A DNA stretch of 56,741 bases. Source: Trueperaceae bacterium. GTDB lineage: Bacteria > Deinococcota > Deinococci > Deinococcales > Trueperaceae. The position numbers and the translations under genes were made by a program. Positions 1 to 56,741 of the stretch are shown here, in pieces (position 1 is the stretch's first letter; each line of letters opens with the position of its first letter). The notes beneath the pieces were generated by a model that worked only from the letters and a program-made list of their open reading frames with translations, made no database searches and was not told the DNA's origin. The stretch is from contig JACCWH010000127.1 of the NCBI GenBank assembly GCA_013697735.1, positions 1-56,741 of the forward strand, in the 5' to 3' direction.

Positions 1-1
1 A

Positions 2-23
2 CCGCGCTCCTGGAGGAGCGCGG
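2..23. terminator. GC-rich hairpin at left edge, possible terminator of an upstream gene
   Basis: A perfect 9-bp stem (CCGCGCTCC paired with GGAGCGCGG) encloses a 4-nt loop TGGA. No U-tract follows. It may be the terminator of a gene lying left of the window, or a chance palindrome in high-GC DNA. Bases 24-94 contain nothing else recognisable. Confidence 0.35.
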
Positions 24-94
24 CCGGTCGTGCACCCGGGCCCCGCGGACGCCTTTCGGCCGTAGCGTAGCATTCGTGCCCGCGTGGGAGCGGG

Positions 95-100
95 TACCAT
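95..100 (+). promoter_or_regulatory. -10 element TACCAT, 5 nt before a start codon (leaderless promoter)
   Basis: TACCAT matches TANNNT and is followed by GCGCC and then the ATG at 106. This places the transcription start on or next to the A of the ATG. The same spacing recurs before many genes of this window. No convincing -35 hexamer is visible. Confidence 0.5.
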
Positions 101-105
101 GCGCC

Positions 106-783
106 ATGTCGATTACTCGCCTCCTCCTCTGCGACGACCACGCCATGTTTCGGCAAGGCCTCAGACGCATCCTCGAGACCGAACCGGGGCTCAGGGTGAT
201 CGGCGAGGCCGCAAACGGGCGCGAGGCGATCCGCTACGCGCTCGAGACGAAGCCCGACGTCATCCTCATGGACATCCAGATGCCCGACCTCGATGGCGTC
301 GCCGCCACCAAGGCGATCCTCGAGGAGCGGCCCGACACCAAGGTCATCATCCTGACCATGTATCGCCAGGACCGCTACGTGTTCGAGGCCATCAAGGTCG
401 GAGCTCGCGGGTACCTGCTCAAGGACGCCGACGCCGACGATCTCGTCGACGCCATCGTGCGGGTGGCGGCGGGGGAGACGCTCCTCAACGCCGACATGGC
501 GGCGAGCGTGCTCGACGAATTCAAGCGCTACGGGGAACTTCCGCGTCACCCCGAGCACTCGATCTCCGAACTCACCGAGCGCGAGGCCGACATACTGCGG
601 CTCGTGGCGCAGGGCTCCTCGAACCAGGGAATCGCCGACGGCCTCGGCGTGTCGGAGAAGACGGTGCGCAACCGCCTGACGGAGATCTTCTCGAAGCTGC
701 GACTCAACAATCGCACGCAAGCGGCGCTCTACGCGCTGCGAGAGGGGATCGCCACGCTCGAGCCCGGGAACGACGATCGGTGA
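106..783 (+). CDS. NarL/FixJ-family two-component response regulator
   Basis: Cytoplasmic DNA-binding response regulator, 225 aa. Residues 4-118 form the receiver domain: acidic pair D10-D11, phosphoacceptor D56 in the VILMDIQMP segment, switch T84 and conserved K106. Residues 152-215 form the LuxR-type helix-turn-helix ([15 protein letters not shown], then [17 protein letters not shown]). The length is typical. ATG 106 is preferred over the in-frame GTG 76 because a TACCAT -10 box ends five bases before it and GTG 76 has no Shine-Dalgarno. The stop overlaps the start of the downstream M20 hydrolase (GTGA), so the two are cotranslated. The cognate histidine kinase is not in the window and might lie to the left. 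The regulon is unknown. Confidence 0.9.
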
Positions 784-1907
784 CCCCTCCGCCGGCAGCG
801 GCCTCGAGCTCGACGGGTGCGTCGTCTGGTGCGCGGGCTCGCGCGCTCCTGCGGCTCGTGACGGAGGTGCCCGCGCCGACCTTTGCCGAAGAGGCGCGCG
901 CCGCGCTCGTCGCCGAGCTCTGGCGCGAAACGGGTCTCGCCGTCCGGAGCGACGGGGTCGGCAACGTGATCGCCGACGTACCGGGGGGGACGGGGCCGCG
1001 CGTGGTGCTCGCGGCGCACCTCGACACCGTCTTCGATCGCGAGACCGACGTCTCCGTGCGCGAGGTCGACGGTGGGCGGTGGGCGGCGCCCGGGATCGGC
1101 GACAACTCCGCCAGCCTGGCGGTGCTCACGGCGGCCGTGGAGCGACTCCTCGCCGACGCTCGCTCGCCACGCCCGCGCCTCCGGATCGCCGCGACGGTGG
1201 GGGAGGAGGGCCTCGGCGACCTGCGGGGGGCGAAGGCGCTCGTCGCTGGCGAGCACGACATCGACGCCTTCGTGGCCGTGGACGGCCACCTCGGGACGGT
1301 CGTGCACGAGGGCGTCGGCTCGCGTCGCTTCGAGGCGGTGTTCACGGGTCCCGGCGGACACTCCTGGGGCGATCGGGGCACGCCGTCGGCGATCCATGCC
1401 GCGGGTGACGCCGTGCACGCCGTGACGCGCGTGCGCCTCCCGAGCGTGCCGAAATCGAGCCTCGGTGTGGGCGTCATCTCCGGAGGCACGGCGGTGAACG
1501 CGATCGCCGCCGAGGCGCGCTTCACGCTCGACATCAGGAGCGTGGACGGCGATGTGCTCGCGACGCTCGAGGAGGAGGCCGTCGGGCGTGTGCGCTCCGT
1601 GGCGCGGCGCCACGGCGTCGCGGTCGACGTACGCTCCGTCGGTGCCCGCCCCGCGTCGCGTGGGCTGGGGAACGCCGGCCTCCAGGCCGCGGCGCGAGCC
1701 GCACTCGCGACGATCGGCGTGGACGCGGTGCTCACAGCGAGCAGCACCGATGCGAACGCCGCGATGGGGGTCGGGATCCCGGCGATCTGCTTCGGCGTCT
1801 ACCGTGGGGGCGATGCCCACCGTGCGTCGGAGTGGATCGATCCGGCGTCGCTCGACGATGGCGTGGAGGTATTGCTGGCGCTGGTGCAAGCGCTCGCCGG
1901 CGCCTGA
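780..1907 (+). CDS. M20-family zinc metallopeptidase / amidohydrolase
   Basis: Predicted cytoplasmic dizinc hydrolase of 375 aa in the M20 (ArgE/DapE/PepT/LysK-like) superfamily. Visible ligands and catalytic residues: H80 and D82 in AAHLDTVF, bridging D108 in GIGDNSAS, general base E142 with ligand E143 in VGEEG, D168 in AVDGH, and a C-terminal His in [10 protein letters not shown]. The dimerisation-domain motif GGHSWGD is present near residue 192. The start is GTG 780, whose GTGA overlaps the response-regulator stop. The substrate cannot be told from sequence: a peptide, an N-acyl amino acid, or a LysW-conjugate as for LysK are all possible. Arginine synthesis here goes through ArgJ, so an ArgE role is not required. 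Confidence 0.85.
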
Positions 1908-1909
1908 TC

Positions 1910-2371
1910 CTAGGCGGGGGCGGGCCCGCGAGCGCGTCGCGCCGCAAGCGCCAAGCGGTCGACGGCTTCGTTGGCGTCGTGCCCCGCGTGCCCCTTGGTC
2001 CACGTCCAGTGCACGTCGTGGTGGTCGGCGAGTTCGAGGAGTCGGAGCCAGAGGTCCTTGTTCTTGACCGGCTGCTTACCCGAGGTTCGCCAGCCGTTGC
2101 CTTGCCAGGCGTCGAGCCAGCCGTGGGTGAAGGCCTTCTTGAGGTACTGGCTGTCGGTGACGAGCGTGACACGGCACGGCTCGGTGAGCGCCTCGAGGGC
2201 GCGCACGGCGGCCGTGAGCTCCATGCGGTTGTTGGTGGTGCCGGCTTCGTACCCGCTCGCGGTCCGCTGGTGCCCGCCGTACTCGAGGAGGTAGGCCCAG
2301 CCGCCGTGGCCCGTCTGGGTCTCACAGGATCCGTCGGTGTGGACGCTCACGTGCTTCGTTCCGTTCGTCAT
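1910..2371 (-). CDS. rnhA: Ribonuclease HI
   Basis: Degrades the RNA strand of RNA-DNA hybrids (R-loops, lagging-strand primers). The protein is 153 aa, the usual RNase HI length. The DEDD catalytic set is complete: D13 in HTDGSC, E51 in NNRMEL, D73 in VTDSQYL and D138 in NEAVD, with the conserved H128 in KGHAGH. The basic-protrusion Trp residues (GNGWRTSGKQPVKN) are present. ATG 2371 is preceded by TAGCAT six bases upstream, so the mRNA is probably leaderless. It is divergent from litR, with about 107 bp between the two starts. It ends two bases from the M20 gene, with which it converges. Confidence 0.95.
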   Translation of the reverse strand: MTNGTKHVSVHTDGSCETQTGHGGWAYLLEYGGHQRTASGYEAGTTNNRMELTAAVRALEALTEPCRVTLVTDSQYLKKAFTHGWLDAWQGNGWRTSGKQPVKNKDLWLRLLELADHHDVHWTWTKGHAGHDANEAVDRLALAARRARGPAPA

Positions 2372-2377
2372 CGGGGC

Positions 2378-2383
2378 ATGCTA
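2378..2383 (-). promoter_or_regulatory. -10 element TAGCAT of rnhA (leaderless)
   Basis: TAGCAT on the minus strand, followed by six bases (GCCCCG) and the ATG at 2371. It lies only 10 bp from the -35 box of the divergent litR promoter, so polymerase binding at the two promoters could interfere. Confidence 0.6.
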
Positions 2384-2392
2384 CCGCGGGAC

Positions 2393-2421
2393 TTGACGTG
2401 GCGCTTCCCGGCGGCTATCTT
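2393..2421 (+). promoter_or_regulatory. litR promoter (TTGACG - 17 bp - TATCTT)
   Basis: Near-consensus housekeeping promoter. The -35 TTGACG is at 2393-2398, followed by a 17-bp spacer and the -10 TATCTT at 2416-2421. Predicted transcription start is around 2428, leaving a leader of about 50 nt with GGAGG at 2468-2472 before ATG 2479. The last two bases of the -10 box are the first two bases of the operator repeats. Confidence 0.75.
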
Positions 2422-2452
2422 GTACAGAGGTTGTACAGAGACTACACACGGA
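2420..2452 (+). promoter_or_regulatory. CarH/LitR-type operator: three 11-bp direct repeats
   Basis: Three consecutive units in exact 11-bp register: TTGTACAGAGG (2420-2430), TTGTACAGAGA (2431-2441) and CTACACACGGA (2442-2452). The third is degenerate but keeps the TACA core at the same phase. Thermus CarH is known to bind tandem 11-bp direct repeats as an AdoCbl-assembled tetramer, with each MerR-type domain on one repeat. The repeats cover the end of the -10 box and the start site, so binding in the dark would repress litR itself (autoregulation), with release in light. Assignment to LitR rests on this architecture and on adjacency. Confidence 0.7.
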
Positions 2453-2478
2453 CCCCCTGCGGGAAGTGGAGGCGCTCG

Positions 2479-3378
2479 ATGGCGGACGGTAAGTACACGG
2501 TCAACGAAGTCGAGGAGCGCACGGGCGTGCCGGCAACCACGCTGCGGCAGTGGGAGCGTCGCTACGGCGTCCCGAAGCCGGAGCGATCGCACTCCGGGTA
2601 CCGCCTCTACTCCGACGACGACCTCGACGACATCCGCTCCATCAAGTCCCACGTCGACGACGGTGTCCCGGCGTCGCGCGCCGCCGCGTTGGCGCGGCGT
2701 CCCGCCGACACTCCCTCGAGCGGTCCCCGACCCATCGACGCGCTGCGCAGCACGCTCGTCGAGGCGCTCGTCGCGTTCGACGAGGCCCGAGCCGATCGTG
2801 TACTCGCCGAGGCCCACTCGCTCCACGGCGTCGAGGACGTCATGCTCGACCTGATGCAAGGCGCCATCGTCGACATCGGCGAGCTCTGGCACGAGAGCAA
2901 GATCGCCACCACCACCGAACACTTCGCCTCCGCCTACCTCCTCGGACGCCTCCGCCAGATCATGATGTACGCCGGGCAGTCGCGCAACGGAGCATCGGTG
3001 ATCGTCGCCTGTGCGCCGCATGATCAGCACGACATCGGCGCGATGATGCTCGCCGTGATGCTGCGCCGCGCCGGGTTCCAGGTCTACTACGTCGGGGCCA
3101 ACACGCCCGTCCTCGACCTCGCCGCAATGGCGCAGCACGTCCACCCCACGGCCGTGCTGATCTCCGCCTCCTCCGTCGACGCCGTCCACCAACTGATCGA
3201 GGGGCGCGAGCACCTTCGCGGCATCGCCCCGGTCCTCGCGCTCGGCGGCAACGGGTTCAACGCCGATCCGCGCCGCGCGGAACTCGTCGGCGGCATCTTC
3301 CTCGCCGACAACGTCCGCGACGCGACCCGTCGCCTCCAGGAGCTCGTGGACGGGATCGGGACGGGGGCGGCCGCATGA
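2479..3378 (+). CDS. litR: LitR/CarH adenosylcobalamin-dependent photoreceptor repressor
   Basis: MerR-family light-responsive repressor, 299 aa. Residues 6-75 are the winged HTH (YTVNEVEERTGVPATTLRQWERRYG). The middle four-helix bundle carries the CarH signature W-x9-EH (W137, E147, H148), which caps the upper face of AdoCbl. The C-terminal cobalamin-binding domain has the D-x-H-x-x-G motif (DQHDIG, H184 as lower Co ligand). In CarH, dark AdoCbl-bound tetramers bind DNA; light breaks the Co-C bond and the tetramer. ATG 2479 is chosen because GGAGG lies six bases upstream and because promoter and operator occupy the region further up. ldrP follows on the same strand, as in Thermus. No carotenoid or photolyase gene lies within the window, so the targets besides itself and ldrP are unknown. 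Confidence 0.92.
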   Translation: MADGKYTVNEVEERTGVPATTLRQWERRYGVPKPERSHSGYRLYSDDDLDDIRSIKSHVDDGVPASRAAALARRPADTPSSGPRPIDALRSTLVEALVAFDEARADRVLAEAHSLHGVEDVMLDLMQGAIVDIGELWHESKIATTTEHFASAYLLGRLRQIMMYAGQSRNGASVIVACAPHDQHDIGAMMLAVMLRRAGFQVYYVGANTPVLDLAAMAQHVHPTAVLISASSVDAVHQLIEGREHLRGIAPVLALGGNGFNADPRRAELVGGIFLADNVRDATRRLQELVDGIGTGAAA

Positions 3379-3490
3379 CCGCCACGCCCCCGGGCCACGC
3401 CACGCCCTCCTCGTCCCTCGCAATCCATACCCCGCCCGACGCGATCACGACCAACGCGATCTCGTCCCTGTTCCCCCAGGAGGTCGCACC

Positions 3491-4093
3491 GTGAGCGTCA
3501 CGTACCCCGTCCAGACCCTGAACTACACCCGTCGGCAGACGCTCTACCACAACGGCGACCCGGCCCAATCGGTGTTCCGCGTTCGCGACGGCCTGGTCAG
3601 GATCACCCGGATGACGCCCGAGGGGCGCGTCATGACCGTCCGGCACGTCCTGCCGGGCGACTTCTTCGGTGAGGAGGCGTTCATGGATGGGAACCGCGAG
3701 GAGATCGCCGAGGCGCTCACGAACGCACAGATCGAAGCGATCGACCCGGCGATGATCAACCACGTCGAGCTCATGGAGATCACGCGATCGCTCTCCCATC
3801 AGATGCAGCGCCTCATGGACTACGAGTACCACCTGCAGACGGGCGACCTTCGCCAGCGCGTCGCGCGGTACCTGCTCGAGCTCTCCGGAACCCCGCTGGC
3901 GCGCCGCGACGAGACCGGTCGACCGATCATCTCCGCGACCCACGAGCTACTCGCCGAAGGGACCGCCTCGACGCGCGAGAGCGTATCGAAGATCATCACC
4001 GATCTCCGTCAGGACGGGCTCATCGAGTCGGGCTACCGCAGCATCACGCTGGTCGACGTCGCCGAGCTGCAGATCACCGCGGACGGGTTCTAG
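3491..4093 (+). CDS. ldrP: CRP/FNR-family regulator, LdrP-like
   Basis: 200-aa transcription factor. Residues 15-120 form the cyclic-nucleotide-type beta-barrel and 140-195 the winged HTH (ASTRESVSKIITDLRQDGLIE recognition region). The phosphate-binding cassette is degenerate: PGDFFGEEAF is followed by REEIAE rather than the R-(S/T)-A of cAMP-binding CRP. Effector-independent activity is therefore likely, as reported for Thermus LdrP (TTHB099), which is controlled through LitR and activates carotenoid and photolyase genes. GTG 3491 has AGGAGG at 3478-3483, seven bases upstream. The 112-bp gap after litR shows no terminator, so cotranscription with litR is plausible. The name is by analogy of family and position; a DdrI-like general CRP regulator is the main alternative. 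Confidence 0.75.
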   Translation: MSVTYPVQTLNYTRRQTLYHNGDPAQSVFRVRDGLVRITRMTPEGRVMTVRHVLPGDFFGEEAFMDGNREEIAEALTNAQIEAIDPAMINHVELMEITRSLSHQMQRLMDYEYHLQTGDLRQRVARYLLELSGTPLARRDETGRPIISATHELLAEGTASTRESVSKIITDLRQDGLIESGYRSITLVDVAELQITADGF

Positions 4094-4098
4094 GCGCG

Positions 4099-4461
4099 TC
4101 AGGGACGCTCGATGACCACCACCGCGGCGGCGTGATCCTTCGAGTGCGTGAGCGAGAGGTGGACGGCGTAGCCGCGGGCGTCGATCTCTCGCCGAATCCC
4201 TTCGGCGAACTCGAGTCGCGGTTTCAGATCGTCGCGAACCACCCAGACGTCCTGCCAACCGTGCGCCTCGTGCCAGCACTTCTGGAACGCCTCCTTCGCC
4301 GCGAAGCGCGCTGCGATCGAGGGGAGCGGGTCGGCCTGAGAGCGGCAGAAGGTGATCTCCTCGGCCGTGAAGTGGCGATAGAGGAAGCGGTGCGGGTGGT
4401 TCTGCCACACGTGCTTGATGCGCACGAGTTCGATCATGTCGATGCCGATCGCGACGATCAC
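4099..4461 (-). CDS. acpS: Holo-[acyl-carrier-protein] synthase
   Basis: Transfers 4'-phosphopantetheine from CoA to a serine of acyl carrier protein, enabling fatty-acid synthesis. The protein is 120 aa, standard for AcpS. The N-terminal IGIDMIEL motif with Mg ligand D8 and the FAAKEAFQKC motif with E57 are both intact, as is the C-terminal SLTHSKDHAAAVVV strand. GTG 4461 is chosen because its GTGA overlaps the rpiA stop and the protein then begins directly with the conserved strand. It forms a two-gene operon with rpiA and converges on ldrP with only a few bases between the stops. Confidence 0.95.
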   Translation of the reverse strand: MIVAIGIDMIELVRIKHVWQNHPHRFLYRHFTAEEITFCRSQADPLPSIAARFAAKEAFQKCWHEAHGWQDVWVVRDDLKPRLEFAEGIRREIDARGYAVHLSLTHSKDHAAAVVVIERP

Positions 4462-5171
4462 GACGTCACCGTCGCGTCGGCCGTTCGCACGCGCTCGATC
4501 CGATCGACACCGTCCGGTCCGCTCACGTAGGCGAAATGCGCCATGGCGAGGAAGAGGCCGTGCTCCACCACGCCCGGAATCTCCCTCGCAGCCGAGGCGA
4601 ACGCCCGCGCATCGAAGCCGGCGGCGAGCGTGCAATCGACGATCTGATGTCCGTTGTCGCTCACGTAGGCCGTCCCGGCGTGGAGGCGCAGCTCCGGCGC
4701 GGCGCCGAGGTCTGCGAGGCGCGCCATCGTCCGGCGGAGCCCGAAGCCGAGCACCTCGACGGGAACCGGCGAGCGCGTCCCGAGCGCCTCCACTCGCTTG
4801 GTGTGGTCGCCCACGAGTACGAACCACCTCGCGGCGGCGGCGACGATCTTCTCACGCGTGAGGGCGCCACCGAGACCCTTGATGGCGTCGAGCGCGTCCG
4901 TCACCTCGTCCATGCCGTCGATCGCGACGTCGACCCCATCGCTGGGTAGATCGACCAGCGGGATCCCGGCCGCCGCCGCGGCGCGTTGCGTGGCCAACGA
5001 GGTCGGCACCGCCCGAACGTCGAGCAGCGTCCCCTCGCGGAGCCGGCGCCCGAGTTCCGCGATCACGTAGGCGGCGGTACTCCCCGTCCCGAGTCCGACG
5101 ATCGTGCCCGAGCGGACGTGCTCGAGCGCCGCACCGGCGGCCTCCGCCTTGAAGCCCTCAAGCTCGCTCAT
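4458..5171 (-). CDS. rpiA: Ribose-5-phosphate isomerase A
   Basis: Interconverts ribose 5-phosphate and ribulose 5-phosphate in the pentose phosphate pathway. The protein is 237 aa. The substrate loop GLGTGSTA (residues 26-33), the AIDGMDEV acidic motif and the KGLGGALTREK motif with the catalytic base region are visible. ATG 5171 has an AGGGGAG-like Shine-Dalgarno upstream, and the protein start aligns with other RpiA proteins. It is the first gene of a pair with acpS, joined by a GTGA overlap, and is divergent from maf. Confidence 0.95.
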   Translation of the reverse strand: MSELEGFKAEAAGAALEHVRSGTIVGLGTGSTAAYVIAELGRRLREGTLLDVRAVPTSLATQRAAAAAGIPLVDLPSDGVDVAIDGMDEVTDALDAIKGLGGALTREKIVAAAARWFVLVGDHTKRVEALGTRSPVPVEVLGFGLRRTMARLADLGAAPELRLHAGTAYVSDNGHQIVDCTLAAGFDARAFASAAREIPGVVEHGLFLAMAHFAYVSGPDGVDRIERVRTADATVTS

Positions 5172-5268
5172 CGCGCCAACTCCCCTCGCCGCGCGGTTCG
5201 CGGCGCACGGTGAGTCTACCCGCCACGCCGCGCCGGGCGCCGTTCCCCCGCGGGTAGACTGAACGCGG

Positions 5269-5841
5269 ATGGACCCCCGCATCGTGCTCGCCAGCCGCTC
5301 GCCTCGCCGCCTCGCCCTGCTCGTGAGCATCGGCCTCGACGTCGAGGTCGCGCCGGCCGACGTACCGGAGACGCGCGGCGCGGGGGAGCCCCCCTCCGAC
5401 ATGGTGGCGCGGCTCGCTCGCGACAAGGCGCGGGCGGTGGCCGAGCGCTTCACGGGGGCGCTCGTGATCGCCGCAGACACCACCGTGGCGATCGACGACG
5501 AGGTGCTCGAGAAGCCGCGCGACGCCCACGAGAACACCGCCTTCCTGCGCCGGCTCGCGGGCCGGACGCACGTGGTGCACACGGGGCACTGCCTCATGCT
5601 CGACGGCCGGAGCGCGCGCGAGGTGCGCACGACGGAGGTCCGGTTCCGTCCCCTCGACGACGCGGAGATCGGCTGGTACGTCGCCTCGGGCGAAGGGCTC
5701 GACAAGGCGGGCGGGTACGCCGTGCAAGGGCTCGGCGCCTGCCTCGTCGACACCATCGCGGGGTGCTACACGAACGTGGTCGGCCTCTCCCTCCCGAGCG
5801 TGATCGCGAGCGCTCGCGGCCTCGGGGTGCGCCTTGTCTAG
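5269..5841 (+). CDS. maf: Maf-family nucleotide pyrophosphatase
   Basis: House-cleaning dTTP/UTP (or modified nucleotide) pyrophosphatase, 190 aa. Substrate loop SRSPRR (residues 9-14), catalytic AADT with D70, and the EKP motif (residues 81-83) that marks the YhdE-like dTTP/UTP subgroup. A TAGACT box at 5255-5260 lies eight bases before ATG 5269, so the leader is absent or a few bases long. The 3' end overlaps the mreC start by eight bases. This maf-mreC neighbourhood is common in bacteria and suggests coexpression with cell-shape genes. Confidence 0.92.
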   Translation: MDPRIVLASRSPRRLALLVSIGLDVEVAPADVPETRGAGEPPSDMVARLARDKARAVAERFTGALVIAADTTVAIDDEVLEKPRDAHENTAFLRRLAGRTHVVHTGHCLMLDGRSAREVRTTEVRFRPLDDAEIGWYVASGEGLDKAGGYAVQGLGACLVDTIAGCYTNVVGLSLPSVIASARGLGVRLV

Positions 5842-6616
5842 CTTCTTCCGAGCCTGGTACGTGTTCGTCGCGCTCGGCCTGCTGACGTTCGTCTTCACCG
5901 CGTTCGTGGGCACGGTGCCGGCCGACGTGTCGAGCGCGGTGGCACTCCCGCACGACCTCCCCCACACGTTGGCGCGCAGCATCCGGGGCGCCGCCAGCGG
6001 CATCTCCGATCGGCGGGCGCTGCGCGCAGAGGTCGAAGCCTACCGCCGGGAACTCGCCACCGAATCGGAACGAGCTCGGCAGCTCGAACTGCGGCTCCAG
6101 GAGCTCGAGATCCTCCTCGACGTCCGCCGGCGACAATCGCCCGGCGCGGCCCTCGTCGCGCCCGTCGTCGGTCGCTCCTCGGGTGCCGCCGTCGATACCA
6201 TCACGCTCGCGCTCGGCAGGCGCGACGGGGTCGTGCGCGGCATGCCGGTCTCGATCCCCGACGGTCTCGTGGGAATCGTGATCGACGTCGGCGAGTCGCG
6301 GACACTCGTGCGGACGCTGCTCGATCCGCAGTCGCGCGTCGGCGTCAGCGTCCGCGGTCGTGGGGGGCAGGGCGTCGCCGTCGGCGACGTCGCGGGCAGG
6401 GTCCGCGTCGACCGCTTCATCCCCGAGGAGCCCGTCGAGGTCGGCGACGTGGTCGAGACCTCGAGTTTCGGCGGGCTCTTCCCTCGCGGCCTGCGCATCG
6501 GCGTGGTGGAGGAGGTCCTCCCGCAGGACCCGAACGAGTTACGGCGGTCGTTCGTCGTCCGACCGGCGGTCGACCTCGCCATGCTCACGGACGTCGTGCT
6601 CTTCACGCCGCAGTAG
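5834..6616 (+). CDS. mreC: Rod shape-determining protein MreC
   Basis: Inner-membrane scaffold of the elongasome, 260 aa. Residues 8-26 form a transmembrane helix, residues 55-95 a coiled coil (LRAEVEAYRRELATESERAR region), and the rest is the periplasmic double beta-barrel (LALGRRDGVVRGMPV, GLVGIVIDVGESRT). The start is TTG 5834, overlapping the maf stop. A later GTG (5864) would lose the membrane anchor. mreB, mreD and pbp genes are not adjacent. The gene converges on leuS and the two coding regions overlap by 14 bp, leaving no room for a separate terminator. Confidence 0.9.
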   Translation: MSSFFRAWYVFVALGLLTFVFTAFVGTVPADVSSAVALPHDLPHTLARSIRGAASGISDRRALRAEVEAYRRELATESERARQLELRLQELEILLDVRRRQSPGAALVAPVVGRSSGAAVDTITLALGRRDGVVRGMPVSIPDGLVGIVIDVGESRTLVRTLLDPQSRVGVSVRGRGGQGVAVGDVAGRVRVDRFIPEEPVEVGDVVETSSFGGLFPRGLRIGVVEEVLPQDPNELRRSFVVRPAVDLAMLTDVVLFTPQ

Positions 6617-9125
6617 GGCTCGGCTTCACCACCAGGTTGACGAGCTTGCCGGGGACGACGATCTCCCGCACGATCGACCCCCCCTCGACGTATCGCGCCA
6701 CGTTCGGAACGGCCTTGGCGGCGCGCAACACGTCGTCCTTGGGCGCTTCGGCACCGAGCTCGATCTCGCCCCGGAGCTTGCCGTTCACCTGGACGGCGTA
6801 CGTCACGGTGTCGCGCACGAGCGCCGCACGATCCGGCTCGGGCCACCGCTCGAGGTGGACGGACGTGGTGTGACCGAGGCGGTGCCAGAGCTCCTCCGCG
6901 ATGTGCGGCGCGATCGGCGCGAGCAGCGTCACGATGGTGTCGCACGCCTCCCGCCACACCTCGGAACTCGCGCCGCCGCCGGCCTTCGCCCGCGTCATGG
7001 CGTTCTGGAGGGTCATCAGCTCGGCGACGGCAGTATTGAAGCGGAACTCCTCGAGGTCGGCGGTGACCTCCGCGATGGCCGTGTGCACGGCGCGGCGCAG
7101 ATCGCTCACCCCGGCGGCCTCGGCAGCGGTCGTCGGGGCCGCGTCGACCACGAGCGACCAGACGCGATGGAAGAAGCGCGAGACCCCTTCGATCCCCTGG
7201 AAGTTCCACGGTCCGCCCTGTTCCCAGGGGCCGATGAACATCAGGTACGCGCGTACCGTGTCGGCGCCGTACTCGCGTACGAGTGGGTCGGGGTTGACGA
7301 CGTTGCCCCGGGACTTCGACATCTTCTCGTTGTCCTCGCCGAGGATCATGCCCTGGTTGCGCAGCCGCAGGAACGGCTCGCCATGCTCGACGACGCCGAT
7401 GTCGCGCAGCACCTTCGTGAAGAAGCGCGCGTAGAGCAGGTGGAGGATGGCGTGCTCGACGCCGCCCGTGTACATGTCGACGGGCGTCCAGCGGCGCGCG
7501 AGGGTGCCGTCGATCGGACCGTCGTGCTTGTCGGGCGCCAGGTAGCGGAACCAGTACCACGACGAATCCATGAAGGTGTCCATCGTGTCGGTCTCGCGCT
7601 GCGCAGCGCCGCCGCAGGTGGGGCAGGTGGCCCGGCGAAACCCCTCGTGGGTCGTGAGCGGCGACTGCCCGGTCGGCATGAACTCCACGTCGGTCGGCAG
7701 CACGATGGGGAGGTCGGCCTCGGGCGTGGGAACGATGCCGCAGTCGTCGCAATAGACCATGGGGATCGGGGTCCCCCAGTACCGTTGCCGGCTGATGAGC
7801 CAGTCGCGCAAGCGGTAGGTCACCTTCCGGCGGCCGATCCCCCGCTCCTCGAGCCACGCGATCACCAGGTCGATCCCCTCGGCTCCCTCGCCCTTTCCGG
7901 TGCGGGTACCGTCGAACGGGCCGGAGTTCGCCATCACACCGTCGCCGGCGTACGACGCGGTCATGGTGGCGCCGTCGAGCGTCTCTCCCGGCGGCTGGAT
8001 CACGACCTGCACGCGCAAGCCGAAGGTGCGCGCGAACGCGAAGTCGCGGGCGTCGTGCGCGGGCACTGCCATGATCGAGCCGGTGCCGTACGTCATGAGC
8101 ACGTAGTCGGCGATCCAGACAGGTACGCGAGCGCCATCGACCGGATTGATGGCGTACCCGCCGGTGAAGACGCCGGTCTTCTCGTCCCCCTCCGTCTGTC
8201 GGTCGATCTCGCTGCGGCGTGCCGCAGCCTCGACGTAGGCCTCGACCTCCTGGCGTTGCTCGGGTGTCGTGAGCGTCGACACCAGGGGGTGCTCGGGCGC
8301 GAGCACCATGAACGTCGCCCCCCAGAGGGTGTCGGGCCTGGTGGTGAAGACCTCGATCCGGTCGCCGCCCTCGGTCGCGAACGTCACCTCGGCGCCCTCC
8401 GAGCGACCGATCCAGTTCGTCTGCATCGTCTTGATCTTCTCGGGCCAATCGAGCCCCGAGAAGTCGAGGAGCTCGTCGGCGTAATCCGTGATGCGGAAGT
8501 GCCACTGCGGCATCCGCCGCTTCTCGACGAGCGCGCCGGAGCGGTCGCCGCGACCGTCGATCACCTGCTCGTTCGCGAGCACCGTCTGATCGACGGGGTC
8601 CCAGTTGACGACGCTGTCCTTGCGGTAGGCGAGGCCACGTTCGAACATCTTCAGGAAGAACAGTTGGTTCCAGCGGTAGAAGTCCGGATCACACGTGACG
8701 ATCTTCTTCGACCAGTCGAACATCGTGCCGATCTGGGCGAATTGCCGCTCCATGGTCGCGATGCGTTCGTACGTCAGCGTCGCCGGGTGGACCTGCTCGC
8801 CGGCGCGCGCGGCACGCACGGCCGCGTTCTCGGCGGGGAGGCCGAACGCGTCGAAACCCATGGGGAAGAGCACCCGCGTACCGTGCATGCGTCGGAAGCG
8901 CGCGGCGGCGTCGGCAGGAGCCGTGGCGTACCAGTGGCCGACGTGGAGGTCGCCCGACGGGTACGGGTACATGGTGAGGAAGTAGTAGGTGTCGCCGTCG
9001 GCGTCGAGATCGACCCGGTAGATGCCCTGATCGCTCCAGGTGCGTTGCCAGCGGGACTCGATGGCCGCCGGGTCGTAGCGGTCGGCGCGCTCGCCGGCGG
9101 GCGGCGCGGTGGTGGTCGGTTCCAT
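6603..9125 (-). CDS. leuS: Leucyl-tRNA synthetase
   Basis: Class I aminoacyl-tRNA synthetase of 840 aa, the usual bacterial length. The HIGH-type signature PYPSGDLHVGH is at residues 54-64 and KMSKS at 601-605. Between them lie the CP1 editing domain (residues roughly 225-415, with the TTRPDTLWG editing motif) and zinc-binding cysteines (CDDCG, CPTCGG) in the leucine-specific region. A consensus promoter lies about 160 bp upstream (9284-9312). I looked for a T-box antiterminator sequence in the leader and did not find one. Confidence 0.97.
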   Translation of the reverse strand: MEPTTTAPPAGERADRYDPAAIESRWQRTWSDQGIYRVDLDADGDTYYFLTMYPYPSGDLHVGHWYATAPADAAARFRRMHGTRVLFPMGFDAFGLPAENAAVRAARAGEQVHPATLTYERIATMERQFAQIGTMFDWSKKIVTCDPDFYRWNQLFFLKMFERGLAYRKDSVVNWDPVDQTVLANEQVIDGRGDRSGALVEKRRMPQWHFRITDYADELLDFSGLDWPEKIKTMQTNWIGRSEGAEVTFATEGGDRIEVFTTRPDTLWGATFMVLAPEHPLVSTLTTPEQRQEVEAYVEAAARRSEIDRQTEGDEKTGVFTGGYAINPVDGARVPVWIADYVLMTYGTGSIMAVPAHDARDFAFARTFGLRVQVVIQPPGETLDGATMTASYAGDGVMANSGPFDGTRTGKGEGAEGIDLVIAWLEERGIGRRKVTYRLRDWLISRQRYWGTPIPMVYCDDCGIVPTPEADLPIVLPTDVEFMPTGQSPLTTHEGFRRATCPTCGGAAQRETDTMDTFMDSSWYWFRYLAPDKHDGPIDGTLARRWTPVDMYTGGVEHAILHLLYARFFTKVLRDIGVVEHGEPFLRLRNQGMILGEDNEKMSKSRGNVVNPDPLVREYGADTVRAYLMFIGPWEQGGPWNFQGIEGVSRFFHRVWSLVVDAAPTTAAEAAGVSDLRRAVHTAIAEVTADLEEFRFNTAVAELMTLQNAMTRAKAGGGASSEVWREACDTIVTLLAPIAPHIAEELWHRLGHTTSVHLERWPEPDRAALVRDTVTYAVQVNGKLRGEIELGAEAPKDDVLRAAKAVPNVARYVEGGSIVREIVVPGKLVNLVVKPSPTAA

Positions 9126-9283
9126 GTCGGGCTCCAGTCTACCGTCGCTCGCGGCGATGGCCGAGCGCGAAGGGGGCGGTGGGTGCGGGGCGCCGTGGCG
9201 TCAGCGGCAGGCGAACGCGTCCATGCGACGTAGTCGGCCACCGGGCGCGCCGGAAGCGGGGCAGGGCGACGCAGGCATGGGGC

Positions 9284-9312
9284 ATCGTAGGGTCAAAGAC
9301 GCACCCTGTCAA
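9284..9312 (-). promoter_or_regulatory. leuS promoter (TTGACA - 17 bp - TACGAT)
   Basis: On the minus strand TTGACA (9307-9312), a 17-bp spacer and TACGAT (9284-9289) make the best-scoring promoter in the window by eye. The start site would be near 9277, giving a leader of about 150 nt before leuS with no recognisable riboswitch. Bases 9126-9276 otherwise hold nothing I can name. Confidence 0.75.
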
Positions 9313-9348
9313 CGCGTGGCGGTCGCTCCGCTCCCATGCGCGCAGCGC

Positions 9349-9711
9349 TCAGGCGAGCGGGAGCGCCTCGCCGCCGTCCGAAAGCGCCTCGGCCCGCTCC
9401 GCGATGCGCTCGAGCAGCGCATCGACGTAGAGCCGTGAGCGGATGTCGGGCTCGCGCTCGAGCACGATCCAGCGGCGCGCCTCGAAGAAGAGACAGGCCC
9501 GCAAGGAATCGAGGTCGTTCGGGAGTGAGCGGTCTCGTCCGAACGCCGACATCGCCTCGTTGGCGAGGGTGGCACACCGCTCCATGCCCAGCACCTCGTA
9601 GCCGTCGAAGGTGTAGGCGAACGTCACGATCTCCTCGAAGGGGGCGCGGGACGCGGGCATGCGGGCGCGTCGCAGCAGGCGATGGGGGAGCGAGATGGGA
9701 GGGCTCGACAT
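9349..9711 (-). CDS. Small protein of unknown function
   Basis: 120-aa soluble protein with no family I recognise. The middle is hydrophobic and aromatic (TFAYTFDGYEVLGMERC, LRACLFFEARRWIVLE), the C-terminus helical and acidic; there is no signal peptide. It looks like an all-alpha fold. Evidence for being real: a TACGAT box five bases before ATG 9711 in the same leaderless arrangement used by known genes here, and sensible amino-acid composition. It is followed by the leuS promoter on the same strand, so it is probably monocistronic. Confidence 0.65.
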   Translation of the reverse strand: MSSPPISLPHRLLRRARMPASRAPFEEIVTFAYTFDGYEVLGMERCATLANEAMSAFGRDRSLPNDLDSLRACLFFEARRWIVLEREPDIRSRLYVDALLERIAERAEALSDGGEALPLA

Positions 9712-9716
9712 GGGGC

Positions 9717-9722
9717 ATCGTA
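9717..9722 (-). promoter_or_regulatory. -10 element TACGAT, leaderless promoter of the gene at 9349-9711
   Basis: TACGAT followed by GCCCC and ATG. The stretch TACGATGCCCC matches the rnhA promoter block TAGCATGCCCCG closely, suggesting a shared promoter form. Confidence 0.6.
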
Positions 9723-9823
9723 CGGCGGCGCGCGAGCGCGGGACGCAGACGCCTCCGGGGTAGACTGCGCGCGATCACGGCCCCGCGCAGGGTGCCCGTC
9801 TCCAGCGCATCGGGAGGACCAAC

Positions 9824-11212
<1,389 letters not shown>

Positions 11213-11237
11213 TCCCCGCGGCGCGGCGCCGTGGGCC

Positions 11238-12440
11238 GTGAGGGTGCCGAGTACCTCCGTCCGGTCCGTGGTCGGTACGCTGTTCGTGATCAACGGCGTA
11301 TTGGTGGGGACGTGGGTCTCGCGCATCCCGGCGCTCAAGGCGCAGTTCGTGCTCACCGACGCGGCGCTCGGCGTGGCGCTGCTCTTCGTTGCGAGTGGAT
11401 CGCTCGTCGCCTTCCCCTTCGCCGGGCGCGTGGTCACGCGCTCGGGAGGGGCGTGGCTCGCCGTGGCCGGCGCCCTCCTCATGTGCGTCGCACTCCCCGC
11501 CGCGGCGTTCGCGCCGAGTGCCGTATTGCTGTGGGCGGCGCTCTTCGCGTTCGGTGCGGGAAACGGCGCGAACGACGTGGCGATGAACGCGCAGGCGGTC
11601 GAGGTCGAGCGCGCCCGCGGCCGGCCACTGCTCTCGAGCTTCCACGCCATGTGGAGTAGCGGTGCACTCCTCGGCGCCGGGATCGGCGCCGCGCTGATCG
11701 TGGCGGGGCGCACGCCGGCCGAGCACTTCGTACTGGTCGTCGGCGTGGCCGCGGCGGTGCTCATACTCGGCGTCTCGGTGCCCATTCGGTCGCTGCCGGT
11801 GGCGCCAAGGCGTGGTCGGTCGACCGTGCCGGCGCCGGCGTTCTCGCTCCCGCCGCGCGCGCTCGCCGGCGTCGGCGTGGTGGTGTTCGCGGCCGCGCTC
11901 GCCGAGGGGGCGGTGGGCGACTGGAGCGCGGTCTACCTGCTCGAGGGCGTCGGCACGACTGAGGCGTCCGCAACCGCGGGATACGCCGCGTTCGCCGTGG
12001 CGATGCTCGTCGCTCGCGCACTCGGCGACGCGCTGACCGCCCGCTGGGGCCCCGTGCGCGTGGTTGCGCTGGGAGGATTGATCGCGACGCTCGGCCTCGC
12101 GGTCGCACTGCTCGTGGCGCTGCCGTGGCTGAGCGTGCTCGGATTCGCCTGCGTGGGGTGGGGAGTCGCGAGCGCGTTCCCGCTCGCGTTCAGCGCGGCG
12201 GGGAACATGCCGCGCGTCGACCCGGGCACCGGGGTCGCGGCGGTCGCCACCATGGGCTACGCCGGCTTCCTGGTCGGCCCGCTCGCCATCGGCGTTCTCG
12301 CCGAGGGGGCCTCGTTGCGGCTCGCCCTCGGCGTGGTGGTCCTCTGCGCGGCACTCATGGGCGCGCTCGCAGTGAGCCTCCGTCCGGCGACGCCGCCCAC
12401 GGTGCGCGATCCGGGCGTCAGGTCCGGTAGTCGGCGTTGA
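11238..12440 (+). CDS. Major facilitator superfamily transporter
   Basis: Integral membrane protein of 400 aa with about 12 predicted helices in two halves separated by a basic loop (VAPRRGRSTVPAP). The N-terminal GTWVSRIPALKAQ and the NGANDVAMNAQAVEVE segments resemble the YbjJ-like branch of MFS proteins, whose substrate is not established. It starts at GTG 11238, 25 bases after lpdA, so it may be cotranscribed with it. Its 3' end overlaps the convergent argJ by 23 bp. Confidence 0.8.
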   Translation: MRVPSTSVRSVVGTLFVINGVLVGTWVSRIPALKAQFVLTDAALGVALLFVASGSLVAFPFAGRVVTRSGGAWLAVAGALLMCVALPAAAFAPSAVLLWAALFAFGAGNGANDVAMNAQAVEVERARGRPLLSSFHAMWSSGALLGAGIGAALIVAGRTPAEHFVLVVGVAAAVLILGVSVPIRSLPVAPRRGRSTVPAPAFSLPPRALAGVGVVVFAAALAEGAVGDWSAVYLLEGVGTTEASATAGYAAFAVAMLVARALGDALTARWGPVRVVALGGLIATLGLAVALLVALPWLSVLGFACVGWGVASAFPLAFSAAGNMPRVDPGTGVAAVATMGYAGFLVGPLAIGVLAEGASLRLALGVVVLCAALMGALAVSLRPATPPTVRDPGVRSGSRR

Positions 12441-13572
12441 TCCGCACGTACTCCGCCGACAGGTCGCAGCCCCACGCCTCGCCGCTCCCGTCGCCGGCGC
12501 CGAGTGCGACCTCGATGACGACCTCGTCGGCGTGCATCGCCTGCGAGACCACGGCCTCGTCGAACGGCCGCGACTCCCCTTGGAAGACCACGTGCCCCTG
12601 GAGCGTGATGGTCAACGATCCGAAGTCGGCGATCACGCCGGTGGAGCCGACCGCACAGAGGATGCGACCCCAGTTCGGATCGCGACCGTGCACGGCCGAC
12701 TTCACGAGGCTCGAGCCCACCACCGCCCGCGCGGCTCGGCGAGCGTCGTCGTCGCTCCGCGCCTGCGTCACGCGCACGCTCACGAGCGTGGTCGCTCCCT
12801 CGCCGTCGCGCGCTATCGCCTGCGCCAGTTGCGACGCCACCGTGTGCAACGCCTCCTCGAAGGCCTCCTCGTCGACCGCGCGGACACCACTCGCGAGGAC
12901 GATCGCCATGTCGTTCGTCGAGGTGTCGCCGTCGACCGTGACCTGGTTGAACGTCCTATCCGCAACCCGGCGCCACGCCGAGCGTAGGCGCTCCTGCGGC
13001 ACGGCGGCGTCGGTCAGCACGAACGTGAACATCGTCGCCATGCGGGGGTGGATCATTCCCGATCCCTTGGCGATGCCGATCATCTCGGCCCCACCCGGGA
13101 GCGACGCGGAGGCGACCTTCGTGACGAGGTCGGTCGTCAGGATTGCCTGTGCGAACGGCTCGACGTCGTCGCCGAGGGCGGCGACGAGCTTCGGGATCCC
13201 CGCGCGTACGCGGTCCATCGCGAGGCGCTTGCCGATCACGCCGGTCGACGCCGTGAGGACGTCCTGCACACGAGGGAGGTGGAGTGCGGCAGCGGCTGCG
13301 CCGGCGAAGTCCTCATTGTCCCAGGCGCCGGCGTCGCCGTTCGCGCAGTTGGCGTTGCCGCTGTTGACCACCAGAGCGCGGACGCTCTCACGCGAGGCGA
13401 GGCGGGAGCGATTGCGGTGCACGCACGGCGCCTTGACCTGGTTCTCGGTCGAGACCATCGCCCAGGCGAGCGGTTCATCGCCGACGACGAGTCCGAGATC
13501 GAGACGCCCCGACCGCTTGAGGCCGGCGGTCACGCCGCCGACGCGGAACCCGAGCGGGAGTTTCACGGCCAT
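12418..13572 (-). CDS. argJ: Bifunctional ornithine acetyltransferase / N-acetylglutamate synthase
   Basis: Recycles the acetyl group from N-acetylornithine to glutamate in arginine synthesis. The 384-aa precursor self-cleaves at the conserved Ala-Thr bond in HPRMATMFTF, giving alpha and beta chains; that motif is intact. Other ArgJ landmarks are NSGNANCANGDAG, ASTGVIGKRL and the C-terminal GRDPNWGRI and YVRINADYRT. ATG 13572 overlaps the end of argC by 10 bp. It is third in the operon argF-argC-argJ. Confidence 0.95.
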   Translation of the reverse strand: MAVKLPLGFRVGGVTAGLKRSGRLDLGLVVGDEPLAWAMVSTENQVKAPCVHRNRSRLASRESVRALVVNSGNANCANGDAGAWDNEDFAGAAAAALHLPRVQDVLTASTGVIGKRLAMDRVRAGIPKLVAALGDDVEPFAQAILTTDLVTKVASASLPGGAEMIGIAKGSGMIHPRMATMFTFVLTDAAVPQERLRSAWRRVADRTFNQVTVDGDTSTNDMAIVLASGVRAVDEEAFEEALHTVASQLAQAIARDGEGATTLVSVRVTQARSDDDARRAARAVVGSSLVKSAVHGRDPNWGRILCAVGSTGVIADFGSLTITLQGHVVFQGESRPFDEAVVSQAMHADEVVIEVALGAGDGSGEAWGCDLSAEYVRINADYRT

Positions 13573-14621
13573 ACACCCTCCAGCCGGAGACCGAGGGCCT
13601 CCGGGAACCCGTGCACGAGGTTGAACGCCTGAACGGCCTGCCCGGAGGCGCCCTTGCCGAGGTTGTCGAGGGCACAGAACGCCACCACGGTGCCGGTCCG
13701 CTCGTCGTAGCGCACGCTCACCAGCGCTCGATCCGAGGAGGCGACGGCCTTCGTCTGCGGCAGGTCGCCCTGGACGTGCACGAACGGATCGTCGGCGTAG
13801 AAGTCGCGGTAGCGCTCCAGCAGGGTCGAACCGTCGAGGGCCCCCTCCGGACGCGCGAGCGCCGTGGCGAGCACGCCGCGCGCCATCGGCACGAGGACCG
13901 GGTTGAACGCAATACGGACGTCGGCGCGCTGCCCGTGGGTGGCGGTGCGCTTCCCCTGCGCGAGCACGCGTCCGAGGACGACCTCGATCTCGCCCGTGTG
14001 CCGGTGGGTGCCGGCGACCTTGTATGGTCGCGCGTTCTCGTCGAGCTCCGCGTAGTGGAGTCCGAGGTCGAGCCCGCGTCCGGCTCCCGAAGCGCCGGCG
14101 ACGATCGTGGCGCTCGGCGTGCTCCCGAGGAGGCCAGCTGCCGCGAGCGGCGCCAACGCGAGGATCACGGCGGTCGCGTTGCAGCCCGGGCTCGCGACGA
14201 CCGTCGCTCCGGCGAGCTCTGCGCGGTGGAGCTCCGGCAGGCCGTAGATGGCTTCGTCGAGCCACTGTGGGTGGGGATGCTCGCCGTACCACGTCGCGTA
14301 GGTGCGCGCGTCGAGGCGAAAGTCTGCCGAGAGATCGACGACGCGCTTCCCGGCCGAGCGTGCGGCGTGCACGAGCGGCGCGGTCGCGCCGTGCGGTGTG
14401 GCGGTGAAGAGCACGTCGCACGCCGCGACGGCGTCGTCTGCATCGACGAACGTGGCGTCGATCAACCCCGCGAACTGGGGCCAGGCGGCCTCGACCGGCT
14501 GGCCGAGGTACTGCCGCGACGCCAGCGCCGCGAGGTGCGTCTCCGGGTGGGCGAGGAGGCGCGACACGAGTCCTGCGCCGCCGTACCCGTTCGCGCCGAG
14601 GATGCCGACCTGTAGCGGCAC
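13563..14621 (-). CDS. argC: N-acetyl-gamma-glutamyl-phosphate reductase
   Basis: NADPH-dependent reduction of N-acetylglutamyl phosphate to the semialdehyde. The protein is 352 aa. Rossmann motif GILGANGYGGAGLV (residues 6-19) and catalytic cysteine C147 in ASPGCNAT; substrate-binding motif DLSADFR near residue 97. GTG 14621 lies one base after the argF stop, implying translational coupling. argB, the enzyme just before ArgC in the pathway, is not in the window. Confidence 0.95.
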   Translation of the reverse strand: MPLQVGILGANGYGGAGLVSRLLAHPETHLAALASRQYLGQPVEAAWPQFAGLIDATFVDADDAVAACDVLFTATPHGATAPLVHAARSAGKRVVDLSADFRLDARTYATWYGEHPHPQWLDEAIYGLPELHRAELAGATVVASPGCNATAVILALAPLAAAGLLGSTPSATIVAGASGAGRGLDLGLHYAELDENARPYKVAGTHRHTGEIEVVLGRVLAQGKRTATHGQRADVRIAFNPVLVPMARGVLATALARPEGALDGSTLLERYRDFYADDPFVHVQGDLPQTKAVASSDRALVSVRYDERTGTVVAFCALDNLGKGASGQAVQAFNLVHGFPEALGLRLEGVWP

Positions 14622-14622
14622 G

Positions 14623-15564
14623 TCAGCCCTCCGACAGGAGCTCGACGAGGACGCCCTTCTGGGCGTGGAGGCGGTTCTCCGCCTGATCGAACACTACCGA
14701 TCGCTCGTGGTAGACGGACTCTTCGGTGCACTCCTCACCGTAGTGCGCGGGCAGATCGTGCATGAAGACGCCACGGGACGAGAGGTCGTCGAACCACTCC
14801 GGCGTCACGGTGTAGCCCGCGAACGCCTCTCGCCGCCGTCCCGAATCCTCCTCCTGCCCCATGGAGATCCAGACGTCCGTGTAGAGCACGTCGGCGTCCG
14901 CGGCCGCTGCGCGGGGATCGCGAACGACCTCGATCTCGCCGCCACGCGCACGCGCTGCCGCGAGGACCCCCTCGTCGGGGTCGAACCCCTCCGGGCAGGC
15001 GATCCGAAGGCGCGAGCCGGCGAGCGTCGCCGCTTCGACGTGGGTGTTGCACACGTTGTTCCCGTCGCCGACGTACGCGATGGTCAGGTCGCGCATGGTG
15101 CCGAACGTCTCGCGCATGGTGAGGTAGTCCGCGAGCAGTTGGCAGGGGTGGAGGAGATCCGAGAGTCCGTTGATCACCGGGACGTCGGCGTGGCGAGCGA
15201 GCTCCGTGAGGGTCTCGTGGCCGTACGTTCGCGCCATGATGCCGTCGACCCACCGCTCGAGGTTGTGCGCCACGTCGCGGATCGTCTCGCGCACGCCCCA
15301 GCCGATGTAGTTCTGCGAGAGCAGGACGGAGTGACCCCCGAGCTGGAACATTGCGATGTCGAAGGTGGAGCGGGTGCGGAGCGACTGCTTCTCGAAGATC
15401 ATCGCGATCGTGCGGTGCTCGAGCGCACGGGGGCGGTCGCCCGCCGCCCAGCGATGCTTGAGGTCGAGCGACGTCTCGATGATCCGCTCGAACTCCTCTG
15501 GCGTGAGGTCGGAGAGCGCGAGCAGGTCGCGGCCGCGGAGGCCGTCGGCAACGGGGTGGGCCAT
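14623..15564 (-). CDS. argF: Ornithine carbamoyltransferase, with Asp in the HCLP position
   Basis: Makes citrulline from ornithine and carbamoyl phosphate; 313 aa. Carbamoyl-phosphate loop S61-L-R-T-R65 and HPCQ (residues 139-142) are intact, and the ornithine-type SMG loop is present (DVWISMGQEED, 230-240), which separates it from aspartate carbamoyltransferase. The C-terminal motif that is HCLP in most OTCases reads H-D270-L-P, so the cysteine that normally contacts the ornithine side chain is replaced by aspartate. It is first gene of argF-argC-argJ. With ArgG, ArgH and ArgC/J nearby, ornithine is the expected substrate, but the substitution leaves some room for a modified substrate preference. 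Confidence 0.88.
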   Translation of the reverse strand: MAHPVADGLRGRDLLALSDLTPEEFERIIETSLDLKHRWAAGDRPRALEHRTIAMIFEKQSLRTRSTFDIAMFQLGGHSVLLSQNYIGWGVRETIRDVAHNLERWVDGIMARTYGHETLTELARHADVPVINGLSDLLHPCQLLADYLTMRETFGTMRDLTIAYVGDGNNVCNTHVEAATLAGSRLRIACPEGFDPDEGVLAAARARGGEIEVVRDPRAAAADADVLYTDVWISMGQEEDSGRRREAFAGYTVTPEWFDDLSSRGVFMHDLPAHYGEECTEESVYHERSVVFDQAENRLHAQKGVLVELLSEG

Positions 15565-15579
15565 GAAGTTCAGATGGTA

Positions 15580-16755
15580 TCAGAGTCCGAGTAGGCCGAG
15601 GTACCACGCCAGCAGCGCATCGGCACTCGCGAGCGCCAGGAACGCGCCGATCACGAGGAAGGGTCCGAACGGGACGAACCGCGATCCGCCGAGCGCTCGC
15701 GCCGTCACGCCCACCACCGCACCGAGCACGACGGCGTAGAGGAGTGCTACGAGGAACGCCTCCCAACCGAGCATGGCGCCGAGCACCCCGGCGAGCTTCA
15801 CGTCGCCGAATCCCATCGCGACGGGCTCGCCGTCGTCGTCTTCGGGCTTGGTCGTGGCGTCCGTCACGACCTGTTGCGAGCCGGCCCCGCCTCGCCAGTC
15901 GGCGACCCACCACCAGATCGCGCCGAGGAGCGCGAACGCCCCCGCGCCGGCGACCGAGCCGCCGAGCGCCTCGATCGGCCCCACACCCCAGAGCCTGCCC
16001 GCGCCGGCAGCGACCGCGATCAGTGCCGCGACCCAGAGCGCATAGAGGGCGCCTTCGTGGAGCCGGAGGGGCCGCCGCAGCGCAGCGCTGGCGACCGTCT
16101 GCAGTGCGCCGGCGACGAGGGCGGCGAGCAACCCACCGAGCGCTCCGGCGAGCGCGGCGACGTTGACGGTGTCGAGCGAGAGCGGCCAGAGTCGCTCGCC
16201 CGTGTCGGCGAAGCGCCGCAGCACCAACGCCCCGATGCGGTTGATGAGCACCAGCACCCCGGCGGCGACCGCGGCCCCGAAGAGCGCCTCGCGCGGTGTG
16301 GGGAGCCCGAGGGCAGGGTCGTAGACGAATGCGCCGAGGAGGGCGATCGCGAGCGCCGGGAGCGTGAGCGCGTCGGGGAGGAGATAGGTGTCGAAGTCGA
16401 TCAGCGCGGCCATCAGGAGCATCGCGAAGAGCACGAGCAGCGGCACGACGCTCAAGCCTGCCCGCTCGACGGGATAGGCGATGGCGAGCACCACGAAGCC
16501 GAGCGCCATCGCCCCTTCCACGAGCGGATAGCGCGCCGAAATCGGCGCTCCGCACGAGCGGCAGCGAGCACGGAGTACGAGCCACGACACGATCGGGACG
16601 AGGTCGAGCGGGCCGAGGGTCCGCTCGCAGCGAGGGCAGCGCGAGCGCGGCCGCACCACCGAGAGCCCGAGCGGCCAGCGGTGGACGACGACGTTGCCGA
16701 AGGAGCCGATGAGGGCGCCGAGCACGCCGACGAGGGTGATCCAGGCGACGCTCAC
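15580..16755 (-). CDS. pilD: Type IV prepilin peptidase / N-methyltransferase with enlarged membrane insert
   Basis: Polytopic aspartic protease that cleaves and N-methylates type IV prepilins and pseudopilins (DNA uptake, pili). The cytoplasmic zinc loop has C40-x2-C43 and C65-x2-C68; catalytic aspartates are in LIDFD (D120/D122) and GFGDVK (D318). About 196 residues separate the two Asp motifs, against roughly 65 in classical PilD, owing to extra hydrophobic helices and a soluble acidic loop (TKPEDDDGEP). The start is set at GTG 16755, giving MSVAWITLVG with an N-terminal helix. An upstream ATG at 16860 would add a 35-residue Arg-rich extension and cannot be excluded. The promoter is unclear; bases 16756-16960 hold no other gene. 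Confidence 0.88.
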   Translation of the reverse strand: MSVAWITLVGVLGALIGSFGNVVVHRWPLGLSVVRPRSRCPRCERTLGPLDLVPIVSWLVLRARCRSCGAPISARYPLVEGAMALGFVVLAIAYPVERAGLSVVPLLVLFAMLLMAALIDFDTYLLPDALTLPALAIALLGAFVYDPALGLPTPREALFGAAVAAGVLVLINRIGALVLRRFADTGERLWPLSLDTVNVAALAGALGGLLAALVAGALQTVASAALRRPLRLHEGALYALWVAALIAVAAGAGRLWGVGPIEALGGSVAGAGAFALLGAIWWWVADWRGGAGSQQVVTDATTKPEDDDGEPVAMGFGDVKLAGVLGAMLGWEAFLVALLYAVVLGAVVGVTARALGGSRFVPFGPFLVIGAFLALASADALLAWYLGLLGL

Positions 16756-16962
16756 CCGCGGCCGTGGCCGGGGCGCGAGGAGCGGCGCGCCGGAGCGGCG
16801 GGCGGCGGAACGTGTGGGGCGTCGGTGATGCGCATGGGCGGGTGCGTCCTTCACACCCATCGTGCTCGGCGCAACCGCGCGACGCTATGAAGAGGCTCAC
16901 CCCCCGCAGGCGGGGCCGTCCGTTCGAACGACGCTCGGAAGCCGTTCTCATGCGGCGGGTGC

Positions 16963-16968
16963 TAGACT
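16963..16968 (+). promoter_or_regulatory. -10 element TAGACT upstream of ompH
   Basis: TAGACT lies eight bases before ATG 16977, so the transcript would carry at most a couple of leader bases. There is no Shine-Dalgarno between them, in keeping with leaderless expression. Confidence 0.45.
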
Positions 16969-16976
16969 CGGCCGCT

Positions 16977-17471
16977 ATGAAACGAATCACCATGCTCGTG
17001 ATCGGCGTCGCCGCAGCGATGCTGCTGATGTCGACCTCCTTGACCGCCCAACCCGACAGCAACCGGCTCGTGTTCGTCGACTCACAGGCGCTCATCGCCG
17101 CGCACCCGTCGGGCGTGGCGGCGACCGAACTCCGAGCGCAAGCCCAGACCGAGGTGAACGAGATCCGGCAGCAGCTGGAGACGATGCAGCGCCGTGCGCA
17201 GGCTGGGGAGCAGCTCACGAACGAGGAGACGGAGCGCTTCAACATCCTCGTCACGACGCTCGAGAGCGTACAGGCGCGTTACCAGGCCGACATCGCAGCG
17301 GCTGCGGGGCCGGCGATCGAGGCCGTGAACGCCGCCATCCGCGACATCTCGGTCGAGCAGGGCTACGGCATCGTCTTCGACATCGGCGCCGCCGCCGACA
17401 GCGGGCTCGTGGTCTATGCCGCCGACGGCCTCGACATCACCGACGCGGTCATGACTCGACTGGGCAACTGA
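16977..17471 (+). CDS. OmpH/Skp-family periplasmic chaperone
   Basis: 164-aa exported protein. Signal peptide at residues 1-24 (MKRITMLVIGVAAAMLLM, cleavage near LTAQ). Then a short beta region (RLVFVDSQALIAAHP), a long charged coiled coil (residues 42-105, the Skp tentacles), and a closing VDITDAVM-type strand (GLDITDAVMTRL). Skp proteins hold unfolded outer-membrane proteins in the periplasm, so a diderm envelope is implied. It converges on trmD with six bases between the stops. Confidence 0.85.
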   Translation: MKRITMLVIGVAAAMLLMSTSLTAQPDSNRLVFVDSQALIAAHPSGVAATELRAQAQTEVNEIRQQLETMQRRAQAGEQLTNEETERFNILVTTLESVQARYQADIAAAAGPAIEAVNAAIRDISVEQGYGIVFDIGAAADSGLVVYAADGLDITDAVMTRLGN

Positions 17472-17477
17472 AGACCC

Positions 17478-18248
17478 TCACGCGTCGTCGGACGCCGGCG
17501 GAGTGTCGGGAGCCGCTTCGAGCTCCCGGCGCTCCGCCGGTGTCAGTTCGGCGCTCGCGAGCAGGTCGGGGCGACGCGCTCGCGTGCGCGCGAGCGCTTG
17601 CGCCCGTCGCCAGGCCACGATGTGGGCGTGATGACCCGAGCGCAGGATCTCGGGCGCGTCGACCCCACGGAAGGTGGGGGGTCGCGTGTACTCCGGATAG
17701 TCGAGGAGACCGGTCGTGAAGGAGTCCTGCCGATGGCTCTCCTCGTCGCCGAGCGCCCCCGGAAGGAGCCGGACCGTGGCCTCGATCAGGCAGAGCGCAG
17801 GGAGTTCGCCGCCCATGAGCACGAAGTCCCCCACGCTCACCTCGCGGTCGACCAGCCCTTCCGTTCGAGCGTCGAAGCCTTCGTAACGCCCGCAGAGCAG
17901 CGCCAGGTGGCGGTAGCCGGCGAACCGCTCCACGAGGCGCTGCGTGAGCGGCTCACCGGCCGGCGAGAGCAGGATCACCTCGTCGGCGGGCGGCTCCTGC
18001 GCGCGTGCTTCGTCGATCGCGTTCGCCCCGACGTCGACGCGGATCACCATGCCCGCCCCGCCGCCATAGGGGGCGTCGTCGACCCGGTCGGTGGGTGTGT
18101 TCGCGAAGCGCCGGAGGTCGTTGACCCGCACGTCCACGAGGCCGCGGCGGGCAGCGCGGCCGAGCAGTGCCTCGCGGGTCCACCCCACGACGAGGTCGGG
18201 GAAGAGCGTTTCGACCGTGAAGCGCAGGGGTGTCGCCGCGGCGCTCAC
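17478..18248 (-). CDS. trmD: tRNA (guanine-37-N1)-methyltransferase
   Basis: SPOUT-class methyltransferase that makes m1G37 and prevents +1 frameshifting; 256 aa. Trefoil-knot motifs [20 protein letters not shown] and GDFVLMGGE are intact. The GTG start at 18248 forms a GTGA overlap with the rimM stop. It is the last gene of the rpsP-khpA-rimM-trmD cluster. A long Ala/Arg-rich reading-frame extension upstream of the GTG is simply open frame inside rimM. Confidence 0.96.
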
Positions 18249-18802
18249 GGCACGTCGTCGAGGAGCCCCGCCGGAGGATCCTCGACGTCGACGACGCCGT
18301 CGCCGATGCGGACGTAGGGCGCGTCTCCGGGGAGCCAGCGCTCGCCGGCCGGGCCGCGGACGAGCAGCAGGAGCTGAGCGCGCGACTGCACCTCCACGAC
18401 CGTGCCGTAGGGCGCCCCGTCGAGCCGGACCGCCGCGCCGGTGAGTGCAGCGACCGACCGACGCAACGGCGCGGCGTCGACCGTGCCCGCCTCGGCGTAG
18501 ACGTCGGCGTTCACGAGCTCCTGGGCGCGCTCGGGCGTCTTGATCCCCTGGAATGCGATCAGGAGCGAGCCGGCATGCGGTTTGACCAACCGCACCGCGA
18601 GCGATCCGTGGCCGGCCACCCAGAGTAGCGTGCACCGCAAGAGGGCGTCGTTCTCGTCGGCGCCGGCGCCGTGGATGCGCTGCGCGCCCTCGAGACCGTA
18701 GGTGCGACCGAGCTTCCCCAAACGAACGGCGCCCGCCGGGACCCCCTCGCTGGGTCCGCCGGAAGGCGGTCGGTGGCGCTCGTCGCGCCGGCCGCCGGTC
18801 AC
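18245..18802 (-). CDS. rimM: Ribosome maturation factor RimM
   Basis: Assists 30S head assembly, binding S19. The protein is 185 aa, with an N-terminal RimM beta-barrel ([17 protein letters not shown]) and a C-terminal PRC-barrel ([19 protein letters not shown]). The first 24 residues are low-complexity and charged, so the functional start may be further in; GTG 18802 is the first in-frame option and lies seven bases past the khpA stop. It is cotranscribed with trmD. Confidence 0.92.
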
Positions 18803-18809
18803 GCGACGA

Positions 18810-19040
18810 TCACTCGATCAGGTGGACCTCGACGCGCTGGCGGCCGTCCGCCGCGGCGCGCGCCAGGGTGCGGAGGCTGTTGATGACGCGGCCGCCGCGA
18901 CCGATGACGCGGCCCGCGTCACCATCTGCGCAGCGGATCTCGATGCGCACGCCACCATCGTCGTGATCGGCGCTGATCTCGAGCGCATCGGGTTCGCCCA
19001 CGAGATTCTGGACCACGTAGGTGACGAGTTCGACGGGCAT
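18810..19040 (-). CDS. khpA: KH-domain RNA-binding protein (KhpA)
   Basis: 76-aa single KH domain with the GxxG loop in VIGRGGRVINSLR (residues 45-57). KhpA-type proteins bind RNA broadly and partner with KhpB/Jag in cell-division and ribosome-related regulation in Gram-positive bacteria. Position between rpsP and rimM is the conserved one. Confidence 0.93.
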   Translation of the reverse strand: MPVELVTYVVQNLVGEPDALEISADHDDGGVRIEIRCADGDAGRVIGRGGRVINSLRTLARAAADGRQRVEVHLIE

Positions 19041-19057
19041 CCTCGGAGCGGCGACCC

Positions 19058-19360
19058 TCAGGCCGCGGCCGGGCTCCGCTTCGTGAAGGCGTCTCGCCGC
19101 TTCGCGAGCACCATCGGGACGTCGACGCCGACCTTCTGCAGGAGCCGGAGCGCCGTGTCGGTCGGCTGCGCGCCCTGCTCGAGCCAGTAGGCGGCGCGCT
19201 CGGTGTCGATCTTGAGCGGGTCGGGCGTGGTCTCGCGGGGGTCGTAGTAGCCCAGCGACTCGATGTAGTCCGCAGAGCGCTTCTTGCGAGCGTCCATCAC
19301 GACGACCCGATAGTGTGGGTTCTTCTTGGCGCCGAGGCGCAGTAGGCGAATCTTGACCAT
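19058..19360 (-). CDS. rpsP: 30S ribosomal protein S16
   Basis: 100-aa S16, beginning with [19 protein letters not shown] and containing the [10 protein letters not shown] motif near residue 33. ATG 19360 follows a promoter about 75 bp upstream. It heads the rpsP-khpA-rimM-trmD operon. Confidence 0.97.
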
Positions 19361-19434
19361 AGCGTGTCCGTTCCTCCGAGGCGACGGTCGCGGGTGCGCG
19401 GAGTGGCGCCGACCTCGTCGCGAGTCAGTTCACC

Positions 19435-19464
19435 ATGCTACACGCCCCGGCGCGGCGTGTCCAA
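19435..19464 (-). promoter_or_regulatory. Probable rpsP-operon promoter (TTGGAC - 18 bp - TAGCAT)
   Basis: Minus-strand TTGGAC at 19459-19464, an 18-bp spacer and TAGCAT at 19435-19440. A palindrome (ACACGCC at 19440-19446 with GGCGTGT at 19454-19460) sits almost exactly between -35 and -10. It could be an operator, or the weak terminator hairpin of ffh used jointly. The rest of the ffh-rpsP gap (19361-19551) holds nothing else evident. Confidence 0.5.
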
Positions 19465-19551
19465 CCGCTGCAGGAGTCCACGGCTCATGAGGGCGGAGGT
19501 CCGGCGGCGCGCTCCCGGGGCGAGCGGCGCTCGGCCGGCCTCGCCGCGTCG

Positions 19552-20907
19552 TCAGCGACGCCCGAACTCGCCGAGGCTGCGGGCGCCCGCACCCTTGCCC
19601 CCCGGGCCCTTGCCACCGCCGCCGGGGGGGCGCCGGCCCATCTGCTTCATCATCTTGCGCATGTCCTCGTAGGTCTTCATGAGGCGGTTCACGTCTTGGA
19701 CGGTGGTGCCCGAGCCGCGCGCGATCCGCTTACGACGGCTGGCGTTGAGCACCTTCGGCTGGCGCCGCTCCGCCTCCGTCATGCTCGAGATGATCGCTTC
19801 GACCCGCGCGATCTCGCGTTCGTCGATCTCGGCACCAGCCGGCAACATCTTCGACGCCCCCGGGATCATCTTGAGCACGTCGGAGAACGAGCCCATCTGC
19901 TTGAGGCGTCGCATCTGCGTGAGCATGTCCTGGAGCGAGAAGTCGCTCAGCTTCTTGGGGCCGACGTCGTCGTCGTCGCCCTCGAGCGCTTTCGTCTTCT
20001 CGATCAACGTCAACACGTCGCCCATGCCGAGGATCCGCCCGGCGATGCGGTCGGGATGGAACGCCTCGAGCCCGTCGAGCTTCTCGCTCATGCCGGCGAA
20101 GTAGATCGGCTTACCGGTCACGTGCCGAGCCGACAGCGCGGCACCACCGCGAGCGTCGCCGTCGAGCTTGGAGAGGATGAGTCCACTCACACCGACGCGC
20201 TCGTCGTACGTCCGGGCGACCGGCAGCGACTGCTGACCCGTCATGGCGTCGACCACCAGGATCCGCTCGGTCGGCTCGAGCGCGTCACGGAGCGCGGCGA
20301 GTTCGTCCATGAGCGCCTCGTCGATCTGGAGGCGCCCCGCGGTGTCGACGATGACGAGGTCGCGGAAATCGGCCTTGAGTGCCGCCCGGAGTCGCGAGCG
20401 GGTGACGTCGGGCGACTCGCCGTCCTCGACCTCGAGCACCGGCACGCCGACCTGACGGCCGAGCACCTTGAGCTGCTCACGCGCTGCGGGGCGTTGCGTG
20501 TCGGCGGCGACGAGCAGCGGTCTCCGACCCTGCGATTTGTACTTGTAGGCGAGTTTGCCGGCCGTGGTCGTCTTCCCGGCCCCCTGGAGGCCCATCAGCA
20601 GCCAGACGTTCCCTTCGTTGCGGAGCGTCGGTTGGGTCGACGAGCCTCCGAGGACCTCGCGGAGTTCGTCGTTCACGATCGCGATCACGCGCTGGTCGGG
20701 GTTCAACGAGAGCAGCGTCTCGGAACCGATCGCCTTCTCCTGCACGCGCTTCGTGAGGTCGCGTGCCACCTCGAGGTTGACGTCGGCCTCGAGCAGCGCC
20801 ACGCGTACCTCGCGCAGGGCGGCCTTCACGTCGGCCTCGGAGAGCTTGCCGCGACCGCGTAGCCCTTCGAACACGCCTTGGAGTCGATCACCGAGGTTCT
20901 GGAACAT
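19552..20907 (-). CDS. ffh: Signal recognition particle protein Ffh
   Basis: GTPase that targets nascent membrane proteins to SecYEG with 4.5S RNA and FtsY; 451 aa. Four-helix N domain (1-88), G domain with P-loop GLQGAGKT (106-113), DTAGRLQ and [11 protein letters not shown]. The M domain carries the methionine-rich groove and RNA-binding [10 protein letters not shown]. The C-terminal tail is Gly/Pro/Lys-rich. It sits directly upstream of the rpsP operon as in many bacteria. Confidence 0.97.
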
Positions 20908-21065
20908 GGGATCACCGGCTCTCGGCCGGCGTCGCCGCGAGGGGTGCGGTCGACGGGAGTCGCGCGCTCGGGGCGCACGCCTGGGCCGGAGGCCTCAGGC
21001 TACCGGGGGCCGGGGAAGCGGTCAACCGTGTAGGGCACGCCGGTCGCTCCTGCATGCGCGCCTGG

Positions 21066-21071
21066 TAGCGT
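21066..21071 (+). promoter_or_regulatory. -10 element TAGCGT, leaderless promoter
   Basis: TAGCGT followed by GGTGC and ATG 21077, the same N5 spacing seen at other genes. It would drive the exported-protein cluster 21077-25109. Confidence 0.55.
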
Positions 21072-21076
21072 GGTGC

Positions 21077-21574
21077 ATGCCCACGCGCCATGCCGCCGCT
21101 CGCGCACGTACGCCCCCGGAGGCTCGAGGGAGCGCGCCCTTCGCGCTCCTGGGCGCGTTCGTCGCGCTCGTGCTCGCCGGACCTCCGGCCCACGCGCAGA
21201 CGCTCGGCGAGGTGGTGTTGGTGAGCGCGATCGGCTCCCAGCTCCATGGTGTCTCGGCGCTTCCATCGGGGAGCCTCCGTGCGGAGGGACCCGGCGCGGC
21301 TGCGCTCATCGCTCGCCTGCCGGACGCCGCGAATTGGACGGACTGGGAGGTCTTCACGGCCCGCGGCATCGTGATGGCACTCGAGAACGCGCTGGTGCAC
21401 TCCGTGGAGACGGAGCTCATGGTGGCCGGGATCGGTCGGGTGTCGCGCGACGAGTCGACGTTCGGCGACGAGCGCCACGTCCGCTTCGTGTTCGAGGGTG
21501 AGGGGCGGCGCGTGCTCCTGCACGTGATCCGCGGTGGCGATTCGCTCGTGTGGTTGCTGGCGCGGGCGCGGTGA
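21077..21574 (+). CDS. Exported protein of unknown function
   Basis: 165 aa. An Arg-rich N-terminus and hydrophobic segment (FALLGAFVALVLAGPPAHAQ, ends near residue 41) make a signal peptide with a plausible AHAQ cleavage site. The mature part is mixed alpha/beta (ANWTDWEVFTARGIVMALENAL, HVRFVFEGEGRRVLLHVI). I recognise no family. The start is fixed by the leaderless TAGCGT-N5-ATG. It is followed 10 bp later by a TPR protein and then two more exported proteins, so it probably works with them. Confidence 0.7.
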   Translation: MPTRHAAARARTPPEARGSAPFALLGAFVALVLAGPPAHAQTLGEVVLVSAIGSQLHGVSALPSGSLRAEGPGAAALIARLPDAANWTDWEVFTARGIVMALENALVHSVETELMVAGIGRVSRDESTFGDERHVRFVFEGEGRRVLLHVIRGGDSLVWLLARAR

Positions 21575-21584
21575 GCCTGGCCGC

Positions 21585-23261
21585 ATGACGCCGCGCCCCC
21601 TCGCACGCCCAGCCTCACGAGGGCGTCCGTCGCACACGCTGGCGCGCCGCGGAAGGCTTCGGTGGCTCTTCGCGGTGCTGTTCTCGGTCCTGCTCGGCGT
21701 GTCGAGCGCGGCCGAGGAGATCGCGAGCGAGGCGGCTGCACTTCTCGACGAGGCGCGGGCGGCCGTGATCGAAGCCTACGGCCGCGACGACCCGCGAACG
21801 CCCGACCATCCCGGCTGGCGCGAAGGGCTCGAGTTGGGGCGGCAGGCGCTGGCGATCGACCCGCATCCCGACATCCACCGGTTCCTGGGGCGCACCTACG
21901 CGATCGTCGGCTGGTCCGTACGCGCCCTCACGCACTTCGACGCCTTGCTCGCCGAGGGCGGGAGCCTCGAGGACCCAGAGGGAACCGCCCTCGCCGAGGT
22001 CTCCTCGAGCGACCTCTACGGCGCGACGGCGGCCAACATCGGCTTCGCTCGCTACGGCGTCGGCGACCTCGATGGGGCCCTGGTGTACTACGGGCGTTGG
22101 CTCGACGCGGTCCCCGGGAGCGTGAGCGCTCTGCGGTGGCTCGGTCGCATCCATCTCGAGCGGCTCGACCCGGAGGCCGCCCTGCCGTTCTGGGAACGCG
22201 TCGTCGAGCTCGAGCCCGACGACGAGGCGGCCGCCTTCTACCTCGAGGAGGCCCGTCGAGGGGCCGCGGTCGGCGCGGAGGCGTCGGCGGCGTACCGGTC
22301 GGGTCTGACGGCCTACCAGGCCGGCGACCTCCCGGCCGCACTCGCGTCGTTCGAGGTCGCCGTCGCGGCGGCGCCGGGCTTCGTCGACGCGTCGGTCTGG
22401 GCGGGGCGCACGGCGCTCGAGGTCCAGCGCCCCGATCTCGCCGTCCGCCATTGGGAGCGTGTGGTGGCCGCGCGCCCGGACGATGGCGGCGCGACGTACT
22501 TCCTGCGCGTCGCGCAGGATCAGGCGGCATACGGCGTCGCGGCCGGGAGCCGCTTCCACGCCGGTATCGAAGCCTACGAGCGCGGCGACCGCGACGGGGC
22601 CGGCGCGGCGTTCGCCGCGGCCGTGGCCGCGAACGGCGACTTCGTGGAGGCGTGGGTCTGGCTGGCGCGCGTGCATCAGGAACTCGGCCGCTACGACGAC
22701 GCCGTCGAGGCGTGGGAACGCGTGCTCGTGCTGGACCCACGCGACGAGCGTGCCCGCTACTTCTTGAACGTCACGCGGCAGCAACGCGGCGTGACGGCCG
22801 CGGCCGGGGCGGTGTTCGCGGATGGGATCGCGGCGTTCGAGGCGAACGACCTCGCGACGGCCGGGATGCGCTTCACCGAAGCCGTGAGGATCGACCCCGA
22901 TGCCCTGCAGGCGTGGGTCTGGCTCGGGCGCGTGGCGTTCAGCCTGCAGCGGTGGGAGGCGGCGGCGGTCGCCTACCGCCGGGCGGCGGAGCTGGCCCCC
23001 GACGACGACGACATCGCCTTCTTCGCCGAGGAGGCCGAGCGCCTCGCGAACCCCGAACCGGAAGTGTTGGAGGAGGAGGCGCCCGAGGAAGAGGTGCCCG
23101 AGGAAGAGGTGCCCGAGGAGGAGGTGCCCGAGGAGGAGGTGCAGGAGGAGGAGAGCGCCTCGGGCGATCCGGGGGAGCCCGAGGGCGTCGGCGACGAGCC
23201 GGCGGCACCGGCCGAGGTGCCGGACCTACGGAGCACCGAACCCGGAGAGGATCTGCGATGA
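21585..23261 (+). CDS. Exported tetratricopeptide-repeat protein with acidic EEEVP tail
   Basis: 558 aa. Arg-rich N-terminus then a hydrophobic signal or anchor (LRWLFAVLFSVLLGVSSAAE, about residues 26-46). After an N-terminal TPR-like region, residues 241-500 contain three tandem modules with an exact 87-residue period (beginning at residues 241, 328 and 415). Each contains a TPR of the form AW-WLARV-ELGRYDDAVEAWERVL followed by a linker. Residues 496-520 are five EEEVP-type pentapeptides and the C-terminus is acidic and Pro-rich. It is probably a scaffold on the periplasmic side. ATG 21585 is chosen because the preceding in-frame residues belong to the upstream gene. The partner is unknown. 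Confidence 0.8.
   Translation: MTPRPLARPASRGRPSHTLARRGRLRWLFAVLFSVLLGVSSAAEEIASEAAALLDEARAAVIEAYGRDDPRTPDHPGWREGLELGRQALAIDPHPDIHRFLGRTYAIVGWSVRALTHFDALLAEGGSLEDPEGTALAEVSSSDLYGATAANIGFARYGVGDLDGALVYYGRWLDAVPGSVSALRWLGRIHLERLDPEAALPFWERVVELEPDDEAAAFYLEEARRGAAVGAEASAAYRSGLTAYQAGDLPAALASFEVAVAAAPGFVDASVWAGRTALEVQRPDLAVRHWERVVAARPDDGGATYFLRVAQDQAAYGVAAGSRFHAGIEAYERGDRDGAGAAFAAAVAANGDFVEAWVWLARVHQELGRYDDAVEAWERVLVLDPRDERARYFLNVTRQQRGVTAAAGAVFADGIAAFEANDLATAGMRFTEAVRIDPDALQAWVWLGRVAFSLQRWEAAAVAYRRAAELAPDDDDIAFFAEEAERLANPEPEVLEEEAPEEEVPEEEVPEEEVPEEEVQEEESASGDPGEPEGVGDEPAAPAEVPDLRSTEPGEDLR
23070..23144 (+). repeat. Five tandem 15-bp repeats encoding EEEVP
   Basis: Five consecutive in-frame 15-bp units of the type GAGGARGAGGTGCCC, with the first (GCG for GTG) and last (CAG for CCC) diverged. 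Slippage at such units would change the length of the tail without frameshift. Confidence 0.85.
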
Positions 23262-23271
23262 GGGGCATGGC

Positions 23272-23808
23272 GTGAGGACGGTGGTCCTCCGCGTGGTCGC
23301 GCTCTCGCTGCTGCTCCTGCTCGCGCTGGCCGGCACGCTCGCGGTGCGCACCATGCAGCGGCTCCCCGACACCGTGCTCTATCTGGTGCGGGACGCCGGA
23401 ACCACCTTCACGCTCGAGCGCGTCTACCGTCGGACCCGCGCCCGGACCGACGACCCTGAGGCGCGCGCTCGCCATGCCCTCGCCGCGCTCGCGGTCGGCC
23501 CCACGGAGGAGGAGGCGGCACGTGGACTCGGCAGCGAGGTGCCGCCAGACATCGTGGTGCGAGCCGTCAGGCTGCGAGACGGTGTCCTGGAGGTCGACCT
23601 CGACCGTTCGTTCGCCGCCGGCGGCGGCAGCGCCTCGATGCTCGGGCGTCTTCACCAGGTCACCTGGACGTTGACGCAGTCCTCGGGGATCGAGCGACTC
23701 GCGCTCTACCTAGACGGCGAGCCGCTGCGGGTCCTGGGCGGCGAGGGCGTCATGGTCGCCCACCCGTGGACGCGACCCACGGGCGACGCGGCGGTTCCGG
23801 TGTGGTGA
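23272..23808 (+). CDS. Membrane-anchored GerMN-domain protein
   Basis: 178 aa. Residues 1-25 are an uncleaved anchor or signal (VVLRVVALSLLLLLALAGTL). The remainder is a GerMN (sporulation/germination-like) domain with the hallmark order TVLYLV..., ARHALAALAVGPT, VRAVRLRDGVLEVDLDRSF and LHQVTWTLTQ. GerMN domains occur in non-sporulating bacteria in envelope lipoproteins of unclear function. GTG 23272 has AGGGG six bases upstream. The stop overlaps the next gene (GTGA). Confidence 0.8.
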   Translation: MRTVVLRVVALSLLLLLALAGTLAVRTMQRLPDTVLYLVRDAGTTFTLERVYRRTRARTDDPEARARHALAALAVGPTEEEAARGLGSEVPPDIVVRAVRLRDGVLEVDLDRSFAAGGGSASMLGRLHQVTWTLTQSSGIERLALYLDGEPLRVLGGEGVMVAHPWTRPTGDAAVPVW

Positions 23809-25109
23809 AGCGGCTCCTGCTCGGGACGCTCACGATGCTGTGCCTCGCTCCGGGCGTGGCCGCAGCGGGATGGGCGGAGGCCAACGGCGGCGTGCGCACG
23901 TTCGATGCCATGGTGGAACTCTTCCGCAATGAGTACTGGAACCCCGTGCACGTCGATTGGAACGCGTGGGCCGATGAGCACCGCGAGCGCGTGCTCGGCG
24001 CGGGGAGCCGCGACGCCTTCGATGCGGCGCTGCGACGAATGGTTCGGGCGCTCGACGACGACCACTCGTCGTGGAGCGGCCTTCCCGATCGGCTCGACCT
24101 GCCGCCGCTCGACGACGGCCCCGGGCACCTCCCCCTGGGGCCCCCGCGCCTCGGCGTGCAGTTCGCCTTCGTCGCCGGCCGTGGCCTCGTGGTCGAGCGG
24201 GTCTTCCCGGCCACACCGGCGGAAGCCGCCGGACTGCAGCGGGGCGACGTGGTGGTTGCCGTCGATGGAGCGCCGCTCGGCGAGCGCGGTGGTCTCGCCG
24301 ACGCCAACTCGCTCCTCCTCGACGCCCTCGAGGCCGGTGCCGTGCGCCTCGACGTCGAGCGGCGGCGTACGTCCCTCACGGTCGACGTGGTGGCGGCTCC
24401 GGTCGCCTTCTCGCGGGCTGCGGCCGCGCCCTTCTCGGTACTCCTCGACCCGTCGACCGGCTATCTCGCGCTGCCGACCTTCAATGCCGACGGCGTCGGT
24501 GTTCAGGCGCACGAGCATCTGCGGGCGTTGGCCGAGGGTGGGGCCGTGAATCTCGTGCTCGATCTCCGAGGCAACCTCGGCGGCCGGCTCGTAGAGCTCG
24601 GCTTGGTCCTCGGCGCCTTCCTCGACGGCGACTGGGCGGAGGCGATCGCCCACGACCGGGTCGCCTGGCGCGCTCGCTACGAGCGCGACGAGCGCGGCGG
24701 CGTGGCACGGCTCATTGCCGACGACGGCGCGGTGCTGGCGGAGGCGCGCATCGACGATCCGATGCGGTGGCGCGGCGCGGTGGTCGTGATCGTGGCGGCC
24801 GAGAACGCCTCGGCGGGGGAGATCGCCGCCCTGGCACTCCAGGACCATGGTCGCGCCCGGGTCGTGGGCGAGTCGACGTCGGGAAACGTCGAGGCGATCC
24901 GTGGCTTCTCGCTCCTGGACGGCAGCCGTGTGTTCATCGCCGTCGCCAACCTCCGCGGCGCGCATGGACTCGAGTACGACGCCGGCGTGATTCCCGAAAT
25001 ACTCGTCCGTTCGACCGTGCTCGATCTCGCCCGCGGGGTCGATCCTGCCGTCGCGGCGGCCCGCCGCCTGCTCGGGGCGCTCCCCTTCACGCCCGACCGG
25101 CACTTCTGA
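23805..25109 (+). CDS. Exported S41-family protein with Asn at the catalytic Lys position
   Basis: 434 aa. Signal peptide at residues 1-19 (KRLLLGTLTMLCLAPGVAAA), helical N-terminal domain, PDZ domain (about 115-205, LGVQFAFVAG to DVVVAVDGAP), then an S41 peptidase core. The nucleophile region is ENASAGE with S336. In CtpA-type proteases the general-base Lys lies 25 residues later; here that residue is N361 (GESTSGNVE). The enzyme is therefore either inactive, a tricorn/IRBP-like S41 that uses another base, or a substrate-binding decoy. The GTG start at 23805 overlaps the previous stop. It is the last gene of the four-gene exported cluster. Confidence 0.82.
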   Translation: MKRLLLGTLTMLCLAPGVAAAGWAEANGGVRTFDAMVELFRNEYWNPVHVDWNAWADEHRERVLGAGSRDAFDAALRRMVRALDDDHSSWSGLPDRLDLPPLDDGPGHLPLGPPRLGVQFAFVAGRGLVVERVFPATPAEAAGLQRGDVVVAVDGAPLGERGGLADANSLLLDALEAGAVRLDVERRRTSLTVDVVAAPVAFSRAAAAPFSVLLDPSTGYLALPTFNADGVGVQAHEHLRALAEGGAVNLVLDLRGNLGGRLVELGLVLGAFLDGDWAEAIAHDRVAWRARYERDERGGVARLIADDGAVLAEARIDDPMRWRGAVVVIVAAENASAGEIAALALQDHGRARVVGESTSGNVEAIRGFSLLDGSRVFIAVANLRGAHGLEYDAGVIPEILVRSTVLDLARGVDPAVAAARRLLGALPFTPDRHF

Positions 25110-25239
25110 CGCCCGGCCCGAACCCTGCCCCACCGACGACGCCCTGCACGGCCCCGGCCGGCCCGTCGCCCCCTCGACGTTGCGGCCCCGAGACACCGCG
25201 GTCGATACCCCGTGGTACGATTCGCGGCGCTGCAACGAC

Positions 25240-25275
25240 GTCGGCGCGGCGGGAGAGACTCCGCGCCGCGCCGAC
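25240..25275 (-). terminator. Strong hairpin downstream of tRNA-Arg
   Basis: A 12-bp arm (25240-25251) pairs with 25264-25275, a one-base bulge follows, and four more pairs close an AGA loop. No U-run follows on either strand. It begins 4 bp past the encoded CCA end of tRNA-Arg, so it is probably that gene's terminator or processing hairpin; it could also end the plus-strand operon finishing at 25109. The remaining gap (25110-25239) holds only a TACGAT box at 25216-25221 of uncertain meaning. Confidence 0.5.
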
Positions 25276-25279
25276 ATGC

Positions 25280-25356
25280 TGGTGCGCCCGACAGGATTCG
25301 AACCTGTGGCCTTTCGCTCCGGAGGCGAACGCTCTATCCGGCTGAGCTACGGGCGC
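25280..25356 (-). tRNA. tRNA-Arg (anticodon CCG)
   Basis: Read on the minus strand: 7-bp acceptor stem (GCGCCCG with CGGGCGC), D-arm with AGCTCAGCCGGATAGAGC, anticodon stem TTCGC/GCGAA with loop CTCCGGA (anticodon CCG), TTCGAATC T-loop, discriminator A and an encoded CCA at 25280-25282. It decodes CGG, a frequent Arg codon at this GC content. Confidence 0.97.
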
Positions 25357-25370
25357 CCGAGCGATCGCCA

Positions 25371-25399
25371 AGACTAGCACCAGCCCTGGAGGACGTCAA
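25371..25399 (-). promoter_or_regulatory. tRNA-Arg promoter (TTGACG - 17 bp - TAGTCT)
   Basis: Minus-strand TTGACG (25394-25399), 17-bp spacer and TAGTCT (25371-25376), with the tRNA 5' end at 25356. The -35 box overlaps the region just upstream of the divergent ppiD-like start, so the two may interfere. Confidence 0.65.
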
Positions 25400-25403
25400 C
25401 CCA

Positions 25404-27449
25404 ATGAAATTGAGTCGCCGCACGAACACCATCATCCTCTGGTTCATCTCGATAGGCCTCGTCCTCGGGATGATCATCACCTTCACGCCCAGCCTCGGTG
25501 GATTCGGCTTCGGCGGCGCCTCGGGCGAGGGTGCCACTGCTCTCCGCGTCAACGGGGCACCCATCAGCGAGCTCGCCGTCGCCCGCGCCCGCTCGAACCC
25601 GCTCTTCAACCTCGTGACCGACGGTGAGGTGGGTCGCGATCTCGAGCATCTCCTCGTCGACGAGCTCGTGCGGCAGGAGGTCGTGCGGCAGGAGGCGTCG
25701 CGTCAGCGGGTCTCCGGGGCCGAGGTCGGGCGCGCGGTCGACGAGTTCCGCCAGGCGCGTGGCGTCGCGGGCCGCGGCAACGACAGTCAGTACCTCCGGG
25801 TGCTGTCGAGCTCCGGCTTCAACGACGAGACGTTCCGCGCCTACCAGCGTGAACAGATCCGGCAGGAGAAGTGGGAAGCCTCGCTCATCGACGGTGTCGA
25901 GGTGAGTGACGAAGAGGTACGGGCCTACTACGACGCGAACCGCGACGCCTACGCGTCCGAAGAGCGGATCGTCGCTCGTCACATCGTGCTCGCGGAGCGC
26001 GAGGAGGCCGACGCGGTCCGTCTGGAGCTGCTCGCCGGCGCCGATGCCGCCGAGCTCGCCCGAACGCGCTCGATCGAACGCGCGGATCGCGATGGAGCCC
26101 TCGGCGCCGCCGCCGGCGAGACGGAACCGCGGCCCGTCGGTCGTCCCGCCCTCCCCACGGCGGTGTCGAGCGCTGCGTTCACGCTTCGCGACGGCGGCGT
26201 GACCGAGGTCGTCCCGGCGGCCGGGGTCTTCCACGTCGTGAGCGTGCACGAGTACCTCGCGCCCAGCCCGCGGCCGTTCGACGAGGTTGCCGAGCGCGTG
26301 CGCGAGGATGCGCTCACTGCCAAGCGCGCCGGCGTACTCGACGAGGAGATCGCCCGACTGAAGCGCGACGCCACCATCGAGGTCTCGGAGACGAGCCCAC
26401 TCTCGTACCGCAACGTCGCCGTCGCCCGCGTCGGCGCCGTCGACATCACGCGGAGCGACCTCGTTCGGGCGACCTACACGAACCCACAGATCCAACAGTC
26501 GCTCTCGCCCGACACCGCGTTCATCATCACGACGTTCTTCAAGCCGTCGATACTCGATCAGTTGATCGATCAGGAGCTCGCGTACCAGGGCGCCGCCGAT
26601 CTCGGGGTGCCCTTCGTGGGCCCGCGCCGCTTCGTGGCACAGACGGTCCTGAACTACGTCGCACGAGACGCCGAGGTCGACGACGAGGAAGTACAGCGCT
26701 ACTACGACGACAACCTCGCGCAGTTCACCGTCCCGGCCTCGGCCGACGTGGTCCGCGCGCAGTTCGGCGACGCCGAGTCGGCCGAAGCCTTTCGCAGCGC
26801 TCTCCTCGATGGGACCGAGCTTCAAGTCGCCGCCGACGAGGTCGACGCCGAGGTGACGGTCCTCGGTCGCGTGGAGCGGGGACAGCTCGAGCCTTCCCTC
26901 GACGCCGCGCTCTTCGAGACCGATGCCTTCGTGGCGCTCCCCGACGGCACGCTCGAGATGAGTGACGTGCTCGTACTCGCCGATGAGGTCGAAGCGCTGC
27001 CCGAGTCCCTCGAGGACGGCGGCGAAGAGTCGCCCGAGACGGAGGCGCCGCCGGCCGATCGCATCGTCGTGCTCGTCGCGGAGCGGACGCCGGAGCGCGT
27101 CCGGCCACTCTCCGAGGTGCGCCCCCAGGCCGAAGCGACGGTACTTGCGCAGCAGCGTGCAGCGCAGCGCGATGCCTGGCTCGCGGAGTTGCGGGAGCGC
27201 ATCGAGGTCGAGCAGTTCGCCGCTGCCGCCCCCGAGTTCGATCCCGCCACCTTCTCGATCCCGGGCCTGCCCGCCGAGTTCCAGGAGGAGGTGCCCGACG
27301 AGGGTGCGCTCGAACCGGCGCAGGAGACCGGACAGCCCGACGACGAGGTGCCAAGCCCCGAGATCGTGCCGGACGCCCCCGCGCAGGACGACGGGGCAGA
27401 CGACGAGGCACCCTCCGACGCCGACGAGGCGCCCGCCGCAGCCGACTGA
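25404..27449 (+). CDS. Membrane-anchored SurA/PpiD-type peptidyl-prolyl isomerase
   Basis: 681 aa. Transmembrane anchor at residues 10-30 (IILWFISIGLVLGMIITF) with the bulk outside the membrane, as in PpiD. An N-terminal SurA_N-like helical region follows, then a parvulin domain (ERIVARHIVLAEREEADAV through GVFHVVSVHEYL) and a second, more diverged parvulin-like region (about residues 435-590). The C-terminal tail of about 60 residues is very acidic and Pro/Ala-rich. It assists folding of exported proteins, which fits with OmpH and the LolC/E-like permease elsewhere in the window. ATG 25404 has GGAGG at 25388-25392. It is cotranscribed with purH by spacing (8 bp). Confidence 0.85.
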   Translation: MKLSRRTNTIILWFISIGLVLGMIITFTPSLGGFGFGGASGEGATALRVNGAPISELAVARARSNPLFNLVTDGEVGRDLEHLLVDELVRQEVVRQEASRQRVSGAEVGRAVDEFRQARGVAGRGNDSQYLRVLSSSGFNDETFRAYQREQIRQEKWEASLIDGVEVSDEEVRAYYDANRDAYASEERIVARHIVLAEREEADAVRLELLAGADAAELARTRSIERADRDGALGAAAGETEPRPVGRPALPTAVSSAAFTLRDGGVTEVVPAAGVFHVVSVHEYLAPSPRPFDEVAERVREDALTAKRAGVLDEEIARLKRDATIEVSETSPLSYRNVAVARVGAVDITRSDLVRATYTNPQIQQSLSPDTAFIITTFFKPSILDQLIDQELAYQGAADLGVPFVGPRRFVAQTVLNYVARDAEVDDEEVQRYYDDNLAQFTVPASADVVRAQFGDAESAEAFRSALLDGTELQVAADEVDAEVTVLGRVERGQLEPSLDAALFETDAFVALPDGTLEMSDVLVLADEVEALPESLEDGGEESPETEAPPADRIVVLVAERTPERVRPLSEVRPQAEATVLAQQRAAQRDAWLAELRERIEVEQFAAAAPEFDPATFSIPGLPAEFQEEVPDEGALEPAQETGQPDDEVPSPEIVPDAPAQDDGADDEAPSDADEAPAAAD

Positions 27450-27457
27450 GCGCCGGG

Positions 27458-28981
27458 ATGCCTCGCGCCCTCATCAGCGTCAGCGACAAGACTGGCATCG
27501 TGCCGTTCGCGCGCGCCCTCGTAGCGCTCGGCTTCGAGCTCGTCTCCACCGGCGGAACGCGCCGAGCGCTCGAGGAGGCGGGCCTCACGGTGACGCCGGT
27601 CGACGCCGTCACCGGCGCCCCCGAGATCCTCGATGGTCGGGTGAAGACGCTCCATCCCTCGGTGCACGGTGGCATCCTCGCACGCGATACGCCGGACCAC
27701 GAACGCGAGCTCGCGCGGCACGAGATCGCGCGCTTCGACCTCGTCGCCGTCAACCTCTATCCGTTTCGTGAGACCGTCGCCTCCGGCGACGTCTCGCTCG
27801 ACGAGGCGATGGAGCAGGTCGACATCGGCGGACCGACCATGCTCCGAGCGGCCGCGAAGAACCACGGCGCGGTGGTGGTAATCGTCGAACCACGCGACTA
27901 CGACCCTGTGCTCGACGATCTCCGGGGTGCGGGCGTGAGCTCCGAGCGGCGCCGTGCGCTGGCGCGGGCGGCGTTCGCCCACACCGCCGCCTACGACGCC
28001 GCGATCGTGCGGTATCTCGACGCCGACGAAACGTTCCCCGAGACGCTCCACCTCACGCTCACCCGCGCCGAGGAGCTCCGCTACGGCGAGAACCCGCACC
28101 AGCGGGGAGCTCGCTATCGCGAGGAGGGGAGGAACCGGGGCTGGACCGACGAGGCGACGCAGCACGGCGGCCTCGGCCTCTCGTACCTCAACCTCTTCGA
28201 CGCCGAGGCTGCCTGGCGGCTCGCGCACGAGTTTCCCGGGTCGCCGTGCGCCGTGATCGTCAAGCACGCGAATCCGTGTGGCGTCGCGCTCGCGACGGAT
28301 CTCGGGAGTGCGTACGAGCGGGCGTTCGAGGCCGATCCCAAGTCCGCTTTCGGCGGCGTGGTCGCCCTCAATGGCGTCGTCGACGCCGCGCTCGCCGACG
28401 AGATCGTGTCGCGACCGAAGGCCGACGTGCTCGTCGCGCGGGGCTACACGCCCGAAGCGCTCGCGCGCTTCGCCTCCAAGCGGAAGAACATGCGTGTGCT
28501 GGAGGCCCCGCCACCCGGTGCCGGGGCACCCTCGTTGCGGCGCGTGGACGGCGGCTTCCTGGTGCAGGGTCCCGACGCCGTTGGCCGCGACCGAACCGCG
28601 TGGTCGGTCGTCAGCGAGGCGCAGCCGAGCGAGGCGCTCTGGCGCGATCTCGAGCTCGCCTGGGTCGTGGGCGCCTACACGCTCTCGAACGCCATCGTGC
28701 TGGTCGAGGGGGGGCGCGCGGTGGGTATCGGTGCGGGGCAGCAGAGCCGTGTCGACGCCGCCGACGTCGCGGCATCGAAAGCCGCCGGTCGCGCTGCGGG
28801 GGGCGCCTGCGCCTCGGACGCCTTCTACCCCTTCCGCGATGGGCTGGACGCCGCCGCCGCCGCCGGTGTCGCGGGCGTGATCCAACCGGGAGGATCGCTG
28901 CGCGACGCCGAGGTGATCGCGGCCGCCGACGAGCACGGGCTCGTCATGGTACTGACGGGCGAACGGCACTTCCGGCACTGA
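27458..28981 (+). CDS. purH: Bifunctional AICAR formyltransferase / IMP cyclohydrolase
   Basis: Last two steps of de novo IMP synthesis; 507 aa. The MGS-like cyclohydrolase domain (1-190) has [17 protein letters not shown] and YPFRETVA. The formyltransferase domain has LRYGENPHQ, the catalytic [20 protein letters not shown] and [11 protein letters not shown]. The usual VKSNAIV segment reads YTLSNAIV here, losing the Lys; I do not know its consequence. ATG 27458 follows the ppiD-like stop by 8 bp with GCCGGG before it. The intergenic space to nrdJ is 302 bp. Confidence 0.95.
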
Positions 28982-29067
28982 CCGGCACCGGACGCCGCGA
29001 CACACTCCGGGCTGGCGACGACGTCGTCCTCGGAGGGCACTACCCGTAGCGTTTCGGGGCGAGCTCA

Positions 29068-29083
29068 CCACCACATCTTGTAC
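29068..29083 (+). promoter_or_regulatory. NrdR box 1 (distal)
   Basis: CCACCACATCTTGTAC matches the NrdR box core C-W-A-n-A-T-n-T-W-G at all invariant positions except the first W (C). It lies 102 bp upstream of box 2. Between them, TTGCAC (29090) and an extended -10 TGCTACGCT (29112-29120) with a 19-bp spacer could be a promoter. Bases 28982-29067 contain nothing recognisable. Confidence 0.5.
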
Positions 29084-29169
29084 CTCCTCTTGCACTCCCC
29101 CGATGGGAGCGTGCTACGCTTCTCGTCATCGCTCGAGACGAAGAACGAGTGAATTCCTACACCGCACGT

Positions 29170-29216
29170 GGTCAACATCTTGTACATTCTCGACCTGGAC
29201 GTACAAGATCTCGTAC
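29170..29216 (+). promoter_or_regulatory. Tandem NrdR boxes 2 and 3 upstream of nrdJ
   Basis: Box 2 GGTCAACATCTTGTAC (29170-29185) fits the C-W-A-n-A-T-n-T-W-G core perfectly. Box 3 GTACAAGATCTCGTAC (29201-29216) is a palindrome with a single mismatched pair and misses one W. The spacer is 15 bp, a 31-bp start-to-start distance or three helical turns, which is the spacing known for paired NrdR sites. NrdR is the ATP/dATP-sensing repressor of ribonucleotide reductase genes. TTGTAC (29180) and TACAAG (29202), 16 bp apart, may be the promoter the boxes occlude. The nrdR gene is not in the window. Confidence 0.75.
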
Positions 29217-29283
29217 CAACCGCCAGAGAGCCTCGGGTAGCTCGACCACCCAGGGCTCGACGGTCCGAAAGGGGTCTCCCACA

Positions 29284-32025
29284 GTGGCCGACGTCGCTCC
29301 GCACACCGCCCGCCAGGACCTCGCTTCGTTCGACGATCACGCCGTCGCGATCGCGAAGCGCCAATACTTCCAACCGGGTGACGACGACCTCCTCGGCCTC
29401 TTCCGGCGCGTTGCGAACTGGGTCGCCGGCCCCGAGGACGTCGCGGTGCGGAGCCAGTACGCCCAGACGTACTTCGACCTCATGGTCTCGAAGCGCTTCT
29501 GTCCCGGCGGGCGCGTGCTCGCGGGCGCCGATACCAGCCACGGCAACGTCCTCAACTGCTTCGTACAGGACGGTCGCCCGGAGCCCGTGGCGAGCGATGC
29601 GTGGGTCCTCCACCTCGCGACGAAGCTCGCGGTGGTCACGAAGGTCGGTGGCGGCAACGGCCTCTGCCTCGACCCGATCGCGCCGAAGCGCCCCTACGAC
29701 GGCGCGGTGGGCAAGCTGTACCTGACCATCGTTCCGACGCATGCCGACTACGACAAGGTCCGCGACGGCACCTACCTCGACCTGGTGCACGACGCCTACG
29801 TGACGCGCGGCTACCACGCCTCGGCGTTCGTCGAGTACCCCGACGCGCCCATGAACGTGCGCGTGCGACAGGTGGGCGACTCGGTCGAATCGATCTGGAA
29901 GAGCGCCGCCGACGTCGTCACCACGCTGCTCCGTGGCGAAGACCTCGTGCTCGATCTGAGCGACCTGCGTGCCGAGGGTGCCCCCGTCAACGGCTCCGGC
30001 GGCACGTCGAGCGGGCCGTCGTCGTTCGCGGTCGAGGTCTTCGACAACTTCGCCCGCTGGGCGAACCTCGGGGGCGCGGCGTACGCCGGACCCGTCGCCA
30101 CGCTCCGCTACGTGTTCGCCAACACGCTCCGGGCGATACGACAAGGGGGCACGCGCCGCGGGGCTGGCATGGCGACCATGTCGATCACCCACCCCGACAT
30201 CCACGACTTCATCACCGCCAAGGACATCGCACGCGAGCAGACCGAGGGCGACATCAGCACCTTCAACATCTCCGTGCTGGTGAGCGACGCCTTCATGCGC
30301 TCACCGGAAGCGAAGCGGCAGGGGAGTGTGCTGCACGACATTGCCGACCATGCCTGGTCGACGGGTGAACCCGGACTGATCTACATCGACCGCATCAACG
30401 AATTCAATGCGATGCGCGAGTCGTTGGGGGAGATCAAGGCGACGAACCCGTGCGGTGAGATTCCCCTGTTCCCCGGCGAACCGTGCGACCTCGGCGCGAT
30501 CAACCTCGCGCAGTACGTCGCCACGAGCGACGTCGGGCTCGACGGCTTCGACACCGAGACCTTCCGGCGCGACGTCGCGACGTGCATTCGCTTCCTCGAC
30601 AACGTGCTCGACGTGAACCGGTTCGCGCTCGAGGACAACCGGGAGATGAGCCACTACCTCCGCCGGCTCGGACTCGGGATCATGGGCCTCGCTGACGCAC
30701 TCATCCGGATGGGCTATCGCTACGACAGCGCCGACGGACGCGCGGCGGTCTCCGCGATCATCACCGAGCTACGTGAGGCGGCCACCGACGCGAGTCGTGA
30801 CCTCGCCCGCGAGCGCGGTCCGTTTCCGGGCATCGGTGCCTCGAGCCTCGTCGAGGAGCGTAGGAACATCGCGCTGCTCACCGTTGCTCCCACCGGGACG
30901 ACGAGCATGTTGATGGGCGTGTCGAGTGGCGTCGAGCCGATATTCGCGCCCTTCATCTACCGCAAGATCGGTTCGAGCTACACCGCCATCATCGCGCCGC
31001 TCTTCAAGGAGTTGCTCGAGCGCCACGCTCCCCATCCCGACTTCGCCGACGGCGAAGGCTGGGACTGGGACGCCGTCGTCGAGCGCGTCCAGGAGCAGCA
31101 CGGCAGCGTGCAAGGTCTCGACTTCATCCCCGACGACGTGAAGGCCGTCCTGGTGTGCGCTCACGACATCGCGCCCGACGACCACGTGCGCATGCAGGGT
31201 GCGGTGCAGAGCGCCTTCGACGCCGGTGGTGAGATGGTGGCCAACTCGATCTCCAAGACGATCAACCTCCCGAATCACGCCACCGTCGGCGACGTCTACC
31301 GCGCCTACAGCCTCGCCTTCGAGAGCGGCTGCAAGGGAATCACGGTCTACCGCGACGGGTCGCGCCAGTTCCAGGTCCTCTCCACCAAGGTCGACAAGAA
31401 GGTCGACAAGATGGTCGGCAAGAAGGACGACAAGATGGCCGCCACGACCGAAGGGACGCCCGGGTCCGGACGGGGCATCGCCGCCCGCATCGCCTCTGCG
31501 CCGAGTGCCGTGAGCGTGACGGGCGCAACCGACCGCCGTCGCGCGGCGCGCGCACCGTTCGAGCGCCTCCCCTCCGAACCGCTCTTCGATCGGCCGATCC
31601 GCCTCGAGGGCTTCACCGACGCCGCTCGGCTGACGCTCCCCACGGGCGAGACGCGCGGCTTCTACGTCACGGTCAACAAGCAGGACGGGCTGCCGGTGGA
31701 GTGCTTCGTCACGAGCGGCAAGGCGGGCGACGAGGCGAACGCCGACTCCGAAGCGCTCGGCCGCGTGGTGTCCGTCGCCCTCCAGTACGGCGTGCCGGCG
31801 GAGGCGATCGTCAAGACGCTGCGCGGCATCAACGGTGGCATGTACGGCACCTATCAGAACCGGATGGTCGCGAGCCGCGCCGACCTCATCGCCGTCGCGC
31901 TCGAGACGGCAGGCGTCGAAAACGTGCTCAACCGCGGCAAGGCCTGCCCCGATTGCAGTGCGCCCCTGCGCTTCGAGGAGGGCTGCGTGAAGTGCGAGTC
32001 GTGCGGCTACAGCAAGTGCGGCTAG
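29284..32025 (+). CDS. nrdJ: Adenosylcobalamin-dependent (class II) ribonucleotide reductase
   Basis: Reduces ribonucleotides to deoxyribonucleotides using an AdoCbl-generated thiyl radical, independent of oxygen; 913 aa. First redox Cys C92 in NCFVQD, thiyl-radical motif NPCGEIPL with C390 and E392, and the later PTGTTS phosphate-binding motif. After the catalytic barrel come a Lys/Asp-rich linker of VDKK/DDKM repeats, a TSCPD domain and a C-terminal zinc ribbon (CPDC...CESCGYSKC). GTG 29284 with AAAGGGG nine bases upstream is chosen. An upstream in-frame start at 29149 would translate through the NrdR boxes and is unlikely. No intein is seen. No class I or III RNR is in the window. Confidence 0.95.
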   Translation: MADVAPHTARQDLASFDDHAVAIAKRQYFQPGDDDLLGLFRRVANWVAGPEDVAVRSQYAQTYFDLMVSKRFCPGGRVLAGADTSHGNVLNCFVQDGRPEPVASDAWVLHLATKLAVVTKVGGGNGLCLDPIAPKRPYDGAVGKLYLTIVPTHADYDKVRDGTYLDLVHDAYVTRGYHASAFVEYPDAPMNVRVRQVGDSVESIWKSAADVVTTLLRGEDLVLDLSDLRAEGAPVNGSGGTSSGPSSFAVEVFDNFARWANLGGAAYAGPVATLRYVFANTLRAIRQGGTRRGAGMATMSITHPDIHDFITAKDIAREQTEGDISTFNISVLVSDAFMRSPEAKRQGSVLHDIADHAWSTGEPGLIYIDRINEFNAMRESLGEIKATNPCGEIPLFPGEPCDLGAINLAQYVATSDVGLDGFDTETFRRDVATCIRFLDNVLDVNRFALEDNREMSHYLRRLGLGIMGLADALIRMGYRYDSADGRAAVSAIITELREAATDASRDLARERGPFPGIGASSLVEERRNIALLTVAPTGTTSMLMGVSSGVEPIFAPFIYRKIGSSYTAIIAPLFKELLERHAPHPDFADGEGWDWDAVVERVQEQHGSVQGLDFIPDDVKAVLVCAHDIAPDDHVRMQGAVQSAFDAGGEMVANSISKTINLPNHATVGDVYRAYSLAFESGCKGITVYRDGSRQFQVLSTKVDKKVDKMVGKKDDKMAATTEGTPGSGRGIAARIASAPSAVSVTGATDRRRAARAPFERLPSEPLFDRPIRLEGFTDAARLTLPTGETRGFYVTVNKQDGLPVECFVTSGKAGDEANADSEALGRVVSVALQYGVPAEAIVKTLRGINGGMYGTYQNRMVASRADLIAVALETAGVENVLNRGKACPDCSAPLRFEEGCVKCESCGYSKCG

Positions 32026-32061
32026 CCGTTCCTACGTGAGGCGACGGCGGCGCGGCCGCCG

Positions 32062-32400
32062 TTAGCGATCGTCGCCCGAGCCTCCGAGTACGCCGCGCCG
32101 CTGCCGGTCCGCAAGTTTCGCGAGGTTTCGGGCGCCGACCTCTCCGAGCGTCACGCCGAGGTCGTGCGCCAAGACCGCCACGTACCAGAGCACGTCGCCG
32201 AGCTCCTTCGCGAGCGCCTCGCGCTGGGCCTCGGAGAGGTCGTCGCCGGGGGCGTAGCCCTCGTCTCGCATGAGCTTGCCGATCTTCTCCGCCACCTCGC
32301 CCGCCTCGCCAGCGAGTTTGAGGGCCGGGTAGATCACGCGCACGCGCTCCGGAAAGGCGGCGGTGCGCAATGCAGCGTGCTGGTAGTCGTCGAGTGTCAT
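32062..32400 (-). CDS. MazG-like nucleotide pyrophosphohydrolase
   Basis: 112-aa all-alpha NTP-PPase. The Mg-binding motifs are GEAGEVAEKIGK (E31/E34 region) and KELGDVLWYVA (E85, D88), the EExxE...ExxD pattern of MazG folds. It likely hydrolyses non-canonical or excess (d)NTPs. It lies convergent to nrdJ, fitting nucleotide-pool homeostasis. TAGCAT six bases before ATG 32400 indicates a leaderless transcript. Confidence 0.88.
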   Translation of the reverse strand: MTLDDYQHAALRTAAFPERVRVIYPALKLAGEAGEVAEKIGKLMRDEGYAPGDDLSEAQREALAKELGDVLWYVAVLAHDLGVTLGEVGARNLAKLADRQRRGVLGGSGDDR

Positions 32401-32406
32401 GTCGTC

Positions 32407-32412
32407 ATGCTA
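32407..32412 (-). promoter_or_regulatory. -10 element TAGCAT of the MazG-like gene (leaderless)
   Basis: TAGCAT, six bases (GACGAC), then ATG 32400. Identical hexamer and spacing to rnhA. Confidence 0.6.
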
Positions 32413-32509
32413 CGTCGTGGTCCGCGGTGGCGTCGCGGTAGGGTGCGGCGTGGGACGACGGAACGTCCGTGCGACGCGTGCGAGCCGCGAGGCGGGACAT
32501 GCTGGAGCC

Positions 32510-33622
32510 GTGCCCCGTCTCTGCCCCTCCCCGATGAGCGCTGCAGTCGTGCTGATCGTGCTCTCCATGCTTCCGTGGGCACACTCGCAGGAGTCGCCGC
32601 CGATGGATCCGCGCTACCAGGCGGCCGTGCGCGACCTGCTCGAATCACCGGCGGGCGTGGCCTTCCTCGACGCCTGGATCGCCGTCCAACGCGATTACCT
32701 CTATGGAGTCGATAGCGAAACCCTGCTACAGGGGGCGACCGCGGGACTCGTCGAGGCCCTCGGCGACCCCTACTCCCGCTATCTCGATCCGGGCGACGCC
32801 GAGGCGGCGCGGCGCGCGAACGAAAACGGCGCGGTCGAGATCGCGCAGATCGGCGACGTTGGGATCATCCGCATCGCTTCGTTCGAAGGGGAGGCGACCG
32901 GAGCGCAGTTCGCGACGGCGCTCGACACCCTCCTCGGCGCCGGCGTGCGTGGCTTGGTGCTCGACCTCCGTGGGAACGAAGGGGGATCGATCCTCCAGGG
33001 ACTACAGGTGCTCGATCGGTTCCTGACCGAGGGCGAGCTCGGCTTCCGTAGAGTCCGCGGTGTGAGTGTGCCGATCGCCTATGCCAACCCGCGCGCGGCC
33101 ACGAATCCACTGGTGGTGCTCGTCGACGGTGACACGGCGTCGACCGCGGAGATCGTCGCCGGAACCCTCCAGGCGTACGGACGCGCGCGTCTCGTGGGGA
33201 CGCCCACCGCCGGCAAGGGCGTGGGACAGACGTCGATCCGCCTCGCCGACGGCAGCGAGCTCCGCCTCGTGAGCTTCGAATGGCTCCTCCCGGGGCTCCG
33301 GAGCGTCAATCTCGTCGGTCTCACCCCCGACGTCGTGATCAGCGGCGCGCCCACCGACCCCGTCACGAATGGCGAGTCGCGCCCACTCGTGTCGGTGCCG
33401 GACGAGGTGGGCGATACGTTCCTTCGCCTCGGCATCGAGGCATTGCGAGCCCTCCTCAGTGACGAACTCCCCTCCCAGACGTCGATACCGGTGCCGACGG
33501 TACGCGTCGGACCCGTGCTCCTGCCCGACCCAGCGCAGGCCGAGGAGGAGGACGTCGTTCGGCCCGAAGAGATCGACGAAGGTGATGCTCGGGAAGTGGA
33601 TCCCGCCCACGAGGTGCCCTGA
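32510..33622 (+). CDS. Exported S41-family C-terminal-processing protease
   Basis: 370 aa from GTG 32510, or 362 from ATG 32534. Both give a signal peptide (AAVVLIVLSMLPWAHSQ). The core has VLDLRGNEGG, the nucleophile S211 in DTASTAEI and general base K236 in GTPTAGKG, exactly 25 residues apart as in active CtpA/D1P enzymes. A PDZ domain is not evident between the N-terminal helices and the core, so this is a PDZ-less form. The C-terminus is acidic. It contrasts with the S41 protein at 23805-25109, whose Lys is missing. Confidence 0.87.
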   Translation: MPRLCPSPMSAAVVLIVLSMLPWAHSQESPPMDPRYQAAVRDLLESPAGVAFLDAWIAVQRDYLYGVDSETLLQGATAGLVEALGDPYSRYLDPGDAEAARRANENGAVEIAQIGDVGIIRIASFEGEATGAQFATALDTLLGAGVRGLVLDLRGNEGGSILQGLQVLDRFLTEGELGFRRVRGVSVPIAYANPRAATNPLVVLVDGDTASTAEIVAGTLQAYGRARLVGTPTAGKGVGQTSIRLADGSELRLVSFEWLLPGLRSVNLVGLTPDVVISGAPTDPVTNGESRPLVSVPDEVGDTFLRLGIEALRALLSDELPSQTSIPVPTVRVGPVLLPDPAQAEEEDVVRPEEIDEGDAREVDPAHEVP

Positions 33623-33694
33623 GCCACCTCCTCGAAAGATGAGAATCTTCTCCGTTGGCGTGACGTACCCCGCCCCATCGCGTGGGCGAGCCGG

Positions 33695-33700
33695 TAGGCT
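33695..33700 (+). promoter_or_regulatory. -10 element TAGGCT (leaderless)
   Basis: TAGGCT, GGAGC, ATG 33706: five-base spacing. GGAGC is too close to the ATG to be a normal Shine-Dalgarno. Confidence 0.55.
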
Positions 33701-33705
33701 GGAGC

Positions 33706-34065
33706 ATGCGGAATGTTCCGAATCAATCTCGACGCTTCAACGAGGGCATGCTATTGCTCGGCCTGCACGCAGGGCTGCTCGTGGCGGGTGTGCTGATCCA
33801 GTACGTGCTGGCGACGATCGTCGCCGACGGTGTGTTCAGCGCCTCGTACGGCTTCGTGCTCGTATACGCCTACGCGGTGGCAACGACGATCGGCTATGCG
33901 GCCGTCGCCGTCCGTGCGCGCAACAAGCCGATGGCCGTGCGCGCGCGCTACCTCGTCTTCTATCACCTCGCAGCGACCGGTCTCATGGCCCTCATCCTGT
34001 TCCTCATCATCTACAATCCCATCGTCGGGGATCCAGGCGAAGTCGAGCCCGCGGACGGCCGCTGA
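33706..34065 (+). CDS. Small integral membrane protein of unknown function
   Basis: 119 aa with three clear transmembrane segments (about residues 14-38, 47-68 and 82-102) and a short acidic C-terminus. No recognised domain. The start at 33706 is set by the TAGGCT-N5-ATG promoter; an upstream in-frame start at 33682 would run through that promoter. Flanked by an S41 protease and tRNA-Asn, with no operon partner. Confidence 0.75.
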   Translation: MRNVPNQSRRFNEGMLLLGLHAGLLVAGVLIQYVLATIVADGVFSASYGFVLVYAYAVATTIGYAAVAVRARNKPMAVRARYLVFYHLAATGLMALILFLIIYNPIVGDPGEVEPADGR

Positions 34066-34148
34066 CGTCCCACGAGTCTGACCAAGCGTGTGGACAGAGC
34101 CGGAAGGCTCTGGTATCCTCGGGGACGCTGCCCGCGGGCGGCGCGTGG

Positions 34149-34223
34149 TCGGCGGTAGCTCAGTGGTAGAGCGATCGGCTGTTAACCGATTGGTCGTAGG
34201 TTCGAATCCTACCCGCCGAGCCA
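34149..34223 (+). tRNA. tRNA-Asn (anticodon GTT)
   Basis: 75 nt including encoded CCA (34221-34223). Acceptor TCGGCGG/CCGCCGA, D-arm TAGCTCAGTGGTAGAG, anticodon stem ATCGG/CCGAT with loop CTGTTAA (anticodon GTT), T-loop TTCGAATC, discriminator G. The lower-GC toxin-antitoxin-like islet begins about 70 bp downstream, typical of a tRNA-linked insertion point. Confidence 0.97.
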
Positions 34224-34253
34224 GAGCAATGAAGAACGCCTAGGACGAAAAAT

Positions 34254-34290
34254 GGGGCGAGCGGTTCTGTACGAGGGAGCCGCTCGCCCC
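34254..34290 (+). terminator. Rho-independent-type terminator after tRNA-Asn
   Basis: Perfect 11-bp stem GGGGCGAGCGG (34254-34264) with CCGCTCGCCCC (34280-34290), 15-nt loop, followed by TCTT on the plus strand and preceded by GACGAAAAAT. On the minus strand the stem is followed by ATTTTTCGTC, a genuine U-run, so it can also terminate the convergent minus-strand genes 34320-35721. Confidence 0.75.
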
Positions 34291-34319
34291 TCTTGGTATG
34301 CCAGCGGTGTGCCATCTGT

Positions 34320-34730
34320 CTAGGCGCCTTCGAGCAAGTCACGAAGTGCATCAGAAATGAACGTCTGGGCCTTGAGTTTCATCGTTTGCGAGGCACACAC
34401 CGCGAGATAGAGTGGCGCACGGTGTCGCGGTGCAACGATCCCCGTCTGCTCGAGCTGCGCCAGGCGATCTTCATCAACATGGAAGTGCTCGTCCGCGCAG
34501 AAGTAAGAGTCATGGCTCAGGAAGTTGTAGTCGTTCTCGGCGAGGTCAACGACGGCTGCTAGCGTCTCCGGATTATTGGCGTCGTACCGGGACAACTCAG
34601 AGTTGATCACGCACCCGTACCATCTTGATCCGAAACGAGCAAGACAGACGAAAAACTTGGGGTGAGCGATGTCGGGGAACTGAACCAAATATACAAGCCA
34701 TGTCCGGTCCGGTCTGTCATCCTCTGGCAC
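34320..34730 (-). CDS. Putative toxin partner of a Panacea-domain antitoxin
   Basis: 136 aa, soluble, no signal. The N-terminal half is rich in beta-strand patterns (WLVYLVQFP, HPKFFVCLARFGSRWYGCVINSE) and is followed by LSHDSYFCADEHFHVDEDRL. This looks somewhat like a PemK/MazF-type small barrel, but I cannot assign it firmly. GTG 34730 shares one base with the TAG stop of the Panacea gene, so the two are cotranslated. Base composition is well below the genome average, supporting transfer. In known PanTA pairs the gene beside Panacea encodes the toxin; that is the basis of the call. Confidence 0.55.
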   Translation of the reverse strand: MPEDDRPDRTWLVYLVQFPDIAHPKFFVCLARFGSRWYGCVINSELSRYDANNPETLAAVVDLAENDYNFLSHDSYFCADEHFHVDEDRLAQLEQTGIVAPRHRAPLYLAVCASQTMKLKAQTFISDALRDLLEGA

Positions 34731-35275
34731 TACTGATCGTAGGTCAAGTGAGCGACCAATGCCTCCGAATGGGGCAACGCCCGGGCCATATCAAGGACGG
34801 TGATGCGACCGGGTACGTATCGCGCGCGAGCCGCGTCCCATGCCGCATCGTGCGTTTCCTTCGTCAGTTGATCAAAGGTCCAGGTTCCGTACTTGCTGAT
34901 TGCATCGTCCAGGCACTTCAAGGCTCCCGCGCTCAGCTCTCCTATGTCGGGCTCAGCCTTTGCGCGGATAAAATCTCCCTTGACCTCGATCGATCGAGCG
35001 AACTCCACCACCATCTCTGGTGTCACACACGGGCTACGCGATTCACCCTTCACAGCCTTTGTGAGGTCGTAGGTTATCGACGGCACGGGACCGAAATCCA
35101 TCGCGATGTACTGGTCGCGCGCAAACAAGCGCCCGAAGCGCTCTAGGCAAGCCTTCTCAGCAAGGTACAGCAGCTTGAACGCCTTGTGCATATCAAGCGG
35201 CTGCACCTTTGTGGCGATGTATCCAAGGGCGGCCGTCGCAGCCGCTTGGTCGTAGCGCATCATCGTTGGTCTCAT
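34730..35275 (-). CDS. Panacea-domain (DUF4065, SocA-like) antitoxin-type protein
   Basis: 181 aa. The central stretch matches the DUF4065/Panacea pattern strongly: KLLYLAEKACLERFGRL followed by DQYIAMDFGPVPSITYDL. Panacea domains neutralise many unrelated toxins directly and are usually encoded next to them. ATG 35275 is chosen: GGAGGG lies four bases upstream and its ATGA overlaps the stop of an upstream frame. An in-frame start 51 nt further up exists. Islet composition is more AT-rich than flanking genes. With the one-base overlap to the next gene, a two-gene (perhaps three-gene) PanTA-like operon is the best reading. Proteolysis adaptor activity, as for SocA, is an alternative. Confidence 0.82.
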   Translation of the reverse strand: MRPTMMRYDQAAATAALGYIATKVQPLDMHKAFKLLYLAEKACLERFGRLFARDQYIAMDFGPVPSITYDLTKAVKGESRSPCVTPEMVVEFARSIEVKGDFIRAKAEPDIGELSAGALKCLDDAISKYGTWTFDQLTKETHDAAWDAARARYVPGRITVLDMARALPHSEALVAHLTYDQ

Positions 35276-35721
35276 TGGACCCTCCACGCGAAGAGCCGCA
35301 TCGATGGTCGCTGCTCGAGGCACCATCCAGCGGGATTACCGTGTTTCTCCATGCCGATACTATGCACCTTGCGGCTGACATGTACGTAACCCAACGCACG
35401 GCACTTCAAGGCAACGGTCGCCCTCGAAGGCCACGACATGAGCACGCCAGCAGCAGTGGCGATCTCAGAGTATTGCCAACGAAGGGAAGCGTCGAGTAAA
35501 CGAACGTGGTTCCTGATCGTCGTTCGCCTCGTCGCCTGTTCATCTGGTGGATCCCGGCCTTTGTTGTCGCTCGACGGCTCGTGGCGTACGAGCGGCGAAC
35601 TTTTCGCACGCAGGTAGAGCGGTATCGGGCCGCCATTACGTTGCTCAAGAGGGATCGAGTCTGAGTCGCATGCTTCTGCAACAGCGAGCCGTACTTGCAG
35701 CTGATCTCGGAAGCCTAGCAC
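35272..35721 (-). CDS. Possible third gene of the islet, unknown function
   Basis: Open frame of 149 codons starting at a GTG preceded by AGGTGGG. Its stop TGA overlaps the Panacea ATG (ATGA), the main argument for it being translated. The C-terminal half (WQYSEIATAAG, SRATVALKCRALGYVHVSRK) has the feel of a DNA-binding helix-turn-helix, while the N-terminus is polar. No family recognised. It could be an autoregulator of the operon, a degenerate remnant, or non-coding. If not a gene, 35276-35867 is a 590-bp stretch without genes. Confidence 0.4.
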   Translation of the reverse strand: MLGFRDQLQVRLAVAEACDSDSIPLEQRNGGPIPLYLRAKSSPLVRHEPSSDNKGRDPPDEQATRRTTIRNHVRLLDASLRWQYSEIATAAGVLMSWPSRATVALKCRALGYVHVSRKVHSIGMEKHGNPAGWCLEQRPSMRLFAWRVQ

Positions 35722-35867
35722 TTCCCACCTAAGCCACCTGTCCGAAAACCCGGGTCCGCTTCGGAACGGTCGAACATCGCGACCTGTCGAGCGAGCGGCG
35801 ACGAACCGGCAGCGCCGCTCGCCTTCGTTGCGGCCACGGTTCCTCGCCCGTGCAATGCTGAGTCTCC

Positions 35868-36440
35868 ATGAACCGCATCGATCGAGCGTTCGCGATGGCT
35901 GACGGCGGGCGGGTCACGTTCCTGCAGACTGCCGGCGAGACGGAGGGAGCACTGCTCGAGATGCAGGTAACGTACGCGCCCGGGTCGGGGCAGCCTCCGC
36001 TGCACATCCATCCTGAGCAGGAGGAGCGATTCGAGGTGCTGCGCGGAGCGCTCTGGACCCGCATCGGTGACGAGGAGCAGGTCTACGGCCCGGGAGCGAC
36101 GTTCGTGGTGCCGGTAGGAACGGCCCACACGATGCGCCCCGAAGCCCCCGGTACGACCGAGGTGCGCTGGCTCGTGCGACCGGCGCTCGAGAGCGAAGCC
36201 TTCTTCCGCACCGCGTGGGGCTTGGATCCCGATGCCCCCGGCGTCCGTCGTTCGGGTCTGCTCCGCTCCGTCGCACTCGTCCGTCGGTTCGCGCGTGAAT
36301 TCCGGCTCGTTTCGCCGCCCTACGCGCTCCAACGAGTGATCTTCGCGCTCCTGGGCCCGGTGGCCGTATGGGCCGGGCACCAGATGCCGCCGCGTTCGGA
36401 CGCCGGGAATCGAGGGAGGAAAACGCGCTCCGTGGTCTGA
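35868..36440 (+). CDS. Cupin-domain protein
   Basis: 190 aa. A single cupin barrel spans residues 10-110 with the metal-ligand motif PLHIHPEQEERFEVLRG (H46, H48, E52 or E53) and the second-motif His H87 (GTAHTMR). The C-terminal 80 residues are helical with a hydrophobic stretch (YALQRVIFALLGPVAVWAG) that may touch the membrane. Function unassigned: small-molecule binding or a dioxygenase-like role are both possible. It marks the return to host-like base composition after the islet. Promoter not clear. Confidence 0.8.
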   Translation: MNRIDRAFAMADGGRVTFLQTAGETEGALLEMQVTYAPGSGQPPLHIHPEQEERFEVLRGALWTRIGDEEQVYGPGATFVVPVGTAHTMRPEAPGTTEVRWLVRPALESEAFFRTAWGLDPDAPGVRRSGLLRSVALVRRFAREFRLVSPPYALQRVIFALLGPVAVWAGHQMPPRSDAGNRGRKTRSVV

Positions 36441-36483
36441 CCCGCGATGCTGAGGGCACGCTCGGTACTGGGTTCTGATCGAG

Positions 36484-37623
36484 CTAGGCGCCGCCCACAA
36501 CACGCGTACGTCGCGATTCCTCATGAAGGGGCGTCGAGGAAGGGGCGTCGCATACCGTCACCTCGGTGCGGTCGCGGCCCGCACGCTTGGCGCGGTAGAG
36601 GGCATCGTCGGCGCCCTGGAGCAAGTGACGAGCATCGGTGCTCTGCGACGTACAGCAAATGCCGGCACTCACCGACACCTTCCGCCGCTCGTCCCGCGTT
36701 TCGTGCGTCCCGTCGTGCGCAACGACGGTGATGTCGTTGACGGCGGTCCGTATCCGGTCGGCCGTTGCCTCGGCGTGCGCGACGTCGCACGGATACAGGA
36801 GGACGAGGAACTCATCACCGCCGAGTCGCCCGACGGCGTCACTCGCCCGGGCGACCGCTTGGAATCGCTCGGTGACCTCCCGGAGCACTTGGTCGCCGAC
36901 GAGATGGCCGTACGAATCGTTGATCCCCTTGAAGTCGTCGATGTCGGCGACCATCACCGCGAGAGATCGTCCTTCGCGCAGCGCGAGTGCGCAGGTGTGT
37001 TCGAGCCGCTCGAGAATCGCTTCTCGGTTGGCGACCCCGGTGAGGGAGTCACGTGCAGCACGGGTTCGGAGTTCTTCATGCGCCGTCTGGAGCGCGAGGT
37101 TGAGCTCGTGCACGCGCCTCGCAGCGAGCCGCAGCTCCATTTCGTCCATGACGACCCGCGCAAGGTCGTTCAGGATGCGGCGCTCCCGGTGGGTGAGCGT
37201 GCGCGGCTTTCGATCGATCGCCGTCAGCACGCCGAGGTTGTAGCCGTCGTGCGTTCGGAGCGGGACGCCAGCGTAGAAGCGGAAGCCGAGCGCTCCGGCG
37301 ACGAGCGGGTTCGCGAGAGACCTCGGGTCGGAGGCGGCGTCCTCGATTACGTACGGGTCATCCTGAAGGATCGCCGACGCGCAGAGACCGAGTTCGCGCG
37401 TCACCTGCTGCGCGTCGAGGCCGTGGCTCGACTTGAACCAGATTCGGTCCGTGTCGACGAGGCTCACGATTGCGATGGGAACCTCGAGCAGGTCGGCAAC
37501 GAGCGCCGTGATCCGATCGAAGCAGCCATCTGGGGGCGTGTCGAGAATCTCGTAGCGACGGAGCGCGGCCATGCGCTCGATTTCACCCGTGCGTGGTCGT
37601 GCTGAATGCATCGCGGCCATCAT
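36484..37623 (-). CDS. GAF-GGDEF diguanylate cyclase
   Basis: 379 aa, cytosolic. Residues 20-165 are a GAF sensor domain (RYEILDTPPDGCFDRI opening, FYAGVPLRT, LTAIDRKPR), then a short coiled linker and a GGDEF domain. The active-site GGDEF is at 268-272, and an intact inhibitory I-site R259-A-S-D262 lies five residues before it, so product feedback by c-di-GMP is expected. This GAF type is common in sensors responding to ligand or redox state. TAGAAT five bases before ATG 37623 gives a leaderless start. No EAL/HD-GYP partner nearby. Confidence 0.92.
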   Translation of the reverse strand: MMAAMHSARPRTGEIERMAALRRYEILDTPPDGCFDRITALVADLLEVPIAIVSLVDTDRIWFKSSHGLDAQQVTRELGLCASAILQDDPYVIEDAASDPRSLANPLVAGALGFRFYAGVPLRTHDGYNLGVLTAIDRKPRTLTHRERRILNDLARVVMDEMELRLAARRVHELNLALQTAHEELRTRAARDSLTGVANREAILERLEHTCALALREGRSLAVMVADIDDFKGINDSYGHLVGDQVLREVTERFQAVARASDAVGRLGGDEFLVLLYPCDVAHAEATADRIRTAVNDITVVAHDGTHETRDERRKVSVSAGICCTSQSTDARHLLQGADDALYRAKRAGRDRTEVTVCDAPSSTPLHEESRRTRVVGGA

Positions 37624-37628
37624 TCGGC

Positions 37629-37634
37629 ATTCTA
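37629..37634 (-). promoter_or_regulatory. -10 element TAGAAT of the GGDEF gene (leaderless)
   Basis: TAGAAT, GCCGA, ATG 37623. Best match to the TATAAT consensus among the leaderless boxes in this window. Confidence 0.6.
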
Positions 37635-37805
37635 CGGAGCGGCGGGGTTCGGCAACGTATCGAACCCTTACTAGAGCGCGGCGGCGTTCGGACCCCCGGA
37701 CGGGGCCTTCGAACGCACCGAGCGTGACGGGCGTCCGGTGCGGTGAGCGCGCCCCCGGCCATACTAAGTGGCTCGTGTGCGTTACGACAGAAAGGTCGGT
37801 GACGC

Positions 37806-37964
37806 ATGAAGTACCTCGTACTCGGTGCCCTCGTCGTGCTCTACGTGATCGTCTGGGGGCAGAACTGGACGTGGTTCGCCGGCGCGATCATGTTCCGCGC
37901 CCTAGTCAGCGATCGCACGCGATCGATGGATCGCACGCGATCGATCGGACCGGCGACCACGTGA
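37806..37964 (+). CDS. 52-aa single-pass membrane protein
   Basis: Begins MKYLVLGALVVLYVIVWGQN with one transmembrane helix (residues 2-18), then NWTWFAG and a basic tail. An AAAGG Shine-Dalgarno lies about 10 bases upstream of ATG 37806. The tail contains a duplicated 6-residue unit (SDRTRS-MDRTRS) from an 18-bp tandem repeat. Function unknown. Bases 37635-37805 upstream contain a hairpin (CGCACCG...CGGTGCG near 37714-37742) but no other gene. Confidence 0.55.
   Translation: MKYLVLGALVVLYVIVWGQNWTWFAGAIMFRALVSDRTRSMDRTRSIGPATT
37911..37946 (+). repeat. 18-bp direct tandem duplication
   Basis: GATCGCACGCGATCGATG at 37911-37928 is followed at once by a copy differing in the last base. It lies in frame within the small membrane protein, adding six residues. 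Rich in GATC and CGATCG, which are also palindromic. Confidence 0.9.
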
Positions 37965-37982
37965 CGTCGCGAGGCGGAGCGA

Positions 37983-38273
37983 TTACCGCTCCTCCTCGCT
38001 TCTCGTGTGCATCAGGCCGAGCGGATTCGACACTGCGTGCCGCGCCGCGGCCCACGCGCGTTTGATCTCGACCTCGTCGTGGGCGAGGTCGTCGTCGTCG
38101 GCGTCGGCGTAGCGCGTGACCTCGTCGGCCTTGGCGTTCAGGAGCGTGTTCATCACGCCATGGAGGGCGTCGCGGACGGCCAGTCCCTCCTTGAGCATGT
38201 CCTGCAGTTCGAGCACACGGGTCACGAGTTCGTCGTGATGCATGCCCTCGAGTTCGGCGCGTGTGCGTTGCAT
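37983..38273 (-). CDS. Small charged helical protein, unknown function
   Basis: 96 aa, almost entirely predicted helix with alternating charge (AELEGMHHDELVTRVLELQDMLKEGL) and an acidic run DADDDD near residue 58. No signal and no family recognised. ATG 38273 has GGAGG about 10 bases upstream and a TAGCAT box at 38293-38298, consistent with its own promoter. It might also be read through from the GNAT gene just upstream (21 bp). Confidence 0.65.
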   Translation of the reverse strand: MQRTRAELEGMHHDELVTRVLELQDMLKEGLAVRDALHGVMNTLLNAKADEVTRYADADDDDLAHDEVEIKRAWAAARHAVSNPLGLMHTRSEEER

Positions 38274-38294
38274 GCGAGGGCCTCCGGAGCGATG

Positions 38295-38735
38295 CTACCG
38301 CGTGGCCGCGCCCGGTGCGTGCGTGCCCAGCGGCTTCTCGAGAAAGACGCTGAGCGGATCGTCGGCCCACGTTCCCCAGCCTCGTTCCGCCACCGCGTAC
38401 CCCGCGCGCTCGTAGAGGCGCAGCGCCTCCGGTTGCTTCGTCCCCGCTGCGAGGCACAGCAGGCGGTACCCGGCGGCGAGCGCACGAGATTCGAGATGCC
38501 CGAGGAGCGCGCGAGCGACCCCCCGTCCGCGCCCGACGGGGTCGACGTACATGCGCTTCAACTCCGCGATGCCGGGTTCACCGAACGGTGTGAAGCCGCC
38601 GCACGCGATCGCGCGGCCTGCCGATCGGGCGATCACGAATGCGCCCTCGGGGGGCGTGCACCCTGCGGGGACCACATCGCCCTCCCAGGTGTCGTCGTCG
38701 TAGCGCTGCAGGAGGTCGCGTATCAGGGCGTGCAT
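38295..38735 (-). CDS. GNAT N-acetyltransferase; true N-terminus probably further upstream
   Basis: Acetyl-CoA-dependent transferase. The acetyl-CoA loop is RGRGVARALL (in MYVDPVGRGRGVARALLGHLE) and motif B is LYERAGY. From ATG 38735 it is 146 aa, but the first beta-strand of the GNAT fold seems missing. The same frame stays open upstream and encodes a GNAT-like start (VTHDDVGFDLEASDSIDALAL) without any ATG, GTG or TTG. An unusual start such as ATC near 38805, a frameshift or a sequencing error are possible. It belongs to the family that acetylates small amines or amino acids; substrate unknown. Confidence 0.75.
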   Translation of the reverse strand: MHALIRDLLQRYDDDTWEGDVVPAGCTPPEGAFVIARSAGRAIACGGFTPFGEPGIAELKRMYVDPVGRGRGVARALLGHLESRALAAGYRLLCLAAGTKQPEALRLYERAGYAVAERGWGTWADDPLSVFLEKPLGTHAPGAATR

Positions 38736-38909
38736 GAGCGCGAGGGCATCGATCGAGTCCGACGCCTCGAGGTCGAAGCCGACGTCGTCGTGCGTGACGA
38801 TGTGGGGAGGTTCTCCAGGACGGCTCAGGGCGAGGTACTCCGTTCTCGCGCGCAGGTCGGCGGGCGATCCGCTCCGCGGGTGACGAGCATACGACCTGGT
38901 CGCGGCCGG

Positions 38910-38915
38910 TATCGT
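38910..38915 (+). promoter_or_regulatory. -10 element TATCGT of the amidase gene (leaderless)
   Basis: TATCGT, GGCGC, ATG 38921. A minus-strand TATGCT at 38888-38893 suggests a divergent promoter toward the GNAT gene. Confidence 0.55.
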
Positions 38916-38920
38916 GGCGC

Positions 38921-40306
38921 ATGCCCACCACCGATCCGACTGCGCTCACCGTCGCGGGGCTCGGCGCCGCCTACCGCGCCGGCACCCTCGACCCCGTCGA
39001 GGTGACCGAGGCCTACCTGGCGCGCATCGAACCAGGCGACGTCTACCGCCTGGTGAGCGCGTCGCGCGCTCGGCGGCAGGCCGAGGCGTCGAGGCGTCGC
39101 TTTGCCGCCGGCGTCGACGCCGGACCGCTCGATGGCGTGCCGCTCGCGCTCAAGGATCTCATCGATACGGAGGGGGACGTCACCGGCGCTGGTAGCCCGC
39201 CCCTCATGGACGGGCCGCCGGCCGAGCGCGACGCCCCCGTCGCCGCGCGGCTCGACGCTGCGGGCGCGGTCTTCCTGGGCAAGACCACGATGACCGAACT
39301 CGCTTTCAGCGGCATCGGCATCAACCCGCACACGGGAACGCCCGGCAACGCGTTCGACCGCGAGCGCGTGCCGGGCGGTTCGTCGTCGGGGTCCGCCATC
39401 GCAGTTGCGACGGGTCGCGCATGCGCGGCGATCGGGAGCGACACCGGCGGATCGGTCCGCATACCCGCGAGCTTCAACGCCCTCGTCGGCCTCAAGACGA
39501 CCGACGCCCTGATACCGTGCGACGGCTGCGTATCGCTCTCCACCACCGTCGATACGCTCGGGCCGATCGCTCGCACGGTCGAGGACGCATGGATCCTCTT
39601 CGGCGCCATGGCGGGGCGCCGGCCGGAGCCGCTCCCCGAGGCGCCCGAGCGCTGGCGCCTGTGGGCGCCGCCGACGGTCTGGTTCGAAGACCTCGATCCG
39701 GGCGTGGAGCGCGTGGTGGCGCGGGCCATCGGGCTGCTCGAGGAGGCCGGGCACGACATCGATCGCACACCACTCCCGCTCCTGGCAGAGCTCGACGCCC
39801 TCTATTCCCGCTACGGGTCGTTCGCCGCCCACGAAGCGCTCGCGCGCTACGAGGAGATGCTCGAGGAGCACGGTGCCCGCATGGACGCGAGGGTCGTGAC
39901 GCGCATCCTCGCCACCCGCGGCCGCCCGGCGACCGACTACCTCCGCCTCACGTGGGCACGCGATCGCCTTCGGCACGCCGTCTGGGAGCGCTCGCTCGCT
40001 TACGACGCCTTCGTGCTCCCGAGCGTGGCGGTGCCGCCGCCACGACTCGACGACCTGATCGCCGATGATGACGCGTTCCTGGCTGCGAACGCGCGCGTGC
40101 TCCGCCACACCACCCTCGGCAACCTCCTCGGTGGGCCGGTCGTGACCGTGCCCGCGGGCTTCGACCCCGACGGCCTCCCGGTGGGGCTGTCGTTCGCGGC
40201 GGCGCCGTACGACGACACCCTGGCTCTGTCGCTGGCTCGCGGTGCGGAGCGGCTGCTCGGCGCGCACGTGAGCGACCCGCACGCGAGCGACCCGCACGAG
40301 GGCTGA
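38921..40306 (+). CDS. Amidase-signature family hydrolase
   Basis: 461 aa. The Ser-cisSer-Lys triad is complete: K78 (LALKDLID), cis-Ser S154 in GGSSSGSA and nucleophile S178 in SDTGGSVRIPA. It resembles GatA but lacks a gatB/gatC neighbour and begins with a typical amidase HxLxxGxxDPVEVTEAYLARI-like helix. It could hydrolyse an amide metabolite rather than transfer ammonia to Glu-tRNA. The start is set by the leaderless TATCGT-N5-ATG. Confidence 0.88.
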   Translation: MPTTDPTALTVAGLGAAYRAGTLDPVEVTEAYLARIEPGDVYRLVSASRARRQAEASRRRFAAGVDAGPLDGVPLALKDLIDTEGDVTGAGSPPLMDGPPAERDAPVAARLDAAGAVFLGKTTMTELAFSGIGINPHTGTPGNAFDRERVPGGSSSGSAIAVATGRACAAIGSDTGGSVRIPASFNALVGLKTTDALIPCDGCVSLSTTVDTLGPIARTVEDAWILFGAMAGRRPEPLPEAPERWRLWAPPTVWFEDLDPGVERVVARAIGLLEEAGHDIDRTPLPLLAELDALYSRYGSFAAHEALARYEEMLEEHGARMDARVVTRILATRGRPATDYLRLTWARDRLRHAVWERSLAYDAFVLPSVAVPPPRLDDLIADDDAFLAANARVLRHTTLGNLLGGPVVTVPAGFDPDGLPVGLSFAAAPYDDTLALSLARGAERLLGAHVSDPHASDPHEG

Positions 40307-40319
40307 GGCCCCGCCGACC

Positions 40320-40772
40320 TCAGCCTTCGGCGATCAACAGGAAGAGTGCCTCGGCCATGAGCGCGGGCTTCGCCTCCCCCTCGATCTCGATCGTGCTGCG
40401 GGTTCGGAGCAGGGAGCGGCCTCCGCGGCGGTCGGCGAGCTCGGCGAGGTCGATGTGGGTCCGCACGCGGGCACCGCATCGCACCGGAGAGACGAAGCGG
40501 ACCTTCTCGAGGCCGTAGTTGACGATGGTGGCGCCGGTCTCGGGGAACGCCGCGAGCTCGAAATGTGCGGGTGCTATGAGCGACAGCGTCAGGTACCCGT
40601 GCGCGATCGTGGTGCCGAACGGGCCCGCCGCGGCGCGCTCGCGGTCGACGTGGATCCACTGGCGGTCGCCCGTCGTCGCGGCGAAGGCGTCGATGCGGTC
40701 CTGTTCGATCGTGAGCCACTCGGTCGGTCCGAGCGTGGTGCCGATGGCGTGCGCGAGATCGTCGAACGTCAT
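40320..40772 (-). CDS. MaoC-like (R)-specific enoyl-CoA hydratase
   Basis: 150-aa single hot-dog domain. The hydratase-2 signature GDRQWIHVD (catalytic Asp and His) and PFGTTIAHGYLTLSL are present, matching nodulation-protein-N-like dehydratases. It probably hydrates enoyl-CoA or enoyl-ACP. GGAGG precedes ATG 40772 by seven bases. It lies 34 bp after the VUT transporter on the same strand, so likely cotranscribed, though no functional link is apparent. Confidence 0.87.
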   Translation of the reverse strand: MTFDDLAHAIGTTLGPTEWLTIEQDRIDAFAATTGDRQWIHVDRERAAAGPFGTTIAHGYLTLSLIAPAHFELAAFPETGATIVNYGLEKVRFVSPVRCGARVRTHIDLAELADRRGGRSLLRTRSTIEIEGEAKPALMAEALFLLIAEG

Positions 40773-40806
40773 GCCTGCCTCCAGAGCGTGACCGCAGCCC
40801 CGCCCT

Positions 40807-41748
40807 TCACCCAGTGCGCTCGGGTCGTATCGTGCGCTCGGCTTCGACGGTCCCGTCGTGCGCTCCCGGGACGCCCGGGAGCCACTCCGGACGGCTCATG
40901 ATGGTGATGGCCGCGACCAGGCTGGCAGTGTACTTGACGATCACGTCGGTCACGATCACCTGGACCATCCACGAGGTGGTGGCGAACGCTTCCCCGGCGA
41001 AGGCGAGGGTGGTGAAGATGATCGTGTCGAGCGGCGCCGCGACGGCGTTCGAACTCGCCACGCGCGTGAACCAACGACGGTGGAGAAGGGCGTGGTAGAC
41101 CTCCGTGTTCGCCGCCTCGGCGACGACGATCGCGAGGAAGCTCACGGCCACGTAGCGCAACGGGGTCCCGATGGCGAGCGCGGCGATCACGTTCGCGACG
41201 GCCGCCGCCGCGATCATCCGGTAGACGACGTCGCGGCCGAAGCGGTGGACGCGGTCGCGCTGGGTGAAGGTGATGCCGAAGAAGAGCGTGCCGACGTTGA
41301 CGAGGAAGAATCCGCCGAGTGGCAGGAACGAATCGAGCGTGAAGTTCGCCAGCACCGTGCACACGATGAAGACGTTGATGGCGCCGTACATCTCCGTACG
41401 GAGGCCACGGAGCGCGAGCAGCGTGAACGCGCCAGTCGTGCTCACCGCCGCGCTCAGGAGCCCGATCGCGACGTCGAACCCGAAGGGCGCGAGCAGCAGG
41501 GCGACCCCGATCGCGGCGCCAGCACCGACGAGCACGGTGATCACGCGCGGTGCGCCGGCGAGTCGCCTGAGCATGAACGCGAGTGGCGTCGCGAATAGCA
41601 GACCGAGGAAGATCGCGACGGGCAAGGGGAGCGCCTCCGGCGGGCGCTGACCGAACTGGGACAGGGTGAACAAGAGCGCGGCGGCCGCGGGCGCGAGCGC
41701 AAGCGTGAGCACGGCGAGCACGATCGGAATGCCTCGAATGGAGCGCAC
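40807..41748 (-). CDS. VUT-family transporter (probable queuosine-precursor or vitamin uptake, YhhQ-like)
   Basis: 313 aa with about nine hydrophobic segments. The C-terminal half carries the VUT/YhhQ pattern: AEAANTEVYHALLHRR, then RVASSNAVAAPLDTIIFTTLAF and a final helix ending near MSRPEW. YhhQ members import preQ0, preQ1 or queuosine. The presence of tgt 6 kb away supports that role but does not prove it. The N-terminal 120 residues add extra helices beyond the usual 220-aa protein. GTG 41748 has GGAGG five bases upstream. A TAGACT -10 at 41837-41842 would give an 88-nt leader, in which I found no clear preQ1 riboswitch. Confidence 0.75.
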   Translation of the reverse strand: MRSIRGIPIVLAVLTLALAPAAAALLFTLSQFGQRPPEALPLPVAIFLGLLFATPLAFMLRRLAGAPRVITVLVGAGAAIGVALLLAPFGFDVAIGLLSAAVSTTGAFTLLALRGLRTEMYGAINVFIVCTVLANFTLDSFLPLGGFFLVNVGTLFFGITFTQRDRVHRFGRDVVYRMIAAAAVANVIAALAIGTPLRYVAVSFLAIVVAEAANTEVYHALLHRRWFTRVASSNAVAAPLDTIIFTTLAFAGEAFATTSWMVQVIVTDVIVKYTASLVAAITIMSRPEWLPGVPGAHDGTVEAERTIRPERTG

Positions 41749-41902
41749 GTGATCCTCCGGGGGTATGGCGGTGCGGCGCGCAGGAGCGCCTCGTCCGCCG
41801 CGGTATGTCACCTCCCGCGGGCACGCTTCGGGCGGGAGTCTAGCACGCGGGCGACGAGCACCACACGACGGGCGGTCGGTACGAGGGCGTCGCGCGCACG
41901 GG

Positions 41903-41908
41903 TAGAGT
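41903..41908 (+). promoter_or_regulatory. -10 element TAGAGT upstream of lutA
   Basis: TAGAGT 20 bases before GTG 41929. GAGAGAGGA sits between as a Shine-Dalgarno, so this transcript has a short leader. It is divergent from the VUT promoter, with the two -10 boxes about 60 bp apart. Confidence 0.45.
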
Positions 41909-41928
41909 GGCCGCATCGAGAGAGGACG

Positions 41929-42687
41929 GTGGTCGCGCTGAAGATCGCACTCTTCGCCACGTGCCTCGGCGATCAGCTCTTCCCGGACGCGGTGGTCGCA
42001 ACCGTGCGTCTCCTCCGGTCGCTCGGCGTGGACGTCGACTTCCCGGAGCGGCAGACCTGCTGCGCGCAGCCGGCGTTCAACGCGGGCCATCACGACGATG
42101 CGCGCGCCATCGCGCGCCACCACCTGCGCGTGTTCGAGGGGTACGACCACGTGGTGCTCCCGTCGGGGTCGTGCGGCGCGATGCTGCGCAGCCACTACCC
42201 ACACTTGTTCGACGCCGATTCGGCCGACGCGAGCGCGGCGCACGACCTCGCGGCGCGCACGTACGAGCTCACGACGTTCGTGACGGACGTGTTGGGCGTC
42301 GAGGACGTCGGCGCCGATCTGCGCGGTGTCGTCGTGACGTACCACGACTCGTGCCACGCTCTGCGCTTCATGGGTGTGGCGGAAGCGCCCCGCCGCCTCC
42401 TCCGCGCGGCCGGGGCCGAGCTGGTCGAAGCGGAAGGCCACGATGTCTGCTGCGGCTTCGGCGGGCTCTTCGCCGTGAAGATGCCCGAGATCTCGGCGGC
42501 GATGGCGCGCTCGAAGCACGCTGGTATCGCGGCCACCGCGGCGAGGGTCCTCACCTCGACGGACGCCGGCTGCCTCATGCAGCTCGCTGGGACGCTCCGC
42601 CGCGCCGGTGACCCCATTCGGGTGACGCACGTAGCGGAGCTCCTGTGGGAGGGCGTCATGCGCGCCTCGCGTCCGGCGGTGGTCTGA
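41929..42687 (+). CDS. lutA: LutA, (Fe-S) subunit of lactate utilisation complex
   Basis: 252 aa with two CCG (cysteine-rich) domains that bind unusual Fe-S clusters: QTCCAQPAFNAG then GSCGAM in the first half, SCHALRFMG and CCGFGGLFAVK in the second. LutABC oxidises L-lactate to pyruvate. GTG 41929 puts MVALKIALFATCLGDQL at the start, with GAGAGG just upstream. First gene of lutABC, followed directly by lutB. Confidence 0.93.
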   Translation: MVALKIALFATCLGDQLFPDAVVATVRLLRSLGVDVDFPERQTCCAQPAFNAGHHDDARAIARHHLRVFEGYDHVVLPSGSCGAMLRSHYPHLFDADSADASAAHDLAARTYELTTFVTDVLGVEDVGADLRGVVVTYHDSCHALRFMGVAEAPRRLLRAAGAELVEAEGHDVCCGFGGLFAVKMPEISAAMARSKHAGIAATAARVLTSTDAGCLMQLAGTLRRAGDPIRVTHVAELLWEGVMRASRPAVV

Positions 42688-44148
42688 GTGGAGATCGCCA
42701 CCGAAAGGTTCCAGGAGCTCGCCCGCGCAGCCCTGCAGGACCCGCAGCTGCGCATCGCCATGGAGCGCGGGGGGTCGGCGCTCGTGACGAATCGACGTGC
42801 CGCCATGGCTGCGCTCCCGACCTACGAGGCGCTGCGGACGTACGCCGGCGCCGTCAAGGCGCACACGCTCGACCACCTCGACCACTACCTCGGTCGGCTC
42901 ACCGACGCGGTCGAGGCCCTGGGCGGCTCCGTCCACTTCGCCGGCGACGCCCACGAGGCGAACGCGATCGTGCAGGAGATCGCCCGCGCGGAGGGTGTGC
43001 GCACCGTCGTGAAGTCGAAGTCGATGCTCTCCGAGGAGATCGGCTTGAACGACGCCCTCGCGCGCGTGGGCGTCGAAGCGGTCGAGACAGACCTCGGCGA
43101 GTACATCCTGCAGCTCGGCGACGATGTCCCCAGCCACCTGATAGCGCCGGCGCTCCACTGGACCCGCGAGCGCGTCGCCGCCCTCTTCGCCGAACATCTC
43201 GGTACCGCCGCCGATGCCGATCCGGCCGCGCTCACCCAGGCCGCGCGCGCCGAGCTTCGGCGGACCTTCCTCCGCGCCGACATGGGCATCACCGGTGTGA
43301 ACTTCGCCGTCGCCGAGACGGGGACGATCGTGCTGGTCGAGAACGAGGGCAACATTCGGCTCTCGACGGGGGCGCCGCGCGTCCACCTCGCGATGATGGG
43401 CATCGAGAAGGTGATCCCGCGCCTCGCCGACCTGCCCACCTTCTTGACGCTGCTCGCCCGCAGCGCGACCGGTCAAAGCGCCTCGTCGTACGTCTCGCTG
43501 ATCACGGGACCGCGTCGCGCGGGGGAGCGTGACGGGCCCGAGCGGTTCCACCTGGTGATCGTCGACGCCGGGAGGAGCGCCGTGCTCGCCGATCCGAAGC
43601 TGCGCGACGCCCTCCGCTGCATCCGCTGTGGCGCCTGCCTCAACCACTGCCCCGTCTACCGAGAGGTCGGCGGGCACGCATACGGGTGGGTCTACGGCGG
43701 CCCGATCGGCGCGATCCTCGACCCGGGGCTGCTCGGGCTCGAGCGCACGCGCGACCTGCCGCAGGCCTCGAGCCTCTGCGGCGCCTGCGGCGACGTCTGC
43801 CCGGTGCGGATCCCGATCCCCGACCTGCTCGTCGAGCACCGGCGACGGGGCGTCGAGGGCGGTCTCGTCCCCGCCAGCGAGCGGGCCGCCATGGGGGCCT
43901 TCACGTTCGTAGCGACGAGGCCGAGCCTATGGGAGGCGTCGACGGTCGCGGGCCGAGCGATCTCGCAGCTCCTACGCGACGACGGTTCGTTGCGCGGTGG
44001 CTGGCTGCCGCTCCTGCGCGACTGGTTGCGTGAACGCGACTTCCCCGCACCGGCGCAGCGCGCGTTCCGCGACAGGTGGCGTGACGGCGTCGACGACGAG
44101 CCGACGGCCACGCCGATCGCTGCCGGCGAGGTCGGCTCCTCCTCGTGA
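42688..44148 (+). CDS. lutB: LutB, iron-sulfur/LUD-domain subunit of lactate utilisation complex
   Basis: 486 aa. An N-terminal LUD domain (to about residue 300, with [13 protein letters not shown] and [14 protein letters not shown]) is followed by two 4Fe-4S motifs ([15 protein letters not shown] and [14 protein letters not shown]) and a C-terminal helical region. GTG 42688 begins at the base after the lutA TGA. Its end overlaps lutC by four bases, so stoichiometric coupled translation is expected. Confidence 0.95.
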
Positions 44149-44807
44149 CACGGGACGACTTCCTGGCGCGCATCGCAGGGGCGCTCGGCCGCTCGGGCAG
44201 CGACGTCGTCGCCCCCCCTCCCGAGCCTCCCTCCGCCGCGGTCGTCAGTCCCTCGACCGCCGAGCTCGACGACGAGGGGTCGCTCGTGCTCCGGTTCGTG
44301 GAGCGCGCGTCGGCGGTCGGTGCGATCGTGCGGCGCGTCCGGGGGGAGTCGGAGGCGCTGGCGTGCGCGGCCGCCGTGGTGCGCGAGTACGGCCTCAGCG
44401 CCTGCGCGGCCGACGACGATCGTGCTCGTTCGATCCTCGAGCTGTCGCAGGTGGCCGCCGCTCCGCCCGCCGAGGCCGACGTCGGCGTGAGCACCGCGTG
44501 GCGCGCCGTGGCCGAGACGGGAACGGTGGTGGTGCGCGCCGAGGAGGGGAGGCTCGTGGGAGTGCTGCCGAGCGTGCACGTGGTGGTGTTGCGGGAGCGC
44601 GACGTCCGGCGCGGCCTCGTCGAGCTCTATCGCGACCTCGCGACCCCCGCACTGGACGCGCTTCCGTCGAGCCTCGTGCAGATCACGGGACCGAGCCGCA
44701 CGGCCGACATCGAGATGACGCTCACGACGGGCGTGCACGGTCCGGGCACCGTGGTCGTGGTGCTCGTGGCCACCGCCGGCCCCCGTAACGAACGCAGCCC
44801 GGAGTGA
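44145..44807 (+). CDS. lutC: LutC, LUD-domain subunit of lactate utilisation complex
   Basis: 220 aa. LUD fold with [14 protein letters not shown] and the closing [22 protein letters not shown] motif, both shared with LutB/LutC. GTG 44145 forms a GTGA overlap with lutB. The N-terminal 45 residues are low-complexity. The operon ends in a bidirectional hairpin shared with the convergent tRNA-Pro. Confidence 0.92.
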
Positions 44808-44820
44808 GCCTCCGGGCTGC
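44794..44820. terminator. Bidirectional hairpin between lutC and tRNA-Pro
   Basis: Perfect 11-bp stem GCAGCCCGGAG (44794-44804) with CTCCGGGCTGC (44810-44820) and loop TGAGC. It overlaps the lutC stop codon and ends four bases from the CCA end of the convergent tRNA-Pro. No U-tract on either side, like the other terminator candidates in this genome except that at 34254. Confidence 0.6.
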
Positions 44821-44822
44821 CG

Positions 44823-44901
<79 letters not shown>

Positions 44902-45006
44902 ACGCGAAGAGTGACTATAGCGCGATGCAGTGCGCGGCGGCAAGCGACACGCCGCACTCCCCCCGCCGCAGCGCCGGGCGTCGTCGGACCGTGCGCTGCG
45001 TGCGCC

Positions 45007-45507
45007 TCACGCCGCATCGATCTCGCCGAGCACCTGCTCGACCGCGTGGCGCGCCGCATCGCTCGGGAAGCCGCGCCGCGCGAGCAGCGCGAAGGCGCGA
45101 GCACGCGCCGCCGCCGCGCGCTCGGCGTTGTCGAGCGCGGCGTCGCGGAACCTCCACGCCTGCTTGCGAATGAGCTCGGCAGCGGCGCGCCCCTGTGCCT
45201 CGTCGGTCGCGTCGGCGAGCGCATCGTCGACGACGTCCTCCGCGACGCCCTTGCGCCGGAGCTCGCGTGCGAGGCCGAGGCGACCCCGGCCCGCCGTGCG
45301 TGAGCGGACGTACGCTCGGGCGAAGGCGCGGTCGTTCAGCAAGTCGAGTTCCTGCAATCGCGCCACCACCCGATCGGCGTCCGCCTCGGGGAGGGAACGG
45401 CGTTCGAGTCGCACGCGCATCTCGGCAGCCGTGCACGAGCGGCGCCCGAGGAGGAGCAGCGCGTAGTCCCAGGCGCGTTCGGGATCGAGCGGGGTAGGGG
45501 CGCGCAT
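45007..45507 (-). CDS. recX: Regulatory protein RecX
   Basis: 166-aa modulator of RecA filaments. Three RecX three-helix repeats: AWDYALLLLGRRSCTAAEMRVRLERR, then LQELDLLNDRAFARAYVRSR and RGRLGLARELRRKGV, and the C-terminal ARAFALLARRGFPSDAARHAVEQ. ATG 45507 begins MRAPTPLDPERAW. It lies 20 bp downstream of the LolC/E-like permease on the same strand, so probably cotranscribed. recA is not in the window. Confidence 0.9.
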   Translation of the reverse strand: MRAPTPLDPERAWDYALLLLGRRSCTAAEMRVRLERRSLPEADADRVVARLQELDLLNDRAFARAYVRSRTAGRGRLGLARELRRKGVAEDVVDDALADATDEAQGRAAAELIRKQAWRFRDAALDNAERAAAARARAFALLARRGFPSDAARHAVEQVLGEIDAA

Positions 45508-45527
45508 GGCGCGGATCAGGGGGCGGC

Positions 45528-46709
45528 TCAACGAAGCACCTCCACCGGTCGGAGCGCAGCGGCTCGGCGCGCCGGCAGCAGTGACGCGAGCACGCTCGTC
45601 ACGAGCGACACCCCGCACACCCAGATGACGTCGAACGCCTGCACCTCGACGGGGAGCGACGTGATGAAGTAGAGGTCGCCGGGGAGCGGGAACGGCTGGA
45701 GCCGGAAGTACGTCGCCACGCCCAGACCGGCGAGGGCGCCGAGCGCGGTCCCGGTCGCGCCGAGCGCGAAGCCTTCGAGCGTGAAGACCGCCAGCACCTG
45801 TCGGGCGCTTGCGCCCAGTGCGCGCAGGATCGCGATCTCCTGTGTCTTCTCCGCCACCGTGAGCACCAGCACGTTGGCGATTCCCATTGCCGCGACCAGC
45901 ACGATCAGGAAGACGACCACCGAGATCACCGCCTTCTGGAGATCGAGCTGCGCGATGAGGCCGGCGAACATCCGCTCCCACGAGAACGGGAGCAAGCCGA
46001 CGAGGAGCCCGAGGCGCTCCCCGACCGCGCTCGCCTCTTCGGGCCGGTGCACGCGTACGTGGTAGCCGGTGATGCGGTCGCCGGCGTCGAGGTAGCCCTG
46101 GAGCACCCCGATCGAGGTGTAGGCGGTGACGCTATCGATGAGTTCGTTGCCGACTCGGAAGGTGCCGGCCACGTCGAGCGTGAGCGTGCGGCCGCCGATC
46201 TCGCGGAGCACGACGGTGTCGCCCGTCCAGACCCCGAGCTGAGCTGCGAGCGAGGCACCGAGCACGATCCCGCCCTCCTGTTCGAGGGCGTCGCGCGCCA
46301 GCGTGATCTGCGGGAGGTCGAGCACGGACGGGTGGCGATCGAGGTCGACGCCGACGATCTGAGCGTAGCCTTGCCGGGCGCTGACCCCCAGCGAGGCGCT
46401 CGCCCGCCGGGCGATGAGCGCCTGCCCCGAGAGGAACGGTGCCACGGCCTCGACCCCATCGAGCGCTGCGATCCGCGCGATGGTGGCGTCGTCGCGCGGC
46501 AGCGTCTCGCCCGCCACGAAACTCTGCAGCGTCACGTGTGGCGTCGCGCGCAACGTGGAGCGGACGAGCTCGTCGACGAAGCCGTTGGTGAGGGAGAGTG
46601 CGACGATCAAGACCATCACGCCCACGGCGACGCCGGCGACCGTGATGGCACTCTGCAACGCGCGGCTACGGACGTGCCGAAGCGCCAGGAAGACGACGAA
46701 GGACCGCAC
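45528..46709 (-). CDS. LolC/E-like ABC transporter permease (MacB/FtsX fold)
   Basis: 393 aa. N-terminal helix (LRHVRSRALQSAITVAGVAVGVMVLIVALS), a large extracytoplasmic MacB-type domain (residues about 45-255), then three helices with the FtsX signature (VLVLTVAEKTQEIAILRALGASARQVLAVF). It acts with a LolD/MacB-like ATPase, absent from the window, in lipoprotein release or mechanotransmission. GTG 46709 is preferred because TAGACT lies five bases upstream. Confidence 0.88.
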   Translation of the reverse strand: MRSFVVFLALRHVRSRALQSAITVAGVAVGVMVLIVALSLTNGFVDELVRSTLRATPHVTLQSFVAGETLPRDDATIARIAALDGVEAVAPFLSGQALIARRASASLGVSARQGYAQIVGVDLDRHPSVLDLPQITLARDALEQEGGIVLGASLAAQLGVWTGDTVVLREIGGRTLTLDVAGTFRVGNELIDSVTAYTSIGVLQGYLDAGDRITGYHVRVHRPEEASAVGERLGLLVGLLPFSWERMFAGLIAQLDLQKAVISVVVFLIVLVAAMGIANVLVLTVAEKTQEIAILRALGASARQVLAVFTLEGFALGATGTALGALAGLGVATYFRLQPFPLPGDLYFITSLPVEVQAFDVIWVCGVSLVTSVLASLLPARRAAALRPVEVLR

Positions 46710-46714
46710 GCAGC

Positions 46715-46720
46715 AGTCTA
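46715..46720 (-). promoter_or_regulatory. -10 element TAGACT of the LolC/E-like gene (leaderless)
   Basis: TAGACT, GCTGC, GTG 46709. Shows that GTG as well as ATG starts use the N5 leaderless arrangement. Confidence 0.6.
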
Positions 46721-46782
46721 CCGCGCCCCCGCTCGGCGCCCGGAAGGACCCCATACGGTGCCGAGGTGCGGGAGAGGGATGC

Positions 46783-47430
46783 CTAGCGTGCGGCGAGCCA
46801 GCTCGGGTCGACCCGGAAGCCCTCGACGACCTCGTCGTCTTGCACGGACCCGTCGCGGCCGATGCGTACGACCTCGACCTGCATCGATCGCACCCCCCAG
46901 TTCACCGCACTCGCGTAGTCCTGGAACCAGACGTCGATCTGATTGCGCTTGCGCGGGTGCATGGTGTCTTCGACGATGAAGACGTCCGTTCCGTCGAGCA
47001 GCGATTGGAACGCGCCCGCACCGCGGCCGTTGTGGAGGTTGCCGAGATCGCGAAGCCGCACGAGCGAGCCGTAGGGAAGTTTTTCATCGAGGAGATCCCG
47101 GCTGACCGCTAGGATGCCCCATCGAGTCTGCGCCCCGGTGGCGGTGATGAACGGCTGCGAGTTCGTCTGGCTCTCGAGGGAGTTGTACGCGGTCGCTCGA
47201 ACCGTGAGCGCGGCGCTCGGGCTCGGTCCGAGACTCGGACCCAGCACGGAACGGTTCGGGCCGAGTACGGGACGCACGTGACCCTCGACGGACCTCGGCA
47301 CGTCGAGCAGTTCGACGGCGGGCACGAACGTGAGGTCGACGGCAGTCTCGCGCGGAGCGCCGAACGCAGTGATCAGCGCAAGGACGACCAGCCCTGGAGC
47401 CAGCGCCATCGCACTGAGGTGGAGCGCCAT
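46783..47430 (-). CDS. Exported 3D-domain protein (double-psi beta-barrel, peptidoglycan-related)
   Basis: 215 aa. Signal peptide at residues 1-24 (LAPGVVVLALITAFGA region). A 3D/RlpA-like barrel occupies about residues 75-185: VRATAYNS, GILAVSRDLL, YGSLVRLRDLG and FIVEDTMHPRKRNQIDVWF hold the three conserved acidic positions. 3D domains resemble MltA lytic transglycosylases. ATG 47430 follows AGGAGG by six bases. The upstream repeat-like VLGPNRSVLGPSLGPS linker is low-complexity. Single gene by orientation and spacing. Confidence 0.82.
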   Translation of the reverse strand: MALHLSAMALAPGLVVLALITAFGAPRETAVDLTFVPAVELLDVPRSVEGHVRPVLGPNRSVLGPSLGPSPSAALTVRATAYNSLESQTNSQPFITATGAQTRWGILAVSRDLLDEKLPYGSLVRLRDLGNLHNGRGAGAFQSLLDGTDVFIVEDTMHPRKRNQIDVWFQDYASAVNWGVRSMQVEVVRIGRDGSVQDDEVVEGFRVDPSWLAAR

Positions 47431-47564
47431 GGCGCACCTCCTAGCCGCGCAACCATAGCAGACCGATCATGAGAGCAGGGTGCGTCGTGCACCCGTCACG
47501 ACACAAGCACACTTCTACGACGTGTAGCACGCGCTCGACGCCCTTCACGTCGGCGCGTGCATGC

Positions 47565-47570
47565 TATCGT
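47565..47570 (+). promoter_or_regulatory. -10 element TATCGT upstream of tgt
   Basis: TATCGT, seven bases, GTG 47578. Near-leaderless; it supports choosing the GTG at 47578 over an in-frame ATG at 47560 or GTG at 47557. Confidence 0.5.
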
Positions 47571-47577
47571 CTCGCCC

Positions 47578-48897
47578 GTGGACACTCCGTCGACTCCCCC
47601 CGCGGGCGCGCTCCGTGCGCGCGGGTTCGCGTTCGAGGAGATCGCTCGCGACGGCGCGGCGAGACGCGGTCGTCTGGAGACGCCGCACGGCACCATCGAG
47701 ACGCCCGCCTTCGTCGGTGTCGGTACGCAGGCCACGGTCAAGGGAATCGATCCCGACGCCGTGGCGCGCACGGGAACGCAGGTGCTCTTCGCGAATACGT
47801 ACCACCTCTACCTGCGGCCGGGAGCCGATCTCGTCGAGGCGCACGGTGGACTCCATCGCTTCATGGGCTGGTCGGGTCCCCTCTTCACCGACTCCGGGGG
47901 GTTCCAGGTCTTCTCGCTCGGCGCCTCCATCGACCACCGCGTCGGCAAGGTCGCCAACATCTTCCCGGAGGAGGGGAGCGAGAGCGCCGTCGGGGGAGGG
48001 CCGCCCGGAAGCGTCTCACTCCGACGGCTCCGCAATCGGACTTCGATGGTTCGTGTCGACGAGCACGGCGTTCGCTTCACCTCGCACATCGACGGGAGCC
48101 GGCACGTGTTCACGCCGGAGAGCAGCATCGCCGTGCAGCGCGCGCTCGGCGCCGACGTGGTGCTGGCGTTCGACGAGTGCACCAGCCCGCTGCACGACGA
48201 GGACTACACGCGTGAGAGCGCGGAGCGTACCCACCGCTGGGCGGCACGCTGCCTCGCCGCGTTCGAAGCCGGGGGGCCGCGCCACGCGCACGACCAGGCG
48301 CTCTTCGGCGTCGTGCAGGGGGGCGCATTCGAGGAGCCGCGCCGGCGAAGCGCGGACGTGATCGCCGCTCTGCCGTTCTCCGGTGTCGCCATCGGTGGCA
48401 ATCTCGGCCGCAGCCACGCCGACATGTACCGGGTGCTCGACTGGACCGTTCCCGCCCTCCCCGAGTCGCTGCCGCGGCACCTGCTCGGGATCGGCGACGT
48501 CCCCTCGATCCTCGCCGCAGTCGCACGCGGGGTGGATACCTTCGACTGCGTCACCCCGACGCGCAATGCACGCAATGGCATGGCGTTGGTGCGACTCGAC
48601 GACGACGGCGTGCTCCAGCCGCGGGGGCGGATCAACCTGCAGAATGCGAGCCACGCACGCGCTGAACGCCCCATCGAGGCGACGTGCGATTGCGCGACCT
48701 GCGCCCGTTTCTCCCGTGCCTACCTCCGACACCTGTTCAAGGCGAACGAGTCGCTGGGGCCGCAACTCGTCACCATCCACAATCTGCGATTCATGGCGAG
48801 GCTGATGCGCGAGATCCGCGACGCGATCGAGGCCGGCCTCTTCGACGCCGTCGTCCGACGGTGGCTCGGTGACGGCGTCAGAGCGAGAGTTCGATGA
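47578..48897 (+). CDS. tgt: tRNA-guanine transglycosylase with an insertion
   Basis: Exchanges G34 for preQ1 in tRNAs with GUN anticodons (queuosine pathway). Catalytic DSGGFQVFSL (Asp nucleophile pair with the later DECTSPLHDEDY region), GGNLGRSH-like substrate loop and the zinc set CDCATCxRFSRAYLRHLFKANE are present. At 439 aa it is about 60 residues longer than usual. Most of the excess lies between FSLG and HIDGS (IDHRVGKVANIFPEEGSES through RRLRNRTSMVRVDE). tRNA-Asn(GTT), one of its substrates, is in the same window. The 3' end overlaps the convergent gene by 20 bp. Confidence 0.93.
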   Translation: MDTPSTPPAGALRARGFAFEEIARDGAARRGRLETPHGTIETPAFVGVGTQATVKGIDPDAVARTGTQVLFANTYHLYLRPGADLVEAHGGLHRFMGWSGPLFTDSGGFQVFSLGASIDHRVGKVANIFPEEGSESAVGGGPPGSVSLRRLRNRTSMVRVDEHGVRFTSHIDGSRHVFTPESSIAVQRALGADVVLAFDECTSPLHDEDYTRESAERTHRWAARCLAAFEAGGPRHAHDQALFGVVQGGAFEEPRRRSADVIAALPFSGVAIGGNLGRSHADMYRVLDWTVPALPESLPRHLLGIGDVPSILAAVARGVDTFDCVTPTRNARNGMALVRLDDDGVLQPRGRINLQNASHARAERPIEATCDCATCARFSRAYLRHLFKANESLGPQLVTIHNLRFMARLMREIRDAIEAGLFDAVVRRWLGDGVRARVR

Positions 48898-49456
48898 GCT
48901 CGATGATCGTCCCGTCTTGCGTGACGAAGCGGACGATGCCGACGCCGGGGACGAAGAAGATGTCGATCGTGGTCGCGGCGCCGCTGCTGGTGAGCGTCCG
49001 TTGACGGATCTGGAGCGCGTTGAAGCGTCCCGCCGGCGTCTGTACGCCGCGTAGTCCGAGCACCTCGGCGGCGAGCGTGATACTGATGTCGCCGAGTTGC
49101 GTCGTCGACTGCCAGGAGTCGCCCACGGCCAGCGCCTCGGCGGCATAGACGATGAGTGGCGGGTCGAAGCGCACGAGTTGCCCGCCCGACGCCGTGCCGA
49201 GCGTACGGACGCCGTCCGCGTCGTAGACGAGGTAGTCCTCCGAGACCGGCAGGCCGTTCAGGTAGTGCGTCAGGACCATGACGGTCGTGCCGCCGAAGTC
49301 GCGTGGCCCCGACATCACCTGTGTCTCGCCCGACGAATAGGTCCAGCTGAACCCGTCGCCGCTCGGGTAGTAGTCGCGGGCTTGCGCGAGCGTCGCGACA
49401 CTGGTGAGTAGCAGCAGCGCGAGGGCCAGCAGGGGTGAGCGTATGGAGGCACTCAC
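48878..49456 (-). CDS. Exported protein, DUF3108-like
   Basis: 192 aa. Signal peptide at residues 1-26 (SPLLALALLLLTSVATLAQA), then a beta-rich domain beginning DYYPSGDGFSWTYSSGETQVM. The ending is GIVRFVTQDGTIIELIEL, reminiscent of DUF3108-type outer-membrane or periplasmic proteins. No catalytic motif is evident. GTG 49456 overlaps the proC stop (GTGA), so it is cotranslated with proC although no shared pathway is obvious. Confidence 0.7.
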   Translation of the reverse strand: MSASIRSPLLALALLLLTSVATLAQARDYYPSGDGFSWTYSSGETQVMSGPRDFGGTTVMVLTHYLNGLPVSEDYLVYDADGVRTLGTASGGQLVRFDPPLIVYAAEALAVGDSWQSTTQLGDISITLAAEVLGLRGVQTPAGRFNALQIRQRTLTSSGAATTIDIFFVPGVGIVRFVTQDGTIIELIELSL

Positions 49457-50247
49457 CGGCGCGCTCCGTTGGCGCTGGCGAGCTCCGTCGCGCGCTCGCT
49501 CGCCGCCTCGATCGCGTCGATGAGCGCGAATCGCAGCCGGTGCCGCTCGAGCGCGCGGAGGCCGGCGATTGCGGTCCCGCCGGCCGACGCCACCTCGTCC
49601 TTCAGGTCTGCCGGTGCCTGCTCTTCGAGCAAGCGTGCGGTGGCGAGCAGCACCTGCCGCGCCAGATCTCGCGCCACGTCGCGGCCGAATCCGACGCGGA
49701 CGCCGCCGTCCGCGAGCGATTCCGCGACCACGGCCGCGAACGCCGGACCCGAGCCAGACAGGCCGGTGAAGGCATCGAAGAGTCGCTCCGGGAGGTCGTA
49801 GACCGTGCCGACGGCTGCGAAGAGCGAACGCGCGAAGGCGCGATCGTCGTCCGTCGCCTCGGGGTTCCAGGTCAACGCCGTGGCGCTCGCGCCGACACGT
49901 GCCCCGAGGTTCGGCATCGCCCGCACCACGCGTCCGCTGCCGAGGCGCGCACTCATGGTCTCGACGGTGACGCCGGCCATGAGCGAGATGTAGGAGCCGT
50001 CACGCTGCGCGATGAGCGGTGCGACTCGTTCGAAGGACTGCGGCTTGACCGCGATCAGTACCCGCTCGGCGGCGTGGACGCCGGCATCGTCGAGCGCGGC
50101 GACGCCGAAGCGTCGGGCCGAGGACTCGCGTCGCTCCGCTTCGGGGTGGTAGACACCGAGATCACCGCTCTCCAAGACACCGGCGCGCAGCGCCCCTGCG
50201 AGCACGGCGCCGCCCATGCGGCCGGCGCCGACCACGGCGAGCTTCAT
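49453..50247 (-). CDS. proC: Pyrroline-5-carboxylate reductase
   Basis: NAD(P)H-dependent last step of proline synthesis; 264 aa. Rossmann motif VVGAGRMGGAVLAG (residues 5-18), AVKPQSF, VRAMPNLGARVG and the C-terminal signature TGLSGSGPAFAAVVAESLADGGVRVG are intact. The start codon is ATG 50247. Bases 50248-50340 separate it from the epimerase gene on the same strand and hold no clear promoter. Confidence 0.95.
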   Translation of the reverse strand: MKLAVVGAGRMGGAVLAGALRAGVLESGDLGVYHPEAERRESSARRFGVAALDDAGVHAAERVLIAVKPQSFERVAPLIAQRDGSYISLMAGVTVETMSARLGSGRVVRAMPNLGARVGASATALTWNPEATDDDRAFARSLFAAVGTVYDLPERLFDAFTGLSGSGPAFAAVVAESLADGGVRVGFGRDVARDLARQVLLATARLLEEQAPADLKDEVASAGGTAIAGLRALERHRLRFALIDAIEAASERATELASANGARR

Positions 50248-50340
50248 CGCGCGGACCGTCGGCTGGCGCGCTTCGCTTCGAGGAACGCTCCGAGTCGCAT
50301 CGCGCCATGCTACCCCCTCGCCACCTCGTGCAGCCGACCC

Positions 50341-50769
50341 TCACGGATGCTCGACGAGTTCGACGAGCGTGCCGAGCGTCGAGGACGGGTGCACGAATGC
50401 GACGCGCGTGCCCGCTCGCCCCGGGCGCGGCGTCGCGTCGACGAGCCGGACGCCGGCCTCGACGAGTCGAGCGATCTCGAACTCGACGTCGTCGACCCGG
50501 AGCGCGACATGGTGGAGACCGGGGCCGCGACGCTCGAGGAACCTGATGATCGGCGAGGACGGTGACGCGGGAGCCACGAGCTCCAGCAGCGATGCACCGG
50601 CACGGAGCGTGCGCACGCGGACGCCCTGGTCGGGCACCTCTTCGTCGGCGCCGAGGGGCGTGAACCCGAGCGTGAGCCACACGCCGGCGTCGTCGAGATC
50701 GCGCACGGCGATCGCCACGTGATCGAGTTCGTACCCGACGAATGCCGGGGGGAGAGGGGGCCGCGGCAC
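50341..50769 (-). CDS. mce: Methylmalonyl-CoA epimerase
   Basis: 142-aa vicinal-oxygen-chelate enzyme that interconverts (R)- and (S)-methylmalonyl-CoA. Metal ligands are in LDHVAIAV (H17), LLELV, GLHHVALRV and the C-terminal GTLVELVEH. It serves the B12-dependent methylmalonyl-CoA mutase in propionate metabolism, which implies such a mutase elsewhere in the genome. Same strand as asparaginase upstream (58-bp gap) and proC downstream. Confidence 0.9.
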   Translation of the reverse strand: MPRPPLPPAFVGYELDHVAIAVRDLDDAGVWLTLGFTPLGADEEVPDQGVRVRTLRAGASLLELVAPASPSSPIIRFLERRGPGLHHVALRVDDVEFEIARLVEAGVRLVDATPRPGRAGTRVAFVHPSSTLGTLVELVEHP

Positions 50770-50826
50770 GGCGACACGATACCGTCCGCTGCGCTCGCCA
50801 CGAGCGCCGCGGCGCCCACGGGCCCC

Positions 50827-51843
50827 TCAGGCGCTCCGTTCGCCGGCGCGATCGGCGAGCATCCCGCGCGACACGACGTCGCGACCGCCCCCGCCGGAGG
50901 CGAGCACGTAGAGCTTCGTCAGCGCCGCTTCCGCCGTCATGTCGCCGCCCGAGACGACGCCGGCCTCCTCGAGCGTCTTGCCGGCGGCGTAGGCGTCCAT
51001 GCGGACCTCGCCGCGGAGGCATTGGGTCACGTTGACGATCGTGACGCCGCGTTCGGTCGCTTCGGTGAGCGCGGCCAGCACGTCGCGATCCGTGGGCGCA
51101 TTCCCGCTGCCGTAGGTCTCGAGCACCATGCCGCGGACCGGATCGCCGAGCACCTGGCGGAGGATCCGGCCCGTGATGCCTGGAAAGAGCCGAAGCGCCA
51201 CCACGCTCACGTCCTGCAGGCGGAGGCTGCGCACGGGCCCCGGCTCGGGTACCCGTAGGAGCTCCCGGCGCCAGGCGACGTCCACGCCGACGTCGGCGAG
51301 GGGTGGCAGGTTGGGTGACGCGAAGGCGTCGAAGCCACCGGCGGAAATCTTCGTCGATCGGTTGCCGCGCAGGACCGCGCCGCCGAGGTAGACCACCACC
51401 TCGGCGAGGAAGGGCGTGGTGGCGAGCAGGAGCGAGGTGATGAGGTTCTCGCGGGCGTCGGAGCGGACTTCGGCGAGCGGGATCTGCGAACCCGTCAGCA
51501 CCACCGGCCGATCGAGGCCCTCGAGCATGAAGGAGAGTGCCGACGCGGTGTAGGCCATCGTGTCGGTGCCGTGCAGTACCACCACGCCGTCGACCTCGCC
51601 CGAGCGCGCCACGATCACGTCGGCGATGCGCTGCCAGTCGTGCGGACGCATGTTCGAAGAGTCGAGGAGCGGTTCCTCCTCGAGCAGCTCGATCGACGGG
51701 AGGGTCGGATCGTCGAGTTCGACGAGGTGCTCGAGTCCGACGGCGAGCGCCCCCGGCACGGGTGCGTACGTGCCGTCCGGGCCTCGGCGCATGCCGAGCG
51801 TCCCTCCGGTATGGACGAGGAGTACGCGCCCACGCGATGCCAT
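50827..51843 (-). CDS. ansA: Type I L-asparaginase
   Basis: Cytoplasmic asparagine deamidase, 338 aa. First nucleophile motif VHTGGTLGM (T15 in TGGT) and second motif LHGTDTMAY are intact, as are the GxVxRGNRSTK allosteric/oligomer loop and VTQCLRG. No signal peptide. Its ATG 51843 is followed upstream by a block of 15-bp repeats. Confidence 0.92.
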   Translation of the reverse strand: MASRGRVLLVHTGGTLGMRRGPDGTYAPVPGALAVGLEHLVELDDPTLPSIELLEEEPLLDSSNMRPHDWQRIADVIVARSGEVDGVVVLHGTDTMAYTASALSFMLEGLDRPVVLTGSQIPLAEVRSDARENLITSLLLATTPFLAEVVVYLGGAVLRGNRSTKISAGGFDAFASPNLPPLADVGVDVAWRRELLRVPEPGPVRSLRLQDVSVVALRLFPGITGRILRQVLGDPVRGMVLETYGSGNAPTDRDVLAALTEATERGVTIVNVTQCLRGEVRMDAYAAGKTLEEAGVVSGGDMTAEAALTKLYVLASGGGGRDVVSRGMLADRAGERSA

Positions 51844-51870
51844 GTGCGGCAGGCTATCAGGGTCACGCTC

Positions 51871-51930
51871 GCCGAGGTGGCAGGCGACGAGGTGGCAGGC
51901 GCCGAGGTGGCAGGCGCCGAGGTCGTTGGC
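51871..51930. repeat. Four tandem 15-bp repeats in the asparaginase upstream region
   Basis: Units GCCGAGGTGGCAGGC, GACGAGGTGGCAGGC, GCCGAGGTGGCAGGC and GCCGAGGTCGTTGGC run end to end in the 150-bp gap between the divergent asparaginase and PH-domain genes. In one plus-strand frame they would read (A/D)EVAG repeats, but that frame has no clear start, so I regard them as non-coding. They lie between the two divergent promoters. Confidence 0.85.
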
Positions 51931-51980
51931 GCCGGGTCGCTCGCGTCCGGACCGTACCGGGGGCCGTCGGCAGCCCGTGG

Positions 51981-51986
51981 TACTTT
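51981..51986 (+). promoter_or_regulatory. -10 element TACTTT (leaderless)
   Basis: TACTTT, CCTCGC, GTG 51993: a six-base spacing. It sits about 50 bp after the 15-bp repeats. Confidence 0.5.
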
Positions 51987-51992
51987 CCTCGC

Positions 51993-52469
51993 GTGGAAGC
52001 GCGCGAGTGGGTACCCGTCCGGATCGACACCTGGCTCGTCGGGGTCGTGGTGGTGCTGATGGGGCTCCTCGTGGCTGGGGTGGTGCCGTTGCTGCTCGAT
52101 CCCACCGTCGCGGGGCGCACCAAAGTGCTCGTCGGCGCGCTCGCGCTCGGAACCGTGGCGCTCACCGTCGGCGTCACGGTGCCCTTGCGCTACGCGCTCG
52201 ACCCCGACGGCATCTTCATACGGGCGGGGTTCATGCGGACGTTCCTCGCCTACCGCGACGTCGTACTCGCCGAGAAGGTCGTGAGCCCGCTCTCGAGCGC
52301 CGCCTGGTCGATGGTCAAGGTGCGTCTCGTGCTCGCGCAAGGAGGGCTCGTCGAGATCGCGCCGCGCGATCGCGACGGCTTTCTCGAGGCGCTCGGTCGC
52401 CGCGCGCCGCACCTCGAGCCCACGGAGCGAGGATTGACGGACCCGTCGCGTCGAAAGCGCGTGGTGTAG
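51993..52469 (+). CDS. Membrane-anchored bacterial PH-domain protein
   Basis: 158 aa. Two N-terminal transmembrane helices (about residues 14-34 and 44-64) are followed by a small cytoplasmic domain (LDPDGIFIRAGFMRTFLAYRDVVLAEKV) resembling the bacterial PH-like domain found in YdbS/YvbH-type proteins. It ends in a basic tail. Function unknown. It converges on the NAGS-like gene with seven bases between stops. Confidence 0.7.
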   Translation: MEAREWVPVRIDTWLVGVVVVLMGLLVAGVVPLLLDPTVAGRTKVLVGALALGTVALTVGVTVPLRYALDPDGIFIRAGFMRTFLAYRDVVLAEKVVSPLSSAAWSMVKVRLVLAQGGLVEIAPRDRDGFLEALGRRAPHLEPTERGLTDPSRRKRVV

Positions 52470-52476
52470 CGCCCGA

Positions 52477-53073
52477 CTACCGAATCCCCGGCGGCACCTG
52501 CGCCTGCGGCGCCTCGGGCAGATTCTTCGGCATCGGTACGCCGTCGAGGCGCTTGATCATGCCGTTCTCGTTGCAGCCGACGAAGAACGGGCAGCGCAGG
52601 CACTCCGACCAGACGCGCGGGTGGAGGTCCTTCGACTTGTCGATGAGCGTGAACCCACACTTCTCGAAGAACCCGACGGAGTAGGTCCAGGCGAAGAGGA
52701 CGGGTATGCCGATGCGGCGCGCCTCGACCTCGCAGGCGCTCACGATCGCCTTCCCGACCCCCTGGGCCTGCACGCCGGGCGCCACCGCGAGGCCGCGCAC
52801 CTCGGCGATGTCGCCCCAGAGGATGTGCAGCGCACCGTTGCCCGCGAAGGTGGGACCATCGTCGCCGTCGACCTCCGCCACGAAGAAGTCGCGTAGGTTC
52901 TCGAAGATGTTCTGCATGGGGCGCACCAGCATCTTCCCCTGTCCGGCCCAATGGCCGATGTTCTCGAAGATGGCTGGGACGTCTTCGGAGCGCGCGGCGC
53001 GCACGCTGACGATGCCATGGGGCGCCGCGACCCTCGCCTCGACGCCCTCCGCGCGCTCCGTCATCACGCTCAC
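52477..53073 (-). CDS. argA: GNAT N-acetyltransferase, probable N-acetylglutamate synthase
   Basis: 198 aa. The sequence order matches the short, kinase-less NAGS type: VRAARSEDVPAIFENI, KMLVRPMQNIFENLRDFFVAE, ALHILWGDIAEVRGLAVAP, the acetyl-CoA loop QAQGVGKAIV, LFAWTYSVGFFEKCGF and CLRCPFFVGC. It acetylates glutamate to start arginine synthesis, with ArgJ recycling. GTG 53073 overlaps the argH stop; an ATG three codons later is an alternative start. Last gene of argG-GNAT-argH-argA. Confidence 0.8.
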   Translation of the reverse strand: MSVMTERAEGVEARVAAPHGIVSVRAARSEDVPAIFENIGHWAGQGKMLVRPMQNIFENLRDFFVAEVDGDDGPTFAGNGALHILWGDIAEVRGLAVAPGVQAQGVGKAIVSACEVEARRIGIPVLFAWTYSVGFFEKCGFTLIDKSKDLHPRVWSECLRCPFFVGCNENGMIKRLDGVPMPKNLPEAPQAQVPPGIR

Positions 53074-54485
53074 GACCCCTCGGCCGCGAGCATCGTCCTC
53101 GCGCGCTCGATCTGCTCGCGAACGCGTGGCAGCGACGTGCCTCCGTAACTCGTGCGCGCGTCGACCACGGCGTCGAGATCGAGCACCGCGTAGGCCCGCT
53201 CGTCGAGCGCCGGGGCCACCTCGCGCATGACGTCGAGCGGCAGGTCCTGGAGGTCGACGCCGCGATCGAGGGCGATCGCCACCAGCCGTCCGACCGCCTC
53301 GTGCGCCTGGCGGAACGGGAGGCCGCCGCGGGCGAGGTGATCGGCGAGGTCGGTCGCGTTGGAGAAGGCGCGACCGGCGGCGTGGCGCATGCGCGCTTCG
53401 CGCAAGACCATGCGTGGCAGCATGTCGGCGCAGAGACGCAGGCACGTCGCGAGCGTGTGCGCCGCGTCGAACGCCCCCTCCTTGTCCTCCTGCATGTCCT
53501 TGTTGTACGTGAGCGGTAGGCCCTTCATCACCGTGAGCAGGCCCATGAGCGCCCCGAAGACGCGGCCCGTCTTGCCGCGGATGAGCTCGGCCACGTCGGG
53601 GTTCTTCTTCTGCGGCATGATCGACGACCCGGTGGTGTGGGAGTCCGGCAGCTCGACGAAGCCGAACTCCTGCGACGACCACAGGATCAGCTCCTCCGAG
53701 AGCCGCGACAGGTGCATCATGGCGATGCTCGACGCAGACAGGAACTCGATCGCGAAATCGCGGTCCGAGACGGCGTCGAGCGAGTTCGCCGCTGGTTCGC
53801 GGAACCCGAGCAGGTCGCTGGTCCGGTGTCGATCGATGGGAAACCCCGTGCCGGCGAGCGCGCCGGCGCCGAGCGGCGACACGTCGAGGCGCGCCAGCGA
53901 GTCCTCGAAGCGCCCCTGGTCGCGCGTGAGCATCTCGTAGTAGGCGAGCATGTGGTGCGAGAAACGCACCGGCTGCGCCACCTGGAGGTGCGTGTAACCG
54001 GGGAAGATCACGCTCTGGTGGCGGTCGGCGAGGTCGACGAAGACGCCGCGCAGCTCGCGCAGCAACTCCACGATGCGGAGCGTTCTGGCGCGCAGCGCGA
54101 GTCGGAAGTCCGTAGCGACCTGGTCGTTGCGGCTGCGGGCCGTGTGGAGCTTGCCGCCGATCGGACCGACCGCTTCTGTGAGTCGCTTCTCGAGGTTCAT
54201 GTGGACGTCCTCGAGCTCGACGGACCAGTCGACATCGTCCGCCGCCACGCGCTCGCGCAGCGCCCGCAGGCCCGCGACGAGCGCATCGGCCTCCTCGCTC
54301 GACACGATGCCGGTCTCACCGAGCATCGTGGCGTGAGCGATCGAGCCGTCGACGTCTTCGAGGGCCATCTCACGGTCGACGTCGATCGATGCGTTGAAGC
54401 GTTGTACGAGCTCGTCGGTCGCCTGGGCGAACCGCCCACCCCACATGGCGGCCCCCGGCGTGCGTGAACGCTCGTCTCGAGTCAC
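53070..54485 (-). CDS. argH: Argininosuccinate lyase
   Basis: Cleaves argininosuccinate to arginine and fumarate; 471 aa from GTG 54485. Fumarase/aspartase-superfamily regions are clear: MWGGRF, HTARSRNDQVATDFRL, HLQVAQPV and the signature GSSIMPQKKNPD. The GTG start overlaps the preceding GNAT stop. ATG 54446 gives the usual MWGGRF start and is the main alternative. Confidence 0.96.
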   Translation of the reverse strand: MTRDERSRTPGAAMWGGRFAQATDELVQRFNASIDVDREMALEDVDGSIAHATMLGETGIVSSEEADALVAGLRALRERVAADDVDWSVELEDVHMNLEKRLTEAVGPIGGKLHTARSRNDQVATDFRLALRARTLRIVELLRELRGVFVDLADRHQSVIFPGYTHLQVAQPVRFSHHMLAYYEMLTRDQGRFEDSLARLDVSPLGAGALAGTGFPIDRHRTSDLLGFREPAANSLDAVSDRDFAIEFLSASSIAMMHLSRLSEELILWSSQEFGFVELPDSHTTGSSIMPQKKNPDVAELIRGKTGRVFGALMGLLTVMKGLPLTYNKDMQEDKEGAFDAAHTLATCLRLCADMLPRMVLREARMRHAAGRAFSNATDLADHLARGGLPFRQAHEAVGRLVAIALDRGVDLQDLPLDVMREVAPALDERAYAVLDLDAVVDARTSYGGTSLPRVREQIERARTMLAAEGS

Positions 54486-55011
54486 GACGCGCGACCACCG
54501 TCGAGCGTGGCGACCGCCTTCGTCTGCCACACCCCACCGACCTTCTTCCGGAGCGTCAGGCCCTCGGCGACCGCGTCGTCTTGGACCACGTACCCCATGC
54601 GGGCGTAGTACGGGAGCTGATCGTCGTCGTCGGCCCCACCCGGGAGTCGGAGCCAGAGGTACGGAACGTTCGCCTTGATCGCGAGCGCCTCCACCTTCGT
54701 CATCAACCACCGCCCGTACCCCTGTCCCCGCTCCGAGGGGTCGGTGGCCACGCGTTCGACCTGCCAGCCCCCGTCGGCCTCGCGCCACGGCAGCGCCGCG
54801 AGCAGGTCGCCGGCGCGGTCCTGGAGGAGCAAGGCACCACCGCGCTCGAGCCAGGTGCCCACCGACGCCGCCGACGCCGCCTCGTCCGGGTAGGCGCGGC
54901 GCCAGAGTTCGGCGATGCGCTCGGCGTCCGCGAGGCTCGCGGGGCGGAGGCGCGCGGCTTCGTACGCTTGCCCCGGCCGGCCGAGCAGCGCGGCAGTATC
55001 GGGCTGGTCGG

Positions 55012-55015
<4 letters not shown>
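54482..55015 (-). CDS. GNAT N-acetyltransferase of unknown substrate inside the arg operon
   Basis: 177 aa. GNAT fold with [21 protein letters not shown], the acetyl-CoA loop [20 protein letters not shown] and [15 protein letters not shown] 55015 overlaps the argG stop and its own stop overlaps argH, so it is translated between the two last enzymes of arginine synthesis. A second acetyltransferase besides the NAGS-like one is present, and its role (regulatory acetylation, detoxification of an intermediate, or none) is not evident. Confidence 0.82.
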
Positions 55016-56238
<1,223 letters not shown>

Positions 56239-56245
56239 CGCCGGC

Positions 56246-56251
56246 ATCTTA
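56246..56251 (-). promoter_or_regulatory. -10 element TAAGAT of argG
   Basis: TAAGAT, seven bases, ATG 56238. No ARG-box palindrome is evident next to it. Confidence 0.5.
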
Positions 56252-56311
56252 CATCGCTGCGCGACGCTTGCTGGCGGCGGAAGATCGTTCAGCGGTCCAG
56301 CAAGCTTCGCG

Positions 56312-56741
56312 CTAGCGAACTTCCAGGATCCCGCGGAGGAGCAGGATCGACAGGTGGCGGAACGCCTCGGGGCGCTGCATGCCGGAGACGTCGAGGATCT
56401 CCTCGAAGCTCAGCGTGCCGTCGATCCGCGACAGCAGGAAGGCGGCTCGGATGTCGAGCTTCTCGCCGGCGAGCTCGTGCATCGGCATCGCCAGCGCGGG
56501 CCGGTTGCCGAGGTCACCGAGGAACTTCTGGTAGACGTCGAGGACCGCCGGCTGGTGTCGGTGGATCAGCTTCTGCGCGACCGCGCTCTCGGGATCCTCG
56601 CGCAGCGCCAGGTCGAGGGCGACGATCGCGGTGGCGTGATCGTCGAGCGTCGAGGCGGCGACCGCGCGGTCGATCAGGTCGGTGACGCGGCGCCGGGTGC
56701 GATCGGCGCGCGGCTCGCCGGTCGGCGCCGCGGTCTCGATC
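56312..56741 (-). CDS. 5'-truncated gene, C-terminal domain resembling Myxococcota proteins
   Basis: The last 142 codons of a gene whose start lies beyond the right edge. The visible protein ends [26 protein letters not shown]-like [17 protein letters not shown], then [19 protein letters not shown] and [15 protein letters not shown]. From memory, [24 protein letters not shown] followed by a helical RHL-LLLRG tail is frequent at the ends of deltaproteobacterial/Myxococcota response regulators and PilZ-type proteins. Function unknown. It does not resemble neighbouring genes in type, so transfer or a contig join error should be considered. Confidence 0.65.

Follow-up and report, generated by a model that had tools for sequence, protein, structure and literature searches.

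Deinococcota is the phylum common to the Trueperaceae and Thermus, and it is in Thermus that CarH is best understood. Our literature search found no account treating Truepera together with CarH. The litR operon of T. thermophilus consists of TTHB100-TTHB099-TTHB098; there ldrP follows carH, crtB is the divergent gene, and three tandem TnnACA repeats lie over the -35 element (PMC7662524, PMC9304148). The register used for CarH repeats in the literature is nnnnTnnACAn, with TnnACA as the core, and one full repeat with degenerate neighbours can suffice for CarH (PMC9304148). In the T. thermophilus protein (TtCarH) the AdoCbl-binding residues are W131, E141, H142 and H177, and the published light-responsive signature is composed of GxxW, EH, GxxH and GxxxP (PMC11796333). 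In Bacillus (Priestia) megaterium, which belongs to a different phylum, CarH acts on four 11-bp repeats, or three and a pseudorepeat, reported to overlap the -35 or the -10 (PMC9304148). Myxobacterial CarH/CarA operators have the TnnACA core and overlap promoter elements, mix full and degenerate repeats over ~55 bp (Cystobacterineae), and have the crt operon as a direct target. The sites of the Pseudomonas class II LitR proteins PplR1 and PmlR2 read TGTACA-N12-TGTACA (PMC9758184); their cores are spaced at 18 bp, and PmlR2 is paired with a LOV protein as light sensor rather than with AdoCbl.

The locus described here lies in a stretch of 56,741 nucleotides from a Trueperaceae bacterium (contig JACCWH010000127.1), which we call the window; the genome is most likely metagenome-assembled. 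We consider it about 90% probable that positions 2393-2452 form the operator through which a B12-dependent CarH/LitR photoreceptor-repressor controls its own gene (Table 1). The locus resembles that of T. thermophilus in its three tandem TnnACA repeats, the CarH fold, the AdoCbl-binding residues and the ldrP gene after carH; it differs in that the array lies over the -10 and start site instead of the -35, and in that rnhA, rather than crtB, is divergent. It shares 11-bp repeats overlapping a promoter element with B. megaterium but has only three, the TnnACA core and promoter overlap with the myxobacteria, and the TGTACA core with Pseudomonas. The type of switch is already well known, and the carH operator adds a Trueperaceae case to it.

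Table 1. Features of the carH region, with positions counted from the first letter of the window
Feature	Position	Strand	Basis
rnhA (RNase HI), divergent neighbour	1910..2371	-	conserved neighbour
-35 element TTGACG, carH promoter	2393..2398	+	direct read
-10 element TATCTT, carH promoter	2416..2421	+	direct read, promoter scan
CarH direct repeat 1, ATCTTGTACAG, core TGTACA 2421-2426	2417..2427	+	fits nnnnTnnACAn
CarH direct repeat 2, AGGTTGTACAG, core TGTACA 2432-2437	2428..2438	+	fits nnnnTnnACAn
CarH direct repeat 3, AGACTACACAC, core TACACA 2443-2448	2439..2449	+	fits nnnnTnnACAn
carH/litR, MerR-type DNA-binding and cobalamin-binding domain, 299 aa	2479..3378	+	Pfam, PDB, AlphaFold
ldrP, CRP/FNR-family activator, 113 bp 3' of carH, presumed same operon	3491..4093	+	PDB, NF052518, linkage

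The carH promoter and its repeat array

The two promoter elements, read directly, are separated by a 17-base spacer, and a scan of 2300-4200 for sigma-70-like sites returned this promoter alone, with 0.2 expected. The start is predicted from the sequence near 2428, seven bases past the -10, which gives a predicted leader of ~51 nt up to the ATG at 2479. The preliminary description had read TTGACG-N17-TATCTT followed without a gap by three 11-bp units, TTGTACAGAGG (2420-2430), TTGTACAGAGA (2431-2441) and CTACACACGGA (2442-2452). All of these elements are present, but the junction needs amending, as repeat 1 shares the TT at 2420-2421 with the -10. All three cores fit TnnACA in the published register, so that the third repeat counts as full, and T2421 is both the last base of the -10 and the first base of the first core. 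The region thus contains three full tandem 11-bp nnnnTnnACAn repeats (2417-2449) over the -10 of a sigma-A promoter. They span approximately -11 to +22 relative to the predicted start, in agreement with the earlier placement over the -10 and start site.

Large genomes do yield short repeats randomly. The window contains a single copy of the three-repeat pattern, and 100 shuffles gave none; in a motif search of the 3.52-Mb genome, TNNACA-N5-TNNACA-N5-TNNACA matched perfectly at this site and at no second one (reversed control, 0), and with a single mismatch it matched once, at C11:8755. The architecture is also kept in orthologues, whose promoters conserve the 11-bp spacing; this refutes a chance origin, the probability of which we regard as negligible.

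This conservation was examined for 30 carH genes (that of the window and 29 from relatives), taking 150 bp upstream of each. Perfect TnnACA pairs at 11-bp spacing were found in 14 of the 30 promoters, against 0.10 expected from dinucleotide shuffles. Spacings of 8-10 and 12-16 bp gave 0 or 1 perfect pair; spacing 7 gave 6, largely consisting of the -35 TTGACA followed by a TnnACA inside the spacer. When pairs matching at least 7 of 8 positions were counted at 11 bp, 26/30 promoters had one, in comparison to 26 of 1,139 control windows from the same loci (2.3%); among spacings of 8 to 16 bp, none but 11 came near this in the 30 promoters. The preliminary description had made its reading depend on whether orthologous litR promoters have the repeats too, and they do, at this frequency. 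A TTGAC-N16-18-TAnnnT-like promoter is present in 27/30 orthologues. In one of these (L022) all three repeats stand just as far from the -35 as in the window (28, 39 and 50), and two others (L025, L026) have the first two repeats placed as in the window. Among the closest relatives (L013-L020) the layout is kept in degenerate repeats only, and the 7/8 pair is absent from the promoters of L014 and L017.

Repeats 2 and 3 lie inside the predicted leader, a position that would also suit an RNA element (hairpin or riboswitch) acting there instead of a protein operator. However, the Rfam matches in the window are three tRNAs only, with none at the leader, and the leader folds worse than its own shuffles (z = +1.7); we reject an RNA element, which is very unlikely, on both grounds.

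The CarH-like protein, its neighbours and the predicted switch

The product of carH has three Pfam domains above cut-off, MerR_1 (PF13411), B12-binding_2 (PF02607) and B12-binding (PF02310), i.e., a MerR-type domain fused to a helical and a Rossmann cobalamin-binding domain. It matches the T. thermophilus CarH/LitR structures 3whp/5c8d with E ~1e-46. The AlphaFold model has a mean pLDDT of 90.6, and the PDB matches listed for it are CarH/LitR entries in 50 of 50 cases, including 5c8d/5c8e/5c8f. Most entries superpose on the cobalamin-binding part at 1.7-2.0 A; over the full length the fit is loose (5-13 A), as is expected when a low-confidence linker connects two domains. W137, E147, H148 and H184 align with all four AdoCbl-binding residues of TtCarH, and the hallmarks named in the preliminary description, W-x9-EH and DxHxxG, are found as W137-x9-E147-H148 and D182-x-H184-xx-G187. 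The light-responsive signature is represented by GxxW at 134-137, EH at 147-148 and GxxxP at 206-210; the GxxH position reads HDQH (181-184), and the G of this element is also variable in the family alignment. The DNA-binding segment LRQWERRY is identical to that of Thermus CarH and invariant in two alignments, of 25 and 30 sequences.

Against the NCBI CarH equivalog NF052513 the protein scores 224 bits, below the cut-off of 400, which is a naming threshold and no biochemical criterion. One Thermus and one Calidithermus protein pass with 497 and 409, and another Trueperaceae protein also fails with 213, so the cut-off was apparently drawn around the Thermaceae. In an alignment-based scan the nearest named homologues, at 67% identity, came from Trueperaceae MAGs; Deinococcales MAGs, Meiothermus and Thermus came next. 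Judged by its sequence, modelled fold and predicted AdoCbl-binding residues, the protein is CarH-like.

CarA and CarH of M. xanthus share one operator (PMC8156234), and a B12-independent CarA-like repressor, relieved by another signal, might occupy the same repeats here. Wx9EH has been lost from two Trueperaceae carH homologues (L033 and L035), which means that B12-independent drift may occur in the lineage; the L035 promoter retains a perfect repeat pair, which suggests B12-independent repressors on a CarH-type operator. The protein of the window, by contrast, retains each of the four AdoCbl-binding residues, its modelled cobalamin domain has the Thermus CarH fold, and the genome encodes a cobalamin adenosyltransferase (PF01923; G000:C187:663-1160, minus strand), with which AdoCbl could plausibly be made from cobalamin. 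A CarA-like repressor is therefore unlikely at this locus.

The best PDB matches of ldrP are 3b02 (E 2e-53) and 5i2d, both of which we take to be Thermus TTHB099/LdrP; the NCBI LdrP model NF052518 gives 211 bits, below its cut-off of 300. The gene thus combines homology to Thermus LdrP with linkage to carH, a linkage found again in many relatives. Ortholog-strength carH and ldrP are both absent from five genomes (G001, G003, G005, G009 and G020), and the stretch separating the two genes contains nothing that resembles a terminator. Their linkage, their joint absence and the missing terminator make ldrP the most likely output of the switch. In these Trueperaceae genomes, one of which belongs to the same genus and is only 79% complete, carH and ldrP may have been lost together. 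In another relative (L041, G047:C5:3233-3672), the ldrP homologue beside carH gives two separate matches that overlap, and the gene may be frameshifted. The divergent rnhA occupies this position in 21 of 30 carH loci, with the window counted, and as far as can be seen lies outside the switch. On its strand a TAGCAT (2383-2378) ends six bases before the ATG at 2371, and the gene may be leaderless.

The TGTACA palindromes could be sites for the CRP/FNR protein LdrP, or for another MerR-type factor, and not for CarH. TGTACA-N5-TGTACA also reads as an inverted repeat, and LdrP of Thermus favours the 16-bp palindrome TGTA-N8-TACA (PMC7662524). Nevertheless, LdrP sites cover 16 bp (TGT-N10-ACA) and the TGT and ACA here are 11 bp apart; the strict LdrP pattern has a single genomic match, at another place (C179:1053) and without an obvious target downstream. 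Repeat 3 is not palindromic yet fits TnnACA, the conserved feature is the 11-bp direct spacing, and the sole full-length carH-like gene of the genome is the one downstream (2479-3378). Binding by LdrP or another MerR-type factor is accordingly quite unlikely.

Under the preferred CarH reading, AdoCbl-bound CarH would sit on the three repeats in the dark and prevent open-complex formation or promoter escape. Light would cleave the Co-C bond with loss of the adenosyl group, the CarH oligomer would disassemble and leave the DNA, carH-ldrP would then be transcribed, and LdrP would drive photoprotective genes elsewhere. From the protein family we infer the binding of AdoCbl and of DNA, release by light and the step that is blocked, and we also infer the oligomeric state, the repression at the -10, the co-transcription of carH with ldrP and the targets of LdrP. 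That the block falls specifically at melting, and not before or after it, we give about even odds.

Search for further targets in the genome

The preliminary description had proposed a genome-wide motif search to define a regulon; the search yielded none in this genome, as no strong CarH operator was found elsewhere in the 3.52 Mb. The assembly is a draft of 237 contigs, 96.5% complete; with a few per cent of the genome missing and with the tolerance of CarH for degenerate neighbours, weak operators may exist elsewhere. TGTACA-N5-TGTACA with two mismatches occurs at 9 sites per strand in comparison to 13 in the control, i.e., without enrichment. One site with three TGTACA-like units at 11-bp spacing, TACACATGATGTGTACACGCAGTGTATG (G000:C224:13759-13786), lies upstream of murA and divergent from a protein kinase gene; we dropped it as a CarH operator since the motif is no commoner than chance genome-wide.

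In relatives, perfect TnnACA triples are mostly TTATCCACA-type repeats resembling DnaA boxes, with tandem examples at G013:C38:6616, G014:C1:1566 and G044:C334:57220. With the same TnnACA core and 11-bp spacing, they confound searches for this motif; such DnaA-box-like arrays are a source of false CarH sites.

Unlike the Thermus gene, crtB lies on a separate contig (C187:7623-8492) without a recognisable operator: upstream of it there is no 10/12 triple, no 6/8 pair and no TGT-N10-ACA. A PF03441 match, weak and below cut-off, was all that pointed to a photolyase, and therefore no photolyase target is proposed. The adenosyltransferase gene (L045) immediately follows a CrtI/CrtD-type desaturase where the carotenoid cluster ends, and in seven relatives a desaturase homologue lies no more than 1.5 kb from the adenosyltransferase gene (L086, L090, L095, L096, L104, L107 and L108). 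This arrangement links the supply of the chromophore with carotenoid synthesis.

Operator position across lineages

Among 24 Trueperaceae (the window included), with promoters assigned from the sequence, repeat pairs start 28-42 bases after the beginning of the -35, over the -10 and start site, in 15, and lie at the -35 without a downstream array in 4. In Thermus, pairs are located at -11, 0 and +11 relative to the -35, i.e., over it, and Meiothermus is mostly alike; Calidithermus has pairs at both 0/11 and 34/45. The sharing of bases has a parallel, since the last T of the -10 is here the T of the first TnnACA core, and in Thermus the -35 TTGACA is itself a TnnACA. The 'textbook geometry' claimed in the preliminary description consequently holds for the 11-bp array and fails for its position, as the Thermus array includes the -35. 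A placement over the -10 has its precedent in the Bacillus CarH operators, which overlap either element.

Tentatively, an operator on the -10 and start site may be a lineage trait of the Trueperaceae, in which CarH and sigma would compete for T2421 and the open complex, rather than the docking of polymerase, would be blocked. As this is the only strong operator in the genome, light would in that case reach all other genes solely through LdrP. We regard this proposal as possible but doubtful.

The apparent lineage-level difference in operator position is the mildly interesting part of these comparisons; apart from position, the regulation would be of a well-understood kind. Together with their relatives, the Trueperaceae provide a natural set of promoters with the same repeats on the -35, on the -10 and start site, or, in Calidithermus, on both, which could be used to ask how the position of CarH alters repression and leakiness. 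For the family itself, the locus would carry the Thermus switch, which is known from experiment, over to a sister family that has been little studied.

Follow-up and report, generated by a model that had tools for sequence, protein, structure and literature searches.

Two predicted NrdR operators around a putative nrdJ promoter in a Trueperaceae bacterium

NrdR is a near-universal repressor of bacterial ribonucleotide reductase (RNR) genes, but its binding has been measured in few species. Published NrdR operators consist of palindromic 16-bp boxes that are paired, lie an integer number of helical turns apart and have spacers of 15 to 16 bp (PMC12051234). In the window analyzed here, the whole 56,741-nucleotide stretch of a Trueperaceae contig, a phased pair of such boxes (P pair; boxes P1 and P2) precedes nrdJ and a further box lies upstream of it. 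What does a promoter with a complete pair do with a distant third box? The features that bear on this question are collected in Table 1.

Table 1. Features of the nrdJ locus and the nrdR gene. Positions are those of the window unless a contig is named.
Feature	Position	Strand	Remarks
purH, upstream of nrdJ	27458..28981	+	TIGR00355, 592.3 bits
Degenerate NrdR box, putative upstream half of D pair, GCACTACCCGTAGCGT	29037..29052	+	31 bp before distal box
Distal NrdR box, strong half of D pair, CCACCACATCTTGTAC	29068..29083	+	6/6 core positions
Weak candidate -35, TTGCAC	29090..29095	+	19 bp before -10; TTGCAC and 19-bp spacer also in G030
Extended -10 element, TGCTACGCT	29112..29120	+	TGnTAnnnT between D and P
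GTG...CAC element, GTGAATTCCTACAC	29149..29162	+	21-26 bp before first proximal box in 11/15 two-pair genomes
Proximal NrdR box P1, GGTCAACATCTTGTAC	29170..29185	+	6/6 core positions
Proximal NrdR box P2, GTACAAGATCTCGTAC	29201..29216	+	6/6 core positions
Shine-Dalgarno sequence AAAGGGG before GTG start	29268..29274	+	GAAAGGGG in g1 and g12; GAGAGAGG-like in g16
nrdJ, class II adenosylcobalamin-dependent RNR, 913 aa	29284..32025	+	GTG start, without intein
nrdR, single gene, on another contig than nrdJ	L001, G000:C212:6212-6721	-	Both NrdR domains

The gene behind the boxes is indeed a class II RNR, as an earlier note on this DNA had claimed. Its product matched TIGR02504 (NrdJ_Z) with 520.7 bits (cutoff, 399.95) and also PF02867 and the C-terminal TSCPD domain PF12637, the latter above its cutoff. 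A longer reading frame from an in-frame GTG at 29149 was rejected in favor of the start at 29284 because an in-frame stop codon occurs within the 50 codons before the latter start in 10 of the 15 genomes with two box pairs; with that start, the proximal boxes would fall inside nrdJ. The NrdJ query hit one place in the genome, neither a class I small subunit nor NrdD was found there, and NrdJ is the sole detectable RNR of this genome. A B12 riboswitch upstream of nrdJ was also rejected: at the Rfam gathering thresholds, neither it nor another known RNA was found in that region, and the Rfam matches in the window were three tRNAs. Just downstream of nrdJ and facing it lies a gene for a MazG-domain nucleotide pyrophosphohydrolase (PF03819; 32062-32400, minus strand). 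In relatives such as G005, G006, G008, G014, G026, G027, G028 and G035, the matches to nrdJ are interrupted near residues 291 and 391 within single open frames of about 1100 to 2500 aa, as expected for inteins.

The boxes were scored with the core pattern C.A.AT.T.G (six positions), an NrdR consensus that fits inside the published regular expression C.[AT].A[AT].[AT].G (PMC12051234). The two proximal boxes were found exactly where the earlier note had placed them, with a 15-bp spacer and a period of 31 bp, and the third box starts 102 bp before P1, again as described. In 20,000 dinucleotide shuffles of the gap between purH and nrdJ (28982-29283), three or more cores never arose and two or more arose 10 times; a core pair at 31 or 32 bp was absent from all 200 shuffles of the whole window. 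With one mismatch allowed, the 31-bp core pair occurred at a single place in the 3.52-Mb genome (reversed-pattern control, 0), and a second pair marking further NrdR targets was not found. Moreover, the exact 10-mer ACATCTTGTA has two copies in the 3.52 Mb, both in the nrdJ upstream region. The three boxes are real and not due to chance. The shuffles, the single 31-bp pair, the ACATCTTGTA copies and the RNR-specific location of the boxes in relatives all speak against sites of another regulator or a chance pattern, which we regard as extremely improbable.

That location was followed in a set of 61 genomes. The exact 31-bp core pair was present in 15 of them (reversed pattern, 2 of 61); matched by hand, it lay upstream of nrdJ in 10; in 3 others, the gene for a class I small subunit was not more than 3 kb away, and two exact pairs, in G002 and G052, were at neither location. 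At least one strict box within 350 bp before nrdJ was found in 28/35 members of the family, 3/4 of f2, 8/8 of f3, 7/8 of f4 and 3/3 of f5. G057, G058 and G060 were added for this count and are absent from the offset scoring, G011, G024 and G052 have no usable nrdJ upstream region, and the loci L031-L035 were left out of later counts. nrdR was detected in 56 of the 61 genomes. When the comparison was limited to genomes with a completeness of 90% or more, 37 of the 42 that encode NrdR had a strict box ahead of nrdJ, compared to 0 of the 3 that do not (Fisher P = 0.004; counts tallied by hand). Two of these three are informative; the third belongs to genus g8, in which strict boxes are mostly absent even where NrdR is present. 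A strict box upstream of nrdJ was missing from 4 of 23 NrdR-bearing family members, all of them g8 and at least 90% complete, and from one outgroup genome. G003 and G037 are nearly complete and have neither a detectable nrdR nor a strict box before nrdJ; a joint loss of nrdR and boxes is possible in these two.

The existence of an nrdR gene, predicted from the boxes, was borne out by a single copy on contig C212. Its product has a Zn ribbon (PF22811, 76.1 bits) followed by an ATP cone (PF03477, 50.2 bits), both over the cutoff, and the Zn ribbon contains two CxxC motifs, CPYC and CSAC. The IRRRR motif and R17 were present in all 56 NrdR proteins compared. Two frames next to nrdR resemble ribosomal proteins S9 and L13. 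Altogether, the boxes constitute a predicted NrdR operator, and control of nrdJ by NrdR is well supported at the sequence level. The proposed dATP-responsive repression stands as far as NrdR control fits the sequence; its signal is to be read as dATP together with ATP.

The distal box does not appear to be alone. Since E. coli NrdR bound one-box probes 530 to 1000 times worse (PMC12051234), a lone distal box is hard to explain, and 31 bp before it lies GCACTACCCGTAGCGT, a box that retains C4, A6, T11 and G13 and has CC in place of the central AT (4/6 core matches in the window genome). When core matches were scored by their offset from strong boxes, -31 came out on top as a single clear peak in 35 family regions, with a mean of 3.37 of 6 compared to 1.40 (standard deviation, 0.35) over all offsets. 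It was also the top offset in 20 outgroup regions, four of them from the N15-side family f2 (mean, 3.53). Conservation of the distal box had been suggested as a check, and its strict core was intact in 12/12 genomes of the genera g1, g12 and g16, which are all members of these genera in the 61-genome set (the g12 genomes G109 and G110 stand outside the count). The outer four bases of the partner were retained at -31 in 11/12, which are related two-pair genomes and not 12 independent events; at the other offsets from -90 to -1, these bases were found in at most 1/12, a value reached at -37 and -21. The 15-bp spacers inside the D pair have diverged across the 12 genomes and the boxes around them have been retained. 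The distal box of the earlier note is therefore probably no lone third site but the stronger member of another pair in 31-bp phase.

Taken alone, the putative partner is a weak match, and the case for it rests on conservation among related genomes. In S. coelicolor, changing the G-C pairs of a box lowers NrdR binding 50-fold or more (PMC9110341), and GCACTACCCGTAGCGT retains those pairs. It lacks the central AT, the step at which the S. coelicolor operator DNA is kinked (PMC9110341). This absence, together with the poor binding of single-box probes and of box 0 of Streptococcus nrdHEF and of E. coli nrdAB, would fit a site at which the proximal pair alone works and the distal box with its partner is a decaying older operator or too weakly bound. 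We consider this unlikely, given that the strong D box and the outer bases of its partner have been kept despite the diverged spacers and that decay is not confined to D: in genus g16, it is the first proximal box that is more degraded. The best reading is that of two tetramer-sized operators, D and P, that would lie on either side of an extended -10 promoter.

The candidate promoter was recognized by comparison between genomes and not by a standard sigma-70 promoter and terminator scan, which gave no site in 28950-29320. The pattern TGnTAnnnT was present on the coding strand between D and P in 15/15 two-pair genomes but in 0/15 reverse complements and 0/15 mirrored segments. Given the 19-bp spacing and the poor -35, the promoter call depends on this extended -10. 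Transcription is predicted to start at about 29127; counted from there, D spans roughly -90 to -44 and P roughly +43 to +89. In the window genome, the two pairs thus flank the predicted promoter and do not overlap it. From the predicted start to P1, the distance is 38 to 43 bp in g1 and g12, 67 to 77 bp in g16, 62 bp in g10 and 1 bp in g2. The GTG...CAC element, which was searched with a loose expression, is a further conserved feature and may be a protein site or an RNA hairpin; a GTGA-rich version ending in TCAC or CAC is clearest in genus g12 (GTGAGAGGAACATCAC-like).

The position of D might also suggest that, instead of adding to the repression of the promoter found, it curbs transcription coming from purH or controls a second promoter. 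Indeed, the purH C terminus lies just upstream of nrdJ in 29/35 family members (0/20 outgroup regions), the scan of 28950-29320 found no terminator-like site between the two genes, and promoter-like halves were recognized by eye in both pairs of genus g2. However, two pairs are also present in g2 and g10, where the searched stretch contains no purH, and we consider such a role of D quite improbable. Two separate operators at one promoter and the ability of NrdR to form higher oligomers could likewise be taken to favor the idea of the earlier note that the distant site might allow looping of the DNA to the proximal pair. This idea found no support: across 15 genomes, the centers of D and P are between 105 and 167 bp apart, and a helical phase at 10.4 to 10.6 bp was not detectable (Rayleigh P = 0.13 to 0.21; with n = 15, a weak phasing could escape). 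Because of this variation, looping is neither needed nor supported, and we hold it to be very improbable.

The repressor itself differs from the characterized ones in a residue that reads DNA. The NrdR of this genome carries N15 where the alignment places D15 of S. coelicolor and E. coli NrdR, and thus lacks the conserved base-contacting aspartate; D15 is described as a conserved residue but not as family defining, and contacts bases in the S. coelicolor structure 7P3F (PMC9110341). Within Deinococcota (loci L001, L100-L129 and L165-L189), position 15 was N in 33/34 Trueperaceae (S in the remaining one) and in 2/2 members of the sister family f2 but D in 20/20 NrdRs of families f3 to f5. D15 was also present in 12/12 NrdRs from Actinomycetota, Pseudomonadota, Bacillota and Halobacteria (12 of 50 records). 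In the NrdR tree, N15 and D15 are separated by one branch (88/88), and therefore any comparison of N15 with the boxes has n = 1. Among distinct nrdJ boxes, position 2 was T in 53/80 half-sites of the N15 families versus 6/38 (P = 4e-7). When exact 31-bp pairs were counted, those of class I among them, and their inner half-sites were taken, the difference shrank to 9/12 versus 19/42 (P = 0.10; 27 pairs, leaving out the two of unplaced location in G002 and G052 and repeated pairs). Degenerate partners were not more common in N15 families either, since the means at -31 were 3.37 in the family and 3.53 in a comparison set of other families that contains the four N15-side f2 regions.

In S. coelicolor, the D15A variant bound strongly to wild-type and mutant sites and even to a control promoter (PMC9110341). 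N15 is not A15, and the boxes studied here keep their core; with the change in the box flanks weakening once class I sites count, a transfer of that behavior would be speculative. N15 as the cause of the box changes is a speculative reading, since the flank difference shrinks with class I sites and the branch is a single one. That the NrdR of the Trueperaceae represents a natural variant in specificity, in which D15 would have changed to N15 once at the base of the Trueperaceae and their sister family and the operators along with it (a TAC...GTA flank, tolerated partner boxes without a center, and a promoter lying between two operators rather than beneath a single one), appears unlikely.

The literature already describes RNR genes under NrdR control, boxes in phased pairs and a promoter that carries two such pairs. 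In the open-licence full-text literature, we found no earlier account of NrdR in Trueperaceae, the Listeria case as the only one of distal NrdR boxes and, on Truepera and ribonucleotide reductase, nothing beyond a genome comparison. At Listeria monocytogenes nrdABI-trxL, NrdR binds each of two pairs, one distal and one proximal, with 21 and 4.7 nM, in an arrangement whose role the authors call unclear (PMC12051234). Its spacers are 15 and 16 bp compared to 15 bp in the window. However, the Listeria locus encodes a class I RNR, and the RNA polymerase site there is overlapped by the proximal pair; in the window, by contrast, the pairs flank the predicted promoter. Both Listeria pairs bind in the nanomolar range, whereas one D box of the window lacks its center and its binding is a prediction. 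Streptomyces coelicolor nrdRJ (7P3F; PMC9110341) likewise has a class II RNR gene preceded by boxes at a distance of three turns, and its NrdR is homologous to that of the window genome over residues 1 to 145, but its nrdR is inside the nrdJ operon and encodes D15, unlike the N15 gene on contig C212. E. coli nrdAB resembles the window in that the second box of its pair (boxes 1 and 2) has a noncanonical center and the pair lies downstream of the promoter (PMC12176259). Box 2 with its AG center demonstrates that an altered center can work, but E. coli nrdAB is a class I system with one working pair, and the center in the window is CC. In Pseudomonas aeruginosa, NrdR represses the class II gene nrdJ, and mutation of one box derepresses it (PMC4409342), but there is one pair, and the enzyme is one of three RNR classes, whereas NrdJ is the only one detected here. 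The flanking layout, the centerless putative partner box and N15 would set the present locus apart from the characterized cases.

We consider it likely that nrdJ, the only detectable RNR gene, has an NrdR-controlled promoter and that this promoter has two operators in 31-bp phase rather than a single one. The parts of this arrangement backed by sequence are the intact P pair, the D pair of one strong and one degenerate box, the extended -10 between them and the intact NrdR gene. If this NrdR behaves like the characterized ones, it would be loaded with dATP plus ATP at high dATP and form tetramers, each of which would span two boxes three helical turns apart and kink the DNA at each box. With D and P occupied, the promoter between them would be shut. 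The weaker D pair would be filled only at a higher repressor load, and repression would then be graded. When dATP falls, ATP-loaded NrdR would release the DNA and nrdJ would be transcribed.

NrdR boxes before an RNR gene, the basic finding, were to be expected. For the most part, the control site is probably ordinary; its peculiarities are a predicted second operator and an unusual substitution of the residue with which NrdR reads DNA. The D pair offers a clean test of whether a box without the AT kink step can hold half a tetramer, and the N15 family provides a natural parallel to the D15A mutant of S. coelicolor with its relaxed specificity. Since NrdJ is the only RNR detected, a two-operator switch, if true, would set the whole dNTP supply of this organism.
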